DNA of 59,712 nucleotides. Origin: Tubulinosema ratisbonensis (Eukaryota; Microsporidia; Tubulinosematidae). Location of the stretch: positions 1 through 59,712 of the forward strand of contig RCSS01000483.1 of the NCBI GenBank assembly GCA_004000155.1, read 5' to 3'. The position numbers were made by a program, and so were the translations under genes. Each line of letters begins with the position of its first letter. The stretch's first letter is position 1. The notes beneath the pieces are model-generated. The model was not told the origin of the DNA. It worked only from the letters and a program-made list of their open reading frames with translations, and did no database searches. Below, piece after piece: positions 1 through 59,712 of the stretch.

Positions 1-60
1 ACTGAAAAAGCAGTTTTCTTGCACGGGCATCTTTTTTAATTCGATATGGCGTTCTGAAGA
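1..60. repeat. Possible transposon fragment at window edge
   Basis: Two overlapping readings are possible. Bases 41-52 (tcgatatggcgt) are identical to the junction of 5' LTR end and primer-binding site in the gypsy element at 8452-8463, a GC-containing 12-mer unlikely by chance in DNA this AT-rich. On the minus strand the same stretch reads as a basic peptide with KRCPCKK, resembling the N-terminal cysteine motif of the Merlin relics. The piece runs off the window, so neither can be settled here. Confidence 0.3.
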
Positions 61-734
61 TATATTATATCTTTTATATATGTCCTCGCAGCTCACATTG
101 TTTTAAAGTAGCTTTAATATGACATTTTTATCTTTGTATGTTATAGTATTTTTTTTGTCATTTAAATTTTTACGTTTCGTCTATTTTATATGCTATTTAA
201 TAATTTTTAGAAAATTTGACATTTTTATTTTATTATTTTTAGGTTTTATATAGAAAACTTATTATTTTTTTCTTTTTTTGCACTTACAAAATAATATAAA
301 AAATTAGTGACGCTTATAGTAGTTTTACTGTATATACAAACCCAAACAACCCTAAAGCTTAGAAAATTTTTTTATTTTTAATTAATAAAACATTATAAAA
401 TAAATTAAATACTCCTTTTTTAAAAAAAATAAATTTTATTTTTTATCCCCTTATGCTAAGAATAATAAGATTACTTTATTTAAAAAAACCCATTGGAGAG
501 TAAGAAGCAAAGAGAATTTATTATTAAAAAGACTATGAATATGATTATGTTGTTTGTAATAGTATTTGTGTTGGGTGCATTTTTTGTAAAATCAAGAAAT
601 TTTATTTAAATAAATATTGACCAATAGAAGAAATAATGTTTATTTTTAAATATTAAAATCTTATTTTATTTTTAATATATTTTGAAAAATAAAATTTAAA
701 GGAACAATAAAAAAATATTTTAATAAAGAGATAA
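61..734. other. AT-rich intergenic DNA, nothing recognised
   Basis: Homopolymer-rich AT sequence on both strands with frequent stops in all frames. I see no gene, RNA or repeat apart from the flanking elements. Confidence 0.6.
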
Positions 735-816
735 TGTCGATGTAGTATTTAAAAGTATTATTTTATACCCTTAATTTTTATGGAGTTAAATAACGAAGAT
801 ACTTTTAAACTCGATA
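735..816 (+). repeat. Solo LTR of the 82-bp-LTR gypsy family
   Basis: This 82-bp copy matches the LTRs at 8376-8457 and 12076-12157 with only a few substitutions. It begins TGTCGATGTAG and ends AAACTCGATA, so its ends form a short imperfect inverted repeat (TGTCGA and TATCGA). It is flanked by GATAA (730-734) and AATAA (817-821), a likely 5-bp target duplication with one change. No primer-binding site or gag follows. It therefore looks like the product of LTR-LTR recombination that removed the body of a former element. Confidence 0.85.
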
Positions 817-2906
817 AATAATATTTAATTTTAAAAAGATCTAAATAAAATCTAAAATAATAAGAACAATATAAGATTAAAACTTTAATATCAAATAAAC
901 AATAAAAGATGTCAATATGATTTATTCAAACATTCCGACATATTAAAGATTGCTAATGTAATTTTTTATAATTGTCATATTTTTTAATCTTCTTACACAA
1001 TTTTTCATAGCACATTTCTCTTAGTTTTATTTGATAAAAACCGAAAAATAAATTTATTTCTAAGAAATTTACTTTAAAAGAAATTTAAATATAATACTTA
1101 TATGTTTAGAAAAGAATCAACAAATAACAGTAAAACACTTTTTTCATAAAATTAAGTTCTTTATATCTATGATGCCATAATAAATACTTAGTTACATTGT
1201 CATCATAAATATTGTACTGTTTTTTGTATTAATTGACTGTGATTACTTCAAAAAATAAAATACTTTTCAATTTAATTAGTATGGTTGTTGTAAATTTATA
1301 CATAATGTATTTTGAAATTAAACAAAAAAGAAATAAATTTAAATGTTTTGACAAAAAATAGCATCAATAAATAATTATTATCTCTAGAAAACTTCTGTAA
1401 TTTTATTTTTTGCATAGGGATAATAAATCTATACGAATACCTTTACTACGCTCTATATAAAATATATAACCTATTTACAAAGAAATATATTGTTAAATAT
1501 ATTTATATATAATTATGTAAAGCGCAAGATACACAGAGAACCCATAAAACTGAAAATGTTATTTAGTGTTTTGTTATAAAGCATGATATTTTCTTAAAAA
1601 ATCATATCATTGCATAAAGCATATCAATTTTCATTTTAAAAGGTAATTTTTATTTTTATCTTTTTTTTATTAAATGTTTGATATAATTATCGAAAGTAGA
1701 TTTCTTTTACATTATCCTATTTATTACAGATTTAATAAAGAAATTTTTTTCTAATTGAAAGAACTCTCTTAAACTCTTTATTATTCAAAAATGTTAATTT
1801 TGGAAATGATAAATGTAATACAATAAAAAGAAATGGTAATTTAAATTATTTATAGAAGTAAAATAAAAATTAAAAGCTTTGAATTAATGATATATTTTTA
1901 AATAACTTTATATTAACCCACAAACGAACATTAAATTTTAATGAAAAAATTTAATTTTTTTTAAACTAACCTAATAAATATATTTATTCTTATTTTCTTT
2001 CTTCAAAGCATACAAAATTATTCCCAAATATTTTTTATCTAGCTTTCTTTATATAAATAATGTAAATATGATTAATGCAATTTTATTTATGTTTCTTAGT
2101 TTAATTTGTGTCTTTAATGTATTATTTAGTTTTTAATGTTTCAGTGTGTGAATCATTTTTTTGATAAAAAATTTTTTATGATTTAATGTTAAATGTAAAT
2201 GTCAAATTATTATGATATTAGAGCACCATTTTAAAAAAGCGAGAAATAGTAAGAAACTATTTTATTACTTTTACAAAATGTTCATATGTTTTTTATCTCC
2301 CTTTTTAAACATATTTACAAATATATTTTTTGAGTGTGCTTAGTAGTTACACGAAAAATCTATAACTCTATATTTTAATCTTCATATTTAGTTTTGTTCT
2401 TTTCTAATCAAAATTCTCCTCATTTATAAACACATCATTTTTAAGGAAATTGTTATCTTTAAACATATAAATTACACATATAGAATTAGTAAAAATCTTA
2501 ATAAATGTGAATAAATGAATTGCTGTTTTAACTTATGAACAAATATAAGTTACAAAATTTTTACAATGTAATAATTAAAATTTTATAAAAATGCAACCAA
2601 AATGCATCTTCGATTTCTGCTTATTTCCTTTTAACAAAAATATTCACTTTGTGTATTTTTTATCAATCTTTACATTTACAAAAGTTTTTTAAAATTTACT
2701 AGAATGTTTAATTGAATAGTAAATTTGTTTTTGTATTTTTAATTCTTTTTTTGCCTGAAGATAGTCTTTTTACAAATTTAATGATTAAATAAAAAATAAT
2801 TTAATTTCATTTATTTTTTTAGTCTAAATGCTTTCGATTCTTGATTTTTTTAGAGTAAAAACTTTGGTTTAGAAAAAATTATTTTATCTGAAAAAAGTAA
2901 ATGGTG

Positions 2907-2989
2907 AATTTACACAAGAAACTATAAAATGACAACCCGTTAAAATAGGAATTTTGTTAAAAAAACTCAATATCAGTCTTGTGTAAATT
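2907..2989. repeat. 13-bp inverted repeat, 57-bp spacer
   Basis: The arm aatttacacaaga (2907-2919) is perfectly complementary to tcttgtgtaaatt (2977-2989). It could be a hairpin or the two ends of a tiny non-autonomous element. No target duplication is obvious. Confidence 0.55.
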
Positions 2990-3067
2990 TAAGTCAAAAA
3001 AATACAATAATAATGCTAAATAATGAGAATAATATGTGATCGATTAGTTAATTTAAAAAAATAATTG

Positions 3068-3110
3068 TTGTTTCGGTAATTAATTGATATGAATTTATAT
3101 ACTGAAACAA
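3068..3110. repeat. 11-bp hairpin
   Basis: ttgtttcggta (3068-3078) pairs with tactgaaacaa (3100-3110) with a single G-T wobble, leaving a 21-base loop. It lies 80 bp from another inverted repeat. The function is unknown. Confidence 0.5.
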
Positions 3111-4179
3111 ATCATGATTGTTTACTTAAAGTTAAGTGTAATGAAATAAAAAGAAACAGGAAAACTGGTGCTAATAAATAAATAAAAAAATGAAAAAAAA
3201 ATTAAGTTAAAGTAAGAGCCAAAGTAACCAGGCGCGGGCCTATGGGCAATAAAAGAGTTTTTTTGTTTTTTAAATTTTTTAAGAATTGAAGAATTTTACA
3301 TAAATTTATTAAAACATAAAATTAAACTTGAATAAGACTTGTGCATTTATATTAAACATATTGGTCTTTATCCTCATTTTATTGTCCGTTTTATAATAAA
3401 AAAGTGAGTAAGGCGAAGATTTCTCTTAATTACATTTTTTAACAGTTTCTGCAAAAAATATTTGTAAAATTACATCAGACATTTAAAAAACATACTAGGT
3501 TTTTTCAACATATACTTTTTTTATAAATTTTTTATAAAATTTTTTAACTAAAAATTAATTTCTTTTCAACCAAACAATCATCTTAAAAATTTAATAAAGA
3601 TATTTTAAAACAGATTAATAAAAAATTAAAGTATTTTAATTATAAAAATAAAAGGCATTGTGTTTTTTTAGATGGATAAAACGTTTTATTTACACTAAAA
3701 ATAACAAAGGAAAAAAATAAACTAAAATATTTTACTACTATTTATTGTATATCAAATGGTCTCTTATACCAAAAAGACAACCGAAAGTATAAATGAATCC
3801 AAAAAAATAGTAAATAAAAAGCAATTCGCAGAATACAAATAGTTCTTAATTAAATTCATACATTTTATTAAAATATACGCTTTAGAGTAAGAGTTGTATC
3901 AAACGACAACCTTAGAAATAAATTATATAAAAATAATTATTTAATACATTTATCAATCCAAAATGAGTAAAATTCCTATAAAAAAATTTATGGAAAAAAA
4001 TTTAATAAAATACTTCACTGGGAAGATAGTTCTTTAAATTTTAATAAGATTCTTAAAAAGTTTAAAACAATCCTTTTTTTACTTAAACGACAGTAATATA
4101 GAAGCAGAAAAAAATTGTAATAAAAAGAGAGTATCTGAGTTTTTTTAAAATATTAAAAAGATTCATATAACATAGAAAT

Positions 4180-4727
4180 ATTTCTCATTTCTACATCTGG
4201 GAATTTCATATTACAAACTTCTGTTTATCACAAATGTTGTTATATTACTAGAAAATATAGAAAAATATAAATTTTTAAATGTAGAGCATGTAATACAGAA
4301 ATAAATAATATTGTGGCAACCCCTCTGGCTCTTATAATATCATCTTACGTAAGAAAAAGACTTATAGTATACATAGTGAATTAGTCATGATTTTTAAGTT
4401 AAAATGATCCATTTAAATATCTTTCTACTTTAATACTTTTATTTTCTAGATTTTTTATGAGCAAGAAAAGAAGCATCTCCTTTGAATCTCATTTTAAAAA
4501 ATTATTTTTTATTAAAGATCCGCGAATTTTTTCACACTGAAAACTTAGGAAGATTCGTTTAATCTTTTAAAAACCATTTTTTAGAATTGTATATGTTAAT
4601 TTTACATAGTAGACCTTACAATCCACAATTTCATAATCAGTTTAAAAGATTTGATCATACGATTAAGCCCAGAGAAAAAAGGCTTGGCTTTTGGTATACA
4701 GAGGTATGAGTAATGTTAGATTTTATA
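4180..4727 (+). pseudogene. Decayed retroelement integrase core (rve-like)
   Basis: Translation in shifting plus-strand frames gives the ordered landmarks of a retroviral-type integrase. There is a CRAC cysteine pair near 4285, then KYLSTLILLFSRF where families have an I-D-x-F-S-R/K stretch. Next comes FHTENLGRF in place of the T-D-N-G-x-E-F motif, and then HSRPYNPQFHNQFKRF in place of the RPYxPQxxGxxER motif. The second catalytic Asp is replaced by Glu and the final catalytic Glu by Lys, and stops and frameshifts interrupt it, so it cannot be active. The sequence differs from the integrases of both gypsy elements in this window and may come from another family (cellular KRBA2-like or Maverick-like integrases share the RPYNPQ signature). 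No LTRs or protease were seen around it. Confidence 0.6.
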
Positions 4728-7266
4728 TTATTAATACAATGATACTATACTAGGTCAACAGAATTTAAATAATTTGTTTTGTTTAGAATATTAGACCCAA
4801 ATAATATAATTTTTAAAAAAATATAACTGAAAATATATTAAAGGCTAAGAAAAATTTATAAAATTACATCGAAATTTTTATAGTAACATAAAATTAAATA
4901 GTCTTATACAAACTACTTAAACTAAATGGCAAAGTTAAAAATGCAAAAAAAAATTTATTTCCGATAAAAAACAGAAAACATCAACCTAAAAGTATGTATA
5001 TTTTAGAAATTAAATATTATTTTTAAAATTAAACCTTTTGTTACTGTTTTTGATGATTTAAATGAATTTCTAGATTTTAATAAATCCAGATTAAAAAAAA
5101 TACATTAAGAATTATTCTAATATCAATTTTGTATATAATTTTTATTGTTTTATATTTTTAAAAGTTTTCAACGCTATAGGATTTTTTCCTTTATTTATTA
5201 GAATATATTACTTAGGATATTTATTAAATATTTATTTTTAAAAAAATTTAATTTCAAGACTGTCGTTTAAGAATTGCTCTTATGCTTTTAAATCGTAATC
5301 TTTAATAAAATATGTAATTTAAATAAGTACTTTTTAGTTTTTTGGTTTTTTTTTGATTGAGCGATTTATTATTTTTTTAATGCTGTAAGATGTCGTTTTG
5401 ATATACAACACATCTCTCAACTTCAAAAGGAATTAAGAAAAAAGGATTTACATAATTGCGGCAAGGATATAAATATGTTTATCAGTCAAATATAGAAATG
5501 TGCACAAACCAACTTTGCACTAATATGTTATTTCTCAAATGATAGCAATTTACGCAGAAAAACGTAAATTAACCAAAAAAATTTATTTATCTGGTTTATG
5601 GAGATAAAGCAAACTTTGAATGAATTTAGACGGCTTTGAAAATATTTATAAGAAAATGTTGTTTAAAAACGAATGAAGCTTAAATTTTTTGATAAAGAGG
5701 TTTAAATAAAGAAGAATCTGCGAGGTTATTATAGTATTGCTTTGTGTATTAATTGGCTAAATTTGATTTTTACTTAAATTATATTTCCTCATTTTTTAGA
5801 TGAATTATTTATTAAAAACCATATTATTTTTCTACTGCTAAAAAACTAGTGTCAACCACCTTTAGCTTTCGTATTGGTTGTTTTTTAAAATAACGCAATA
5901 TTTTTTTATTATGGCTAAATAATAACATTGTTAAAAAAATAAAAGTCTTAATCGATTGGTCAAAATAAAAACAAGCATTTTTTTAATAATATTTAGCTTA
6001 TAAGAGACAAATATTCTTTATATAAATAAAACATTTTGCACAATATTTAAGAACCTTTATTAAGTAAAATTTTTCTAATCTTTTATTAACGATTAATTGG
6101 TTTACAAGTTCTATACTATCTATTTTAAATAAAAGTTAATTTAATTTTTCAAGACTTCATCTCTAAAAAGAGCTCAAATGGTTTAAGTAGATTGTGTAGT
6201 TGTCTATTTTCATAAAGATAATTAAAGAGAAATTGTTTATATACATGATTTTCGTTAAATTTTATTCATTTTTGAAAAATTCATGTTTTAATTGGTTCAT
6301 TATTATGTTCATGGTTACAAGATTACAAAACCTGCCATCTAGATTTGTTTCAAACCGATTTAAAATTTTGATTTTTACTCCTATAAATCAAATATTGCAT
6401 TCTTTTCTTTATGTTGAAAATATAATCATTTTCTATAAAAAGCAGTTTATTTCTTTTTTTTTAAATGTTGTAAAAATATAATATTTCATATAAATTCTAA
6501 AAATATAATCATTTTTTGAGAAGATAAGTTAACCAAACTCCCTTCCTTTAGAGTACTCTATAGAAATCAATATATTTCAAGAATAGTATAATTATAAAAA
6601 TTATTTTTAGTTCCTATGATATAATTAGATATTTTGATTAAAGATATGTATATTTAGTAGGAACTAAAACTTTTCATTCTTTTTATAATTTATGTTTTAC
6701 AAAAATAAATAAGACAAAAAATGTTTTTTGTATGGATAAAATATAATGATTAAATTAGTATATACTAAAAAATAAAAGTATGTAACACTTGTATTATAAT
6801 AATACGGCTAAATATTTTTTATAAACCGTTTCAGAAAACTCCTCTAAAGCTAAATTAAAATAAACTTGCTAAATTAAAAAATGTAAAAACTTGCAAAAAA
6901 TAAAAAATTTAAATGTTAAATTTTTTTCAGTCACTTATAATGTTTGCAATTATATTTTTTTTATTGCTTATAACTCTATCTAAATAATTTAACCTGACCA
7001 ACTACTTGTAATTCTGACTATTGTAAAATTTTTTCTTAATTTAAAATTTGGTTTGCTTTAATGTTAATACTAAATCCTCATTATAGTTAATTTATGAATA
7101 GTTTTTTTTAGCAGACATGAAACGATGGAGGCTGGGTAAATCGATTTTTTTCAAGTTATTTAATAGATAAAAAAATTTTAAGATCTATTTAAAAATATTA
7201 GATTACTAATAGTAAATTTCAATTAAATAAATTAAATGTTTAATATAACATTATTTGTTCAATATC
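4728..7266. other. AT-rich intergenic DNA, nothing recognised
   Basis: No credible gene. The longest open stretch (6200-6481 +) starts at TTG, is rich in Phe, Ile and Lys, and is of a length expected by chance in T-rich DNA. The segment 5400-5760 is slightly richer in GC and may be another unrecognisable relic. Confidence 0.55.
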
Positions 7267-7328
7267 CCCACAATCGTTGAATGGTCAATTTTTTGGGGTT
7301 AAAATAATGGAATATTAAACAAAAAAAT
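7267..7328 (+). repeat. Left terminal inverted repeat of Merlin copy A
   Basis: Starts cccacaatcgttgaatggtc and continues through a T-run into ggggttaaaataatgg. It pairs with 8283-8335. The inner part (7295-7328) is also about 82% identical (28 of 34) to 56403-56436, beside another Merlin relic. That supports its being a family-specific terminus. Confidence 0.75.
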
Positions 7329-7399
7329 TAAATAATGATTATTAAAAGTATTCGAACTATATTTCTAACCTTGAATGAGACAATTTGCAAATCTTGACA

Positions 7400-8190
7400 A
7401 TTATAATAAAAAGTTGTATAATATAAATATGACAAAAACAAGATCCTAAAATTTTTACAGAGTATAGGGATTATCCAATTTTTAAGAAAAACCCAAAAAG
7501 TTGATTGGAAATGAATTTGCTGAAAAGTAAAAAGTGTTATGAGGATGTAAGATTGGTTACAATAGACCATGTTATAACAAAGTCAGCATACGTCAGGATT
7601 CATTTTTTTGAAAGAGTAATTTGCTACTTAAAACAATTTAAGGATTATTTATTTTTTAGATTATAAAAAACGTAGTTCAAATATTTTTAGAGAATGCGAA
7701 TTACGAAGAAAATCATTGCTATTTAAAAAAATGATTTGAGGAAGTATGTTCAATTTTATAAAAATTTTTAAATTTAGCTGGTCCGTGCATTACAATTTCA
7801 AACGGCGAGACTTTCTATATAAAAATAAAGTATAATGTAGTGAAATTTTTTGATAGACAGTATGTATTTGTGGTATTGATTTCTTTATAAAAAGGTTTTT
7901 TAACTCCTATAGATAGTAGAAACATGAAAATTTTATTACATATCATCCAACAATATATCAGACCAGAAAGCATAATTGTTTGTGATTAATTTCATGCCTA
8001 AAATTGTCTGTACGATTATGATTTTTTACAACCATTAAAAAAATATTCATATAATTTTGTTGATCCTTTTTAAAATAAAAAATAAAGAGCTAAAAATACA
8101 TTTTTGAGGGCAAAAAAAAGAAACCGGCACAACAAAAAGCTTTATAAAAATTATTTAAAAAAATTATATGCAACAATCTGGTAAGTACAC
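7400..8190 (+). pseudogene. Decayed Merlin transposase (copy A)
   Basis: The product was a DDE transposase of the IS1016/IS1595 (ISXO2-like) superfamily, which cuts and re-inserts the element. In order, with several frame changes and stops, I see FLQSIGII near the N-terminus and SFFEKSNLLLKTI. Then ISNGET stands where the first catalytic Asp is expected, followed by HIIQQYIRPESIIVCD with the second Asp (about 7940-7985). YNFVDPF (about 8050-8072) matches the family N-F-V-D/N-P signature, and FLRAKKRN lies near the C-terminus. The first Asp appears replaced and the H-T-x-x-I-E block with the third acidic residue is not recognisable. The antisense open frame at 7328-7570 is a shadow of this gene. 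Confidence 0.7.
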
Positions 8191-8282
8191 GTTATTTCTT
8201 TAAATTCTAAATGAAATAATAAAAATATATGACTACAGAAAATTATATTAGTTATGGTTTAATTTATATAAAATATTATTTT

Positions 8283-8335
8283 TTTTGATATTTAATAATT
8301 TTAACCTAAAAAATTGACCAATCAACGACTGTGTG
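8283..8335 (-). repeat. Right terminal inverted repeat of Merlin copy A
   Basis: The reverse complement begins cacacagtcgttgattggtc and runs into the same T-run and AGGTTAAAATTATT as the left end. Confidence 0.75.
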
Positions 8336-8375
8336 AACTACAAAGCAAGTACCAACGTAACTAATAAATCTAAAT

Positions 8376-8457
8376 TGTCGATGTTGTATTTATAATTATT
8401 ATTTTATACCCTTAATTATTATGGAGTTAAATAAAGAAGATACTTTTAAACTCGATA
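8376..8457 (+). repeat. 5' LTR (82 bp)
   Basis: Boundaries are fixed by the TAAAT target duplication on the outside and the TGG of the primer-binding site on the inside. It begins TGTCGATGTTG and ends AAACTCGATA rather than the usual TG...CA. The conserved centre includes ttttataccc and atggagttaaataa. Promoter, start and polyadenylation signals would all have to fit in these 82 bp, which is unusually short for an autonomous element. Confidence 0.92.
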
Positions 8458-9180
8458 TGGCGTCAGCAGCTAAGCTCATTTCCTTATTCACAGGCACCAA
8501 AGACGAAGATGTAAACATTTGAATAAGAGACTTTGAATTTAAAACATGTGCAGGAAACATCCCCGTGAACAATCATTGAGACTAATGATCTGTTGCGTAA
8601 ACAGAATCGCATTGTTATGGGCATCAGCGACATACAATGCAATCCATATGTTAACATAACACAGTTTAAATCGGCTCTGAGCATACGATTTTCTTCAAAA
8701 AGAGATGTGATCAAATTTTAAAAGAGATTTATTCATTTTAACCTACAAATATCGCAGAATATTTTGATTTATTGGAGAAAATTACGTACTTATTCAATAA
8801 AAACTACTTACCATCGGAAGCATTGTGTGACATACTAATAACAAAATCCTTAAAGAGTTAAGGGCAACACTGTGCTAGCTCAAAAAAGAAGGAAAAACCT
8901 GGACAGAAATCTACAAAACCGTAGAAGAACTAATTTCGGTTTTTTTCACAAATGATAAAACTCAGAAATTAATCAATAAAAATAATATTGATTTTAATTA
9001 ATCAAATAACAATGAATTTGAAATTAATTTTTTTTAAAAAGAAAAGAATGTAAAAAGATATTCAAATACTCAAAAACAAGGGAGGAATGTATTGTACACG
9101 GTTATTGTAATTACACAACTGATGAATGTTTATTAATAAAAAAATTAAAGAATCTTGGCATTGTTAAAAACGAGAATTTT
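8457..9180 (+). pseudogene. Degenerate gag (capsid/nucleocapsid)
   Basis: The likely start ATG is 8457-8459: its A is the last LTR base and TG opens the primer-binding site. The first 21 codons read MASAAKLISLFTGTKDEDVN and then Ile. A TGA at 8520 follows, where related Gag proteins have Trp before I-R-D-F. Further on, ITQFKSALSIRF in another frame fits a Gag core helix. Near the end C-I-V-H...N-Y-T-T-D-E-C (9088-9129) is a nucleocapsid zinc knuckle of the C-x2-H type common in gypsy elements, with a probable zinc His changed to Tyr. Multiple stops and frame changes mean no functional Gag is made. Confidence 0.75.
8458..8469 (+). other. Primer-binding site for reverse transcription
   Basis: TGGCGTCAGCAG follows the LTR with no spacer. 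TGG pairs with a tRNA CCA tail, so the primer would be a tRNA ending CTGCTGACGCCA. I cannot identify which tRNA because no tRNA gene is in this window. The site also lies inside the first codons of gag. Confidence 0.65.
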
Positions 9181-9855
9181 GATGGAAAAAATAGGACCAA
9201 CAATCAGAATAATAATTTGTTTAAAGTAAATAAAACTAAGTACATCTATTCTTGTTTTTTAAGACACAAAAATTTAAATCCTTTTTATGTTTATGTAAGC
9301 TTAAATAATAATAAGCATCTTGCTTTGTTGGATACAGGAGCCGAATTTAGCATCATAAATCAAAAAATTTTTAAATCCTCTTCAAACGTCACAAATAAAA
9401 AAATAATATCAGCAAGTAGGGATGAACTCACAGTTACTGAAGTTTGTAAAAATTTTGGGTTGAAAATACATGATAAAAAGTTTAATAATGATTTTTTTAT
9501 CACAAAAAATTGTTCTGAATATGTCATTTTAGGCAGTGATTTTATCTTAAATAACTTAGAAGTACTACGTTCAATCATCAACAAAAACAGCAATAGGACA
9601 GATATGAACAATAAAAGTAATCAATGCAATACAACAACCATGACGAAATTAGAGCTCGAAGAAGATGTTAAGAGCTTAATTAACGAATACAAATCTGTTT
9701 TTAAATGCAATATAGACCATCATAATTATTGCAAAACAGGTCAACATACTATTGTAACAACATCGGAAACTCCTATAAAACAATCTAATGGCAAAATTCC
9801 ACTATTTTTGGAGCAAGAAATTGACAAAGAAGTTCAGAATCTATTACATACATGA
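9028..9855 (+). pseudogene. Protease and N-terminal pol segment, still open
   Basis: An uninterrupted frame runs from the zinc knuckle through an aspartic protease into the RT linker and stops at TGA 9853-9855. The protease active site is LLDTGAEF (Asp at 9331-9333), preceded by a beta-strand VYVSLNN. The companion ILGSDF block (about 9526-9543), which matches the I-L-G-x-D-F motif of retropepsins, is also intact. After it comes a linker with INEYKSVFKC and TPIKQ, typical just upstream of gypsy RT. Of all the pol domains here this is the best preserved. Gag knuckle and protease share one frame, so this family probably made a single Gag-Pol polyprotein rather than relying on frameshifting; that is an inference from a mutated copy. 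Confidence 0.8.
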
Positions 9856-10460
9856 ATTATAAGGAAATCAAGAAGCCTTTGGCGAAGCAGAATAGTACCT
9901 TTAAAAAAACCTTATGGCTCATTGAGATTGTGGATTGATTATAGACCACTAAATAATGTTACAATAAAGGATCAATACCCTTTACCAAGAATTATTACAT
10001 ACTAAATTCATTAAGAAACTCTACAATATTTACGTCTTTGGATGTCACCAAAGGTTACTTTCAAATAAGATTAGAAAAGAAATAAAAAAACAGCATTTTC
10101 TTGGAAAAATGGACTGTATGAATTTAACAAAATGCCCCTCGGTCTGTGTAACGGACCGTCGAAATTTCAAAGGATTATGGACATCGTGTTGGGAAAACTC
10201 AGTGCCTCGTATGTCTGTTGTTATTTTGATGATATATTATACATTCTAAATCAAAATAACAGCACTTGCAACATATAAAAAACATCTTGAATGCTTTATC
10301 AGAGGCCAACATACTTATAAACCTTGATAAATGTAAGTTTATGATAGAAAAAACTTAAATACTTGGATACTAAATAAAAAAAAATTCAATTAAACCAGAT
10401 GGTAGAAGGTCGAGGCAATGCAGAGCATACAAAACCTGTTAATGCAGAGGAATTGAGATA
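9856..10460 (+). pseudogene. Reverse transcriptase, broken
   Basis: RNA-directed DNA polymerase of gypsy type. Landmarks in order are KKPYGSLRLWIDYRPLNN (fingers), SLDVTKGYFQIRL containing the first catalytic Asp, KMPLGLCNGPSKFQRIM, and CYFDDILYI with the paired catalytic Asp at 10228-10233. Then comes LINLDKCKF of the thumb. Breaks include the TGA just upstream at 9853, a frameshift near 9990-10010 and a TAA near 10082. All three catalytic Asp codons survive, so damage is confined to the reading frame. Confidence 0.88.
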
Positions 10461-10479
10461 TTTTAGGTTTTTTAAACCT

Positions 10480-11075
10480 ATGCCAAAAATTTATTAAAAA
10501 TTTTAGCAGAAAACACATTTGTTATATGAACATTTAAAAAATAAAAAATCAAATAGCACAGCTATCATAAATTGGAACGAAAATAGCTTAAAGCAATTTA
10601 GAAATATTAAAAATGAAAGTCAAAAAGAAATGATCAAAATACAGCTAGTTTTAAGAAAAGAATTTATATTAACTACTGGTGCCTCTAATATTGCAATCGA
10701 AGCAGTACTATCTCAGAAAAATGACGAAGGTAAGGAAGTAGTTATTTCTTGCTAAGCAAATGTTTAAGCAATTGTCAAAAAAATTATAGCATTGCCGATA
10801 AGGATTTATTAGCTATTAAAAAGTCCACAGAGCATTTTAAACAATATTTATTAGGCAAACAATTCCTGCTTATAACAGACCATAACGCACTAAATTAAAT
10901 AAAAGAATCTAAAAATTTGAATGAAAAAATATTTAGATGGTCACTTAAACCTCAAGACTATGAATTTAGAATAAAATACATACTAGGCGCAGATAATCAA
11001 GCCGACTGTTTAAGCGGAATCAACAATATTGATTCCATAAATAACATAATTAAAAAGAAAATTATAAATGATTAA
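10480..11075 (+). pseudogene. RNase H, broken and with an active-site change
   Basis: Tether and RNase H of the gypsy pol. The start of the domain reads FILTTGASNIAIEAVLSQ, where the family has T-D-A-S: the catalytic Asp is Gly (GGT at 10678-10680). After a frameshift near 10755 come DKDLLAIKKS, ITDHNAL with Asp at 10878-10880, and GADNQADCLSG, matching the N-x-A-D-x-L-S-R end. TAA stops near 10896 and 11072 interrupt it. It is recognisable across nearly 200 codons but catalytically dead even apart from the frame breaks. Confidence 0.85.
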
Positions 11076-12086
11076 GAAGCAAAGCACGATATTTTAAAAC
11101 ATTATCATTTTACTTTAGGATATGGATCAAAATTAAATATGTATTACAACTTAAAAGGAAAGTACTCTTGGAAGGATTATACAATGACATAAAATATTAC
11201 ATAAAGAAGTGTGATATATATTTAAAGTCTGGATATGAACAAATTAATACTAAAAACAAGATAATTAATACCTCACAAAGAAATGAAATGTGGCAAGTAG
11301 ATCTCATAAGATATCTATACAAAACGAGGAACAATAATAAATATATACTTGTGCAATAGACCATTATACAAAGTGGCGTGAGGTAATCGCAATCAAAGAA
11401 AAGAATTCTAAAAGGAAAAGTGATGCACTTTACAAGATTGTTTACGAAAAACATGGAATACCTGAATTTATTGTCTTCGACAACGGATTGGAATTCTCAA
11501 ACAAAGAAGTTAGATCGCTTGAAAAGGATTCTAATTGTGAATGGCCATTTAATTCTTTAGGAAATCATTTTTCGGTCGGGGCAGTCGAAAGAGCAAACCA
11601 AACACTGCTTAATAAAATAAAAAAATTATGTGACTTTGGCAAAAGCGAATAGGATTCAGTCCTGGACGATGCTGTTTCTGCTTATAATTACTCTTATAAT
11701 AGAAGCATATCAATGTCTCCTTTTGTACTTAATAAGCTACATTTACCAATACTTCCTATTGATTGTAAACATGGATTAGCTCCAAATATGCTATCTAGGG
11801 ATGAAATAGTGAAAAAAAGAGACAAATATTTTGCAATTTATGCAAAAAAACATATTGAAAGAAGAAAGAAGCAATTTTTTAATAATTTAAAATCATCGAT
11901 AAAGTTCTAGTATACAGAAGACAGATGGAAAAGAAATTAAAAAACAATTGGATTCCGGGATATGTTATTAAACAAAAAGTTAATGATGATTCTTATCTTG
12001 CTGAGAGTATTAATTCAAAATTAAGGGTCAGCAAAAAACACTTAAAACTTAATACAACAAAACTAAGCGAAGGGGTATCGATGTAG
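11076..12086 (+). pseudogene. Integrase, broken, ending inside the 3' LTR
   Basis: The order is an HHCC zinc domain, an rve core and a C-terminal region. The zinc pair reads C-D-I-Y (11210-11221), so the second Cys is Tyr. The catalytic triad is intact: WQVDLI (Asp 11300-11302), FDNGLEF (Asp 11479-11481) and GAVERANQTL (Glu 11587-11589). Exactly 35 residues lie between the second Asp and the Glu. One frameshift near 11355 (after YILV), a TAG at 11650-11652 and another frame change near 11908 interrupt it. The last frame runs through WIPGYVI and LRVSKKHLKL to TAG 12084-12086, nine bases into the 3' LTR. Confidence 0.88.
12069..12075 (+). other. Polypurine tract
   Basis: gaagggg sits immediately before the 3' LTR, where plus-strand DNA synthesis is primed. 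It is also within the end of the integrase frame. Confidence 0.75.
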
Positions 12087-12157
12087 TATTTATAATTATT
12101 ATTTTATACCCTTAATTTTTATGGAGTTAAATAAAGAAGATACTTTTAAACTCAATA
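12076..12157 (+). repeat. 3' LTR (82 bp)
   Basis: Differs from the 5' LTR at four positions (second base G to A, tenth base T to A, an A/T change near the middle, and G to A four bases from the end). It contains the pol stop codon at LTR positions 9-11 and is followed by the TAAAT duplication. Confidence 0.92.
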
Positions 12158-12162
12158 TAAAT

Positions 12163-12630
12163 AATATATCTGTTTGCAGTCATTTTTGCCATTTTATAAT
12201 TAGTTAAATGAATTATTAAAAAAAATAAATATTACTTTTTTTTTCTAAATTGGACTAAATGAATTAATTCATTTGTAAGTTTATAAATAATATTTTTTCA
12301 TTTTAAACAAAAATTTACACCTCAGTTTACACAATCTGAAAATTTGCCACCTAAAAATTTAATACAATTTAAATTAAGTTATCTAAATGTTGAGGAGAAA
12401 ATAATAATAAGTTATTCATTCCTAAAAAAATATTAATTATATAACTAAAACTATAAAATCAAAAAGAAACTAAAAAATTTTTAAAATCTCAATATGAATT
12501 TAATCTTTATTAGATTTGGTATTTATTTAAATAAGTTTATTTTTTATATAAAAAAGGATAAGAACTCAGTAAATAATCTTAACTTTTAGTTTTTTGGTTT
12601 GTAATTTTTAAGTATTATTAAACGACCCTA
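12163..12630. other. AT-rich intergenic DNA, nothing recognised
   Basis: No open frame or repeat of note between the gypsy 3' LTR and the next Merlin relic. Confidence 0.55.
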
Positions 12631-12639
12631 TGGCTACTA

Positions 12640-13200
12640 TGTTAATGCCAGTTAAATATTACAGAATTTATATTTTCTAAAAACTTATCAGATTAGCACG
12701 TTTTAATTTAAAAATTGTAATAATATTTATGCTCGTCAGTCCAAACAATCGAAGTCGATTTCTTATTCTTTGATTGCAATTATTGATACGAGGGGTTTCC
12801 TTTTCTTAAATAATTTCTGCAAAAGCTCTTTCGATTTCATCATTGTATATTTAAATACATAGATAATCAGCGCATTTTTATAAAACGGATTTTATATGAC
12901 TTATATTTATAATACAACATAGTTTTATCAAACTGACAACTCAAACAAAGCATGTAAACTTATTATCAATGAAATCGGGAAGTTGCATTTTATTGCATAA
13001 TTTTCTTGTAATTTTATTTTTAACTTACATTTTTAGGCATATACGTATCTAACTGCTTGCATGAAAGCTCTTTTAAAATTAAAAAAAATAAGTTGAAATT
13101 CTAAATTAAAATTTTAAATAAGTGATTTTTTAAAAAAAATTATTATTTAGGTTGGGCATCTTTTTTGAATACATCTCTTCAAATAACCATTATTGCTTCT
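12640..13200 (-). pseudogene. Decayed Merlin transposase (copy B)
   Basis: Minus-strand reading from 13200 downwards gives NGYLKRCIQKRCPT (about 13190-13145), like the N-terminal C-P motif of the family. A FTC stretch near 12955 comes next, and then SIVWTDEHKYYYNF (about 12750-12707), a good match to the second catalytic Asp block (W-S/T-D-x-H/W-x-x-Y). Stops and frame changes separate them and the C-terminal third is not recognisable. Support rests on two motifs in the right order and about the right spacing, so the call is moderate. Confidence 0.45.
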
Positions 13201-13259
13201 ATTTAGCTTTTCGGTATAAAATATCTATCATGGGTATAACACCTTACCTCTCTTAAAAT

Positions 13260-14753
13260 TTTTATTTAGAAAGTAATCATTCTGTTTTATTAAGAAAAAT
13301 ATTGCATTTTCTATTTGATGTGTAGTCAAAAGCAGCTTAAAATAATTTAAAATTTCTCAAAATCTAATTTTTATTCTTTATTATTTTTATAATTTTTATT
13401 TTTATCAAGATTAGGCGGTAAAATTTTATACAGTGTGTTGTAAATTTCCTCGTTGATCCTAAAACTTGGCTCTATATAAAAAAAAATTATAAAATTACTG
13501 AGATATGTTATTCAAAAAAATTTCATTTTTTTGATACCCAAAGATTAGAAACCAATACGAAAATCTTTTGCCATAACTTTTTTATAAAATATAAATCCCT
13601 ACTTACAAGAATCATACAGTAAAATATGTTGTTACGTTATTATATTAGCACAAGATACTGTGAGTCTTTAGCCTTTAAACCCAACTTCGTGGACTTTAAA
13701 TTCCAATATAATCATTTTATCTTTTTTAGTAAAAAATAATTCTATACAACCATTATTATGAAATTACGGTAAATTCTGTTATACAAAATTTCAAAATATT
13801 ATAATCAGAATTTTTAATTTTTATTTCTATATATAACATTTTTTCAAATCTCTAAAAATATATTAAATCTGATTTGTGTCAATTTTTATTCATTTGTTTT
13901 TAAAAATATAAAATAATTTAAATAACTAGAAAAAAATTTACAATATCTTGGTTGAATATTTAAATTTTGTGTTTAAAACATCAAGCTTTTTAAAAAGGTA
14001 TAAATTTATATATATAATAATTTAAAATATGCGAAATAGTGTTAAAAAACTCTAAAATTTACAAAACCTTGTGGCAAAGTCTAAATATTTGGATTCTCTG
14101 TGTCCATAATTTAAAAAATTCAGATTTGCATAATTTTGTATTTTGAAAAATTAGAATTGTAAAATTTAGAATGATACATAATACGTAAATGTTAAATATA
14201 ATTTCTAACAATTCTGTATTTTTAGTTAAAAGAATAACTAAAATTATAATATCTACATATTCTTATAATGCTAATCAAAATCGATAACGTCGACTGTATT
14301 CTATTACCAAATTTAAATATATAATAGATTATATGATAAATCTGATTTATTATGTTTATTTAGATTTAGATCGTGTCTATTTATTTATAATTGCTTTAAT
14401 TTGTATTTTTGCAAATCTATATATAAATAAGTTTTTTGCATTTTGTTTTAGAATTAAAATCGGATTTTACAACTAATTAATTTGTATAAATCATTAAAAT
14501 TCCATATAATTTTATTTGCCACTTAAAAATCCGTAGTTTTGTTAAATAAAAGAATCAAATAACGGGTAAGGTTATATAAACATGAAATTAGCATTAATAC
14601 ATTCTGTTTTGTTTTTATTCGTATATAATTTACAAAATTCATTTTTTTAATGATTTTTAACGTAGTGTAACAAATAAGCTTTAAGCATTAGTTAAAAAAT
14701 TATTTTTATATAAAATTTTTAATTTATAAGTAAAAGAGTACACACGCAAAAAT
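13260..14753. other. AT-rich 3' flank of the KH gene
   Basis: No further gene or repeat is seen. The segment holds the presumed 3' end of the KH-domain gene, whose stop is at 14754-14756. Confidence 0.55.
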
Positions 14754-16532
14754 TTAATCTTCCAAGTCGTATTTTTGAAATAGCTCTTCAATGTTTTTAC
14801 CAAACAATTCGTTTTCTTTAGTAAATGACAGATCGTCAACATAAAAATCTTCTTGTACATTCTTCTTTGTTTCTTCTCGTGGCTGGATCCAATCGTCAAT
14901 TGTAACCAATTTCATATCATACCTATTCCAGGTTTTAATGAATACTTTATCACTTCCCGATATTTTTAATAATACATTTTCATTGTTCTCTAAAATCTTG
15001 TTCAACCCATAGCCTTTATAATCAGGTTCATAATATTGTATTGTATCATTACCATTAAATAAAACTATATAATCATTTAGAGTTTTATAGTTTTTGCATC
15101 TTAAACAATATAAATCCATGATCGGGATAATATTGGGTTCGTTTTTATCGCTGGTAGCTCCCAATATTTCATCCTTCATTTTTATTAAGCTGTTGGCATT
15201 ACGAAGCGGAGTTTTTATTATGACATTTCCTGTATATCCAAGGCTGATTCTTTCAGGTTCGTTCATAAATTTTATATAAACACTGTGCTTCTTCATATAT
15301 TTTTGTATATTTTTACCCCCATATCCAATAAGCTTCTTGTGTTCCTTTTCTTGCACAAAAAAGTTTATCTCCATCGGCTTTTCTTGATTTAACAGATAGA
15401 GTGTTTTTATTAACTTTTTTGATAATCCCGAGATTTCAAATTCTATCCATTCATCCTTTACGCTAGTCTTTATGCTTACGCCGGTTTCTTTTAAAATTTT
15501 CTGCAACTTACTTTGACCTTTTGGGTTTTTAAATATTTCTTCATAGTCTTTATTTGCACAAAAACTTATTTTAGATATTGATTTATCTAAACATAAAATC
15601 TCTATGATTTTTTCATAAGATCCTATAAGAATGTATTTGTTTTCAGTTTTAAATATAAATATATTATCTACTAATGGTGGTTCGAAAACAATTTCACAGT
15701 AAAATACATTAAAATATATATTACATATTTCTCTTAAACAAGATTTAAATTGAAGTTGGTTGTTGCCCATTAATATAACCTTTTTATTTTCACTAAAGGT
15801 TAATTTGCACTTGTTAAACGATAAAATATCATCAATTTCATTCCTAAAATAATATAAACAATATTTAAAAGATAAAAAATTAAAATGATATTCTTCTTTA
15901 TATATTTTGTCAGAATAGTCATTCAATAAATAAGATTGATTCTTGTATTTTTCTAATGAAAAGGATTCGATTGAGGATTCATTTTCATGCATTAAAACAA
16001 GTAATGCCTTTTTTGTGTTCACTAAATTATCATAAATTGGAAACAACCCGCTTTCATAGATGAAAGTGATGTTTCTTTTTTCTACTTCAATGTATTTTAT
16101 TTTTAAAAAGTCACAAATTATTTTATATACCTCTAATCTAGCAACATCTACCATCTCGCATCTTCCATATAAATGTACAAAAACACTATCACATATTTGT
16201 ATTGCTACAAGAACATCCTTTATATTAGTTTTTAAGGTTCTAAACAAATAGTTCTTAATATCATATAATATTACTGGAACTTCAACCATAACATGTTTAA
16301 AATCTAAAAAGAAATTTATGTCAGCAATTTTCTTTCCATGTAACTTAACTATTAATTTATTATTATTTAATTCCACTATTTCTATTCTTTCTAGGTTTGA
16401 CGTTACAGTTAACATGTCCTTAATTTCTGCTTTTAAACATCTTGGTAAAAATGTATTTGTATTTATGGAAAAGAAAATTTCAATTTTTGTTTCCAATTCA
16501 ATATTTTTGTCTACATTTTTAAACATTTTCAT
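14754..16532 (-). CDS. KH-domain RNA-binding protein (vigilin/Bicaudal-C-like), 592 aa
   Basis: An intact, intron-free gene. The clearest domain is a KH fold at about residues 385-460: HKKLIGYGGKNIQKYMKK carries the canonical GxxG loop (GYGG, residues 403-406), followed by VYIKFM. Just before it, NPKGQSKLQKILKETGVSIK (about 336-355) looks like a second KH unit with a degenerate loop. The segment from about 60 to 125 (VEVPVILYD...) also has KH-like spacing, suggesting tandem divergent KH repeats as in vigilin or Bicaudal-C proteins. KH domains bind single-stranded RNA, so a role in mRNA translation, stability or localisation is likely but inferred. C-L-R-C near residue 478 is a lone cysteine pair. 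The tail is acidic and no signal peptide or membrane segment is seen. I chose the ATG at 16532; the frame is open one codon further to a TTG. The stop is TAA. Confidence 0.9.
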   Translation of the reverse strand: MKMFKNVDKNIELETKIEIFFSINTNTFLPRCLKAEIKDMLTVTSNLERIEIVELNNNKLIVKLHGKKIADINFFLDFKHVMVEVPVILYDIKNYLFRTLKTNIKDVLVAIQICDSVFVHLYGRCEMVDVARLEVYKIICDFLKIKYIEVEKRNITFIYESGLFPIYDNLVNTKKALLVLMHENESSIESFSLEKYKNQSYLLNDYSDKIYKEEYHFNFLSFKYCLYYFRNEIDDILSFNKCKLTFSENKKVILMGNNQLQFKSCLREICNIYFNVFYCEIVFEPPLVDNIFIFKTENKYILIGSYEKIIEILCLDKSISKISFCANKDYEEIFKNPKGQSKLQKILKETGVSIKTSVKDEWIEFEISGLSKKLIKTLYLLNQEKPMEINFFVQEKEHKKLIGYGGKNIQKYMKKHSVYIKFMNEPERISLGYTGNVIIKTPLRNANSLIKMKDEILGATSDKNEPNIIPIMDLYCLRCKNYKTLNDYIVLFNGNDTIQYYEPDYKGYGLNKILENNENVLLKISGSDKVFIKTWNRYDMKLVTIDDWIQPREETKKNVQEDFYVDDLSFTKENELFGKNIEELFQKYDLED

Positions 16533-16963
16533 CAAGTAAAATATTTGTTTTTTACTTTTTTGTGAAACAAGATGTTATACTTCATTCTAACACTTGAATT
16601 GTTTCAAGATCTTTTGAGATTAATATTTGAACATATCATTTTTTTTTGTCAAATAGAATTCTAAAATCCTATAATATTTTATTATATATAGATATCGCAA
16701 TAAGAAAAACCTTTTTATTCGCATGCTGCAAATCACGAGAATTTTTAGTATTTATTTAAAATCTAGATATTTTTATGTGGTTTATATTTCTAGAATTTTA
16801 GATATTAAAAATTCAAAAAGAAATAAATTATAACAAATGTACAAATATTTTAAAAATATTTTTTATAGTTTCTAGAATAAATCTACCTTTTTTCTATATA
16901 AAATTTTATGTGATTTTATGTTAAAATAAAAAAGATAGNNTTTTTAAATCATACTTTTATTCT
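16533..16963. other. Spacer between two tandem minus-strand genes
   Basis: 431 bp that must include the promoter of the KH gene and the 3' end of the upstream gene. It is AT-rich, with no TATA or other motif I would defend. Two undetermined bases (N) at 16939-16940 mark a sequence ambiguity or a small assembly join. Confidence 0.6.
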
Positions 16964-17557
16964 TTAATTTCTTCCTTTTTCTAAATTTTCGACTTCAATA
17001 ACTTTAAAATCAATAAGATCTCTTGGTTTATTGTTTTTGTCATTTTTATCATTGTTCTCTAACTTCTTTTTTGAATTGAGACTGTTATTTAAGATTTCTT
17101 TATTATCTTTTAAAATAGTTAACATTTTTGTGAGAAGATTAGAAATCTCGTCGTTATTCTTCATAAATGTTTTTATATCATCGTTGTCTTTGTTTTTATT
17201 TGTTTCATCTTCTCCTTTCATCAAAACACTTGATAAAGGTGCGTGGTAAGAAGATTGACCAGTCATCAGTGCATCTTTTGAACTTAGGTCTTTTCTCTTC
17301 TCCTTTTCTTTTTCTAATGACCTTTGGAAATCTTTAAATTTTTTCCTTTTCAAGTCTTCAACTTTATCTTCTCTTTGTTTTTCTTTTTTTGCAAATATGT
17401 TATAACTTGGAACATTTTCATCGTTGTCTGACATAGATCGATTCATATAGTTATCATCATCAGTTGACAATAGTTTCTTTGAATCTACTCCTAATAGTTT
17501 ATCTTTTCTTTTATCCTTTTCTAAAGCATTTATTGATAAGATAAATATTGATAGCAT
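16964..17557 (-). CDS. Lysine-rich, possibly secreted protein, 197 aa
   Basis: Intact frame of unrecognised family. The first in-frame ATG is at 17557; the frame is open for 17 more codons upstream but only to a TTG, directly behind an ATG-TAA. From this ATG the protein starts MLSIFILSINALEKDKRKDK, a short hydrophobic run with small residues before a highly charged region. That resembles a minimal signal peptide with cleavage after SINA. The mature part is hydrophilic and rich in Lys, Asp, Glu and Asn, with a probable coiled coil at about residues 60-95 (KKEKQREDK...EKEKEKRKD) and a second helical stretch near 130-165 (LLTKMLTILKDNKEIL). It is tandem with the KH gene, 431 bp upstream of it. 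It could be a secreted or host-directed protein if the signal is real, or an intracellular coiled-coil protein otherwise. Confidence 0.7.
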   Translation of the reverse strand: MLSIFILSINALEKDKRKDKLLGVDSKKLLSTDDDNYMNRSMSDNDENVPSYNIFAKKEKQREDKVEDLKRKKFKDFQRSLEKEKEKRKDLSSKDALMTGQSSYHAPLSSVLMKGEDETNKNKDNDDIKTFMKNNDEISNLLTKMLTILKDNKEILNNSLNSKKKLENNDKNDKNNKPRDLIDFKVIEVENLEKGRN

Positions 17558-20500
17558 GTTTATGCTAGAATTTTGTTTATATATTTTTTTGGTTTCAAAA
17601 TTGTTCAATTACATTTTTTAACTTGAAACCTTGTCGAAAAGCATTTAAAACAAATATCAAATAATGTTATTGTTTATATTCAATTAAAAAAATAAAAAAT
17701 TTATTTTTTCAGATATGACGTTGTATCAGTATGTAATTTCTTTTATACAAATTTTATTTTGATTCAACGTATTAAAAATTAACATGGATATGTAATGTTT
17801 TTGATAGCACTAAATATATATATTTTTTAAATTTATTGCAAATAAATTTTTAAAATATCTAAAAAAATTTAACAATAACTTTTTAAAAACTCTTAAAGAA
17901 GTAATGAAGCCTGTAACTTTATTTGCCTTTTTTATTAAATATTTTTCAAAATAAAATATCAGTCATTTTACGATATTTAAAATAAAAAAAATAGCAAAAC
18001 GCAAATCTTCTTCAAAGATGTTAACAACCCTCATAACTAGGAATATTAAAAAATATTCATAACTAATAAATACAGTTTCAGAAACATTACGATGGTTATA
18101 TGAACTTCTTCAGAAAATATATTAATCTTATTATTCATTTCAATAAATATTTAGGTATAAAAATAAACTATTGCAATTTAGGTATAAAATACTAAAGATA
18201 AAAAACCACATTAATTAGCATATACATTACCTTTCGTATATCAAAAACTTTATAATACATTGTAAAATAGTTTAAAATTTTTTAAAATCGTACGGATATA
18301 ATTCAAAAATTGCAACAGAAAATATTTAAATTGATAAATCAAAATCAACTCCTAACTCTATCATTAAATAATAGACAAATACAGCATAGATCGTTAATGT
18401 AAATATTTGTACAAAATTTTTCAATCAAATCTACTTTTGCAGACGTAAATGTGTTTTCTAAAAGACGAAAATAACTACGTTTATATAATAAAAATTAAAT
18501 TAATATTAAAAGACTAAATATTTGGTTGATTTGATCATGTAAGTGGCAATATCTTATTATACAAGTGCGCAAGGCAGTATATTTCACTAAAATGAAAAAA
18601 TATTACAGTCTAGTTTTTTAATGAAAGTAAATAAAACAAAAAAACCTATAAAACAAATTAATCGTTGGTATATATGCAAAGTAAATTTTTAAAAAACTGT
18701 AGATAACTCATAAAATTTTCAACTTGTATAAAATTTGTATTAATAGCACTACTAAAAACTAGCTATAAAAAGCATTTTATTTGTTTTGCAAATTTTCTCG
18801 CACATTACTTCAATTTAATTAAACTGAAATGTGGATTTCATTTACATGTATTTATTTTATAAATTATAAAAAAATTAACCGAATATTACTAAAACGACCA
18901 TCTTTTTTTATGTCTTTTGCGTCTTTATAACATTTACAATAGAATTTTTAAAATCTTCTTTGCCTTAAATTATTTTTCCAGTTTTAAAATTAAGATTTCC
19001 ATTTAAATATGCAAGGTTTTGAGGTTTAAATGCTTTTGAAAACAAAACCTTTCAATATCTCAATACAAATGTCAAATTTGCAAAATTATATATATAAAAT
19101 TAATTCATAATGACTTTCCTTAAAATAATAATAAAACATCTTAGTTTAAATATTAATTTAGATGAGCAGTAGATTTGTTTGCTATTAGGGTTAAATATTT
19201 TCAAAAAAATAATGTAAATTTTCTAAAGTTGAAGTTACTAAGCTTTAACTTTGTTTTTTTCCTATAAATTAGATTTAAATTTATAATAAAATATATATTA
19301 AATGAAAGGTTTTTTTTATTTATGACTCGTTTTTTTAATTCATAATTAAAAACTTAATAAATTTTATAATTTATGTTTTTACTACGGTATTTTACTCATA
19401 ACTTACTTGTTTAATTTCTAACTATATTTCTCTTATATACAAGTATTACTTTCTAAATAATTAGAATGTTTTTTAGGTGGTAGTTATTTATTTTATAGTA
19501 TTTTTATGACAAACTAAAAAGCCATTAATTGACTTCTGCTTGTGATTTTTAGTAAAACAATCAAACATTCATGAGCATACTGAAATCTCTCTGTTAACTA
19601 ATGCTTTTGTATGTTCCATCTTATTTAAAAATGAACTGTTTTTCAATATAATCTTTTTTTAAAGAAATATAAAATTTAAATTTTTAATAATCACTTAGTA
19701 ATGCAAGAAATAAAAAATTTGAAAAAATAAAACTTATTCGTATAACAGTTTTTGTTTAATTCATACATGTCTAAGCTTAAATATATAACCTAAAACAGCA
19801 TTTTAGTTTTTAAAAAAACTACACAAGAATAAATTATATCTCGAATTTATATTATTTATTAAGACAAAAATTTTCTTTAGGAAGGCAACAAATCTTTAGT
19901 TATGTCCTGACCTGATGTTTTATTATCTGCAAATTAAGCTTATAAACTGCAAATCATATACTTTAATGGTCTGCTGTCTTCGGTTTTTTTAAAAAATATT
20001 TATTTATATAACATTTTTATAAATCAAATATTTTTACTGCTTTTAAAATTTTAGATTGAAATCTGAATGTAAAATCAATATGGAAAGATTGCTACTTCTG
20101 TTTAAGACAATAGATATAACTTTTCAAAAAATATTTTATTTGTGACCTAAAACATCCTTGATAGGGGTTGGATCTATTAAGAGGAATATTGATAATAATA
20201 CTGCCTCTAAATTAAAAAACACACATTATCTTTCAATTAAAGTTACTATATTAATCGTAATAAAAATTTTATATTTAAATGTTTATTATGTTATATTTTT
20301 AAACAGTTTTTAATCAAAAACTACCTAAATTATAATTTGCATTCAAAAATATAATCTGTATCATTGTTTAAAAATATTTTATTTTAAAAACCCCCATTTA
20401 AGCATATAATTTTTCTTTTTTTTTTATTATGAAGGACGTCTAGGTACTTTTATACATTTAAAATAAAACCATATATTTATATTTATCAATCCGGTTGTAA

Positions 20501-23500
20501 TTTTTCTAACTTTTTTAATTTAAGTAAAAAAATATGAGACATAATAAATTTAACTTTTCTATTGCATATCATCATTGTTAATTACAACTTTTCTTGAAAA
20601 ATAATTTTCTTTATTTTACCGTTTTATAGAAACAAATAACGGTGATTTAAATTTAATAATTATAGATATAAATCGAATAAGTAGTGTTCAGCTAAATAAA
20701 CTGAGTCTTATCTTTATTCTTGATAGTGTGTCTAAAAAGTAAGCAATAAACAAATGATTTATTCATAAAATAAAAATTTCAAATTTAATTTAAAATTTTT
20801 ATTTACAAAAATTAAAAATAGTTGAATCTAGTAGATTAAATTCTAATAAATTCTACGATAAAAATCAAAGAATAATAAATAAAACTTTGTTGTTGTTAAA
20901 TGTAACTCTTTGCATTGTTTTTTGTTTTTTTAAATATAAAATTGAAGCTATTGGCTTTTTTTTACTTAATTAAATCTTAATATACATGTTTATGCTTAAA
21001 GGCACACTAAAATTTAAATTTGATGTTGTTTTTAATTTTTGCATATTTTTTTAAGGGTTTAATGATTTAGAATGCATTTCGGATGTTTAACTTTGTAAAA
21101 ATTTAAGAACAAATGAAAACTATCATTTTTTAAATAACATATCAGCTATAAAAATTAATCTTGAGAAAAAATATTTAAACAATTAAATAAATTTATGAAA
21201 AACCAACAATAATTTTTAGAATTTGGAGGTGTTGATTTTTTAAATCAAAAATATTTTTTAAATAATGAATAATTAGATAAAATATTTGTATATTTCTTAT
21301 GATTATAAATGTTTGCTGTATAATAAATTAATTATATTTTAACCTCAAATATAAAAGTAATAGGTATAAATAAAAAAGCAATTTTTTGTTTTACTTTTGT
21401 TGTAAAGTTTTTGTGAAAAAAGCCTAATTAGTTTTGTAAGAAAAGAATAAAAATATTAAAATAAAAACTTAAAAATAGGATTTTATGATATTAAACAGGA
21501 TAAATTTTAAAATCGTTTCATAATCTAAACTTTATTTTAAACAAACCTTTGTTTTCTAAAAATAAGATAAATTTGCAATCCTTGATATTTTATTTTTCTT
21601 GATTTATATTTATCAAAATCTAGATTTTACTAAATTTAAAATTATTTTATCAAGATAACCTTTATCATATATGTAAATATTTTAACAACAGCTTTTTCAG
21701 AACAATAATGCATAAAGCATAGCTAAATATTTACTTAATCGTGCTTTGTTTTTTTTCTTGTTTAAATATAAATCTGTAAAATAGTAGATGAACAAATCAA
21801 AAAAATAAAATAAAGACTAGAACGAATGAAATTCATTTAATAAATTTTTTTATATTTTAAAATTTAATATGACAAATATTGAATTTTTAAAACTTTTTAT
21901 ATTTTTATATTAATAAAAATAGATAGTGATAAAAAGCATTATGCTATTTGCTAAATAATAAGATTTAAATAAGAAAAAAGACGAATTTTTATTTAAATTA
22001 ACTTGAAATTGGCCTGATCTTTAAAAAATAAAAAACTAAAATCGTAAAGATATTTAACATAGTACAAAGCACAAGTAAAATAACCATACTTCTTGAATCG
22101 TTATGTTTTTCGAATTTAAATAAATTTTAAGAATCTTTTAAAACCATATTTGTTTTTATAGTCGTTTTAAGTACTCGAGATGTAATTGTTTATATCATGT
22201 ATGGTAAATCTACTAATTTTTTTATATAAATATACACTAATATGTTAGATAAAAAATATTTTAGGTATACATTAAATGCAACTATAATGTTAAATTGGGA
22301 AAATAAATATATTGAATATGATGGAAATAAAAATTGTTAATATTTTTCGTTTTAGATCTACATTATATATTACTTTTAAAATTTTTTATTTTGTTTATTA
22401 AAAAGTCACTATAACATATAAATTTAGCAACTTTTGTAAAGTTAAATATTATAGTTTTTAATACTTATATAAGTGTTTATTTTTGATATAATTTCCAAAA
22501 AATGTTGTCTACGCCTCTTTATATTTGCTTTGGGTTATTTCTTTCAAAGAATTTACATTTCGATTAGTAATCATTGTTAATGTTTTAAAGTATTTAGACA
22601 ATATCTATGAAGAAAGTAATTTTAGAAAAAACAATTTAACTCGAAAATAATTTAATAATGTATAAATCAATTAAATGTCCATTAATTTTATTTTTTCCGG
22701 GAAAAGCCATTTTGCTAAGATGAAAAAAAAATTGATTTATTATGTCTTGAATGATATTTTTGAACATTTTTTTGTTGCCCATGAATATAATCTTTAATAA
22801 GATCTTTTTTTTTCTTTATATATAAAATATTTATATTTTTAAAGAAAACATGGTACAATATGTTTCTATATCATAGCATATAGCTCAAAATAAAAGAAGT
22901 CTTAATTGCTAAAAACCACCTTTCATTCTATCAATGTTTAGGTTCAATTGTTTTGGAATTTTCGGCTAGAAGAATTATTTGATCTTTTAGCTTTGTTTAT
23001 ATCTTAAAAATTTTATATTGGTACAAAATTACTAAATAAAATTTTTATTATGATTCTACAGATATATAAAACTTTAAAACATCAATAAAAAGAACCATTA
23101 AAACTTATATGGGTCATATAGAACCTTTTTTAAATAAAGTTTAATTAGTAAAATCATAAAGATAGTTTTTGACTTTACTACTGAACAAGATAATAAAAAA
23201 CAAAAATTATTATTGTTTATAATAAATTTATAAAATTACTTATATATTTAAATATAAAACAAATTATATTGGTTTAAATGCCATTCCTGGGCTTAATAAA
23301 GTTTTTTATTTTAACCAATGCTTTTTATTTTTTCTTATTACAAAAATTATAAATAAAAAATAAATCGTTTATATTAAAACAATAACCAATAACAAAAACA
23401 AAGTGATAAAATTCTACTCATCTAACAATACTTTAATTAAGTATTTTTTCATTTTTAAACAAAAGATTTACCTTTCATTATTAACCTTTTTGTTTTTTGA

Positions 23501-25150
23501 CGTGATGTTTTATACGGTAATATATGAATGCTTATAAATAAAATACAAAGTTTTTTTTGTTTAAAAAATAAAAAAGATTTATAAGTACAAATATTTTCAT
23601 GATATAATAGTTTAAAAAATTTACAAATATTTTGCATGTTTTTAAAAGTTTTTTTATATAGCATTAAAGCTACTAAATACATTCTATTTTTTTTCTAATA
23701 TACGAGTATTAAATATTTTAGCATCTGTTTAAAATGTATTTTTAAGTCATTACTATAATAAAAATATATTTTTTAATAATTGCAAAACCCTTTATAAAAT
23801 ATTAAAAATAAGCAATAAAGTCTGAACTTTTAATATTTTTAATTTTGTGAGTTTATTTCTTAATATATAGGGAAATATCATCAAATATTTACAAAATGCA
23901 AGCAAAAACGTTTATTTGATGAAATATTAAAGTTAATGGTAATATTTTGCAATATTGTTGTTTATTTTAGCCGAAAAAATTTTTTTCTTAATTTATTTTT
24001 TTACACATTTTTAAAACAATATAAAAACACAGATAAATAAAGTTATCACATATATTCTAAATCTTAATTCTAAGCTTGATTTCTTTAATCCATTTTTGTA
24101 TTTAGCTTGTCTTATTCTTTATATTCAAATAATTTTTCTAAATTATTTTATTCTAATCGATTTTAGAATATTCTTTTGGTAGAAATATTTCAGGTTTTGT
24201 TTTTTTAATGATAAAAAACATTTACACTTAAAACGTTTTTTTGATATATAAAATGATCACAAGATAGTTTATTTGAAAACCCATATATTATGCTTAATAA
24301 TTTCAAAAAAAATTTTTTTATATAAGCTAAAAATAAGTTTAATTGGTGATTACAAGTATAATTTTTATAGCTGGTTTTTTTTAGCTTTCGATCTATATTT
24401 GATTGTAGTGTGTTTTTGTTGGTTTTACTATACATCAGATTCTGTCTTTACTTTGTTATAGTCATAAAAAATTTATGCACCACGTGTAATATGAATAAAA
24501 TTTTGTATTTTTATAAAAATATATGTATAAATCTGATAGCTATTGTACACAATTAATATTTTTAGACAAAAAAGGATAAAATAACTTTCATTTTATTGAT
24601 TTCATTTTCTTTTTAAACTATTATTAGACTTAAACAGAAAATTATAGAATAACATATATAAATATGATAAACTATGATATTATTTTTAGGTATTAAGTTT
24701 TTATTAAAACTTTAAGAAAAATCTATAATAAATTTTTAAATTGAATATAGATAAAAAATTATTTTGTTTGCATGATAAATATTTTTTAATCTGGTTTTTT
24801 GTTTACTTAGAGAAAATGGGTATTTTGAAATGATTTTTACTCTGCCACAGCAATTTTTTATATTTAAAATATTAAAATTAAAATTTTTATTTATTTTCTA
24901 CTGAAGTAAATAAAATTAGACTGTCAACAAAAATATATAGCCCAAAATGCTATCATTCAGTTATATTACTAAAATTAATATATTATATATATTTACACAA
25001 TCTACAAAAAATATTATATATAATTTATTTATTAATCGTCCTTTATAACTATAATATAATAGTAAAAAAAATCATTTTAAACATATTTTAAACATGATGC
25101 TTATAGCAATTTAGAATTTTTCTTTTTTCATTTTATATACACAAAAAAAT
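17558..25150. other. AT-rich gene desert, first part
   Basis: 7.6 kb with no gene, RNA or mobile element I can support. Open frames here (such as 23455-23682 and 24205-24435 on the minus strand) begin at TTG or contain only Lys/Asn/Phe/Ile-rich sequence and are chance-sized. Confidence 0.55.
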
Positions 25151-25159
25151 TTATAAAAA

Positions 25160-25260
25160 TTAAAAATAAACAAGTCCAGTATGAATTATTTTTTGATTTG
25201 GTACATCTTTTTTGAAAACTTTTACATTACAATAAACCATTATTTTAATTTAACTGTTTT
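25160..25260 (-). pseudogene. Fragment resembling a Merlin transposase N-terminus
   Basis: On the minus strand the reading FQKRCTKSKNNSYWTC resembles the zinc-like cysteine block of Merlin transposases (C-x2-C then W-x-C), with the second Cys changed to Ser. The DNA also aligns loosely with the N-terminal part of copy B (both have AATAATGGTT and TTCAAAAAAGATG). No DDE region follows, so this is either a small fragment or chance similarity. Confidence 0.3.
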
Positions 25261-28200
25261 AGCTCGTTATTTTAGTAATCATTATTATTTACTTATTGAT
25301 TTGATTTTTATATAGAAGTCAAAAAAATAAATATTCTTATTAGTTTTAACTCCACAAATATAGAAAATTCATAGTGCCGATACATTATATTTAAAGGTCT
25401 TATAACATTCACTCTTATAAAAACGGCACTTGTGTATAAATGTCATATCTAAACCACTAACGCTAAATTGATGGGTTTATACTCGAAGTAAAACTTTAAA
25501 CTAAAATCATTTTGGACACTTTTTTTAATTTAACATTTAATATTCAAATTTGATTTATCAAATACAATTGACAATTTTTTTTGATCTTAATTTTTTGTTT
25601 TCATTATATTTTAGAAAAATTTTTTATTTATCTATTGATACAAGTGATTTCATAAAGTCTTCGGAAATATAATCTTGCCATTTTGATTAAACTCTGATAT
25701 TCTGATATTTTTTTACAGAATTATAAGTAATTTTCTGTTACTTTTCTTATTTATGTGTATAAACTATTTTTATGGTTTCGTAACATAAGCCTGCAGGGTA
25801 GGGTAGACTTAGACTATCAATAGAAGACACAGTAATATGTTTAATGGGTAAAGAGCCGGCAATATCTTAAGCTTTCTAATTATGTAAAAACACATCTTTT
25901 TGTATGTTTCTTTCACTAGTATTATACTATATATACATGGTATAACAAAATGACCTTTGTATAGATTTACTATTCCTGGGCAATAAAAAAAGTAACTTTA
26001 TTCTGTTTTAACACTCGTTTTAAATTTAAAAGTACATTTTTTTATATCACCTTTATAATGTTTTACCATTGGCATTTTGTATCAACTAATATTTGTATTT
26101 TTTGTTATGTCGTTATCTTGAACAATGCCTTCACCACAAATTTTTTCTAAGTTATCTTTGCTTTTAAGTATTTTTCATTATAATTACAATATATTTTTTT
26201 ACTTTTTTTTTTAAAATTTATTTTATTCGCAATTAAATCTATCTCAATTTGCATCTAAAAAAACAATTTACATTTTTTAGATATAAAACACATTAATTAA
26301 TTTTTTTACGTAACAAAAATCATTTTTCTATTTTTATTCTTTTGTAACCCTCCTAAAATTACAAGTATTTAACGTATTTTAGATGCTTTTACAAAATTTT
26401 TATTTTTTTATAATTCTAAACTCTGAAAAAATTCTATTATCACCTTGTAAAATGTAAATTTATAAAATTTACTCAGATTTTTAAATAAAAAATATTTTTT
26501 CACTAATAAAAACTATGTAATCCTCTTTGTGTAATTTATTCTTTTCTAAATGCATTTGTTTAACTTATTTTCTTAATAAATACGTTGTTTTTTAAATGAT
26601 TTAGCTGAAACTTAAAATTTATGGACACTAGGTCAAATTAATTCGTGATTTCTTTTAAATATAGCAAAAAAAACTTTGAATTTATTTATAATATCTGAAT
26701 AAAATGCACTTAATAATAAAATTTTTGTGGTTCTAATAGTAATTATTCATTTAAAAATATATCAATTGTTTTAATTACACTCTGTTTTACATATGCAAAG
26801 ATTTTTATTATTTGTTATTTTTGTACGAGAGTTGTTATATTTTTTATATTTTTATCTCTTTTGAACAAAGTGTTATATCTGAATTATTCTTGATATATAT
26901 ACCTTGCAAATATTATATTTAAAAACTTTTTTCTGAAGATCACAATAAGACTACCTATAGGGATTGATTTTTAAATTTATATCTCATTTGAATAAAAAAT
27001 TTAAATTTGACAACAAAGAAAAGGTATTATATTATACGCTTTTGAATTTTGCAAAGAAGTAATTCAAAGCGTTTCAGTTTTAGAGGCAAAATATCATAAA
27101 ATATACTCTTAAAATGTTTAATTTACACAAATTAAGATATGTTTTATAATTGTAATAACGACTTAGATTCGTACTAAATCAAAGTTTTTGTTTTAATTGT
27201 GTAGAAATGTATTTCTCTAAATCATTTACTTCTTTTTAGATTTTTAAATTCTTAGAAATGTATTATATCTTGTTAAAATACATTTTTGTTTATTCTATAA
27301 TCACTTCTAATGCTAATAAATTATATAAAGGAGTTACATGATTTGAAGATAGTATTTTTCTAAAAAAAATATATTTTTCTAAATTATTTATAAGTTTTTA
27401 GAATATACAAACTATAAGAATTATACATGTTTTCAAAAAAATTATACATAAGTCGATAGATTTAATTTTTAAGAAAAAATTTATGTTGTACACGATGTCT
27501 ATTTTTTAGTTCGTAAAAACAATAGTTTTTATACTATGATATAGTAGTTTTTCTTAATTAAAACTTAGTACGCCATTTTAACAACTTAAACTAATGAAAA
27601 TTAGAAATATAAAATTGTATAAAAAATACTATATATTAACTTAAAACTTAGTTTGTAAGAAATCCTTAACAAAAACATTTTTTAAAAATGTTATAGAATA
27701 CAAAACAGACTAGTAGAATTTAGAATATTTAATATTTGCGTTTTTATATAGACAAAATAATTTAACTCTAAAACAAATAAAAGTTCTTTTAGTAAATTTA
27801 AATGAAAAATAACGGTTTTTCGATTTTAAAGAGTAAAAATGATACTATATATTTTTCTATTTTATGTTTCAGTCGTTTGTAAATTTCACTTAATAATCAA
27901 AACGCAAAAAGTGTATCGCATGTTTTATTAGAGCTGTTTTTTAGTTTATCTTTATAATCGGATTTTCATCTGTAAAGTTAAAGTATTAAAAATATTCAAT
28001 TTTTAATACTTTTTTTCTAAATTTATTTATCATCGTTATACACACCAGACAAAAGGTTTTTACGAAATTACTTTACGAAACTCGTTTAGTAATCTTATAC
28101 AAGAACATTTTTATTTAGAAAAATAAAATTATATACATTTACTATATAAATTTATGTTTTTACAAAATAGAAAATTAGAGTGTACCAAAAATTTTTAATA

Positions 28201-30695
28201 CAATGGCATTGATTTACATTTTGTAAAAATCAATATTTTTTAACGCACAAAACATTAAGTAATAAAAAGACCACAACAAATTTAGAGTAAAAAACAAACT
28301 TTGTTATAAATGGATTATTATGTTGATAATGCAAATATCTATAAAGGTATGTTTATATCTACCTCTCTGAAGTATTAAATTTGAAAATAAACCATAATGT
28401 TTTGGAGGCTATTATTTTGATTTCACATTGAAATAAATATTTTTGAAGGATTTTTGAATTTTCAAAATCATTTAATTATTTTTTTATATCTTACTAGACA
28501 TTAATATGATTTAAACGTAAAAATTAATTTTTGAATTACTTAAAAAACTTATAAATTTTTAAAAATTTACTTTTTTAAATTTATAAAAATGTTAGAATTG
28601 TTAATTGAAAATGTATATTTTTATATAATAAATCTAAAAATTAAAAAAATATAACAAAGCAAATATGGTTTTTGAGCTAATAATAATATTTTAATTTATT
28701 AATAAATTTGTAATAAAAGAAAAATATCTAATCATTTTTATTTCCTTGGGCTATTTATTACGTTTTGTCTATGATTTTTTTTGATTTTGTTTTATTTATC
28801 TGAAATACAGATTACTATACTTGAATAGAAAAGTTGATTTCAAAGATCAACATCAGATATTCATTTTCCTGAATAATCTTTAAAAGAGTTCATATATATT
28901 TAAAACAATCATTTGACGAGAACATCCCTTTAAAGTTTATGATTAAAATTAACAAAATTTTATTGACAATTACTTTTAGTTTAAAATGGCTTTTATTAAT
29001 AGAATGTTTTCATAGTTTATACATATAAAAAGAATCTATATGTTTTTTTTGTGGGGGTGTTAAAGAAATTTAGCAATATTAGATTTATAATTCAAAATTT
29101 CTACAATTGAAATCTGTGATTATTTTATTTATTAGAATAAATCTGATACAACTGTTTTGGCTTATATATAAATTTGACAAATAGCACAAAAACTTTTTTA
29201 AAGTCCTTTTTTATAATAAAACAGTAAAAATATGCTATTTAAAATCTAAAAAAATAAAAAATCTTTCTGAAGAACAAAGGTTATTTACAAGATTTCTTAT
29301 AACAATGGTCATAAAAAAATTTTATAATTGTTTTAATATTAGCACTAAATTTTTCTTAATTTTAAAGAAGAATACTATTTTGTTTTAAAGATAAACTTAC
29401 GGTTATAGATCATTAAGTTTAAATATTTTATAAAAATGAATACATCTGGTTAAATAAATTTTTTCCATATTACATGCATACGAAATCAAAAGGTCGTTTA
29501 AAATAATTACTATAAACACATAATGGCATTAAAATTTTTTGATAAAAATTTTACGTGATTGTTTGGCAATGAAATTGCAAAAAAATACATAATAAATTAC
29601 AAGTTGAACCAGTAAGAATACTAAAAAATGATGGAAAATATACTTTTCAACGCGTTAAATAAAATTTAGCAAAAAACATTCCCCTTTTTACTTTTATAAA
29701 CGATTTTTAAATTTTCATTCTTTCTTTTGATTACAATCTAAATCGATAAACAACCAGACTTTAAATTTATTTAATAGGTATATGCTAATCTAAATAGAAT
29801 AAGGCTAATGTGTTTATATCATTTGCTTTTTTGAAAGAATTAAATCCATTTTACATCAAATTTAGAAATCCTTCTTTAATCAACTATATCCTTCTGATTG
29901 TTTTTTCAGATTTTGCTAATAGTTAATTTTTTTGAATTTTTCATTATTTAATATGCAGTTAAATCCTCAAAAATAAAAGTTGTGTTATAAAAATTTAATT
30001 TACTAAAATCTTTAATTTTGTGCGTATAGCTTATTTATTATTTTAAAAAACGGGTTCTAATATTTGGTTTTAATAAAATTTAGTTTCTTAAAACAAAAAC
30101 TTATACTTTTATCTCTAATGATGTTTTGATACAAAATACTATAATTTATATCAATATTATAAAATAACCCCAACTGTCTTAAATATCTGTAGTCTAATGT
30201 AAATAAATTTGTTTACTTTTATATAATAGAACACAAAAATCATTTTTTTGTAATTAAAAAACATTTATCATAATTTTCTTTTTTCTAGTAAGATTTTAAA
30301 TTTTGTAAATGAGTAGATTTTTTATTAAGATTTCATTGAAAATTGATTTTTTTTTATAAAAAATAACAACATAGAAACAAATTTAAAAACCTTACACATA
30401 CATTAAAAAAAATGCAGATAACATGCTAAAAATATAAATAAAAAGCTAGAAGCTTTGTTGTTTTATATCTTTACAAAAGTAAGGACATGGTAATTTTATA
30501 TTTTTCGTGTACAATTTACATTTTTAACAAACATACATAGAAAAACAAAAAAAGAATTCTAATTATATAATTGGAGGTAATTTGAAAACAAGTGTATATT
30601 ACATAACCTTACATCATATTAAATAATTTATATATAAGAATTGTTTATCTTTATAGCTTCTTCTTATAAACATATTTTAGACGTATAAAAAGAGG
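25261..30695. other. AT-rich gene desert, second part
   Basis: No gene supported. A more GC-rich patch at about 25790-25865 contains gcctgcagggtagggtag and gagccggc. On the minus strand it stays open for about 30 codons, but I recognise nothing in it. A 7-bp GC-containing inverted repeat (agtgccg 25373-25379, cggcact 25424-25430) lies about 400 bp before it. Confidence 0.5.
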
Positions 30696-30908
30696 CTATC
30701 TTTTTATGGAGCAAATTGCAATAATAATAAATGTAGAAAGAAAGTAAAAACCAGTAATAAGAATAGAAATCACTATGTTTACAAATGCATGAGAGTTGTA
30801 TAAAATATAACATATTTTATACAAATCAATAGTGAAATTATTTAGGCTTTTATATAAATTGATTTTTTTGCTTTGACTTATTTTGTCTATTTTTTCTATT
30901 ATCAACAT
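30696..30908 (-). CDS. Possible small membrane protein, 70 aa
   Basis: Starting from the ATG at 30908 the frame encodes a basic/polar N-terminal half (IEKIDKISQSKKINLYKSL) and one hydrophobic C-terminal segment (about residues 43-67) ending CSIKR. This layout would suit a tail-anchored protein. It is isolated in a gene desert and its length is not far beyond chance for such AT-rich DNA. No homolog is recognised. Confidence 0.22.
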   Translation of the reverse strand: MLIIEKIDKISQSKKINLYKSLNNFTIDLYKICYILYNSHAFVNIVISILITGFYFLSTFIIIAICSIKR

Positions 30909-30949
30909 ACAAAAAAAAATCGTGAAGTTCAATAAATAAATCAACAATA

Positions 30950-33900
30950 TATTTATTTAAAATTTTAATATCATATCAAGCAATCTACATTAAAAATATA
31001 GTAATGTTTTTAGACGCAAAATATATTGTATTTTTAAAAAAGGATAGATTAATTTAAGAGTAGATTTATATATGAGTAAAAAGTTTATTTACAGATTACA
31101 TATAAAAATGCACATAAAAAGAACGACTACAAGAATAAGGTATTTAATCTTTTAGCTATTTATAGTATTTATGTTTTTTAAAATCAATAAATTATACAGA
31201 TATTTATAGAAGGCATAAAAAAATAATATGCTATGAATTAGTAAGTTTTTTTGCTCTTTTATAAAACTAACTTTAATTTAAAAACAAATATTTTAAATTA
31301 TATTAAATTTTATTTCTATAAGTATGAATAAAAATTATAATTTAGGCACTTGATAGAAAGATATTATTGTATTATTGTTTAACAAATAAAAAAAAATAAA
31401 TAAAAAAATTATTATAAATTTCAATTTAAGCAACTTAAACGACCTTTACAAAAAAAGGAAACTTTGAGGCATTTTTTTAATTTTAAATATTTCAACCTAT
31501 AAAAGACATTTATCTTAATTAGCATTTGTTAAAGAATGTTTATGCTTTTAAAACTCAAAGTATATAAATTTAAAATATTATTCATTAGGTTTATAGTTAT
31601 CACACTGTCTTTCATAAAGCATTAAAACAATTAAATATTATAAATATGACCCCTTTATTCATCTAAGAATTAAAATATAACGTTTATGCATTAGATAAAA
31701 TATTTAAATATATTACAATGAAAAAATCTGAAATTAGATTAAAATTTTCTTAATATATATTAAATTTGTTTGTTTTATGAAAGTATAAAACTTATTAAAT
31801 TACATAAATAAATTTCCTTATCAAGAATGAAACTAAAAATAAAAAACTTTATTATATAAAAATTATATAGATATTAAAAACGATGTAGAAGATGTTAAAA
31901 GGAGTTTGTTATCAAATATATACATAAAAAACAAAAAATATTAAAAAAGAAGATCATATTAAAATAGTAAAAATATTAGCAAAAAAGTTTAACATCATAA
32001 ATTTTTTAGTTTCTAATGTAATTACTTCTTTGTCTTTAGAAAATATGTTAAATTAAATGAACTACAAACAAAATACTTTCCAGTTTAGGAAAGAGAATAT
32101 TTTAAAAGCGTTTAACCATAAATCATTTTTTTTCCCCAATAAATATTTTTAAAATCTAATTTATAATTTTAAAATTCATAATATAAAAAACCCCCAAAGT
32201 ATTATTTAAAATCTAATAAACCATAAAAATTAACTTAGCACTTAAAAATGCAATTAATGACTTAAAAATCCACAAAAATATAGAATTTAAAACAAATTTA
32301 ATTTAAGATTTATTACCAAATATGTTTTTTATTCAAAGTAAGTATTTCAAAAAGCAGAATTATTATGTATTTATACATAAAAATAAGATATTGGCAAAAT
32401 AGCTAATTATCTTATTTTAAAAATATATAGGAAATTTTTTTCGTAAATACTAGAAGCATGATTAATATAATCGTAAGTTTTTTCAATTCTATATTTATTT
32501 TAGATCATTTGCAGTATTAAAATTTCTAGCACACATACTTTGAATTGTAAATATCCAAGTCAACTATAATCTATACTTTTATATTAATATTACTTTGATG
32601 TTTACAGTAATAATATGTTTTCGACCTTTTTAAAAAAACTATTTGTATTTACCCCACATTTTTATTTCTCTATTTTCCAATTCAATCATACTAAAAAGAC
32701 AAAAGGAGCAAAAAAATATTATTTTCTTCTTTAGTTTCATTAGTAATTAATTGGGAATGTTCATATATAAAAAGAGAATTTTCTTTGAATTTTTTAGTAA
32801 TTAAGAGAATCTAATTACTTTTTTATAATAATAATTTTTAAGTATTTTTTTAAGAAAATATTTTGAGATTAACCAATATACTTATAGCACAAATTTCATA
32901 TTCATATTATATTAGGTTTTTAATTTGGAATTTTAATTATTAAATACAAATTTTAAATAAAATTAATATATTTATAATTCTAAGTATAATTTTAAACATT
33001 TTAGTTTAATAAAGAATCTAAAATTTCTAAAACTCAAATGTAATCAATTATCAGTATTTTGAAACAATCATATATATATAATTTCTCTAGCAAATTTTTA
33101 TGCGACCTTACAAAAAAACTAAAAATATAATATTTATTTAAGTTAATTTTACAATATAAAATTTAGAATTTTATTTGATTTTGTCTTTGCGCATATGAAT
33201 TCGACAAATAATTATAAAGTCATAATTTTTTTCATCTATACCTAAAGCTTAGATTTTATTTTCAAAAACATAAGAATCATTTAAAAAAACAGCTGTATTT
33301 AAAAACTAAATTAAATTTAGCAAGTTACAAAAAAAGAAAATAATATTAACTGAAAAATGCAAAAAAGTTTAGTTTTATTTTCAATATTTTTGAACAAATA
33401 ATAATTAATGTCAAAAATTTTATATTATTGATAAAAATTATTTGGTTTAATATATTAAAAATTTTAAAAATGATATAAAGCTTAACTTCTTAGAATAGTG
33501 ATTATTTAACAAGAAAACAATCATGAAGCTATTACTTTCTTTTTATAACTTCATTAACCTTTCAAAGTTTACCTTTTAAACTATTATCACAAAAAATTTA
33601 TAATAAGATCTTAAAAATTTAAAAATAATTCTTTTGCTATCAAAAATACATATTTTAAGATAAATTAAACAAATTTAAAAAGCTTCTATTTTTTACATTT
33701 AAAAATCAAGTTTATTTTTAGAAATTTTATTCACTAAAAGAGGATAAAATTTCCTGCCTCAATTTTTATTATAGTCTTCTGACAATCTTTTTGATTTTTT
33801 TGCTATAAATATATTCATGTAAAAAAGTTATAAGTAGTTTTAAAAGGTGATTAAAAATATCATACCTAAGTTAGATTTAGATTAATTTGCTAAATAATTT

Positions 33901-36900
33901 ATTATTTTTATGTATTTTTATTTCTTACTATGCGAAAAACGGTCTAAAAATATCTGCAATAGCATAAAAAAATTATAAATGGAAAGACATAAACACGTTA
34001 TAAAATTGAAAATGAACTAAAAAAACGAGAAATGCAAACTATGAGCCGAACAAGAGTGATACAAATAAAATTTTAGATAAAAATGTATTTTAATTTTTTA
34101 TAATAATTCTTCATACAATGTAATTTCTATTAAATTTTCACCATGCGGTTTTTTTTTAAATTAAAAATTATTATAAGTTGAACTTTATTTTAAATTTTTG
34201 TATGATTATAAAATAATGAAAAATCAACCCTAATTAAATATATCGAAATTATTGTAAAAATGCTAATTATTCTAAATTTTCTTATTTTCTTTATAACTAC
34301 AAAATTGAAGAAAGATTAAGTATTATAATTATAAAAAATTCTCAACAAAATTAACAACATATTATAAAAAACATAAGATATATTTTCTTGTAATCTTTAA
34401 AGTTGTTAAAATTCTTTTTATTTTGTTATAAATTCATTTTTAAACTTAAACACACTTATACAGCTTTTGTATTCCAAATGTTGCAAAGGCTTTCTTTGTT
34501 TTGTAACAATGCAATCGTCATATTTTTTTAGTTCACTAAAAATTTTTGAATCGAATTTTTAGGTTTAAAAAATTAATTCTATATTAGCTTAAAAAACGTA
34601 TTATATGAGAAAAAAGCGAACAATTTATTACATTTGTCAAATCTCAATAAAGATGTATATCCTAGTAGATATTTTTAAAAATTTATAAATATAGAAAGAT
34701 GGATTGTTTTATTGCTTTTGAACAAACTATTCTAATTTTATATAATTTGTCATTTTTAATATCTTATGATCATTCGTTTTAAATAAGTAATTTGTTTATG
34801 TCAATACATATTCGAAAAAATTAATTTTATATAAACAAATTAAATTTTATATTTGTTTTCAAACAAATATCATAATCTCCAAGACTCTAAAGATCATCCA
34901 AAACAAAAGATATGCAAACTAAATCTTATATTTATTATAACTGTCTTTAAATAAAAATTTTTAAATAGCAAAAAAAAGATATAAGTGTCACAAGACAAAT
35001 CTATTGATATAACAAATTTATAAAATTAAAAAATATATCGATGTGCTTTTTTAAAAGCATATTTTCCTTTTAATGATGATAGATAATTAAAATTAAATAT
35101 AAAAATTTTGTTTAGACGCAGGTTATAAATTTCAAAAAACTTAAATAGCTTATTTGAAATTACATATGATCATAAAAAATAATAATAAAACAGTGAAACA
35201 ATTTTATCAATTTTTTATAGATAGTTGCTTGATATCACTCAATAAAATAAAAATTAAAAATTATTTTGTCGACCTCTGGATGGCTACAATATATATATTG
35301 TTGTATTGTACAGCAAAAATAAACATATTATAGTGGAAATTAAAAATACGTCTAAACTGCAATTATACCATATAATTAAACAAAGATTCAAACGAATAAT
35401 ATCGAGTAATAGTAATAAGAGCTATAAAAAAGATTCAAAATTACGTATTTTAAAAAAATAGAAATATTGTATATTATAGCCATGGTTTAAAATTATTTCA
35501 TTGTTCAGAATTAAATAAAAATTTTCTCCTAAAAATTAATAATTCTTTCAATGATTTTAAAATATATATAAAATTCTAAAAGAATTAAAATTGTTGATAA
35601 AATAAAAATTTTTAATATTTGATACAATCCAATATTATACCTTTTGTAGATGTTTTATAAACTTATTAACAAGAAATTAAAAAATTTTAATATTTAGACT
35701 TTAAATATCAGTATAACTTTAAAACAATTTTAAAATAATTCTGCTTTTGAATATATTATATATTGTTTGTGTAAAATTTAGATAAAATAGATGAATAAAT
35801 ATTAAAACCATTGATACAACAAAATAGTTCTTTCTGAGGCTAGAAAGCACAAAAAACGTTTTTATATCAATCTGGAGGGAATATTAATGTTGTCAAAATT
35901 TATTCATATATATTTGAGGACACTTATAATAATTTTTGCGAAATACTAATTTACATGAAAACCATACTTAAAGGAGAATAATAAAATTTTATTTCTTATT
36001 TTGAGTTTCTATTTTTTAGATTTTAAAATAAAATTTTATTATAACTAAAAATACTATAATTTATAGACATAAAGATAGCATTTTAACAATTATTTGTTGG
36101 AACATTTTACTATTTAAAAAATTTACAATTACAAAAGATAAATTTTTATATTAAGCAAAGAATTTATATTTTTATGGCTTTAAATGCAAAATTCTAGTTT
36201 TTTATTTAATCTTCTTTAATTTTGTTTTTGATGATATAAAATATTTTATTATTTTGTAAAAAATTTTTATTTTTAAAAGTATTTATAAATAAATTCATGC
36301 CATTAGCGATAATATTCCGTTAAACACCTGCTATATCCCTAAAATATTTTAAAAAATTCCTTAAAAAACTAAATTATTTTTATATCAAATAATCATTTTA
36401 AAATTTTTAAAATAATATATAAAAAAACTCGACAAAAAACCAAAGACATTAATTATTCTCTACTCGTAAAAATATTTAACCTTTTGTTTATCTCAACATT
36501 AAATTAAAAAATTTATGCTTTTACGAAAAAATTATTCTATTAAGTACTACACAAGGCTTACAGAATAAACAAAACAGAATTAAAAATATTTTTATAACTT
36601 GTTAATATTTCATGATTTTTAGATTTTACTTAAAAAATCTTTCCTTTTTAGTAATTACTGTTACAATTATTTTTTTAGTTTTGATTTAAATTAATAAATT
36701 TTTAAGTGTATTGGCTTCCTTTTGCTTTAATAACTTCTTTTACATTTTCTTACAAGATTATGATATTAAAATATTCGTTCAGTTTTTTAGCAAAAGTTGT
36801 AATATTTCTAATGAACTAGCACATCTTTATAGCTGATCTTTGATAATATTTTGAATGCAAACCATAAATCTTGACAAAAAAAGGGAAAATCTAATTTATT

Positions 36901-39900
36901 TAGCGTATTTAAAAGTTTTCGCTAAAATTTTTTATATCTGAACTTTCTTTTTAAGATGTAATATTTCATTAGATACTATAATAATTTTTAGGTAATATTA
37001 AGATTTCATAGCCTTAAAAATCAATTTTATACTATAAACTAATATATTTAAATTATTTTTTATTTAAATTTTATTTTTCTTTTTGTACATTTTAAGCACA
37101 ATTTAAAGACTTAACTGTTTTTATACGTGTTCTAATGAGTGTTAATACATAATTATATAATTAAAGAATATTCTTATGTTTAAATAAGTTTTTAGACAAT
37201 TATAACTCCCGTCATTATTAAAAAAACACTTTATATCATAAATTTTCAGAATATGCACGAAATAGTTCTGGTTTTGTATATTTTGTATGTATTTAAACAG
37301 ATACCAATTTTTTTATGTATTTATCTATACATATAGTATTGGATTTTAAAATGTATATCTTTTATTTGACATTTGCATTAATTATATAGCATACTTGTAA
37401 TTATCTAAATTTATTTCTAATACACATAATTTATAGTTCTAAAATTGCTTTTGTTTGCATCATAATAAATTTTATATTATTAACTAAACTAATTTTTTTT
37501 GATTTTTTGTGAAAATTAAAATGGATCTTTTTCTAAAATGTCAGAATATTATTAAAAAAAATAAAATTAATATAAGCTTCAAAATATACACAAAAAAACA
37601 AATAAACACATATGTAGATTTTTTCGCCTATATCTCATACAATTATAAATTATACTTTAAAATATCAGTATTTTTAACTTTAAAGACCTTATCTTTAATA
37701 TAAACTTAGTAAACCAAATATATATTTTATGTTTTTTGCTATCGTATAAAAATTAGTCTAAAGAGTCTTTTATTTTTTTTAATTATTTTCATTAAATTAT
37801 ATCTCATTTCATTTGTTGGTAAGTATAAAAAAATTTTTTTGACTCAATATTTTGCTTTGGTTGATGTTATTTATTTTATATCAAAAGTTAATTTATATTT
37901 TAAATTTTAATCAGACTTAATTAGAATTCTATTTAGATGCAATAAAAGTATATTTAAAACGTCGTACTTATCTCTACGAAAGTAAATAACATCTTTTAAC
38001 AAACATCTTATTAAAAATATTTGAGTACTTTTTTGATTGATTTAAAACCCATTTTTATTAATTCTTGTGCCTTCAAAAATCAATATTTTTGGTAATTCTT
38101 ATAAAAAAGATGGTTAGAATTTCAGCATGCCAATAGATCTCCTGGGGATTAAGATAATTATATTACAAAATAAAAAATCTAAAAAAATGATACAAAAAAT
38201 TTAAAGTTAAGAAGTACAACAATGCTCAAATGAAACATAATTTAAAACCTAAAAATAATAGATGTATATTTAAATTGCCGAGTCTACATAAATTTTGTAT
38301 TATTTATTATACCTAATATCTGTATCAAGTTAGCTTAAAATTCTATTATTTAATAAAAATAAAGAGTATTTCTAGAATTTATTTCATATATTATTTAATT
38401 TAAAGATATAGAAATAAAAATGTGTTCACAATAAACAAAGTTCATAAAATATTACTTTTTTAGGGGAAAATTAGCTATTGTGAATTATGCTTTAAATAAA
38501 TTGATATATTATATCAATCGGGGATGTTGATAGCCTTTAAATATGATTCTTCATTATCTGACTAATTAAATTATATGCAAATCATGAAAAATATATAGAA
38601 TTAATGAATAAGTAAAATATAAGTTTATTTTAGTTTTAAAACAAAAGATCACTCAAATTTTTAAATCCAGTACAAGTATAGATCGGTAAAAATATATATA
38701 AGGTGTAATTTATAATTTTTATAATATTTGAATAATTTTTTTATAAATATTTTTAAATAAATCATTTAATTTATAAGAATAATTGAAACAAACATGTAGG
38801 TGTTCGGTTTGATTTCGATCATTTTAGGTTTAAATTTGTAGTTTAGTTTTTAATAATTTGTTTTTTTAACTCATTCTATATTATACGCCATAAATTTTAA
38901 GTATTTTTAAAAAAGTAATAGAAAATATAATTCTTCAAATAAGTTTCGTTCAAAACACAATAAATTAAGGTAAAATTAAAATAATATTTGTTTTTTAAAA
39001 CTCTAATAAAAAATTCGTATTTTTTTTATTATCTTTGAATGAAATAAATTAGGTATCAAAAGATTATTTAGAAGATGAAGGTACTTAATGAATTGTATTA
39101 AAAAATACCCTCAAAAATTCAAATGAAAAATATGAAATCTTTGATAATGATTTACACTATATTAGGAATTCATTTGGCTATGAATACATCCCATAGCCTA
39201 TAATTAAAAAACCGTAAGAAAAAAATACAAACAAATGTCAAAGAACGCTTGTGAAAAATTATTAGAGTATATCAATTAGGACATTGCTTGTGTAAATTTG
39301 CAAAACATGAAAGTATTAAGTTAAGCACTCTCAACAAAAAAAATAAAATTTTTAAGAATTCTTAAGTATCCGAAAACTATAAAATGCGGCAATCAGAATA
39401 AAACTTACTAATTATATAAAATCAATTATTTTTGTTGAATTAAAACCCCGATCATTCAAAATCTTAAAAGATTTAAAAAATAGTCAAAAAGACTAATTAT
39501 TATCTGTAAATTTAAACCATTCATAATTGTCTTAGTGCAATGCACTATTCACCAAAAATTCTACATATATAACCCTGAAAAAATACTAAAGAATCAATCT
39601 AAGAAAGAAAAAACTATCCTCAGTTATTTCTAGAAATCAAAAAAAAACTACAAGTGTAATATTTAAACATCTTAAATAATATAAAGTTAAATGTAGCAAT
39701 ACGCGTTAAAATGAAAATACAAAAAAACAAAAACAATACCATAGATATTTTGATTATTTAATATAAGAACTTGTCGATTTATAGTGCAATCACAAACAAT
39801 CGTCTTCTTTATTATCAAATAGATGATAAGCCGTATAATTCTTAAAGTTTCTTAATTATGTTACCAATCTTTTTACTTTTTTTAAAAAAAAAGTACATTA

Positions 39901-41600
39901 ACAAAGCAGTTGTAATTATGAATAACATAAGATTTTATAAAAAAAGGTCAATATTAAATGAATCGAAACCAAAAATATTTTATCTTGTTTCATACACCAT
40001 ATTTACCTTTTTAAATATTATTGAAAATTATTTTTAAAGTGGAAAGAATATGCAAAAAAAAACAAATTAAAAATTATAAAAAGAACCAATAAATAATCTT
40101 AAAAAGTATTTAAAGAAAATCAGCTTCTGATTTTGATAGATATCATCGAAAAAAAAAACTAACTAATTAATCACCAAATGAAGAACCAATCTTTTATTAA
40201 AATTCAGTTTTAAATATTTTAATGATTTAAAAAAATTTTTTAGTTTTTAATTTTACTTCCAAATTATTCAGTATGAACACGAAAATGATCAAGAAATTAT
40301 TTTTTTGATTTATCTAAATTTTATTTAAACCATGCCGTGAAATTACGAAATAATTTGAAAACCACAAATAATAAAAATTATAAACGAAACATACAGAAAA
40401 TGTTCGCAAGTAAACGGAACCCTTTATAACAACCAAAATAAATGTTTTGATTTACATGTCTTTAATGATATGTTTCAGATAAAATTATAATATTCTTAAT
40501 ATTTCAAATGAATAGGCTTTTAATAAAATAGTTTTATTCTAAAAATCAAACAAAAAGTAAGCCCATGCACACAAGGACCTAGAAGATTTCTCAAGAACTA
40601 TTATATAAATTAAAAGATATTTAGAAACATCTACATATGAAATCAAAATTGGGATAAAACCTAATTAAAAATATCTCTTACTTTTTAATTTTATGACTTT
40701 TTTGAATTTTTAGTTTTTCAGAGTTTGTTTAGAAGTTTTTTTATTTTTAGATGCAGAAATATATTATTTTACGAAATTAAATGATTATCTTTATATAATT
40801 ATTGTTTCAAATCAACAAAAAATAAATCTATTTTTTACATAGATTAACAATAGTTTTCTGCTATTTTATTTTTGATCTAAATTTAGGATCATAAAACCAT
40901 TTTGGGTTTTTCTCTAAACCCTTGTTTCTCTGCGAAGTTTACAAACCAAGTTGAATAGCATTACTTACTCATAAAAAATTATTAATTGCATTTATTGGTG
41001 TTGTAACATAAATATTGATTATTTTTGAATAAAAACAATGATATCAAACATTTTTTTAATAATGTAGTCACAAGACTCTTGTAGAAAGAATAAAGTTTAA
41101 ATAAACAAATGGTTATTATTTTGTCACATAATTGAAAATGAATAGGGTGTTATTTATGGTTTTTAAATAATATTTTATGTATGTTTCCATTTAGAAAACA
41201 TATTAAACTCTAGGCTAATTTTTTCAGCACTCAAAATAAAATTTCAATCAAAAAATAAATATTATATTAATTAACATAGTTGATATTATATAATTAAAAT
41301 ATTTTATTAGTTAATCGAAAATATGTATTTTTTCGAAAAAAAAAACTCGTCGAAATTAAAAAAGAAGTAAGTTAAAAACATGAAATTTCATATCAAGTTT
41401 TTATTGCATAAAAATTATCTACTTAACCTCAAAAACGGCAGGCGGGGATAATTATTAGTTTAAAACTTATATTTTTAGCATAATTTAAGCACAAATTTTA
41501 TTTTAAGCACGTGTTAAACATTGAGTAACAGCATAAATTGAATAATTTGTTTGCAAAATCCTCTTATTGTAGATTTACTATTCTTATTGCCAAACATTCC
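30950..41600. other. AT-rich gene desert, third part
   Basis: 10.6 kb with no supported gene. The stretch 39050-39780 is slightly less monotonous and has a few open runs on the plus strand (for example a QKFYIYNPEKILKNQSKKEK run near 39550-39610), which may be a transposon relic too decayed to name. The frame at 37509-37703 is judged to be chance. Confidence 0.45.
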
Positions 41601-41619
41601 TTTTATCCAGAAAAATTTG

Positions 41620-42260
41620 ATGACAAATATACATATTTTTTTATGAGACCGCACCTTGATCTGTGTTTCGTTTTAAAAAAGCCCAAAAGGTTTCTATTTT
41701 AAGTTCATTTTATTTTAAATTGTTACAAAACCTTCAAGGTGGTTTACTAACTGGCGTTTTGATCTAAAACTATATATAGCATTCAGGTAACTAGAGTATT
41801 CGTTAGCTCTTATAATGCTACCTGATAAAACAAATTGATTTAACATTGCCAATATAGTTACAGATCTTCGATTGAGAATAAGTGTCAAAATACCTCTTTG
41901 GTTTACCGTCTACCATTACTCCTAAAATCCGCTGTATTTTTAGAGTTTTGTCTAAAAATCGAGCTTATATTTGTAATTATCCTGTCTGCTACAGATTACT
42001 GGTTCACAACACAACACTATTTTTGAACTTATTTTTAAAATTGATCTTTTCAAACACACTATTTCCTATTTTGTAGTAGAAATCTAAACATATATAGATT
42101 CATACTATTCTGTATGATGTTTAAATTACATCAAAACACAGATATATTTTAAGAATTTTATTCGATTCCATTCAAGGATTAATGAATGTGTTGTAAAAAA
42201 CTGAATTTTTTATGCACAAAGATGACTTGCATCAAAAATAGCCATCGCCTATATAAGTTT
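41620..42260 (-). pseudogene. Decayed Merlin/IS1595-type transposase (copy C)
   Basis: Read on the minus strand the motifs occur in family order. YIGDGYF, a stop, then CKSSLCIKNSVFYNTF (about 42225-42165) matches the D-G-x-x-W-x-C ... S-x-F block. LSGSIIRANEYSSYLNAIY (about 41828-41775) matches the G-S-I-I-x-T-D block, but with Asn for the second catalytic Asp. LVNHLEGFV corresponds to V-N-H-S-x-x-F-V, and IETFWAFLKRN (about 41699-41667) to I-E-x-x-W-x-x-x-K-R with the third acidic residue kept. Stops and frame shifts are frequent. The region is visibly less AT-rich than its surroundings, as expected of former coding DNA. The opposite-strand frame 41882-42076 is a shadow. Confidence 0.65.
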
Positions 42261-42269
42261 TATCAGTAA

Positions 42270-44370
42270 TCGTTGTACATTCTTAAAATCAATCAAACAT
42301 GCAAATTTAAACAGTTGGTTTTTGCTAAAAAAATATTTAGTAGCTTTCAAGAACATTAAAATGCTATTCTAAAAGAGTTAATTATAAAAATTTTTTATAG
42401 GTGAAAATAATTTTTTTAAATTAAATAATATTTAGCTTTACTTCACATAGTAGGATTTTGATTATTTTTATTATTTTATTAAAGTATAATATAAATTTTT
42501 TATCTAAATTACCCAATAACAGTCGTATATGTCTATAAATTTAATTAAAAAATTCCTTGGCCCTTTAGGTAAAGTAGCCCTTAAACCTTCAACTAAAGTA
42601 AAAAATATATATTCAAAAGGCATCTTTTAAAATTTCGCGGTGATGGAAAAAAATTAAATTTTTTTAAAAATACAAAGTATTAATAACTAATAAAATTTGC
42701 TTATAGATAGAAAGTTTACAATTTTAATACTTAAAATTTGCAAATTATAAAATCTAATTGAAAATTTTAAGATTTTAAATATTCTTTTCATTTTTTAAAA
42801 CCTAATCTATACTAACCTATAACTTAAAAAAACTTACCATCCTTCAGAAAGCGAAGAAAGTACCTTTAACTAACTCAATAATATTGACATTTTTTTCTAT
42901 TTAAAATCTTAAGATAAAATCTAAGAGTAACTTTCTATGCTAATAATCATATTTTTGTTTGTATTGAAAAGGGGCACAGTTAAATATCCATCTTTAGTCA
43001 CAAAGTTCTTTCTATAGAAAGCTTAACGTGAATAATGTATTAAAGATATATTATCTATACTTACATAAAATTTCTAGTGTGAAGACAACACAGATGTTGA
43101 ATATAAGCTTTAAAGCAATAATTATATAGTAGATTATATCAGAATTTATAACCGATTTCCCTATGTTTTATTAAAACAAATTAAAAAAAAGAGTCATGGC
43201 AGAGGTGAAGAAAAAAAATCATATAAGTTAAATACAATAATGGCAATATTTTTAATTTAAAAAGGGAATTAATTATAAAATTTAGTCAACAACGACAATT
43301 GAGAGAAAAAAAGATGATGATATTTTAATAATAAAAAAACGATTATCTTCTCCTCTGAAAGTTATAAAATCATAATAAACAAATATTGATCCGGATAAAC
43401 GTTAAATTTATAAATATAAATCGACTACGCGAACAGACTAACTATATAATTAGCGATATTGAAGAAACTTTTGAAAAAAATTACTTGAATTAAAAACAAT
43501 TATAAAACAGCTTGATTTAATTCCAAGCATTCTAGAAAATAAATTGACAGGGGTAAAGATATATAGGGGCTTATTCAAGTTCTTTATTTTTGTATAAAAA
43601 TTCTTAACTATATGCATTTTATGATTTATGCCTTTAAAAACTTCGTAGATTTTGTTACAAGCATTCATATCGGTATCATAAAAGTTTATTTTACATTTTC
43701 AAACATTCAATTAAACTTAAAAATAGAATAAATTTATTTTTGATTTTTTGATTTTTGCTGAAGAGGGTGCATAAAAATATTTGGTGGGATTTATATGTTC
43801 ATTAAGATAAATTAATTAGAAAAGGAAATAAATTTTTAAATATTATGTTCAGTTAATATATTCATTTGTTCCTTTATATTTATTTGAAAAAATTTATTCA
43901 ACAAGTGTTCTTCTTTACCTATTGAAATCGGTCGAAGTTTTTCGTTCATATTTTGCAAAACTGATATGTTTTACAGTATAATACAAACTAATATTTTCAT
44001 TTTTAGTTTTGATGCGTCGAATAGTCGTGACATTCTTGTTCAAACGTTCTAAACTAAAAGTTATGTTTCAATTTAAAAAAACCATCATATGTTTTTTAGA
44101 GATTTATATGGATATAAGCATCTAACATATCATTAAACTAAAATACAAAATTGATTTAGCAGTCCAAACAACTGATAATTTTTACACTGATTATACTTAG
44201 ACCTAATTCTACCATAACGAGTCAAATGACCCAACTCTATGTTTCATGCTCTGATGTATGAAATATGGATGTTAGAAGAAAATCTGAAATAATAAATAAA
44301 ATTTTTAAACTAATCAAATTGTATGTTGAGCATTTTTATTACAAGCAAAAATGAAAATCTTCGAATCCTA
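42270..44370. other. AT-rich intergenic DNA with a weak coding-like patch
   Basis: No gene supported. At about 43400-43560 the plus strand carries adjacent open runs in different frames (such as NRLREQTNYIISDIEETFEK and KTIIKQLDLIPSILENKLTG) that look like a broken polypeptide, perhaps a retroelement gag. I could not classify it. The overlapping minus-strand frame 43450-43668 seems to be a shadow. Confidence 0.35.
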
Positions 44371-44374
44371 GTTA

Positions 44375-44842
44375 ATCGCATTTTTTACATATAATTGTGT
44401 TAAATGTACATTTTCCACATGAATATTTTTTACATTTAGAGTAAGTTTTAATGGTTGAATTTCCTTTGCATATCCTGACAAGTCATACGTATATAGACAT
44501 CTGTATTAGACTTGCGGCACAATACTTTCGTATTTGTTTCTTTTTTTAATTGTTCACGGACTTCTCAGTAATCGGCGCTATCTTCTTCTGCTAGCATAAG
44601 CATAAAATCGTATGCAGCGATATTTTCTTTGATCATTTGCTTGTATAAAAACCAAGAATTTATGCTGGCTAAATTAAGGATATTTAAAAAACTTGGGGGA
44701 CTATCTTCAAGGCCCGATTCTGTAGTAATTTTCTGAATACTTTATCAGCCAGGTCTCTTTATAATTTGGTTTATTGTAAATAAAACAGGGTTAGGTTAAG
44801 ATTTGTCATCGTTTTCTACTTTAAAAAGTTTACGTATATGGC
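44375..44842 (-). pseudogene. piggyBac-like transposase, C-terminal half (split by gypsy insertion)
   Basis: Minus-strand reading gives ILNLASINSWFLYKQ (about 44680-44637), matching the conserved F-F-x-x-x-x-D-I-A-x-x-N-S/A-x-x-L-Y-K helix of piggyBac transposases. Further downstream a cysteine-rich tail reads SKCKKYSCGKC...IICKKCD (about 44440-44375), like the zinc-binding C-terminal domain that binds transposon ends. Catalytic-core sequence that should precede this lies beyond the gypsy element at 48703-49640, in the same orientation. Frame changes and stops are present. Terminal inverted repeats and TTAA targets were sought and not found. Confidence 0.7.
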
Positions 44843-45051
44843 TGTTCTATAGACTTATATTTTAAAATTTAAGAATATTGATTTTAGATTTTATTCATAA
44901 GGGTTTCCTTAGTAAACTGGGGCCTAAAATGATTTATATTGTGTTTATATATATTTAACATTAGTAATACGATTTTCTCATTTGAATCTTATTTTATTGT
45001 ATTTTCTATAAATTTTATGTTAGATCAACTGATTTTATTTGACGTATTACA
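44843..45051 (-). repeat. 3' LTR of the old gypsy element (209 bp)
   Basis: On the plus strand it begins TGTTCTATAGACTTATATTT and ends GACGTATTACA. It shares blocks such as acttatattttaaa, ttaagaatattgatt, agtaaactg and gtgtttatat with the copy at 48529-48702. Confidence 0.8.
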
Positions 45052-45062
45052 TTCTTCCCTTC
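45052..45062 (-). other. Polypurine tract of the old gypsy element
   Basis: The minus strand reads GAAGGGAAGAA directly upstream of the 3' LTR, the expected plus-strand primer position. Confidence 0.7.
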
Positions 45063-45389
45063 GTGAAAAGGTTAAAATTTCTTAAATTAGCCAAAAGCAC
45101 TCATTCTATTCCGAATTTTTATCTTGCTATTACAATTTGAGCATTTAGCAATTTCACAAAGTTCTCATGCAAACTTAAGTTTTTTTTTTGCTATATTTTT
45201 TTACATAAGCCTTTTTCCAACTATAAAAACTATTAGGTTTTAACTCATTCTCTAAGCTTTAATAACTTGTACATCCAAGTATTTTTTATCAATAGCTTTT
45301 TTATTTTCTTCTATTCTTTTTGGGGTGTTCATAATATAAAAGTTAACAGTCTCGGTATGCACTTTAAATTTTATCATTTATAGAGTTTT

Positions 45390-46000
45390 TTTATTTAATT
45401 TTAATGAATTCTAAGTATAAGTCATATTGTTGAGTTTATTCGTTCGAATACTGCGTTCCATTGAGGGTAATAGGTACTCGTCCTTAAATGTCTAATTTTG
45501 TTTGTTTTAATAAAGCTCGAGTCTTTAGTGCTTATAAAATCTTCCATAATGCTAATGAATGTTTTAGGGTAACCAAACAACTCATTCTTTTAATATGATT
45601 GTATCAAACCCATGGCTGTTGTAGTTTTATCAAAGCAAATCTTAGTATACCTGATGCAACTATCATTTAATATTATGATAAAGATCTTTTTACAAGTTTT
45701 AAGATTGTTTTTTGATAATCACAGAACCATAAATATCTAGACTTATGTCTGTTTTAACAACTTCACCGGATAATCTTCGATATGCTTTTGTGTATTTGTA
45801 ATAATCAGGCTTGTATTTTAAGCAATCAATGCAGGATCTTATCGAGTTATAGATTATTTGCCTCATATCTTTAGTTATATCGAAATTCCGTACCATAGTA
45901 CAGAGAGTTTTCTTATAACCTAGATGTTCGTATTCTTGATTAAATATGTTATGATATTTCTCAAAGATAATAGGGCTAAAATATTTAAAATTTTAACTAA
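45390..46000 (-). pseudogene. Integrase of the old gypsy element, broken
   Basis: The zinc domain keeps SCIDCLKYK (about 45838-45812). The first catalytic Asp is in VKTDISLDIYGS (about 45760). After stops and frame changes, TSTYYPQWNAVFERINSTI (about 45472-45416) carries the catalytic Glu at 45445-45443. The middle Asp block is blurred, reading FISIMEDF where F-I-S-D-x-G is expected. The longest unbroken part is the 65-codon frame ending at 45699. Confidence 0.75.
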
Positions 46001-46400
46001 CTCGTCTTTTTTTTGATTTATGGCAGGGCGAAAAAGAGTCTGCGTATAAATTATTCTTGCCGAGTGTATAATTATAGTTAACTTCAAGATCGCTTATGAG
46101 TGCTTTTTTACTATGTATCTTTTTTGAATAGTTGTAGTTGCTATTAATTTAATTTTTAAAATCTGTATACACAATTTTTTTAAACTTCCTATTATACATT
46201 TCCAGTTGTTTAATTTAGAATGAATTGTGTAAATTTCTTTCGTTATTACTATATCTTTGTTGGTTGTTGTCAATAAATTGACAAAAATGGCCAATCAAAC
46301 GATCATTTTGTTCAAATGCTGCACAGTATCCTTTTTCTGATGCATCAATGTACAAAGTAAATTTCTTATTAAAATCGGGAAAATACACATCTGTTTCGAT
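46000..46400 (-). pseudogene. RNase H of the old gypsy element, broken
   Basis: FTLYIDASEKGYCAAFEQND (about 46361-46302) has the first catalytic Asp intact, QRYSNNERNLH the Glu, and VYTDFKN a TD pair. At least one stop and one frame change follow. Unlike the 8.4-kb element, the active-site residues are preserved here. Confidence 0.75.
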
Positions 46401-46499
46401 AAAGGTTCTTCATATGTATTACATATAACTTAAATTTTCTTTGAATTATCCTTCGACTTGTCATATAAATGCCTTATTTGCGGGCTTAGATTGTGTATA

Positions 46500-47140
46500 A
46501 AATTTTTATACCCTTTTAATTTTCATAAAAGTTTCTGTAGTTGTTTTCTAGTTGTAGGGTTTCCATTAGGTGAAGTCTTCAAGTCTTGTTTTATCCGGAT
46601 AATAGCCGTTTTTGAATAATATTAATCCCAGATAATTCAATTCGTTTGTACAAAAAATACACTTATCTAGACTTATTATAACATTTTTATCTGAAAAACG
46701 TTTAAAAACTCTTTTTAAAATCATAATATGTTTGTCATTAGTTTTTGAAAATGCTAAAACATCATCCACAAAGACTATCGCATTTTCTATATCAGATAAG
46801 ATGTCTATAACTAGGTTATAAAAAATTTCGGTGCGTTTACGAGTCCAAAAGCAAGACGATTAAATTCGAATTTCCTATAATAAGTGTCAAACGCAGCTTT
46901 ATCTCTATCCTTTTCATGTATAAGTACCTGATAGAACTCTTTTTTTAAATCTAACTTGAAGAATAACTTTATACCCTTAAGGTAATTGAAACATTCATAT
47001 ACGCTGGACAAGTTATACTGCATTATCTAACAGATTTTGTTCATATAGTGGTAGTCAACTAATATTCGTGCAGTTTTGTCATTCTTCATTTTAATAAAGC
47101 ACAAGGAACATTTAATTATTTTGATTTTCGAATTATGTTA
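46500..47140 (-). pseudogene. Reverse transcriptase of the old gypsy element, broken
   Basis: Order on the minus strand: IKMKNDKTARILVDYHYMN (fingers, V-D-Y-R-x-L-N block), then a stop, then LFFKLDLKKEFYQVLIHEKD with the first catalytic Asp. Next is FNRLAFGLVNAPKFF, then AIVFVDDVLAFSKTN (VDD at 46769-46761) and VIISLDKCIF in the thumb. A frame change separates the segment ending at 46811 from the one beginning at 46769. All catalytic Asp residues are present, but reading-frame breaks prevent a product. Confidence 0.85.
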
Positions 47141-47539
47141 TTTTGTACGAATTCATCTAATTTATTTTTAAGATCTTAGAGTTTGAAAAATGGTATATAG
47201 TAGAACTCTTTATTCGGTATTTGATAAGTAGATAATGGTATTTCAAACAGTGTACCTTTAAGTTAACTGTTGATTTATCTTCAAGCTATACTACTTAATC
47301 ATGTTAACTTCATTGTTTAAGTTAATATCTCTCATTTCTTGAAAAATATGTATGTCATTAACCGCTTTTTCTTGATTATAAATTTTGGTTTTAATTGTAA
47401 TCGTGTTCTCAGGATAATTTAAATTACAACAATCGAGTTTTAGAAAGCCGTTACTTAGGATTAGCTTCTTGTTATTATTTTTCATAATTTTTATTTTAAA
47501 ATCTTTGCATATTATCTCTGAACCTTTTCAAAATGTAAC

Positions 47540-47720
47540 TTTAGTATAATTATCAACAAAGTTTTCTGCTCCATCAGCCATCTTTACTGTTGTTAATCAT
47601 CTTCTCTTTTTTGCATTTACCTTGATATATTATTTCTTCACTAATATAAGATTTAGTTGCGCCCGTGTCGATCAAGGATACAAAATCAAGATTTTAATTA
47701 ATTCTTATTTTTAATAAATG
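47540..47720 (-). pseudogene. Protease of the old gypsy element
   Basis: VSLIDTGATKSYI on the minus strand (Asp codon at 47669-47667) is a classic retropepsin active-site loop. The remainder of the domain is out of frame. An open linker with LDCCNLNYPENTITI follows at about 47291-47485, towards RT. Confidence 0.7.
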
Positions 47721-47769
47721 TAAAGTCGAGCATTTATTACTGTTTATTGAGTTGGGTGGTTTTTAAGCT

Positions 47770-48440
47770 TTCCACTATGAAATTCGTTTCTAATTTCTTT
47801 GCAAGACATTCTTTCGTGATGTGGTTCCTAGATTTGTGGTGCTTGCTCACTTTTGTTTATTATAACTTGTAAGTGATTTGATTTCTATTTTTGAGCTGGT
47901 TTGTAAAAGCAAAGTATTTTTAGTAGTTTTTATTCTCCTATTAATTTCTTTGTAATCATTAACTCCTTCTGAAGCCAATTTTAATATTACTGCCTTGTCT
48001 AAGCCTCTTATAAAATTGTATTCCTCCATGTTGTTTGGTTTTCTATTTGTAGGGTTTGACTGGCTGTAATCCTTTTAATTATCCCTTGCATCACACTTAT
48101 ATGTTCGTCGATCGCAGTAAAATCTATTTGAAAGACCCTGTTAAGTCTCTGATTTAATTGAAATCTTATTTCTTAAATATTTTAGTTTCAACAGCCTGTC
48201 TAAAATACTTTCTCAAATATTTATTTTACTTTTAGTATTTTAAGTTCATCTTGAATGACATTTTCTAAGACTGCTAGTGACGTTTTGTAATCCCAGTTAG
48301 CTAGCTTAGATGTTTCTTTAAAGTTCTCTATCCATGTGAATAAATCGTTATCTAGTGAACTAAGATAGAATAAATCTCGTTATAGTGTAATTGATGTGGT
48401 CGGTATCATATAGTTTATAGTACACCTTTTCGCAATTTCG
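47770..48440 (-). pseudogene. gag of the old gypsy element
   Basis: LDNDLFTWIENFKETSKLAN and then WDYKTSLAVLENVIQDEL (about 48360-48253) fit a Gag capsid N-terminal helix set (W-I-x-x-F ... W followed by a leucine-rich helix). Near 47840-47800, SKHHKSRNHITKEC is a nucleocapsid zinc knuckle in which the first two Cys positions have become Ser and His. No intact start codon can be assigned with confidence. Confidence 0.6.
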
Positions 48441-48528
48441 TTCGTGGTGGCCGGTGAGGAACTCGAGATGGAGTCAAATTCTGCAAGTGTATCTCTTATT
48501 GTCTGGAACTTGTTCGTTAGTATCAACA

Positions 48529-48702
48529 TGTCCTATCCAAAGGACTTATATTTTAAAGAATTTAAGAATATTGATTTGCATACTTTATTCATTGTTTTTT
48601 CCTAGTAAACTGTACCATGAAATAACCTTTCTTGTGTTTATATTTCTTGACATTAATTTTACACTTTTAGCACTTGAAATTGATTTGATTTGACGTATAA
48701 CA
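48529..48702 (-). repeat. 5' LTR of the old gypsy element (174 bp)
   Basis: On the plus strand it begins TGTCCTATCC and ends GACGTATAACA; on the minus strand the element therefore starts TGTTATACGTC. Immediately inside, the minus strand reads TGTTGATACTAACG, which does not have the usual TGG of a tRNA 3'-end primer site. Either mutation removed it or an internal tRNA region was used. Confidence 0.8.
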
Positions 48703-49640
48703 GATATCAAGTAAAAGTACTTTTTTTGTTTCTTGCTTAAATAAATTGTAAGAGTACAATTATCTGCTGTAAAAATTTTCGATTATATCGTTATATATCA
48801 TCTTTCTTTTTCTTTGTAGTTAGTGGTGGTTCTTCTTTATTTGACCAAATAGTTCATTTAATGTAGTTTTTAGCAAGAATTTTTGTTGCTAGAAATTTGA
48901 TTGAGATGAAGTTGTCTGTGTTCCAGTTCCTCTGCAACCCGTAATGGCTTAATGAGTTCGAGTACAATATATTTAGAGTGTGGTACTAAAGAGGACCTAT
49001 ATTAATATTTTCTAGGAAATAGAAGAGCATATATGATGTAATTGCTATCGACGCCTGATACTAACCAAAATTAGATTCTATATTTAGCAGGTTTGTTGGG
49101 CATGTATTGAGCGAATTCACATCATACTTTAGTCGTGAATAGCCGTTTGTTTAAAGTAATATTTTCAACTGGTTTGAAATAGTTTGAACTATTTTTAGTA
49201 GAAAAATTTAAATTGCAAATACCATAGGGGGTCTATCAGTTTTTTTACGTTGGACCGCTAACTTTTTTGATCAAAATAATTAAATCCAAGTTTCTTGGTA
49301 AAATTATTTCTGCTCATAGTTTTAAAAAAATTTTAGACCCCAAATGTTATTACAAAAAAGAAAATATTCAAATTATTTTCTCCATATGCAGCTTGTGCAT
49401 ATAAATTACATTAAATACATCTAATTTTTATGATAAACTCTAATTAGCAACTAACACTCGCTTTTCTTCTTCTTTGTAATTGTTCTTATATAGATCTACA
49501 TAAAGTGGTAAACTATCAGTCTGAATGCTGTAAAATTTTTATTTCATTTTATGAAGTTGATCATACTGTCGGGTCTGGTTATTACCTGAAATTTTATAAG
49601 GTCGTGCTCTTCCACGTGTACCAACTACTTGCATTTATTG
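48703..49640 (-). pseudogene. piggyBac-like transposase, catalytic half (split by gypsy insertion)
   Basis: Minus-strand landmarks of the piggyBac DDE/D core in order: ENITLNKRLF (about 49166-49137), where the family has a D-E pair, so the first catalytic Asp is Asn. Then FAQYMPNKPAKYRI, a stop, and FWLVSGVDSNYII (49116 downwards), the hallmark Q-Y-M-P-x-K-P-x-K-x-G-I-K block. Then NTDNFISIKFLATKILAKN (about 48922-48866), matching D-N-F-Y-T-S-x-x-L-A-x-x-L with the second catalytic Asp kept (48916-48914). Last is WSNKEEPPL, matching the R-x-N-R-K-x-x-P block. An N-terminal stretch near 49600 reads VVGTRGRARPYKISG. The C-terminal half resumes at 44842 beyond the gypsy insertion. Confidence 0.8.
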
Positions 49641-50566
49641 CCAAACATATACATTATTCGCAATATCTTGTTCATTTATTCTACTGTACTTTTTTTTTAA
49701 GTTTAAGAGTAAGCTTATTCTTTTTTTGCCATTACATACATTCATAATATTTTCATCTTTAACGTTAGTATCTTTAAAAACAAAGTCATATTTATTTTAA
49801 ACTGATATTTCATCATTTTCAAAAAATTCATCTTCATTATTTTCTAAAAATTCTTTGCCAATAACATTTAATCTTCCAAATACTTATGCTGCGTTGTTTG
49901 CTTATACGTTTTTCTTGCAAAAAATGGCCTGTATTACTATAGCTACCAAAATAAAGTATAACTTAAATACCTATTAAGACTTCTAATTTCTGCCGCTTTT
50001 TCTTAGCATAAAAAGCTATTTTAGTTAAAAATTTGATATTTTTGTTAGATTACTTTAACCACCAATGTTTAGAAGAATAAGTAACATGTTGAATACAAAT
50101 ATAACTCAAAATCTAATAAAATAAAAATTTTCCTCAAAAAAATGATCTATTGTAGTCGAATCGGTAGCAAAAAAATTACTCAAATAAACAAAGTAAAACA
50201 AGAAAATAAATTTTATTATAAAATTATCTGAATTACAATAATAGTTATGAAATCAAATTCACAAACGAATTAAATTATTTGTGCAATTTCAATGCAAAAG
50301 ATTAAAATGAGTTATTTGATTTGTTATAGTATGCTTAGTGTTAACTTTTTTTGATAAACATACTATTATATAATTCGATTAATTTAATTACAAAATTATA
50401 TCCCAAATATATTTTTATTTCTGAATAATAGATTTGAACAAAAAAAATATGTTCAACTTTTTTAATTTTCTTGAAAATACACAGGTACCTACTTCACATA
50501 TTTAAATATTTATTTGAATAAAATAATTAATTTTATTAATTTATTTAATTTAACAACCTAATTCAA
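49641..50566. other. AT-rich intergenic DNA
   Basis: May contain the extreme N-terminus and end of the piggyBac copy, but no inverted terminus or TTAA duplication is recognisable. The plus-strand frame at 49505-49747 just before it is antisense to the transposase. The last part is the promoter region of the 118-aa gene; no core motif is clear. Confidence 0.5.
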
Positions 50567-50923
50567 ATGAGTGATAAAAGAGAATCAAATTTAAACAATA
50601 AAATTAACAAAGAAACTTCTCCTAAAATATATGCTAAATTGTGCAATGAAAATGAACTAATAGAAATAAAATCTTTTTATTATATTCACTTTAATTTTGA
50701 TTTGGTTTACGAACATAATGAAGCACAATGGTACCTTACTGCAAAAACAAAAATTAAATTAAATGATTTTTTGGTGTGTAAAAACAAAAGAGTTCCTTTA
50801 GAAACTTATTCTCAAATATCTTTTCATGAAAGAAACCTGGTAAACCAAGATTCATTTCATAAAATTTTAATTCAAAAGAAAAGAAGAAAAACATTAATTT
50901 TTGAAGATTTTATTATTCAGTAA
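50567..50923 (+). CDS. Orphan protein, 118 aa
   Basis: An intact ATG-to-TAA frame. Its mixed composition (for example EIKSFYYIHFNFDLVYEHNE and AQWYLTAKTKIKLNDFLVC) is unlike the Phe/Ile/Lys monotony of chance frames here, and its length is beyond what random AT-rich DNA should give. The protein is soluble and basic, with a polar N-terminal tail, a probable beta-rich middle (residues 30-75) and a basic C-terminal run QKKRRK (about residues 103-108) before TLIFEDFIIQ. No signal peptide, membrane segment or known motif is seen. It sits alone, at least 600 bp from any relic. The late basic cluster could be a nuclear-localisation or nucleic-acid-binding patch; that is only a guess. The family is not recognised. 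Confidence 0.65.
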   Translation: MSDKRESNLNNKINKETSPKIYAKLCNENELIEIKSFYYIHFNFDLVYEHNEAQWYLTAKTKIKLNDFLVCKNKRVPLETYSQISFHERNLVNQDSFHKILIQKKRRKTLIFEDFIIQ

Positions 50924-53422
50924 GAATATAAAACATTTGTTTATTTTTAAATAAAATATTTTAAATATTATTAAATTTATTTATAATTGGTCAATTATTT
51001 ATATAAAATATTTTTAACTTTTTTTAGTCCATAAAAATTAAAAAATTGAAAAATAAAAATGTATTATTACTTTGGATGGAAAGATTTTAGTAATTAAATT
51101 AACAGAAACATTTGATAAATGAACTTTTTCGTTTATATAATAGAATATATTTAATATTTTTAACTAGTTTTTATAAAATTATTTTTTATATTACAGTATT
51201 GTCAGTTTTCTGCCTAATATTAATTATTATAACTTATAATAACAACATTTGAAATAACTTATATTCTTTTTGAAAAATAATTTCATAATTTGAAAAGAAC
51301 ATTCATTTGTATTGCTATGCTTTTTGCTTCTCTTTTATCAAACATAGAATAAGACCTTTTTGAGTAGTGAAGATAAATGCTGATCTTAAAATTATTAAAA
51401 TAGTAGATGCCTTTATTTTAGACAAACACTAATCTAAATAATTTAATGCATAAGATTTGTGTTTGCAGTTATTTTAACTAACAAGTTTTTTTCTATGTAT
51501 GGAAATATCTATCTAAACTACTATTTTTAAATCTTTTAAATGCTAAAGACATAGACATTTTAGTATAACATCTTCCTTCACAATAAATCTAACCTAAAAT
51601 AAAAGATTTTACAATCTTTTTTATTTTACCAGCTGTTCAATACTGACATCACATGTACATATAACTAATAAAAAAAGCAGTATGCACTTTAATCTAGAAA
51701 TTTCCTAAATATTTGTAAAATAAAGTGATATCAATATAGTTTTTATATTTTTTGTATTATAATGTAAAAATATATACAAAAAGTAAAAGTGTCAAAGTAT
51801 TGATTTACATCTGAAAGTTTACAAAAATTTTGAATTAGATTTATCGCGATAAAAATTAATCAACTACATATTATTCACACTTATTTTTATTATAAAATTT
51901 TATTTTACTTTCACATGAAACTAGAAAAAAAATATTAACTCACCTTCCTCCTACAAAACCATAAAGTCTATAGCTTATTATCGTATCCTACTGCTCTCAT
52001 CCCATTCTTAAGGTACCTCTGGATGAGGGAAAAATTGATTTGTAAGTTTGTTGGTTAGTTTCAAAATAATCTTTTTTTTGTTTTGTTTATTGTTAAAAAA
52101 ATGGGTCTTAATATTTATCTAATTCTGTTTAGATAGTTTTCTTTCAAAGTCAAATCTGAGTGGCAACTTTATTATTATTATTTTTACCCATCTGATTTTC
52201 TCAGGCTTTACACTTTAATCATTAATAGTGACACCCTTCTGGTATACAGAGGTTTGTGGACTTTCACTTATATTTCCTTAAATTTGTTATTTCTAATTGA
52301 TTTAGGTTTCGGGTGGTGATAAAGGATTTCAAAAGAGCTCTGTAGTTTAATAAAAATCCATGACAAAAAATCTTTTCCGTCATTTGTTTAACAAAACAAT
52401 AGTTTTCATTTAGAAATTTTAGACACAGAATTGAAAACTTATGTGGATTTTTTAAGAAATAACCATAACTCTAAAAATAACAAACTGACCTGGCAAACCC
52501 AGGATATAATATTCTTTATTTTTTTTTGAGGCGTCATTTATTATTTAAAAAAACAATATTTTTTAAAGGTTAAGATTTCATATTTTTTCTCAATCAACTC
52601 TTTAAGATTTAAAACTATTTTTGTTTCATATATAATTTCAAAAGTAAATTTATTGAAATTAAATCTTGGAATTTAAAAATAAAAAAAGAACAGCAAAATC
52701 TTTTTTTTCAAAATTAATTCGTTCTTAGTTTGCATTATACGCAATCTTGTTAGAAATTTCAGGTTTATATGTTCTGTACTTTTAATAGCTGTAGGATTTT
52801 ATGGAGTTGATTAAGCTATTCAATTATTTAAAACATTTGCAACAACCTTATGTATCTATGCCACAAACTACTTGATCAATATGTACTTTATTACTTTTGC
52901 TGACAATGTCTAAAAAACATATTTCTGTAGAAATCTACTACTTTTTTACTTTGTTTAGTAAAGGTGGTTTTAGCTTTACTACATCAACACAAAGCATCTA
53001 ATAGCATTTTTTATCTACGTATTTCTTTTGGATGCTGTAATATAGAATTTACGACTTCTATCTATTATTGGGCTATTCTTTGTGCTGTAATTCAGTTAAA
53101 CGAAATCTAATTTTACCTTTATCCATAAACAAAATAAATTTGAATCCTTAGTATTTATTAGCACATATTATACGTTCTAGGTATTTTTTTATTATTAACT
53201 TTAAATAAATGCATTTTTACTCGAGTGAAAAATTAGTTGTAACATTAAAAGTAGTATCGTGTTTTTTGTCGGAAAAAATTATTTATTTTTTAATTTTTTT
53301 AAATCAGAAAAATATTAACTAAAATTTTTTATTTCTTGAAGAGGTTAATTTAAAAAATGAGAAGTTAAAAACAAATTAATGTTAATATATAAAAATTTTA
53401 ATTTACAAATAATGTAAGAAAC
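50924..53422. other. Intergenic DNA with an unclassified coding relic
   Basis: 50924-51900 is featureless AT-rich sequence. From about 51930 to 53150 the DNA is visibly less AT-rich and contains short coding-like runs on the minus strand (for example KIRFRLTELQHKE and LCVDVVKLKPPLLNKVKK near 52900-53120). These are broken by stops. The pattern resembles the transposon relics elsewhere in the window, but no family motif is clear enough to name. Confidence 0.4.
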
Positions 53423-53611
53423 TTAAAACCGAGAGAATAAAGATGTAAGATCAAAACCTGCAAAATAAAATATCTGACCGACACCTTTCACAACGTTATT
53501 AAAAACATACTTTATCATAGTACCAACATACCTAATCAATAAGATTTGTGTCTGTGTGATATTTAAAAAAAATAAAAATTTAAGAAATAAAAATAATTTT
53601 ATTGCTGACAT
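53423..53611 (-). CDS. Possible small membrane protein, 62 aa
   Basis: Starting from the ATG at 53611 the product has a hydrophobic N-terminus (MSAIKLFLFLKFLFFLN), a short polar stretch and a second part with Gly and aromatic residues (VVKGVGQIFYFAGFDLTSLF) ending SRF. The second part is compositionally richer than chance frames nearby, which is the main reason to list it. It could be a signal-anchored or two-helix membrane protein. No family is recognised and the size is close to what chance allows. Confidence 0.33.
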   Translation of the reverse strand: MSAIKLFLFLKFLFFLNITQTQILLIRYVGTMIKYVFNNVVKGVGQIFYFAGFDLTSLFSRF

Positions 53612-55530
53612 TACTAGCAAAACATAAAAAAAACACAACACAGATTCTTTCAAAATAAAAATCTAACAATAATAAAGTTATTCGAAAATGGAACAATATG
53701 AATAATATTATTCTATTCTTCATTTATAATATATGAAATTTGATATATGTAATTGATAAATATAATTTCTAAACAAATATTTATTATTTATTTTAAAAAA
53801 TAATTTCACCTAAACTTATGCAAAAGATAGAAAAGAAAAATCACCTATTTAAATTAGAACATTCATATTATAAGTCATTATATTGTAACTTACTTAAATG
53901 ATGCCAGGTCTACTTATAGACTCAAAAATAAATTTTTCTAATTAAATATTAATACAAAAAACATCATAAAGAAAAACAACATTTATGTTGTAGAAAATCT
54001 AAGAAAAATAATCAACAGTACCTTAATATGGGTGTAAAATCTCTCGAAAGGATTTATAAAAACAAAAAAATAATAACACCGTTTATTTTATAAACACCAT
54101 TTTCAAAAGTTTAATGAAAACAAACGCGTTGAGTACACGATAATTTTTTTTAACATACAAATATTTATATTTAAATATATATTTATTAAAGTAAAATTAA
54201 TTAATTTTTAAATCTTTAAATAGTTGGCACATAAAGTAGAACTTTTAATTATTTTAAATTAACTGACATTTCTTTCAAATGAGAATTTTTTGAATTAATG
54301 AATAAAATAATTTATTAAAGTTCTAGTTATTTAAATAAAAATTTTATATTTAAAAACATCATAAAAAATGATATAAATTTGGTAACATTCTGTTTTAGCC
54401 TTTCTATTATTATAACTTAAATAAGTAAAACTACGGTCGTGTTTTAAAATAAATTTTTATTTTAATGTTTTGCAATTCTTCAAGTTACAACAATATTTAA
54501 AAAAGAATATCTTTAAATCATGATTAAAAGAATAAAAACTTATTTTTTGTTAAGAAAATATAGAAGAATCAGTAAACCTTTCATTTATTTATAAAAGTTG
54601 ACAAATGTCTTTAAAATTTGCCAAGTTAAGAAATTTTACAATTTAAAGCAATTAATCAGAATTCTTCTAAAAAAGTAAATTTAAACAAATTTTTTTGAAC
54701 CCAAACAATACATACTTTTATAACATTTAATTTTGTCTTATATTCAAATTTTTATGTAATAAAATAAATATGGAAAATAAACTAAAATTAATTTATTTTT
54801 ATAAACTTTACTATTATATTTTTAATTTTATCTAACTATTTTGAAATTCAAAAATACTTAATATTTTTTGAGCAATGGTTTAAAATTCATGTAAATTTTA
54901 ATCAAAGTTCATATAATTTTTTTTCTATTTTGATTGAGATTGTTAATATCGTAGAAAACAATATTAATTATTTTCTAGAAAAAAAATTATTTTTAAATAA
55001 TTTTAAAAATAAACCATACGCTTATGAAGGATAGAAAGAGAGCATTATTAATAAATAAATCATTAATCAGTAATTTTTTAATTTATAATAAGGCGTAACT
55101 GACAGGTATGGCAGTGAATCAAAGATAATATTTTAACTTTTTGATAATGTTGTTTATTTATAAAAAATTTTGAGAAAAAATTATAATTGGTGTTTTTTTC
55201 ACAAATTTACAATGCTAAAAAACTTGAAAAAAAATGATCTTGTTTTTGTAAAAGTAAAATTGACATTTTTATCCCTTACACAACATTTCAAGATAAAGAG
55301 ACTTTCAATGTTATAGTAAAACCTTTAATATTTAAATTAGGATCTTTTTAATAAATAAAAACCACAAACACCTCGTGTTTTCATAGAAAAAGAACCTGTA
55401 AAAAAAGAACTTCGAAAATGAAATTATTGTCACAACAATTTTATAATAGATTGAAATAGATGCAAACATGTTTGAGCTAAATATAATATGTCTAAATATG
55501 AAAAATAATCAAAAGAAAGATTATAAAAGC
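53612..55530. other. AT-rich intergenic DNA, nothing recognised
   Basis: No gene, repeat or RNA supported on either strand. Confidence 0.55.
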
Positions 55531-55539
55531 TAGTAATGA

Positions 55540-55765
55540 AATACCGGTGGTTAAAAAAAAATTTGAAAAATCAAAAATGATGAATCAATAAATGGAGAAA
55601 AAAGGATTTCCAAATAGATGAAAAAGAAACCACAAAAGAAACTGAACAGTTTATTTATTTGTCAAAATATATAAAACCCGAAAACAGGACTTACGTTAGC
55701 TAGGTTTAGAAAACAAAAGAAGAAATCTAAAAGAATTACAATTTAAGATTGTATTTACAAGAAAA
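55540..55765 (+). pseudogene. Possible LINE-type reverse transcriptase tail
   Basis: One plus-strand frame reads QIDEKETTKETEQFIYLSKY and continues IKPENRTYVS, then KTKEEI between stops. This resembles the C-terminal RT region of many non-LTR retrotransposons, where a short strand is followed by x-Q/E-F-x-Y-L-G-x-x-I, then D-x-x-x-x-x-E-I-x-x-R-I. The Gly after Y-L is Ser here. No YxDD block or endonuclease was identified upstream, so the call rests on one motif. Confidence 0.35.
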
Positions 55766-56379
55766 ATGATAAAGTTGATCTAATTTTAAGCAGTAACAAA
55801 TTTCAAAATAGAATAAAATGAAATTACTGTGTTAAATTCATAAATGTAAAAAAACTATGTTTAAATTTCAATAATAATTTAAATTTACTTAAAAAATCCA
55901 TTTTACAGGGTTATTAATCAATATAAATAAAACTATTCAGAAATATGAAAATTATTTATAAATTTAAAGAAAATTAGTAAAAATTAAAAAGTCATTGATA
56001 ATTTAGAGAAAAACATTGTAAAAATTATTTTTTAAAATAGAAAAAATAATATTTTTTATAAAGCCATATATTTCTGTGGTACCTTGTCCTTAAAAAACAT
56101 GAATTATGTTGATTCTGTCTTAGTTCTACTACCTTTTTATTAAATTGTTTGTTTGTATTTATTTTAAAATAATTATCAAACATATTTATTTAATTAAAAT
56201 TCTTTATATATTTATTTCCCCTTCACCTTGGCGGGAAGATCAAAAGAAGTTTCGACAAAACAAAAGTTATTTTTCCTCTAAAACTAAAAATAAAAAAAAT
56301 TAAAAATCATTCTAGAAAGTCGCTTTTTTACTCAAATTTGTATTATTACAAAAAAAGGTATATGTTCGATGTTCACTTT
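55766..56379. other. AT-rich intergenic DNA
   Basis: Nothing coding. At 56227-56237 it holds cttggcgggaa, a GC-rich 11-mer that recurs in the same orientation at 58720-58730 beyond the Merlin pair. Confidence 0.5.
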
Positions 56380-56402
56380 CAACCATTGATTTGATTATTT
56401 TT

Positions 56403-56436
56403 AAGGGTAAAATAATTAAATATTAAATAAAAAAAT
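56403..56436 (+). repeat. Merlin-family terminal sequence
   Basis: aagggtaaaataattaaata onward aligns with 7295-7328 (28 of 34 identical), and looser similarity extends outward to about 56370. It occupies the position of the 3' terminus of copy D. The partner terminus near 57530 is not clear. Confidence 0.55.
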
Positions 56437-56500
56437 AAATTAAATAAATTTAAAAAGCAAACTTGCGCAATTTTAAGCAAGAAAAATATTATTTTATATT

Positions 56501-56540
56501 ATAATAAAAATTAAATAAAAATAATAAAAATTAAATAAAA
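56501..56540. repeat. Perfect 20-bp tandem duplication
   Basis: The unit ataataaaaattaaataaaa occurs twice head to tail and a partial third copy follows (ataattaaaa). It lies inside the end of Merlin copy D. Confidence 0.85.
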
Positions 56541-57689
56541 ATAATTAAAATTTCTTGAATTAAATTTTTCTATCAGCGGTTATTTTCCAATTTTCAAAAA
56601 AAGATCTTTTTCATTACAAAAGTTTTTCGCCACATTCATTCATAAAAATGACTTTATGAAAACTTTGAGCTGTTACATCTAAATTATAAATTTTCTTTTA
56701 GCTGCATTATAAGTAGATTCAATATCATTTGTGCACACCAGTTAAAAGATTTTTTATATGTTGCATGATTCACAGTTTTATGAAGTTAAGACCTACAAGC
56801 AAAGGCTACATTTTAAAAATATACACAAGAATACCAACATACACATTGTGCTGATCACTCCATATTATAGAATGTGGTAAATATACTATTTAATAATTTG
56901 AAATAACTATTTCTTTTTTTTATTAGTTTGAGAAATTTTTTTTATTAATCATGTATCTCAAATACCCAAAACTCATTTTTTAATATCTCTTAAGGTCTGC
57001 CGTAGCTGTATTTTATTTTAAAAATTTGATTTGTCGATTTGAACGATCTTATTCAGCCCTCTAAATTTTAAATTTGACTTTCTAACACTTTTTCTGCAAA
57101 GCTTTCTCAACAACTTACAAATAACAATATATGGTACTGAAGATAAATTTTATCTTTATGATATTTTTAAATAAAGTTTCAAACGCTTTTTATTAAATTT
57201 TATTTAAATTTTTTGAAAATAAACTTTGTTGAAAAATGATTAATCCAAAAAAACTTTTCCATGTCATACATAAAGGTTCTCTTTTACATCTTCATCAACA
57301 CCCATCAAAATCTTTTATCTTTATATAACATTACTTTTTAGTGTAATATTATAAAAAGAAGAATCTCTGTGTATCTTCTATTTAAGTAGCCATAGAATAT
57401 ATTCCTCGTTATTTAGCAAAATTTACATTTATTTTAATAACTGTATAAATAAACTCATTTGATAACAAAATATATAAAATATTTTTTTATATTTTCTTTA
57501 TTAATATTAATTTTAATTTAATTTAATAATTTCCAAAGCAAAGTGGGCACGTATGCTTTATTATAGTCAAAAAAATAATATTTTTATTAAATATAACAAA
57601 ATTTTATGTAATAAATAAGAATCAAATATTTTAAACTTGCATAAATAGATTTGTAAATCCTAACGATCTCAATAGAGATTTTACTAATA

Positions 57690-58700
57690 GCAATATTGCG
57701 AACAAAAAAAGCCCCTAGAAATTATTAAGAATATAGGGATGATCTTATTTTGAAGAAACCGCATTATACGTGAATTTAAAATATTTTTGGTCAAAAAGGT
57801 AGATGTTATGAAAGTGGGAATTTTGTTGCAATAGACTATGCTTAAATGAAGTTAACATAGGACAAGAAATATTTTTTGAAAAGAATAAATTGCTACTTAA
57901 AACAATTTTTGGGTTTATTTATTTTGAGTCATATAAATAAAGGTCAGTAGAAATATTGGCAGAGACTTAGAAATGATGAAGAAAGCCATTATTAATTGGC
58001 AAAATATAAAAAGATTTTCTTTGGTTATATTGTTTGATAATCCTTAAATTTGAGATGTTTAGAATTACAGTCAAATCGACGAAATCTTTTATGTAAAAAT
58101 AAGTATAATTCAAAAAGCTTAATTGATCAGCAGAGGTATTTTCTGATATCTGTTGCTCTACCAAAAAAAGTTTTCTAATTCTTGTAAATCGTAAAAACAA
58201 AGTTGCTTTTTTATCTAACATCAATAAATATTTAAAACCAGAAAGCATAACGTGTATGATTTTTGAAAACCCTATATATGTTTTTTTAGAATGATTTTTC
58301 ATATTTAACAGTTGGGTTATGATATAATGGAAATTCCTAAAAATGAAGATTTACATTAAATGGAAGCAGTATTTCTCTTTTTTGAATTAAAGAAGAAACT
58401 TAAAAGTATTTAAAAAAGGAATATAAATAAATTATGAGGTTTACAAATAAGTCTAATGTTTTTCATAAAAAAAATTTTAGAAAAACAAAGGCAAAGGTAC
58501 ACCCGACTCTAACAATAAATCATTCATATATTTTCATTAATCCTATTAGAAAAGTAAATACTAATAGGGTTGAAAATTTTTTTATGAGAACAAAAAGATG
58601 AAACAAAAGAGAAGCTGGCACATCATGAAGCTTTATTAAAAGTTATTTGAACTAATTTATGTAGTTTTGAACAACAAAAATACACCAGTTTTTGAAATTA
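57690..58700 (+). mobile_element. Merlin transposon relic (copy E), divergent to copy D
   Basis: The plus strand gives FFEKNKLLLKTIFGFIYF (about 57871-57924), then KYNSKSLIDQQ (about 58100-58132), which matches the K-Y-N-x-G-R-x-x-x-x-Q-Q block after the first catalytic Asp. INKYLKPESIT (about 58222-58254) matches the block before the second Asp, and HSYIFINP fits V-N-H-S-x-x-F-V-N-P. NTNRVENFFMRTKR (58557-58598) carries Glu at 58572-58574, and KREAGTS is followed by SFIKSYLN. The C-terminal third is the best-preserved part of any Merlin copy here. The first and second Asp are not evident. At DNA level it aligns with copy A in several blocks (for example ttgctacttaaaacaattt and accagaaagcataa). 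The antisense frame 57967-58302 is a shadow. Confidence 0.75.
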
Positions 58701-59712
58701 TGGTTGTAATTAAATAAAACTTGGCGGGAAAACATTTTCCAGTGTAAAAAATTACTATTACTTTTTTTTGTTGTCTAAGGATAGGAAATCCATACAAAGA
58801 TTTTTTCGCTATACATCTTTAAAATTACCATTCTTTTTCTTTGTTTAAACATGTAGAATAAATTTTTCGATTAAAAAAATTATTAATAAATTTATCTTAT
58901 TTTTTTAAAAATAATTTCCACCAAATTTTTAACAAAATAAATCCATCTTCTATAAAAAGTATTCTTAAAAAATCAACTTTTTTAATGTAATATTTTAAAT
59001 TTTCAAAATGTTTAGAATTATCTCGTCTAAAAAATTTCTTGAGATGAGAACAAAGTGATTCAATCATTTGAGTTTGTACTTTAGTAACAGAATTTTAAAT
59101 GTTTAAAATGTTTACCGAATCTTGTTTGTTTTGGTTATTATTTTAAAAATACAACAAATAAAAAATAAATTTATTGTAAAAAACAGTTGAATCATTAATA
59201 ATTAAATTTTCAATACATTTTTAAAAATGTTTGTAGTTTTTTTAATGTCTTTATTGCAAACTTCTTTGGTAAGTAAGTCGAAAACTTTAATAAATATTTT
59301 TACTCCACTTTTCTTCCTTTTTAATATTTTTTTTGGAAGAATAAGTCTTGTCTATTTAAAAAAAGTGGGATTTTCTACAAAATTTGGTAATAATATCTTT
59401 TTTTATATTCATAAATTATTTTTCTGTTTTTTTTTTAATTTTATTATTGTAGGTAATGAAATATCACTAAAAAATTTTATTTTATTTATAATGAAATAAA
59501 AACTACTAGAAAAAATCGAATCTGTTTAAACAATCTTAATTTGTTGTTTAGCTTGATAAAATAACAAAGTTAACAACCTCTTTTTTACAAAAATTGCATC
59601 TGTATTTAATCTTATTTTATTTTACTTTTGAATCTATTCTTCGTAAATATTTTGAACAAGGTATAAAAAATAAAATTCATTTATAAAAATATGTCCAGTT
59701 GGATCCAAACAA
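58701..59712. other. AT-rich intergenic DNA
   Basis: Contains the second cttggcgggaa copy (58720-58730). A 90-codon hydrophobic plus-strand frame at 59227-59499 starts with ATG and has three Phe/Ile-rich segments. In T-rich DNA such frames arise by chance, so I do not call it a gene. Confidence 0.5.

What the first reader, a model, noticed from the sequence alone, without database searches (positions are those of the whole stretch)
8371..12162. Ultra-compact gypsy element: 82-bp LTRs, gag ATG at the LTR/PBS junction, pol stop inside the 3' LTR
The TAAAT target duplication fixes the LTR at 82 bp, very short for an element encoding all five enzymatic and structural domains. The gag ATG (8457-8459) uses the last LTR base plus the first two bases of the primer-binding site. 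The last pol frame ends at TAG 12084-12086 within the 3' LTR, and the polypurine tract is inside integrase. There is essentially no untranslated internal DNA. If the transcript starts within the 82-bp LTR, the 5' leader would be only tens of bases, which constrains how such elements transcribe, package and translate.
Basis: partly seen in the sequence, partly recalled or inferred. Interest (0 to 1): 0.75.

Follow-up and report, generated by a model that had tools for sequence, protein, structure and literature searches.

The report
Retrotransposon gene running LTR to LTR
A decayed jumping gene in what looks like a microsporidian parasite has terminal repeats of only 82 letters, and its protein gene appears to start inside the first repeat and end inside the last, so that promoter, start codon, poly(A) signal and primer site are packed into about 100 letters.

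Summary
The element (8376-12157) is a decayed Ty3/gypsy retrotransposon with 82-bp LTRs, an exact TAAAT duplication, a primer site touching the LTR and a pol stop 11 nt inside the 3' LTR. The primer site is complementary over 13 nt to the host's tRNA-Ser(UGA). A second copy (contig C231, about 92% identical) has open gag and pol frames and the same 3' end. A solo LTR (C67, 81 bp, exact TAATT duplication) supports the length.

One correction: the junction ATG (8457) is probably not the gag start. An in-frame ATG lies 36 nt upstream inside the LTR (8421), 12 nt after a CCC, the motif that precedes many microsporidian genes. Three database polyproteins (two from Pseudoloma neurophilia) share the design: 13-16 residues, then MASA or MATA, as the tRNA-Ser primer site would read. 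All four leaders contain Asn-Lys, here the AATAAA signal itself.

Best reading: a microsporidian element type whose reading frame runs from LTR to LTR, with an almost leaderless RNA. Gag starting before the primer site is known from Ty1. No transcript ends were mapped. Novelty: new variant of a known kind.

The parts
8371..8375 (.). target-site duplication TAAAT, left
   Evidence: read directly
8376..8457 (+). 5' LTR, 82 bp, TG...TA
   Evidence: length supported by C67 solo LTR with exact TAATT duplication
8405..8411 (+). TATACCC: putative microsporidian core promoter motif (CCC), predicted end of U3
   Evidence: CCC at -12 from ATG 8421; 10 of 25 host ORFs have CCC at -20..-1 against 0 of 25 at -60..-41; motif described in PMC2803860. 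CCC kept in 3 of 6 LTR matches
8421..8423 (+). probable gag start codon inside the LTR
   Evidence: in frame with gag; ATG present in 5 of 6 LTR matches; leaders of similar size in P0058, P0121, P0122. Use not shown
8421..8456 (+). 12 gag codons encoded by the LTR (MELNKEDTFKLD)
8430..8435 (+). AATAAA, putative poly(A) signal, read in frame as Asn-Lys
   Evidence: read directly; AATAAA in 4 of 6 LTR matches; Asn-Lys in the leader here and in the 3 relatives
   Evidence: no CCC within 20 nt upstream
8458..8470 (+). primer-binding site TGGCGTCAGCAGC, 13 nt complementary to host tRNA-Ser(UGA) with CCA; read in frame as (M)ASA
   Evidence: L033 tRNA-Ser 3' end
8421..9258 (+). gag, broken by stops in this copy
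   Evidence: tblastn with C231 gag; open 269-aa frame in C231
9256..9780 (+). protease region
   Evidence: PF00077; tblastn 90%
9781..11015 (+). reverse transcriptase and RNase H, broken
   Evidence: PF00078, PF17919; tblastn
11088..12083 (+). integrase, broken
   Evidence: PF00665, E 9e-6, below its cut-off in this copy; tblastn
12069..12075 (+). polypurine tract GAAGGGG inside the integrase frame, abutting the 3' LTR
   Evidence: read directly; same in C231
12076..12157 (+). 3' LTR, 82 bp, 4 differences from the 5' LTR
12084..12086 (+). pol stop TAG, LTR nt 9-11; TAG in C231 and the window solo LTR, TGA in C67
12158..12162 (.). target-site duplication TAAAT, right
   Evidence: read directly
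735..816 (+). solo LTR of the same family, 94% identical to the 5' LTR

Best explanation
This is a decayed copy of a microsporidian Ty3/gypsy LTR retrotransposon whose reading frame runs from inside the 5' LTR to inside the 3' LTR. Shown: 82-bp LTRs, 5-bp target duplication, a tRNA-Ser(UGA) primer site touching the LTR and lying inside the gag frame, an in-frame ATG 36 nt upstream in the LTR, a pol stop 11 nt into the 3' LTR, and a matching N-terminal design in three relatives. Inferred: transcription starts just after the CCC motif (about 8412-8420), so the RNA begins less than 10 nt before ATG 8421. The RNA is polyadenylated after AATAAA near the LTR end, so U3 is about 36-44 nt, R about 25-45 nt and U5 short or nil. 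Minus-strand strong-stop DNA would be about 38-46 nt. The LTR can be this small because microsporidian promoters and leaders are themselves only a few tens of bases.
For: LTRs and duplication; another insertion with exact duplication; primer site against the host tRNA; C231 copy with open gag (269 aa) and pol (953 aa) frames ending at the same LTR stop. The LTR ATG is present in 5 of 6 LTR matches, and the pol stop in 4 of the 5 LTRs that cover it (TAG, TAG, TAG, TGA). Database polyproteins begin MQEQQPNNNKFNYD-MASA, MEQEAEKNKLHFD-MASA and MQDKIHGETNKSLNNN-MATA; their gag parts align with the C231 gag at 28-33% identity. Host ORFs: CCC within 20 nt upstream in 10 of 25, against 28 of 862 window ATGs. 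In Encephalitozoon cuniculi, RACE of a few genes gave 5' leaders under 7 nt, most genes have a CCC-like motif just before the start, and the usual AAUAAA lies about 20 nt before cleavage (PMC2803860, passages and section 7).
Against: No RNA data. CCC itself is present in 3 of 6 LTR matches (absent in C231, C67, C162) and AATAAA in 4 of 6. 15 of 25 host ORFs, both window ORFs among them, lack CCC. The 5' LTR of C231 is off its contig, so only one full-length copy shows the LTR-gag join in DNA. For the relatives only proteins were seen, with start codons chosen by annotators; that their leaders lie in LTRs is inferred from the primer site adjoining the LTR. N and K are common residues, windows of their own gag hold Asn-Lys at rates of 0 to 0.17, and the Asn-Lys match was noticed after the fact.
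Confidence: 0.75

Rival explanations
1. Gag starts at the junction ATG 8457; the open frame upstream in the LTR is leader sequence.
For: The ATG is present in both copies, and conservation with relatives is clear from it onward (M1 A2 A4 K6 invariant in 4 sequences; the C231 row starts there).
Against: No CCC within 20 nt upstream. Three relatives have an in-frame Met 13-16 codons earlier. Leaders mapped in E. cuniculi run under 7 nt (PMC2803860), which would put the transcript start at the very end of the LTR, leaving almost no R. MASA conservation is expected anyway if those bases are the primer site.
Confidence: 0.18
2. The 82-bp LTR is a shortened or degenerate form of an originally longer LTR, and the apparent compactness is decay.
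For: The window copy is clearly decayed and LTR sequence has decayed at C162.
Against: Five of the six LTR matches share the same ends, at four separate places, two insertions with exact duplications; the C231 copy with open frames has the same short 3' LTR and the same coding overlap.
Confidence: 0.04
3. The element is transcribed from a neighbouring host promoter or by read-through, so the LTR needs no promoter of its own.
For: Transcription overrun was reported in E. cuniculi (PMC2803860, passages).
Against: An LTR element must start its RNA inside the LTR to give R at both ends (established knowledge); the TATACCC and AATAAA arrangement suits that.
Confidence: 0.05

Closest known systems
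Microsporidia-specific Ty3/gypsy groups (Parisot et al. 2014, PMC4202319; passages and section 13 seen)
   Same: Ty3/gypsy pol, one polyprotein; named pol relatives among the best hits are Nosema granulosis, Pancytospora philotis and Pseudoloma neurophilia
   Different: The parts seen do not describe LTR length, primer site or where gag starts; supplements were not available
Pseudoloma neurophilia pol polyproteins (P0121, 1210 aa; P0058, partial)
   Same: Homologous gag, same leader-then-MASA start
   Different: Only protein records seen; LTRs not seen
Ty1 of yeast (PMC5454406, passages seen)
   Same: 53-nt 5' UTR, then GAG; primer site at RNA nt 95-104 inside GAG, so gag begins before the primer site
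   Different: Ty1/copia, different pol order and LTR of about 334 bp (recalled); leader several times longer than predicted here; tRNA-iMet primer
Mag lineage of Ty3/gypsy
   Same: Short LTRs and often tRNA-Ser primer sites: Culex Mag elements 119-304 bp, Ser or Leu, one Arg (PMC3286476, passages); Bombyx mag LTR of about 77 bp is recalled, not found in the library
   Different: Placement in Mag was not tested; gag starting in the LTR is not described in the passages seen
Anncaliia algerae Pol polyprotein with a GGG motif before its start codon (PMC4072689, passages)
   Same: A microsporidian retroelement carrying a host-type promoter signal
   Different: Read there as domestication; the link to LTR layout is not made in the passages seen

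Membership tests
Ty3/gypsy LTR retrotransposon (Metaviridae) | pol order protease, RT, RNase H, integrase | tested here: met
   positions; Pfam
Ty3/gypsy LTR retrotransposon (Metaviridae) | RT closest to Ty3 among solved structures | tested here: met
   4ol8 (that it is Ty3 RT is recalled) and 7q5b (named Ty3-G Gag-Pol) best, E 5e-83 and 1e-82
Ty3/gypsy LTR retrotransposon (Metaviridae) | LTR pair, tRNA primer site, polypurine tract, short target duplication | tested here: met
Ty3/gypsy LTR retrotransposon (Metaviridae) | gag capsid domain | tested here: inconclusive
   PF03732 E 0.0022, below its cut-off; a gag homologue (P0122) carries the precomputed PF14893 domain (its name, PNMA, is recalled and its position not seen)
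Microsporidia-specific Ty3/gypsy group | single gag-pol reading frame | tested here: inconclusive
   open across the gag-protease join in the window copy, two overlapping frames in C231, single frame in P0121 and P0122
Microsporidia-specific Ty3/gypsy group | clusters with microsporidian elements in a tree | not tested
   best hits include named microsporidia; no tree was built
Ty1-like design (gag start upstream of the primer site) | in-frame start codon inside the LTR | tested here: met
   ATG 8421 present and in frame; its use is not shown
Ty1/copia | integrase before RT | tested here: not met
   integrase follows RT
TRIM (miniature LTR element) | no coding region | tested here: not met
   coding throughout
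Mag lineage | clusters with Mag elements in a pol tree | not tested
   no tree was built

The most novel reading that the evidence does not exclude
Microsporidia host a conserved class of retrotransposon with essentially no leader: one reading frame from LTR to LTR, an LTR that is at once host-type minimal promoter, start codon and first gag codons, with the AAUAAA signal translated as Asn-Lys and the tRNA-Ser primer site translated as Met-Ala-Ser-Ala. Strong-stop DNA would be about 40 nt, and packaging and dimer signals would lie wholly in coding sequence.
Probability: 0.5. Interest if true: 0.72.

Novelty: new variant of a known kind. Interest (0 to 1): 0.6.

Why it matters
LTRs must hold promoter, terminator and repeat region, and the leader is usually thought to need room for packaging and primer signals. 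This element suggests how little is needed when host promoters and leaders are minimal, and that primer-site and poly(A) bases can be kept as codons. It may also give a practical rule: a short leader followed by MASA marks where gag begins in such polyproteins. LTR finders with a usual minimum LTR length of about 100 bp (recalled) would miss these elements.

Tried and rejected
Gag of C231 as a database query found nothing at E 0.001; the link came through the partial P. neurophilia protein P0058. Scans of viral contigs with the RT piece and with an RT alignment confirmed 0 of 2 and 0 of 8 pattern stretches as relatives. The genome-contig scan confirmed 3 of 29 stretches, at 33-36% identity in contigs labelled as bacteria, not used. 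A pattern AATAAA + gap + ATGGCGTCAGCAG in viral contigs gave 8 stretches; the best ungapped copy of the 40 nt upstream was 21-23 of 40 in all 8, so I read none as an LTR element. The one-mismatch primer-site hit at C65 lies inside a 257-aa open frame of the other strand and the pattern read backwards also gave one match, so I took it as chance. A microsporidian SSU rRNA search found none in this assembly, while it rang in 9 of 14 control genomes, so the host is called microsporidian from pol relatives, promoter grammar and composition only. The other RNase H matches in the genome (25 in all, 3 in the window) were not followed to their LTRs: seven of those loci, each only part of an element, and the C67 and C162 stretches gave no direct repeat of 50 bp or more, nor did the C89 stretch, partly N, of 40 bp or more. 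Considered: an LTR of 78 bp ending at CTC, which would fit the solo LTR at 735 with an exact GATAA; rejected because the full-length copy then has no adjoining duplication. No tree, structure prediction or selection test was made.
Full report
WHAT IS THERE. The window is contig C163 of an unnamed 4.12-Mb assembly in 236 contigs; its 2-kb windows range from 18 to 29% GC. At 8376-12157 lies an LTR retrotransposon with 82-bp LTRs that differ at 4 positions and an exact 5-bp repeat TAAAT outside them. Protease, RT, RNase H and integrase pieces lie in that order. The RT of the better kept copy is closest to Ty3 among solved structures. Its best 120 database hits (of 1958) include named proteins of Nosema granulosis, Pancytospora philotis and Pseudoloma neurophilia, besides unnamed ones and, lower, animals and other fungi. 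This copy is dead: 8457-8861 read in one frame holds nine stops, and pol is split over several frames.

COPIES. The LTR has six matches in the genome (a lower bound by the tool's own note): the two of this element, a solo LTR at window 735-816, the 3' LTR of a second copy on C231, one on C67 and a fragment on C162. The gag and integrase ends of the element matched in only two places, here and on C231. The C231 copy is cut by the contig start two bases before the primer site. It has a 269-aa gag frame and a 953-aa pol frame, overlapping and in different frames. In the window copy the gag-protease join lies in one open frame, and two relatives are single proteins of 1210 and 1221 aa. The two copies are 92% identical (3436 of 3737 aligned bases in five pieces that overlap by 44 bases in all).

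LTR LENGTH. The C67 LTR is flanked on both sides by TAATT and is 81 bp. The solo LTR at 735 has GATAA and AATAA, 4 of 5. With the exact TAAAT of the full-length copy, this fixes the end at GATA or AATA. A 78-bp LTR ending at CTC would suit the solo LTR slightly better but leaves the full-length copy without an adjoining duplication.

PRIMER SITE. Bases 8458-8470 (TGGCGTCAGCAGC) are complementary over 13 nt, CCA included, to the 3' end of the host's tRNA-Ser(UGA) gene (locus L033). tRNA-Ser(AGA) (L038) fits over 8 nt only. The tRNA search listed 30 matches, having scored 63 of 315 candidates, so other isoacceptors may be missing. The site touches the LTR with no spacer.

WHERE GAG STARTS. The frame stays open upstream, and an in-frame ATG lies at 8421, so the LTR would add MELNKEDTFKLD before MASAAKL. 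The LTR ATG is kept in 5 of 6 LTR matches; the C162 fragment has lost it, and the C231 3' LTR is shifted in frame after it. Three lines favour 8421. First, the host follows the microsporidian rule of a CCC just before the start: 10 of 25 ORFs of at least 150 aa (mechanical ORFs from non-transposon loci) have CCC in the 20 nt before the ATG, 1 of 25 in the next 20 nt and 0 of 25 at -60 to -41, against 28 of 862 for all window ATGs. ATG 8421 has CCC at -12; ATG 8457 has none within 20. Against this, 15 of 25 host ORFs lack the motif, and only 3 of 6 LTR matches keep a perfect CCC. Second, three database polyproteins begin with 13-16 residues followed by MASA or MATA: P0058 and P0121 of P. neurophilia and P0122 from a contig labelled Clostridium. 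Their gag aligns with that of C231 at 28-33% identity. [quoted passage not shown] A start at 8457 would then put the transcript start at the LTR end and leave almost no repeat region.

POLY(A) SIGNAL AS CODONS. AATAAA at 8430-8435 is in frame and reads Asn-Lys. It is present in 4 of 6 LTR matches (TATAAA in C231, AATAAC in the solo LTR). Asn-Lys also occurs in the leader of all three relatives, 4-5 residues before the MASA or MATA Met, and 7 residues before it here. With residues drawn at gag composition, the chance per leader is 0.05 to 0.11, product about 2e-5; windows of the same length in their own gag hold Asn-Lys at rates of 0, 0.08, 0.14 and 0.17. The four are related, two are from one species, and the match was noticed after the fact, so this is suggestive only. 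A cleavage site about 20 nt after AAUAAA (PMC2803860, section 7) falls near the LTR end. The same section warns that microsporidian poly(A) signals are often degenerate or loosely used.

THE OTHER END. The pol frame runs through a purine run, GAAGGGG, into the 3' LTR and stops at LTR nt 9-11: TAG in the window 3' LTR, C231 and the solo LTR, TGA in C67. The window 5' LTR has TTG there; C162 does not cover it.

HOW IT WOULD WORK (inferred). RNA starts between CCC and ATG, within about 10 nt; ribosomes start at 8421 and read through the primer site into gag and pol; the stop lies 11 nt into the 3' LTR and the RNA ends near the 3' LTR end. U3 is about 36-44 nt, R about 25-45 nt, U5 short or nil, and strong-stop DNA about 38-46 nt, against 94 nt implied by the Ty1 primer site at RNA nt 95-104 (PMC5454406, passages). 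Packaging signals would have to be coding. The short LTR then reflects how small microsporidian promoters and leaders are.

WHAT IS KNOWN. Gag starting before the primer site is known from Ty1 (53-nt 5' UTR; PMC5454406, passages). Short LTRs with Ser or Leu primer sites are found in the Mag lineage (Culex, 119-304 bp; PMC3286476, passages). Microsporidian Ty3/gypsy elements are described with one polyprotein (PMC4202319, passages and section 13). [quoted passage not shown] My ten paper searches, judged from titles, abstract beginnings and the passages opened, showed no paper describing gag starting inside the LTR of a microsporidian element; subscription papers, such as one on Nosema bombycis elements seen only as a reference, are mostly not in the library, so this is weak.

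VERDICT.

Noticed in passing
window 44800-48750, minus strand: A second, older LTR retrotransposon with a different pol (RT at 47086-46578) and LTR-like repeats of roughly 180-190 bp, about 75% identical over the 150 aligned columns, so this genome also seems to host elements with longer LTRs.
   Followed up: partly
L056, L062, L065 (contig C172): An RT about 60% identical to this family, interrupted by RT sequence at about 37% identity: apparently nested insertions.
   Followed up: no
genome-wide: 25 RNase H matches, many fragmentary or with stops, in a 4.1-Mb assembly: many decayed Ty3/gypsy copies.
   Followed up: no
P0017, P0025, P0028, P0030, P0034, P0122: Ty3/gypsy proteins filed under bacteria (Aeromonas, Bacteroidales, Bacillus, Clostridium MAGs) that look like eukaryotic, perhaps microsporidian, contamination.
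   Followed up: no
window 14754-16532, minus strand: 592-aa KH-domain protein (PF00013, E 2e-7), one of only two ORFs of 130 aa or more with an ATG start in 59.7 kb: by this measure a gene-poor contig for a microsporidian.
   Followed up: no
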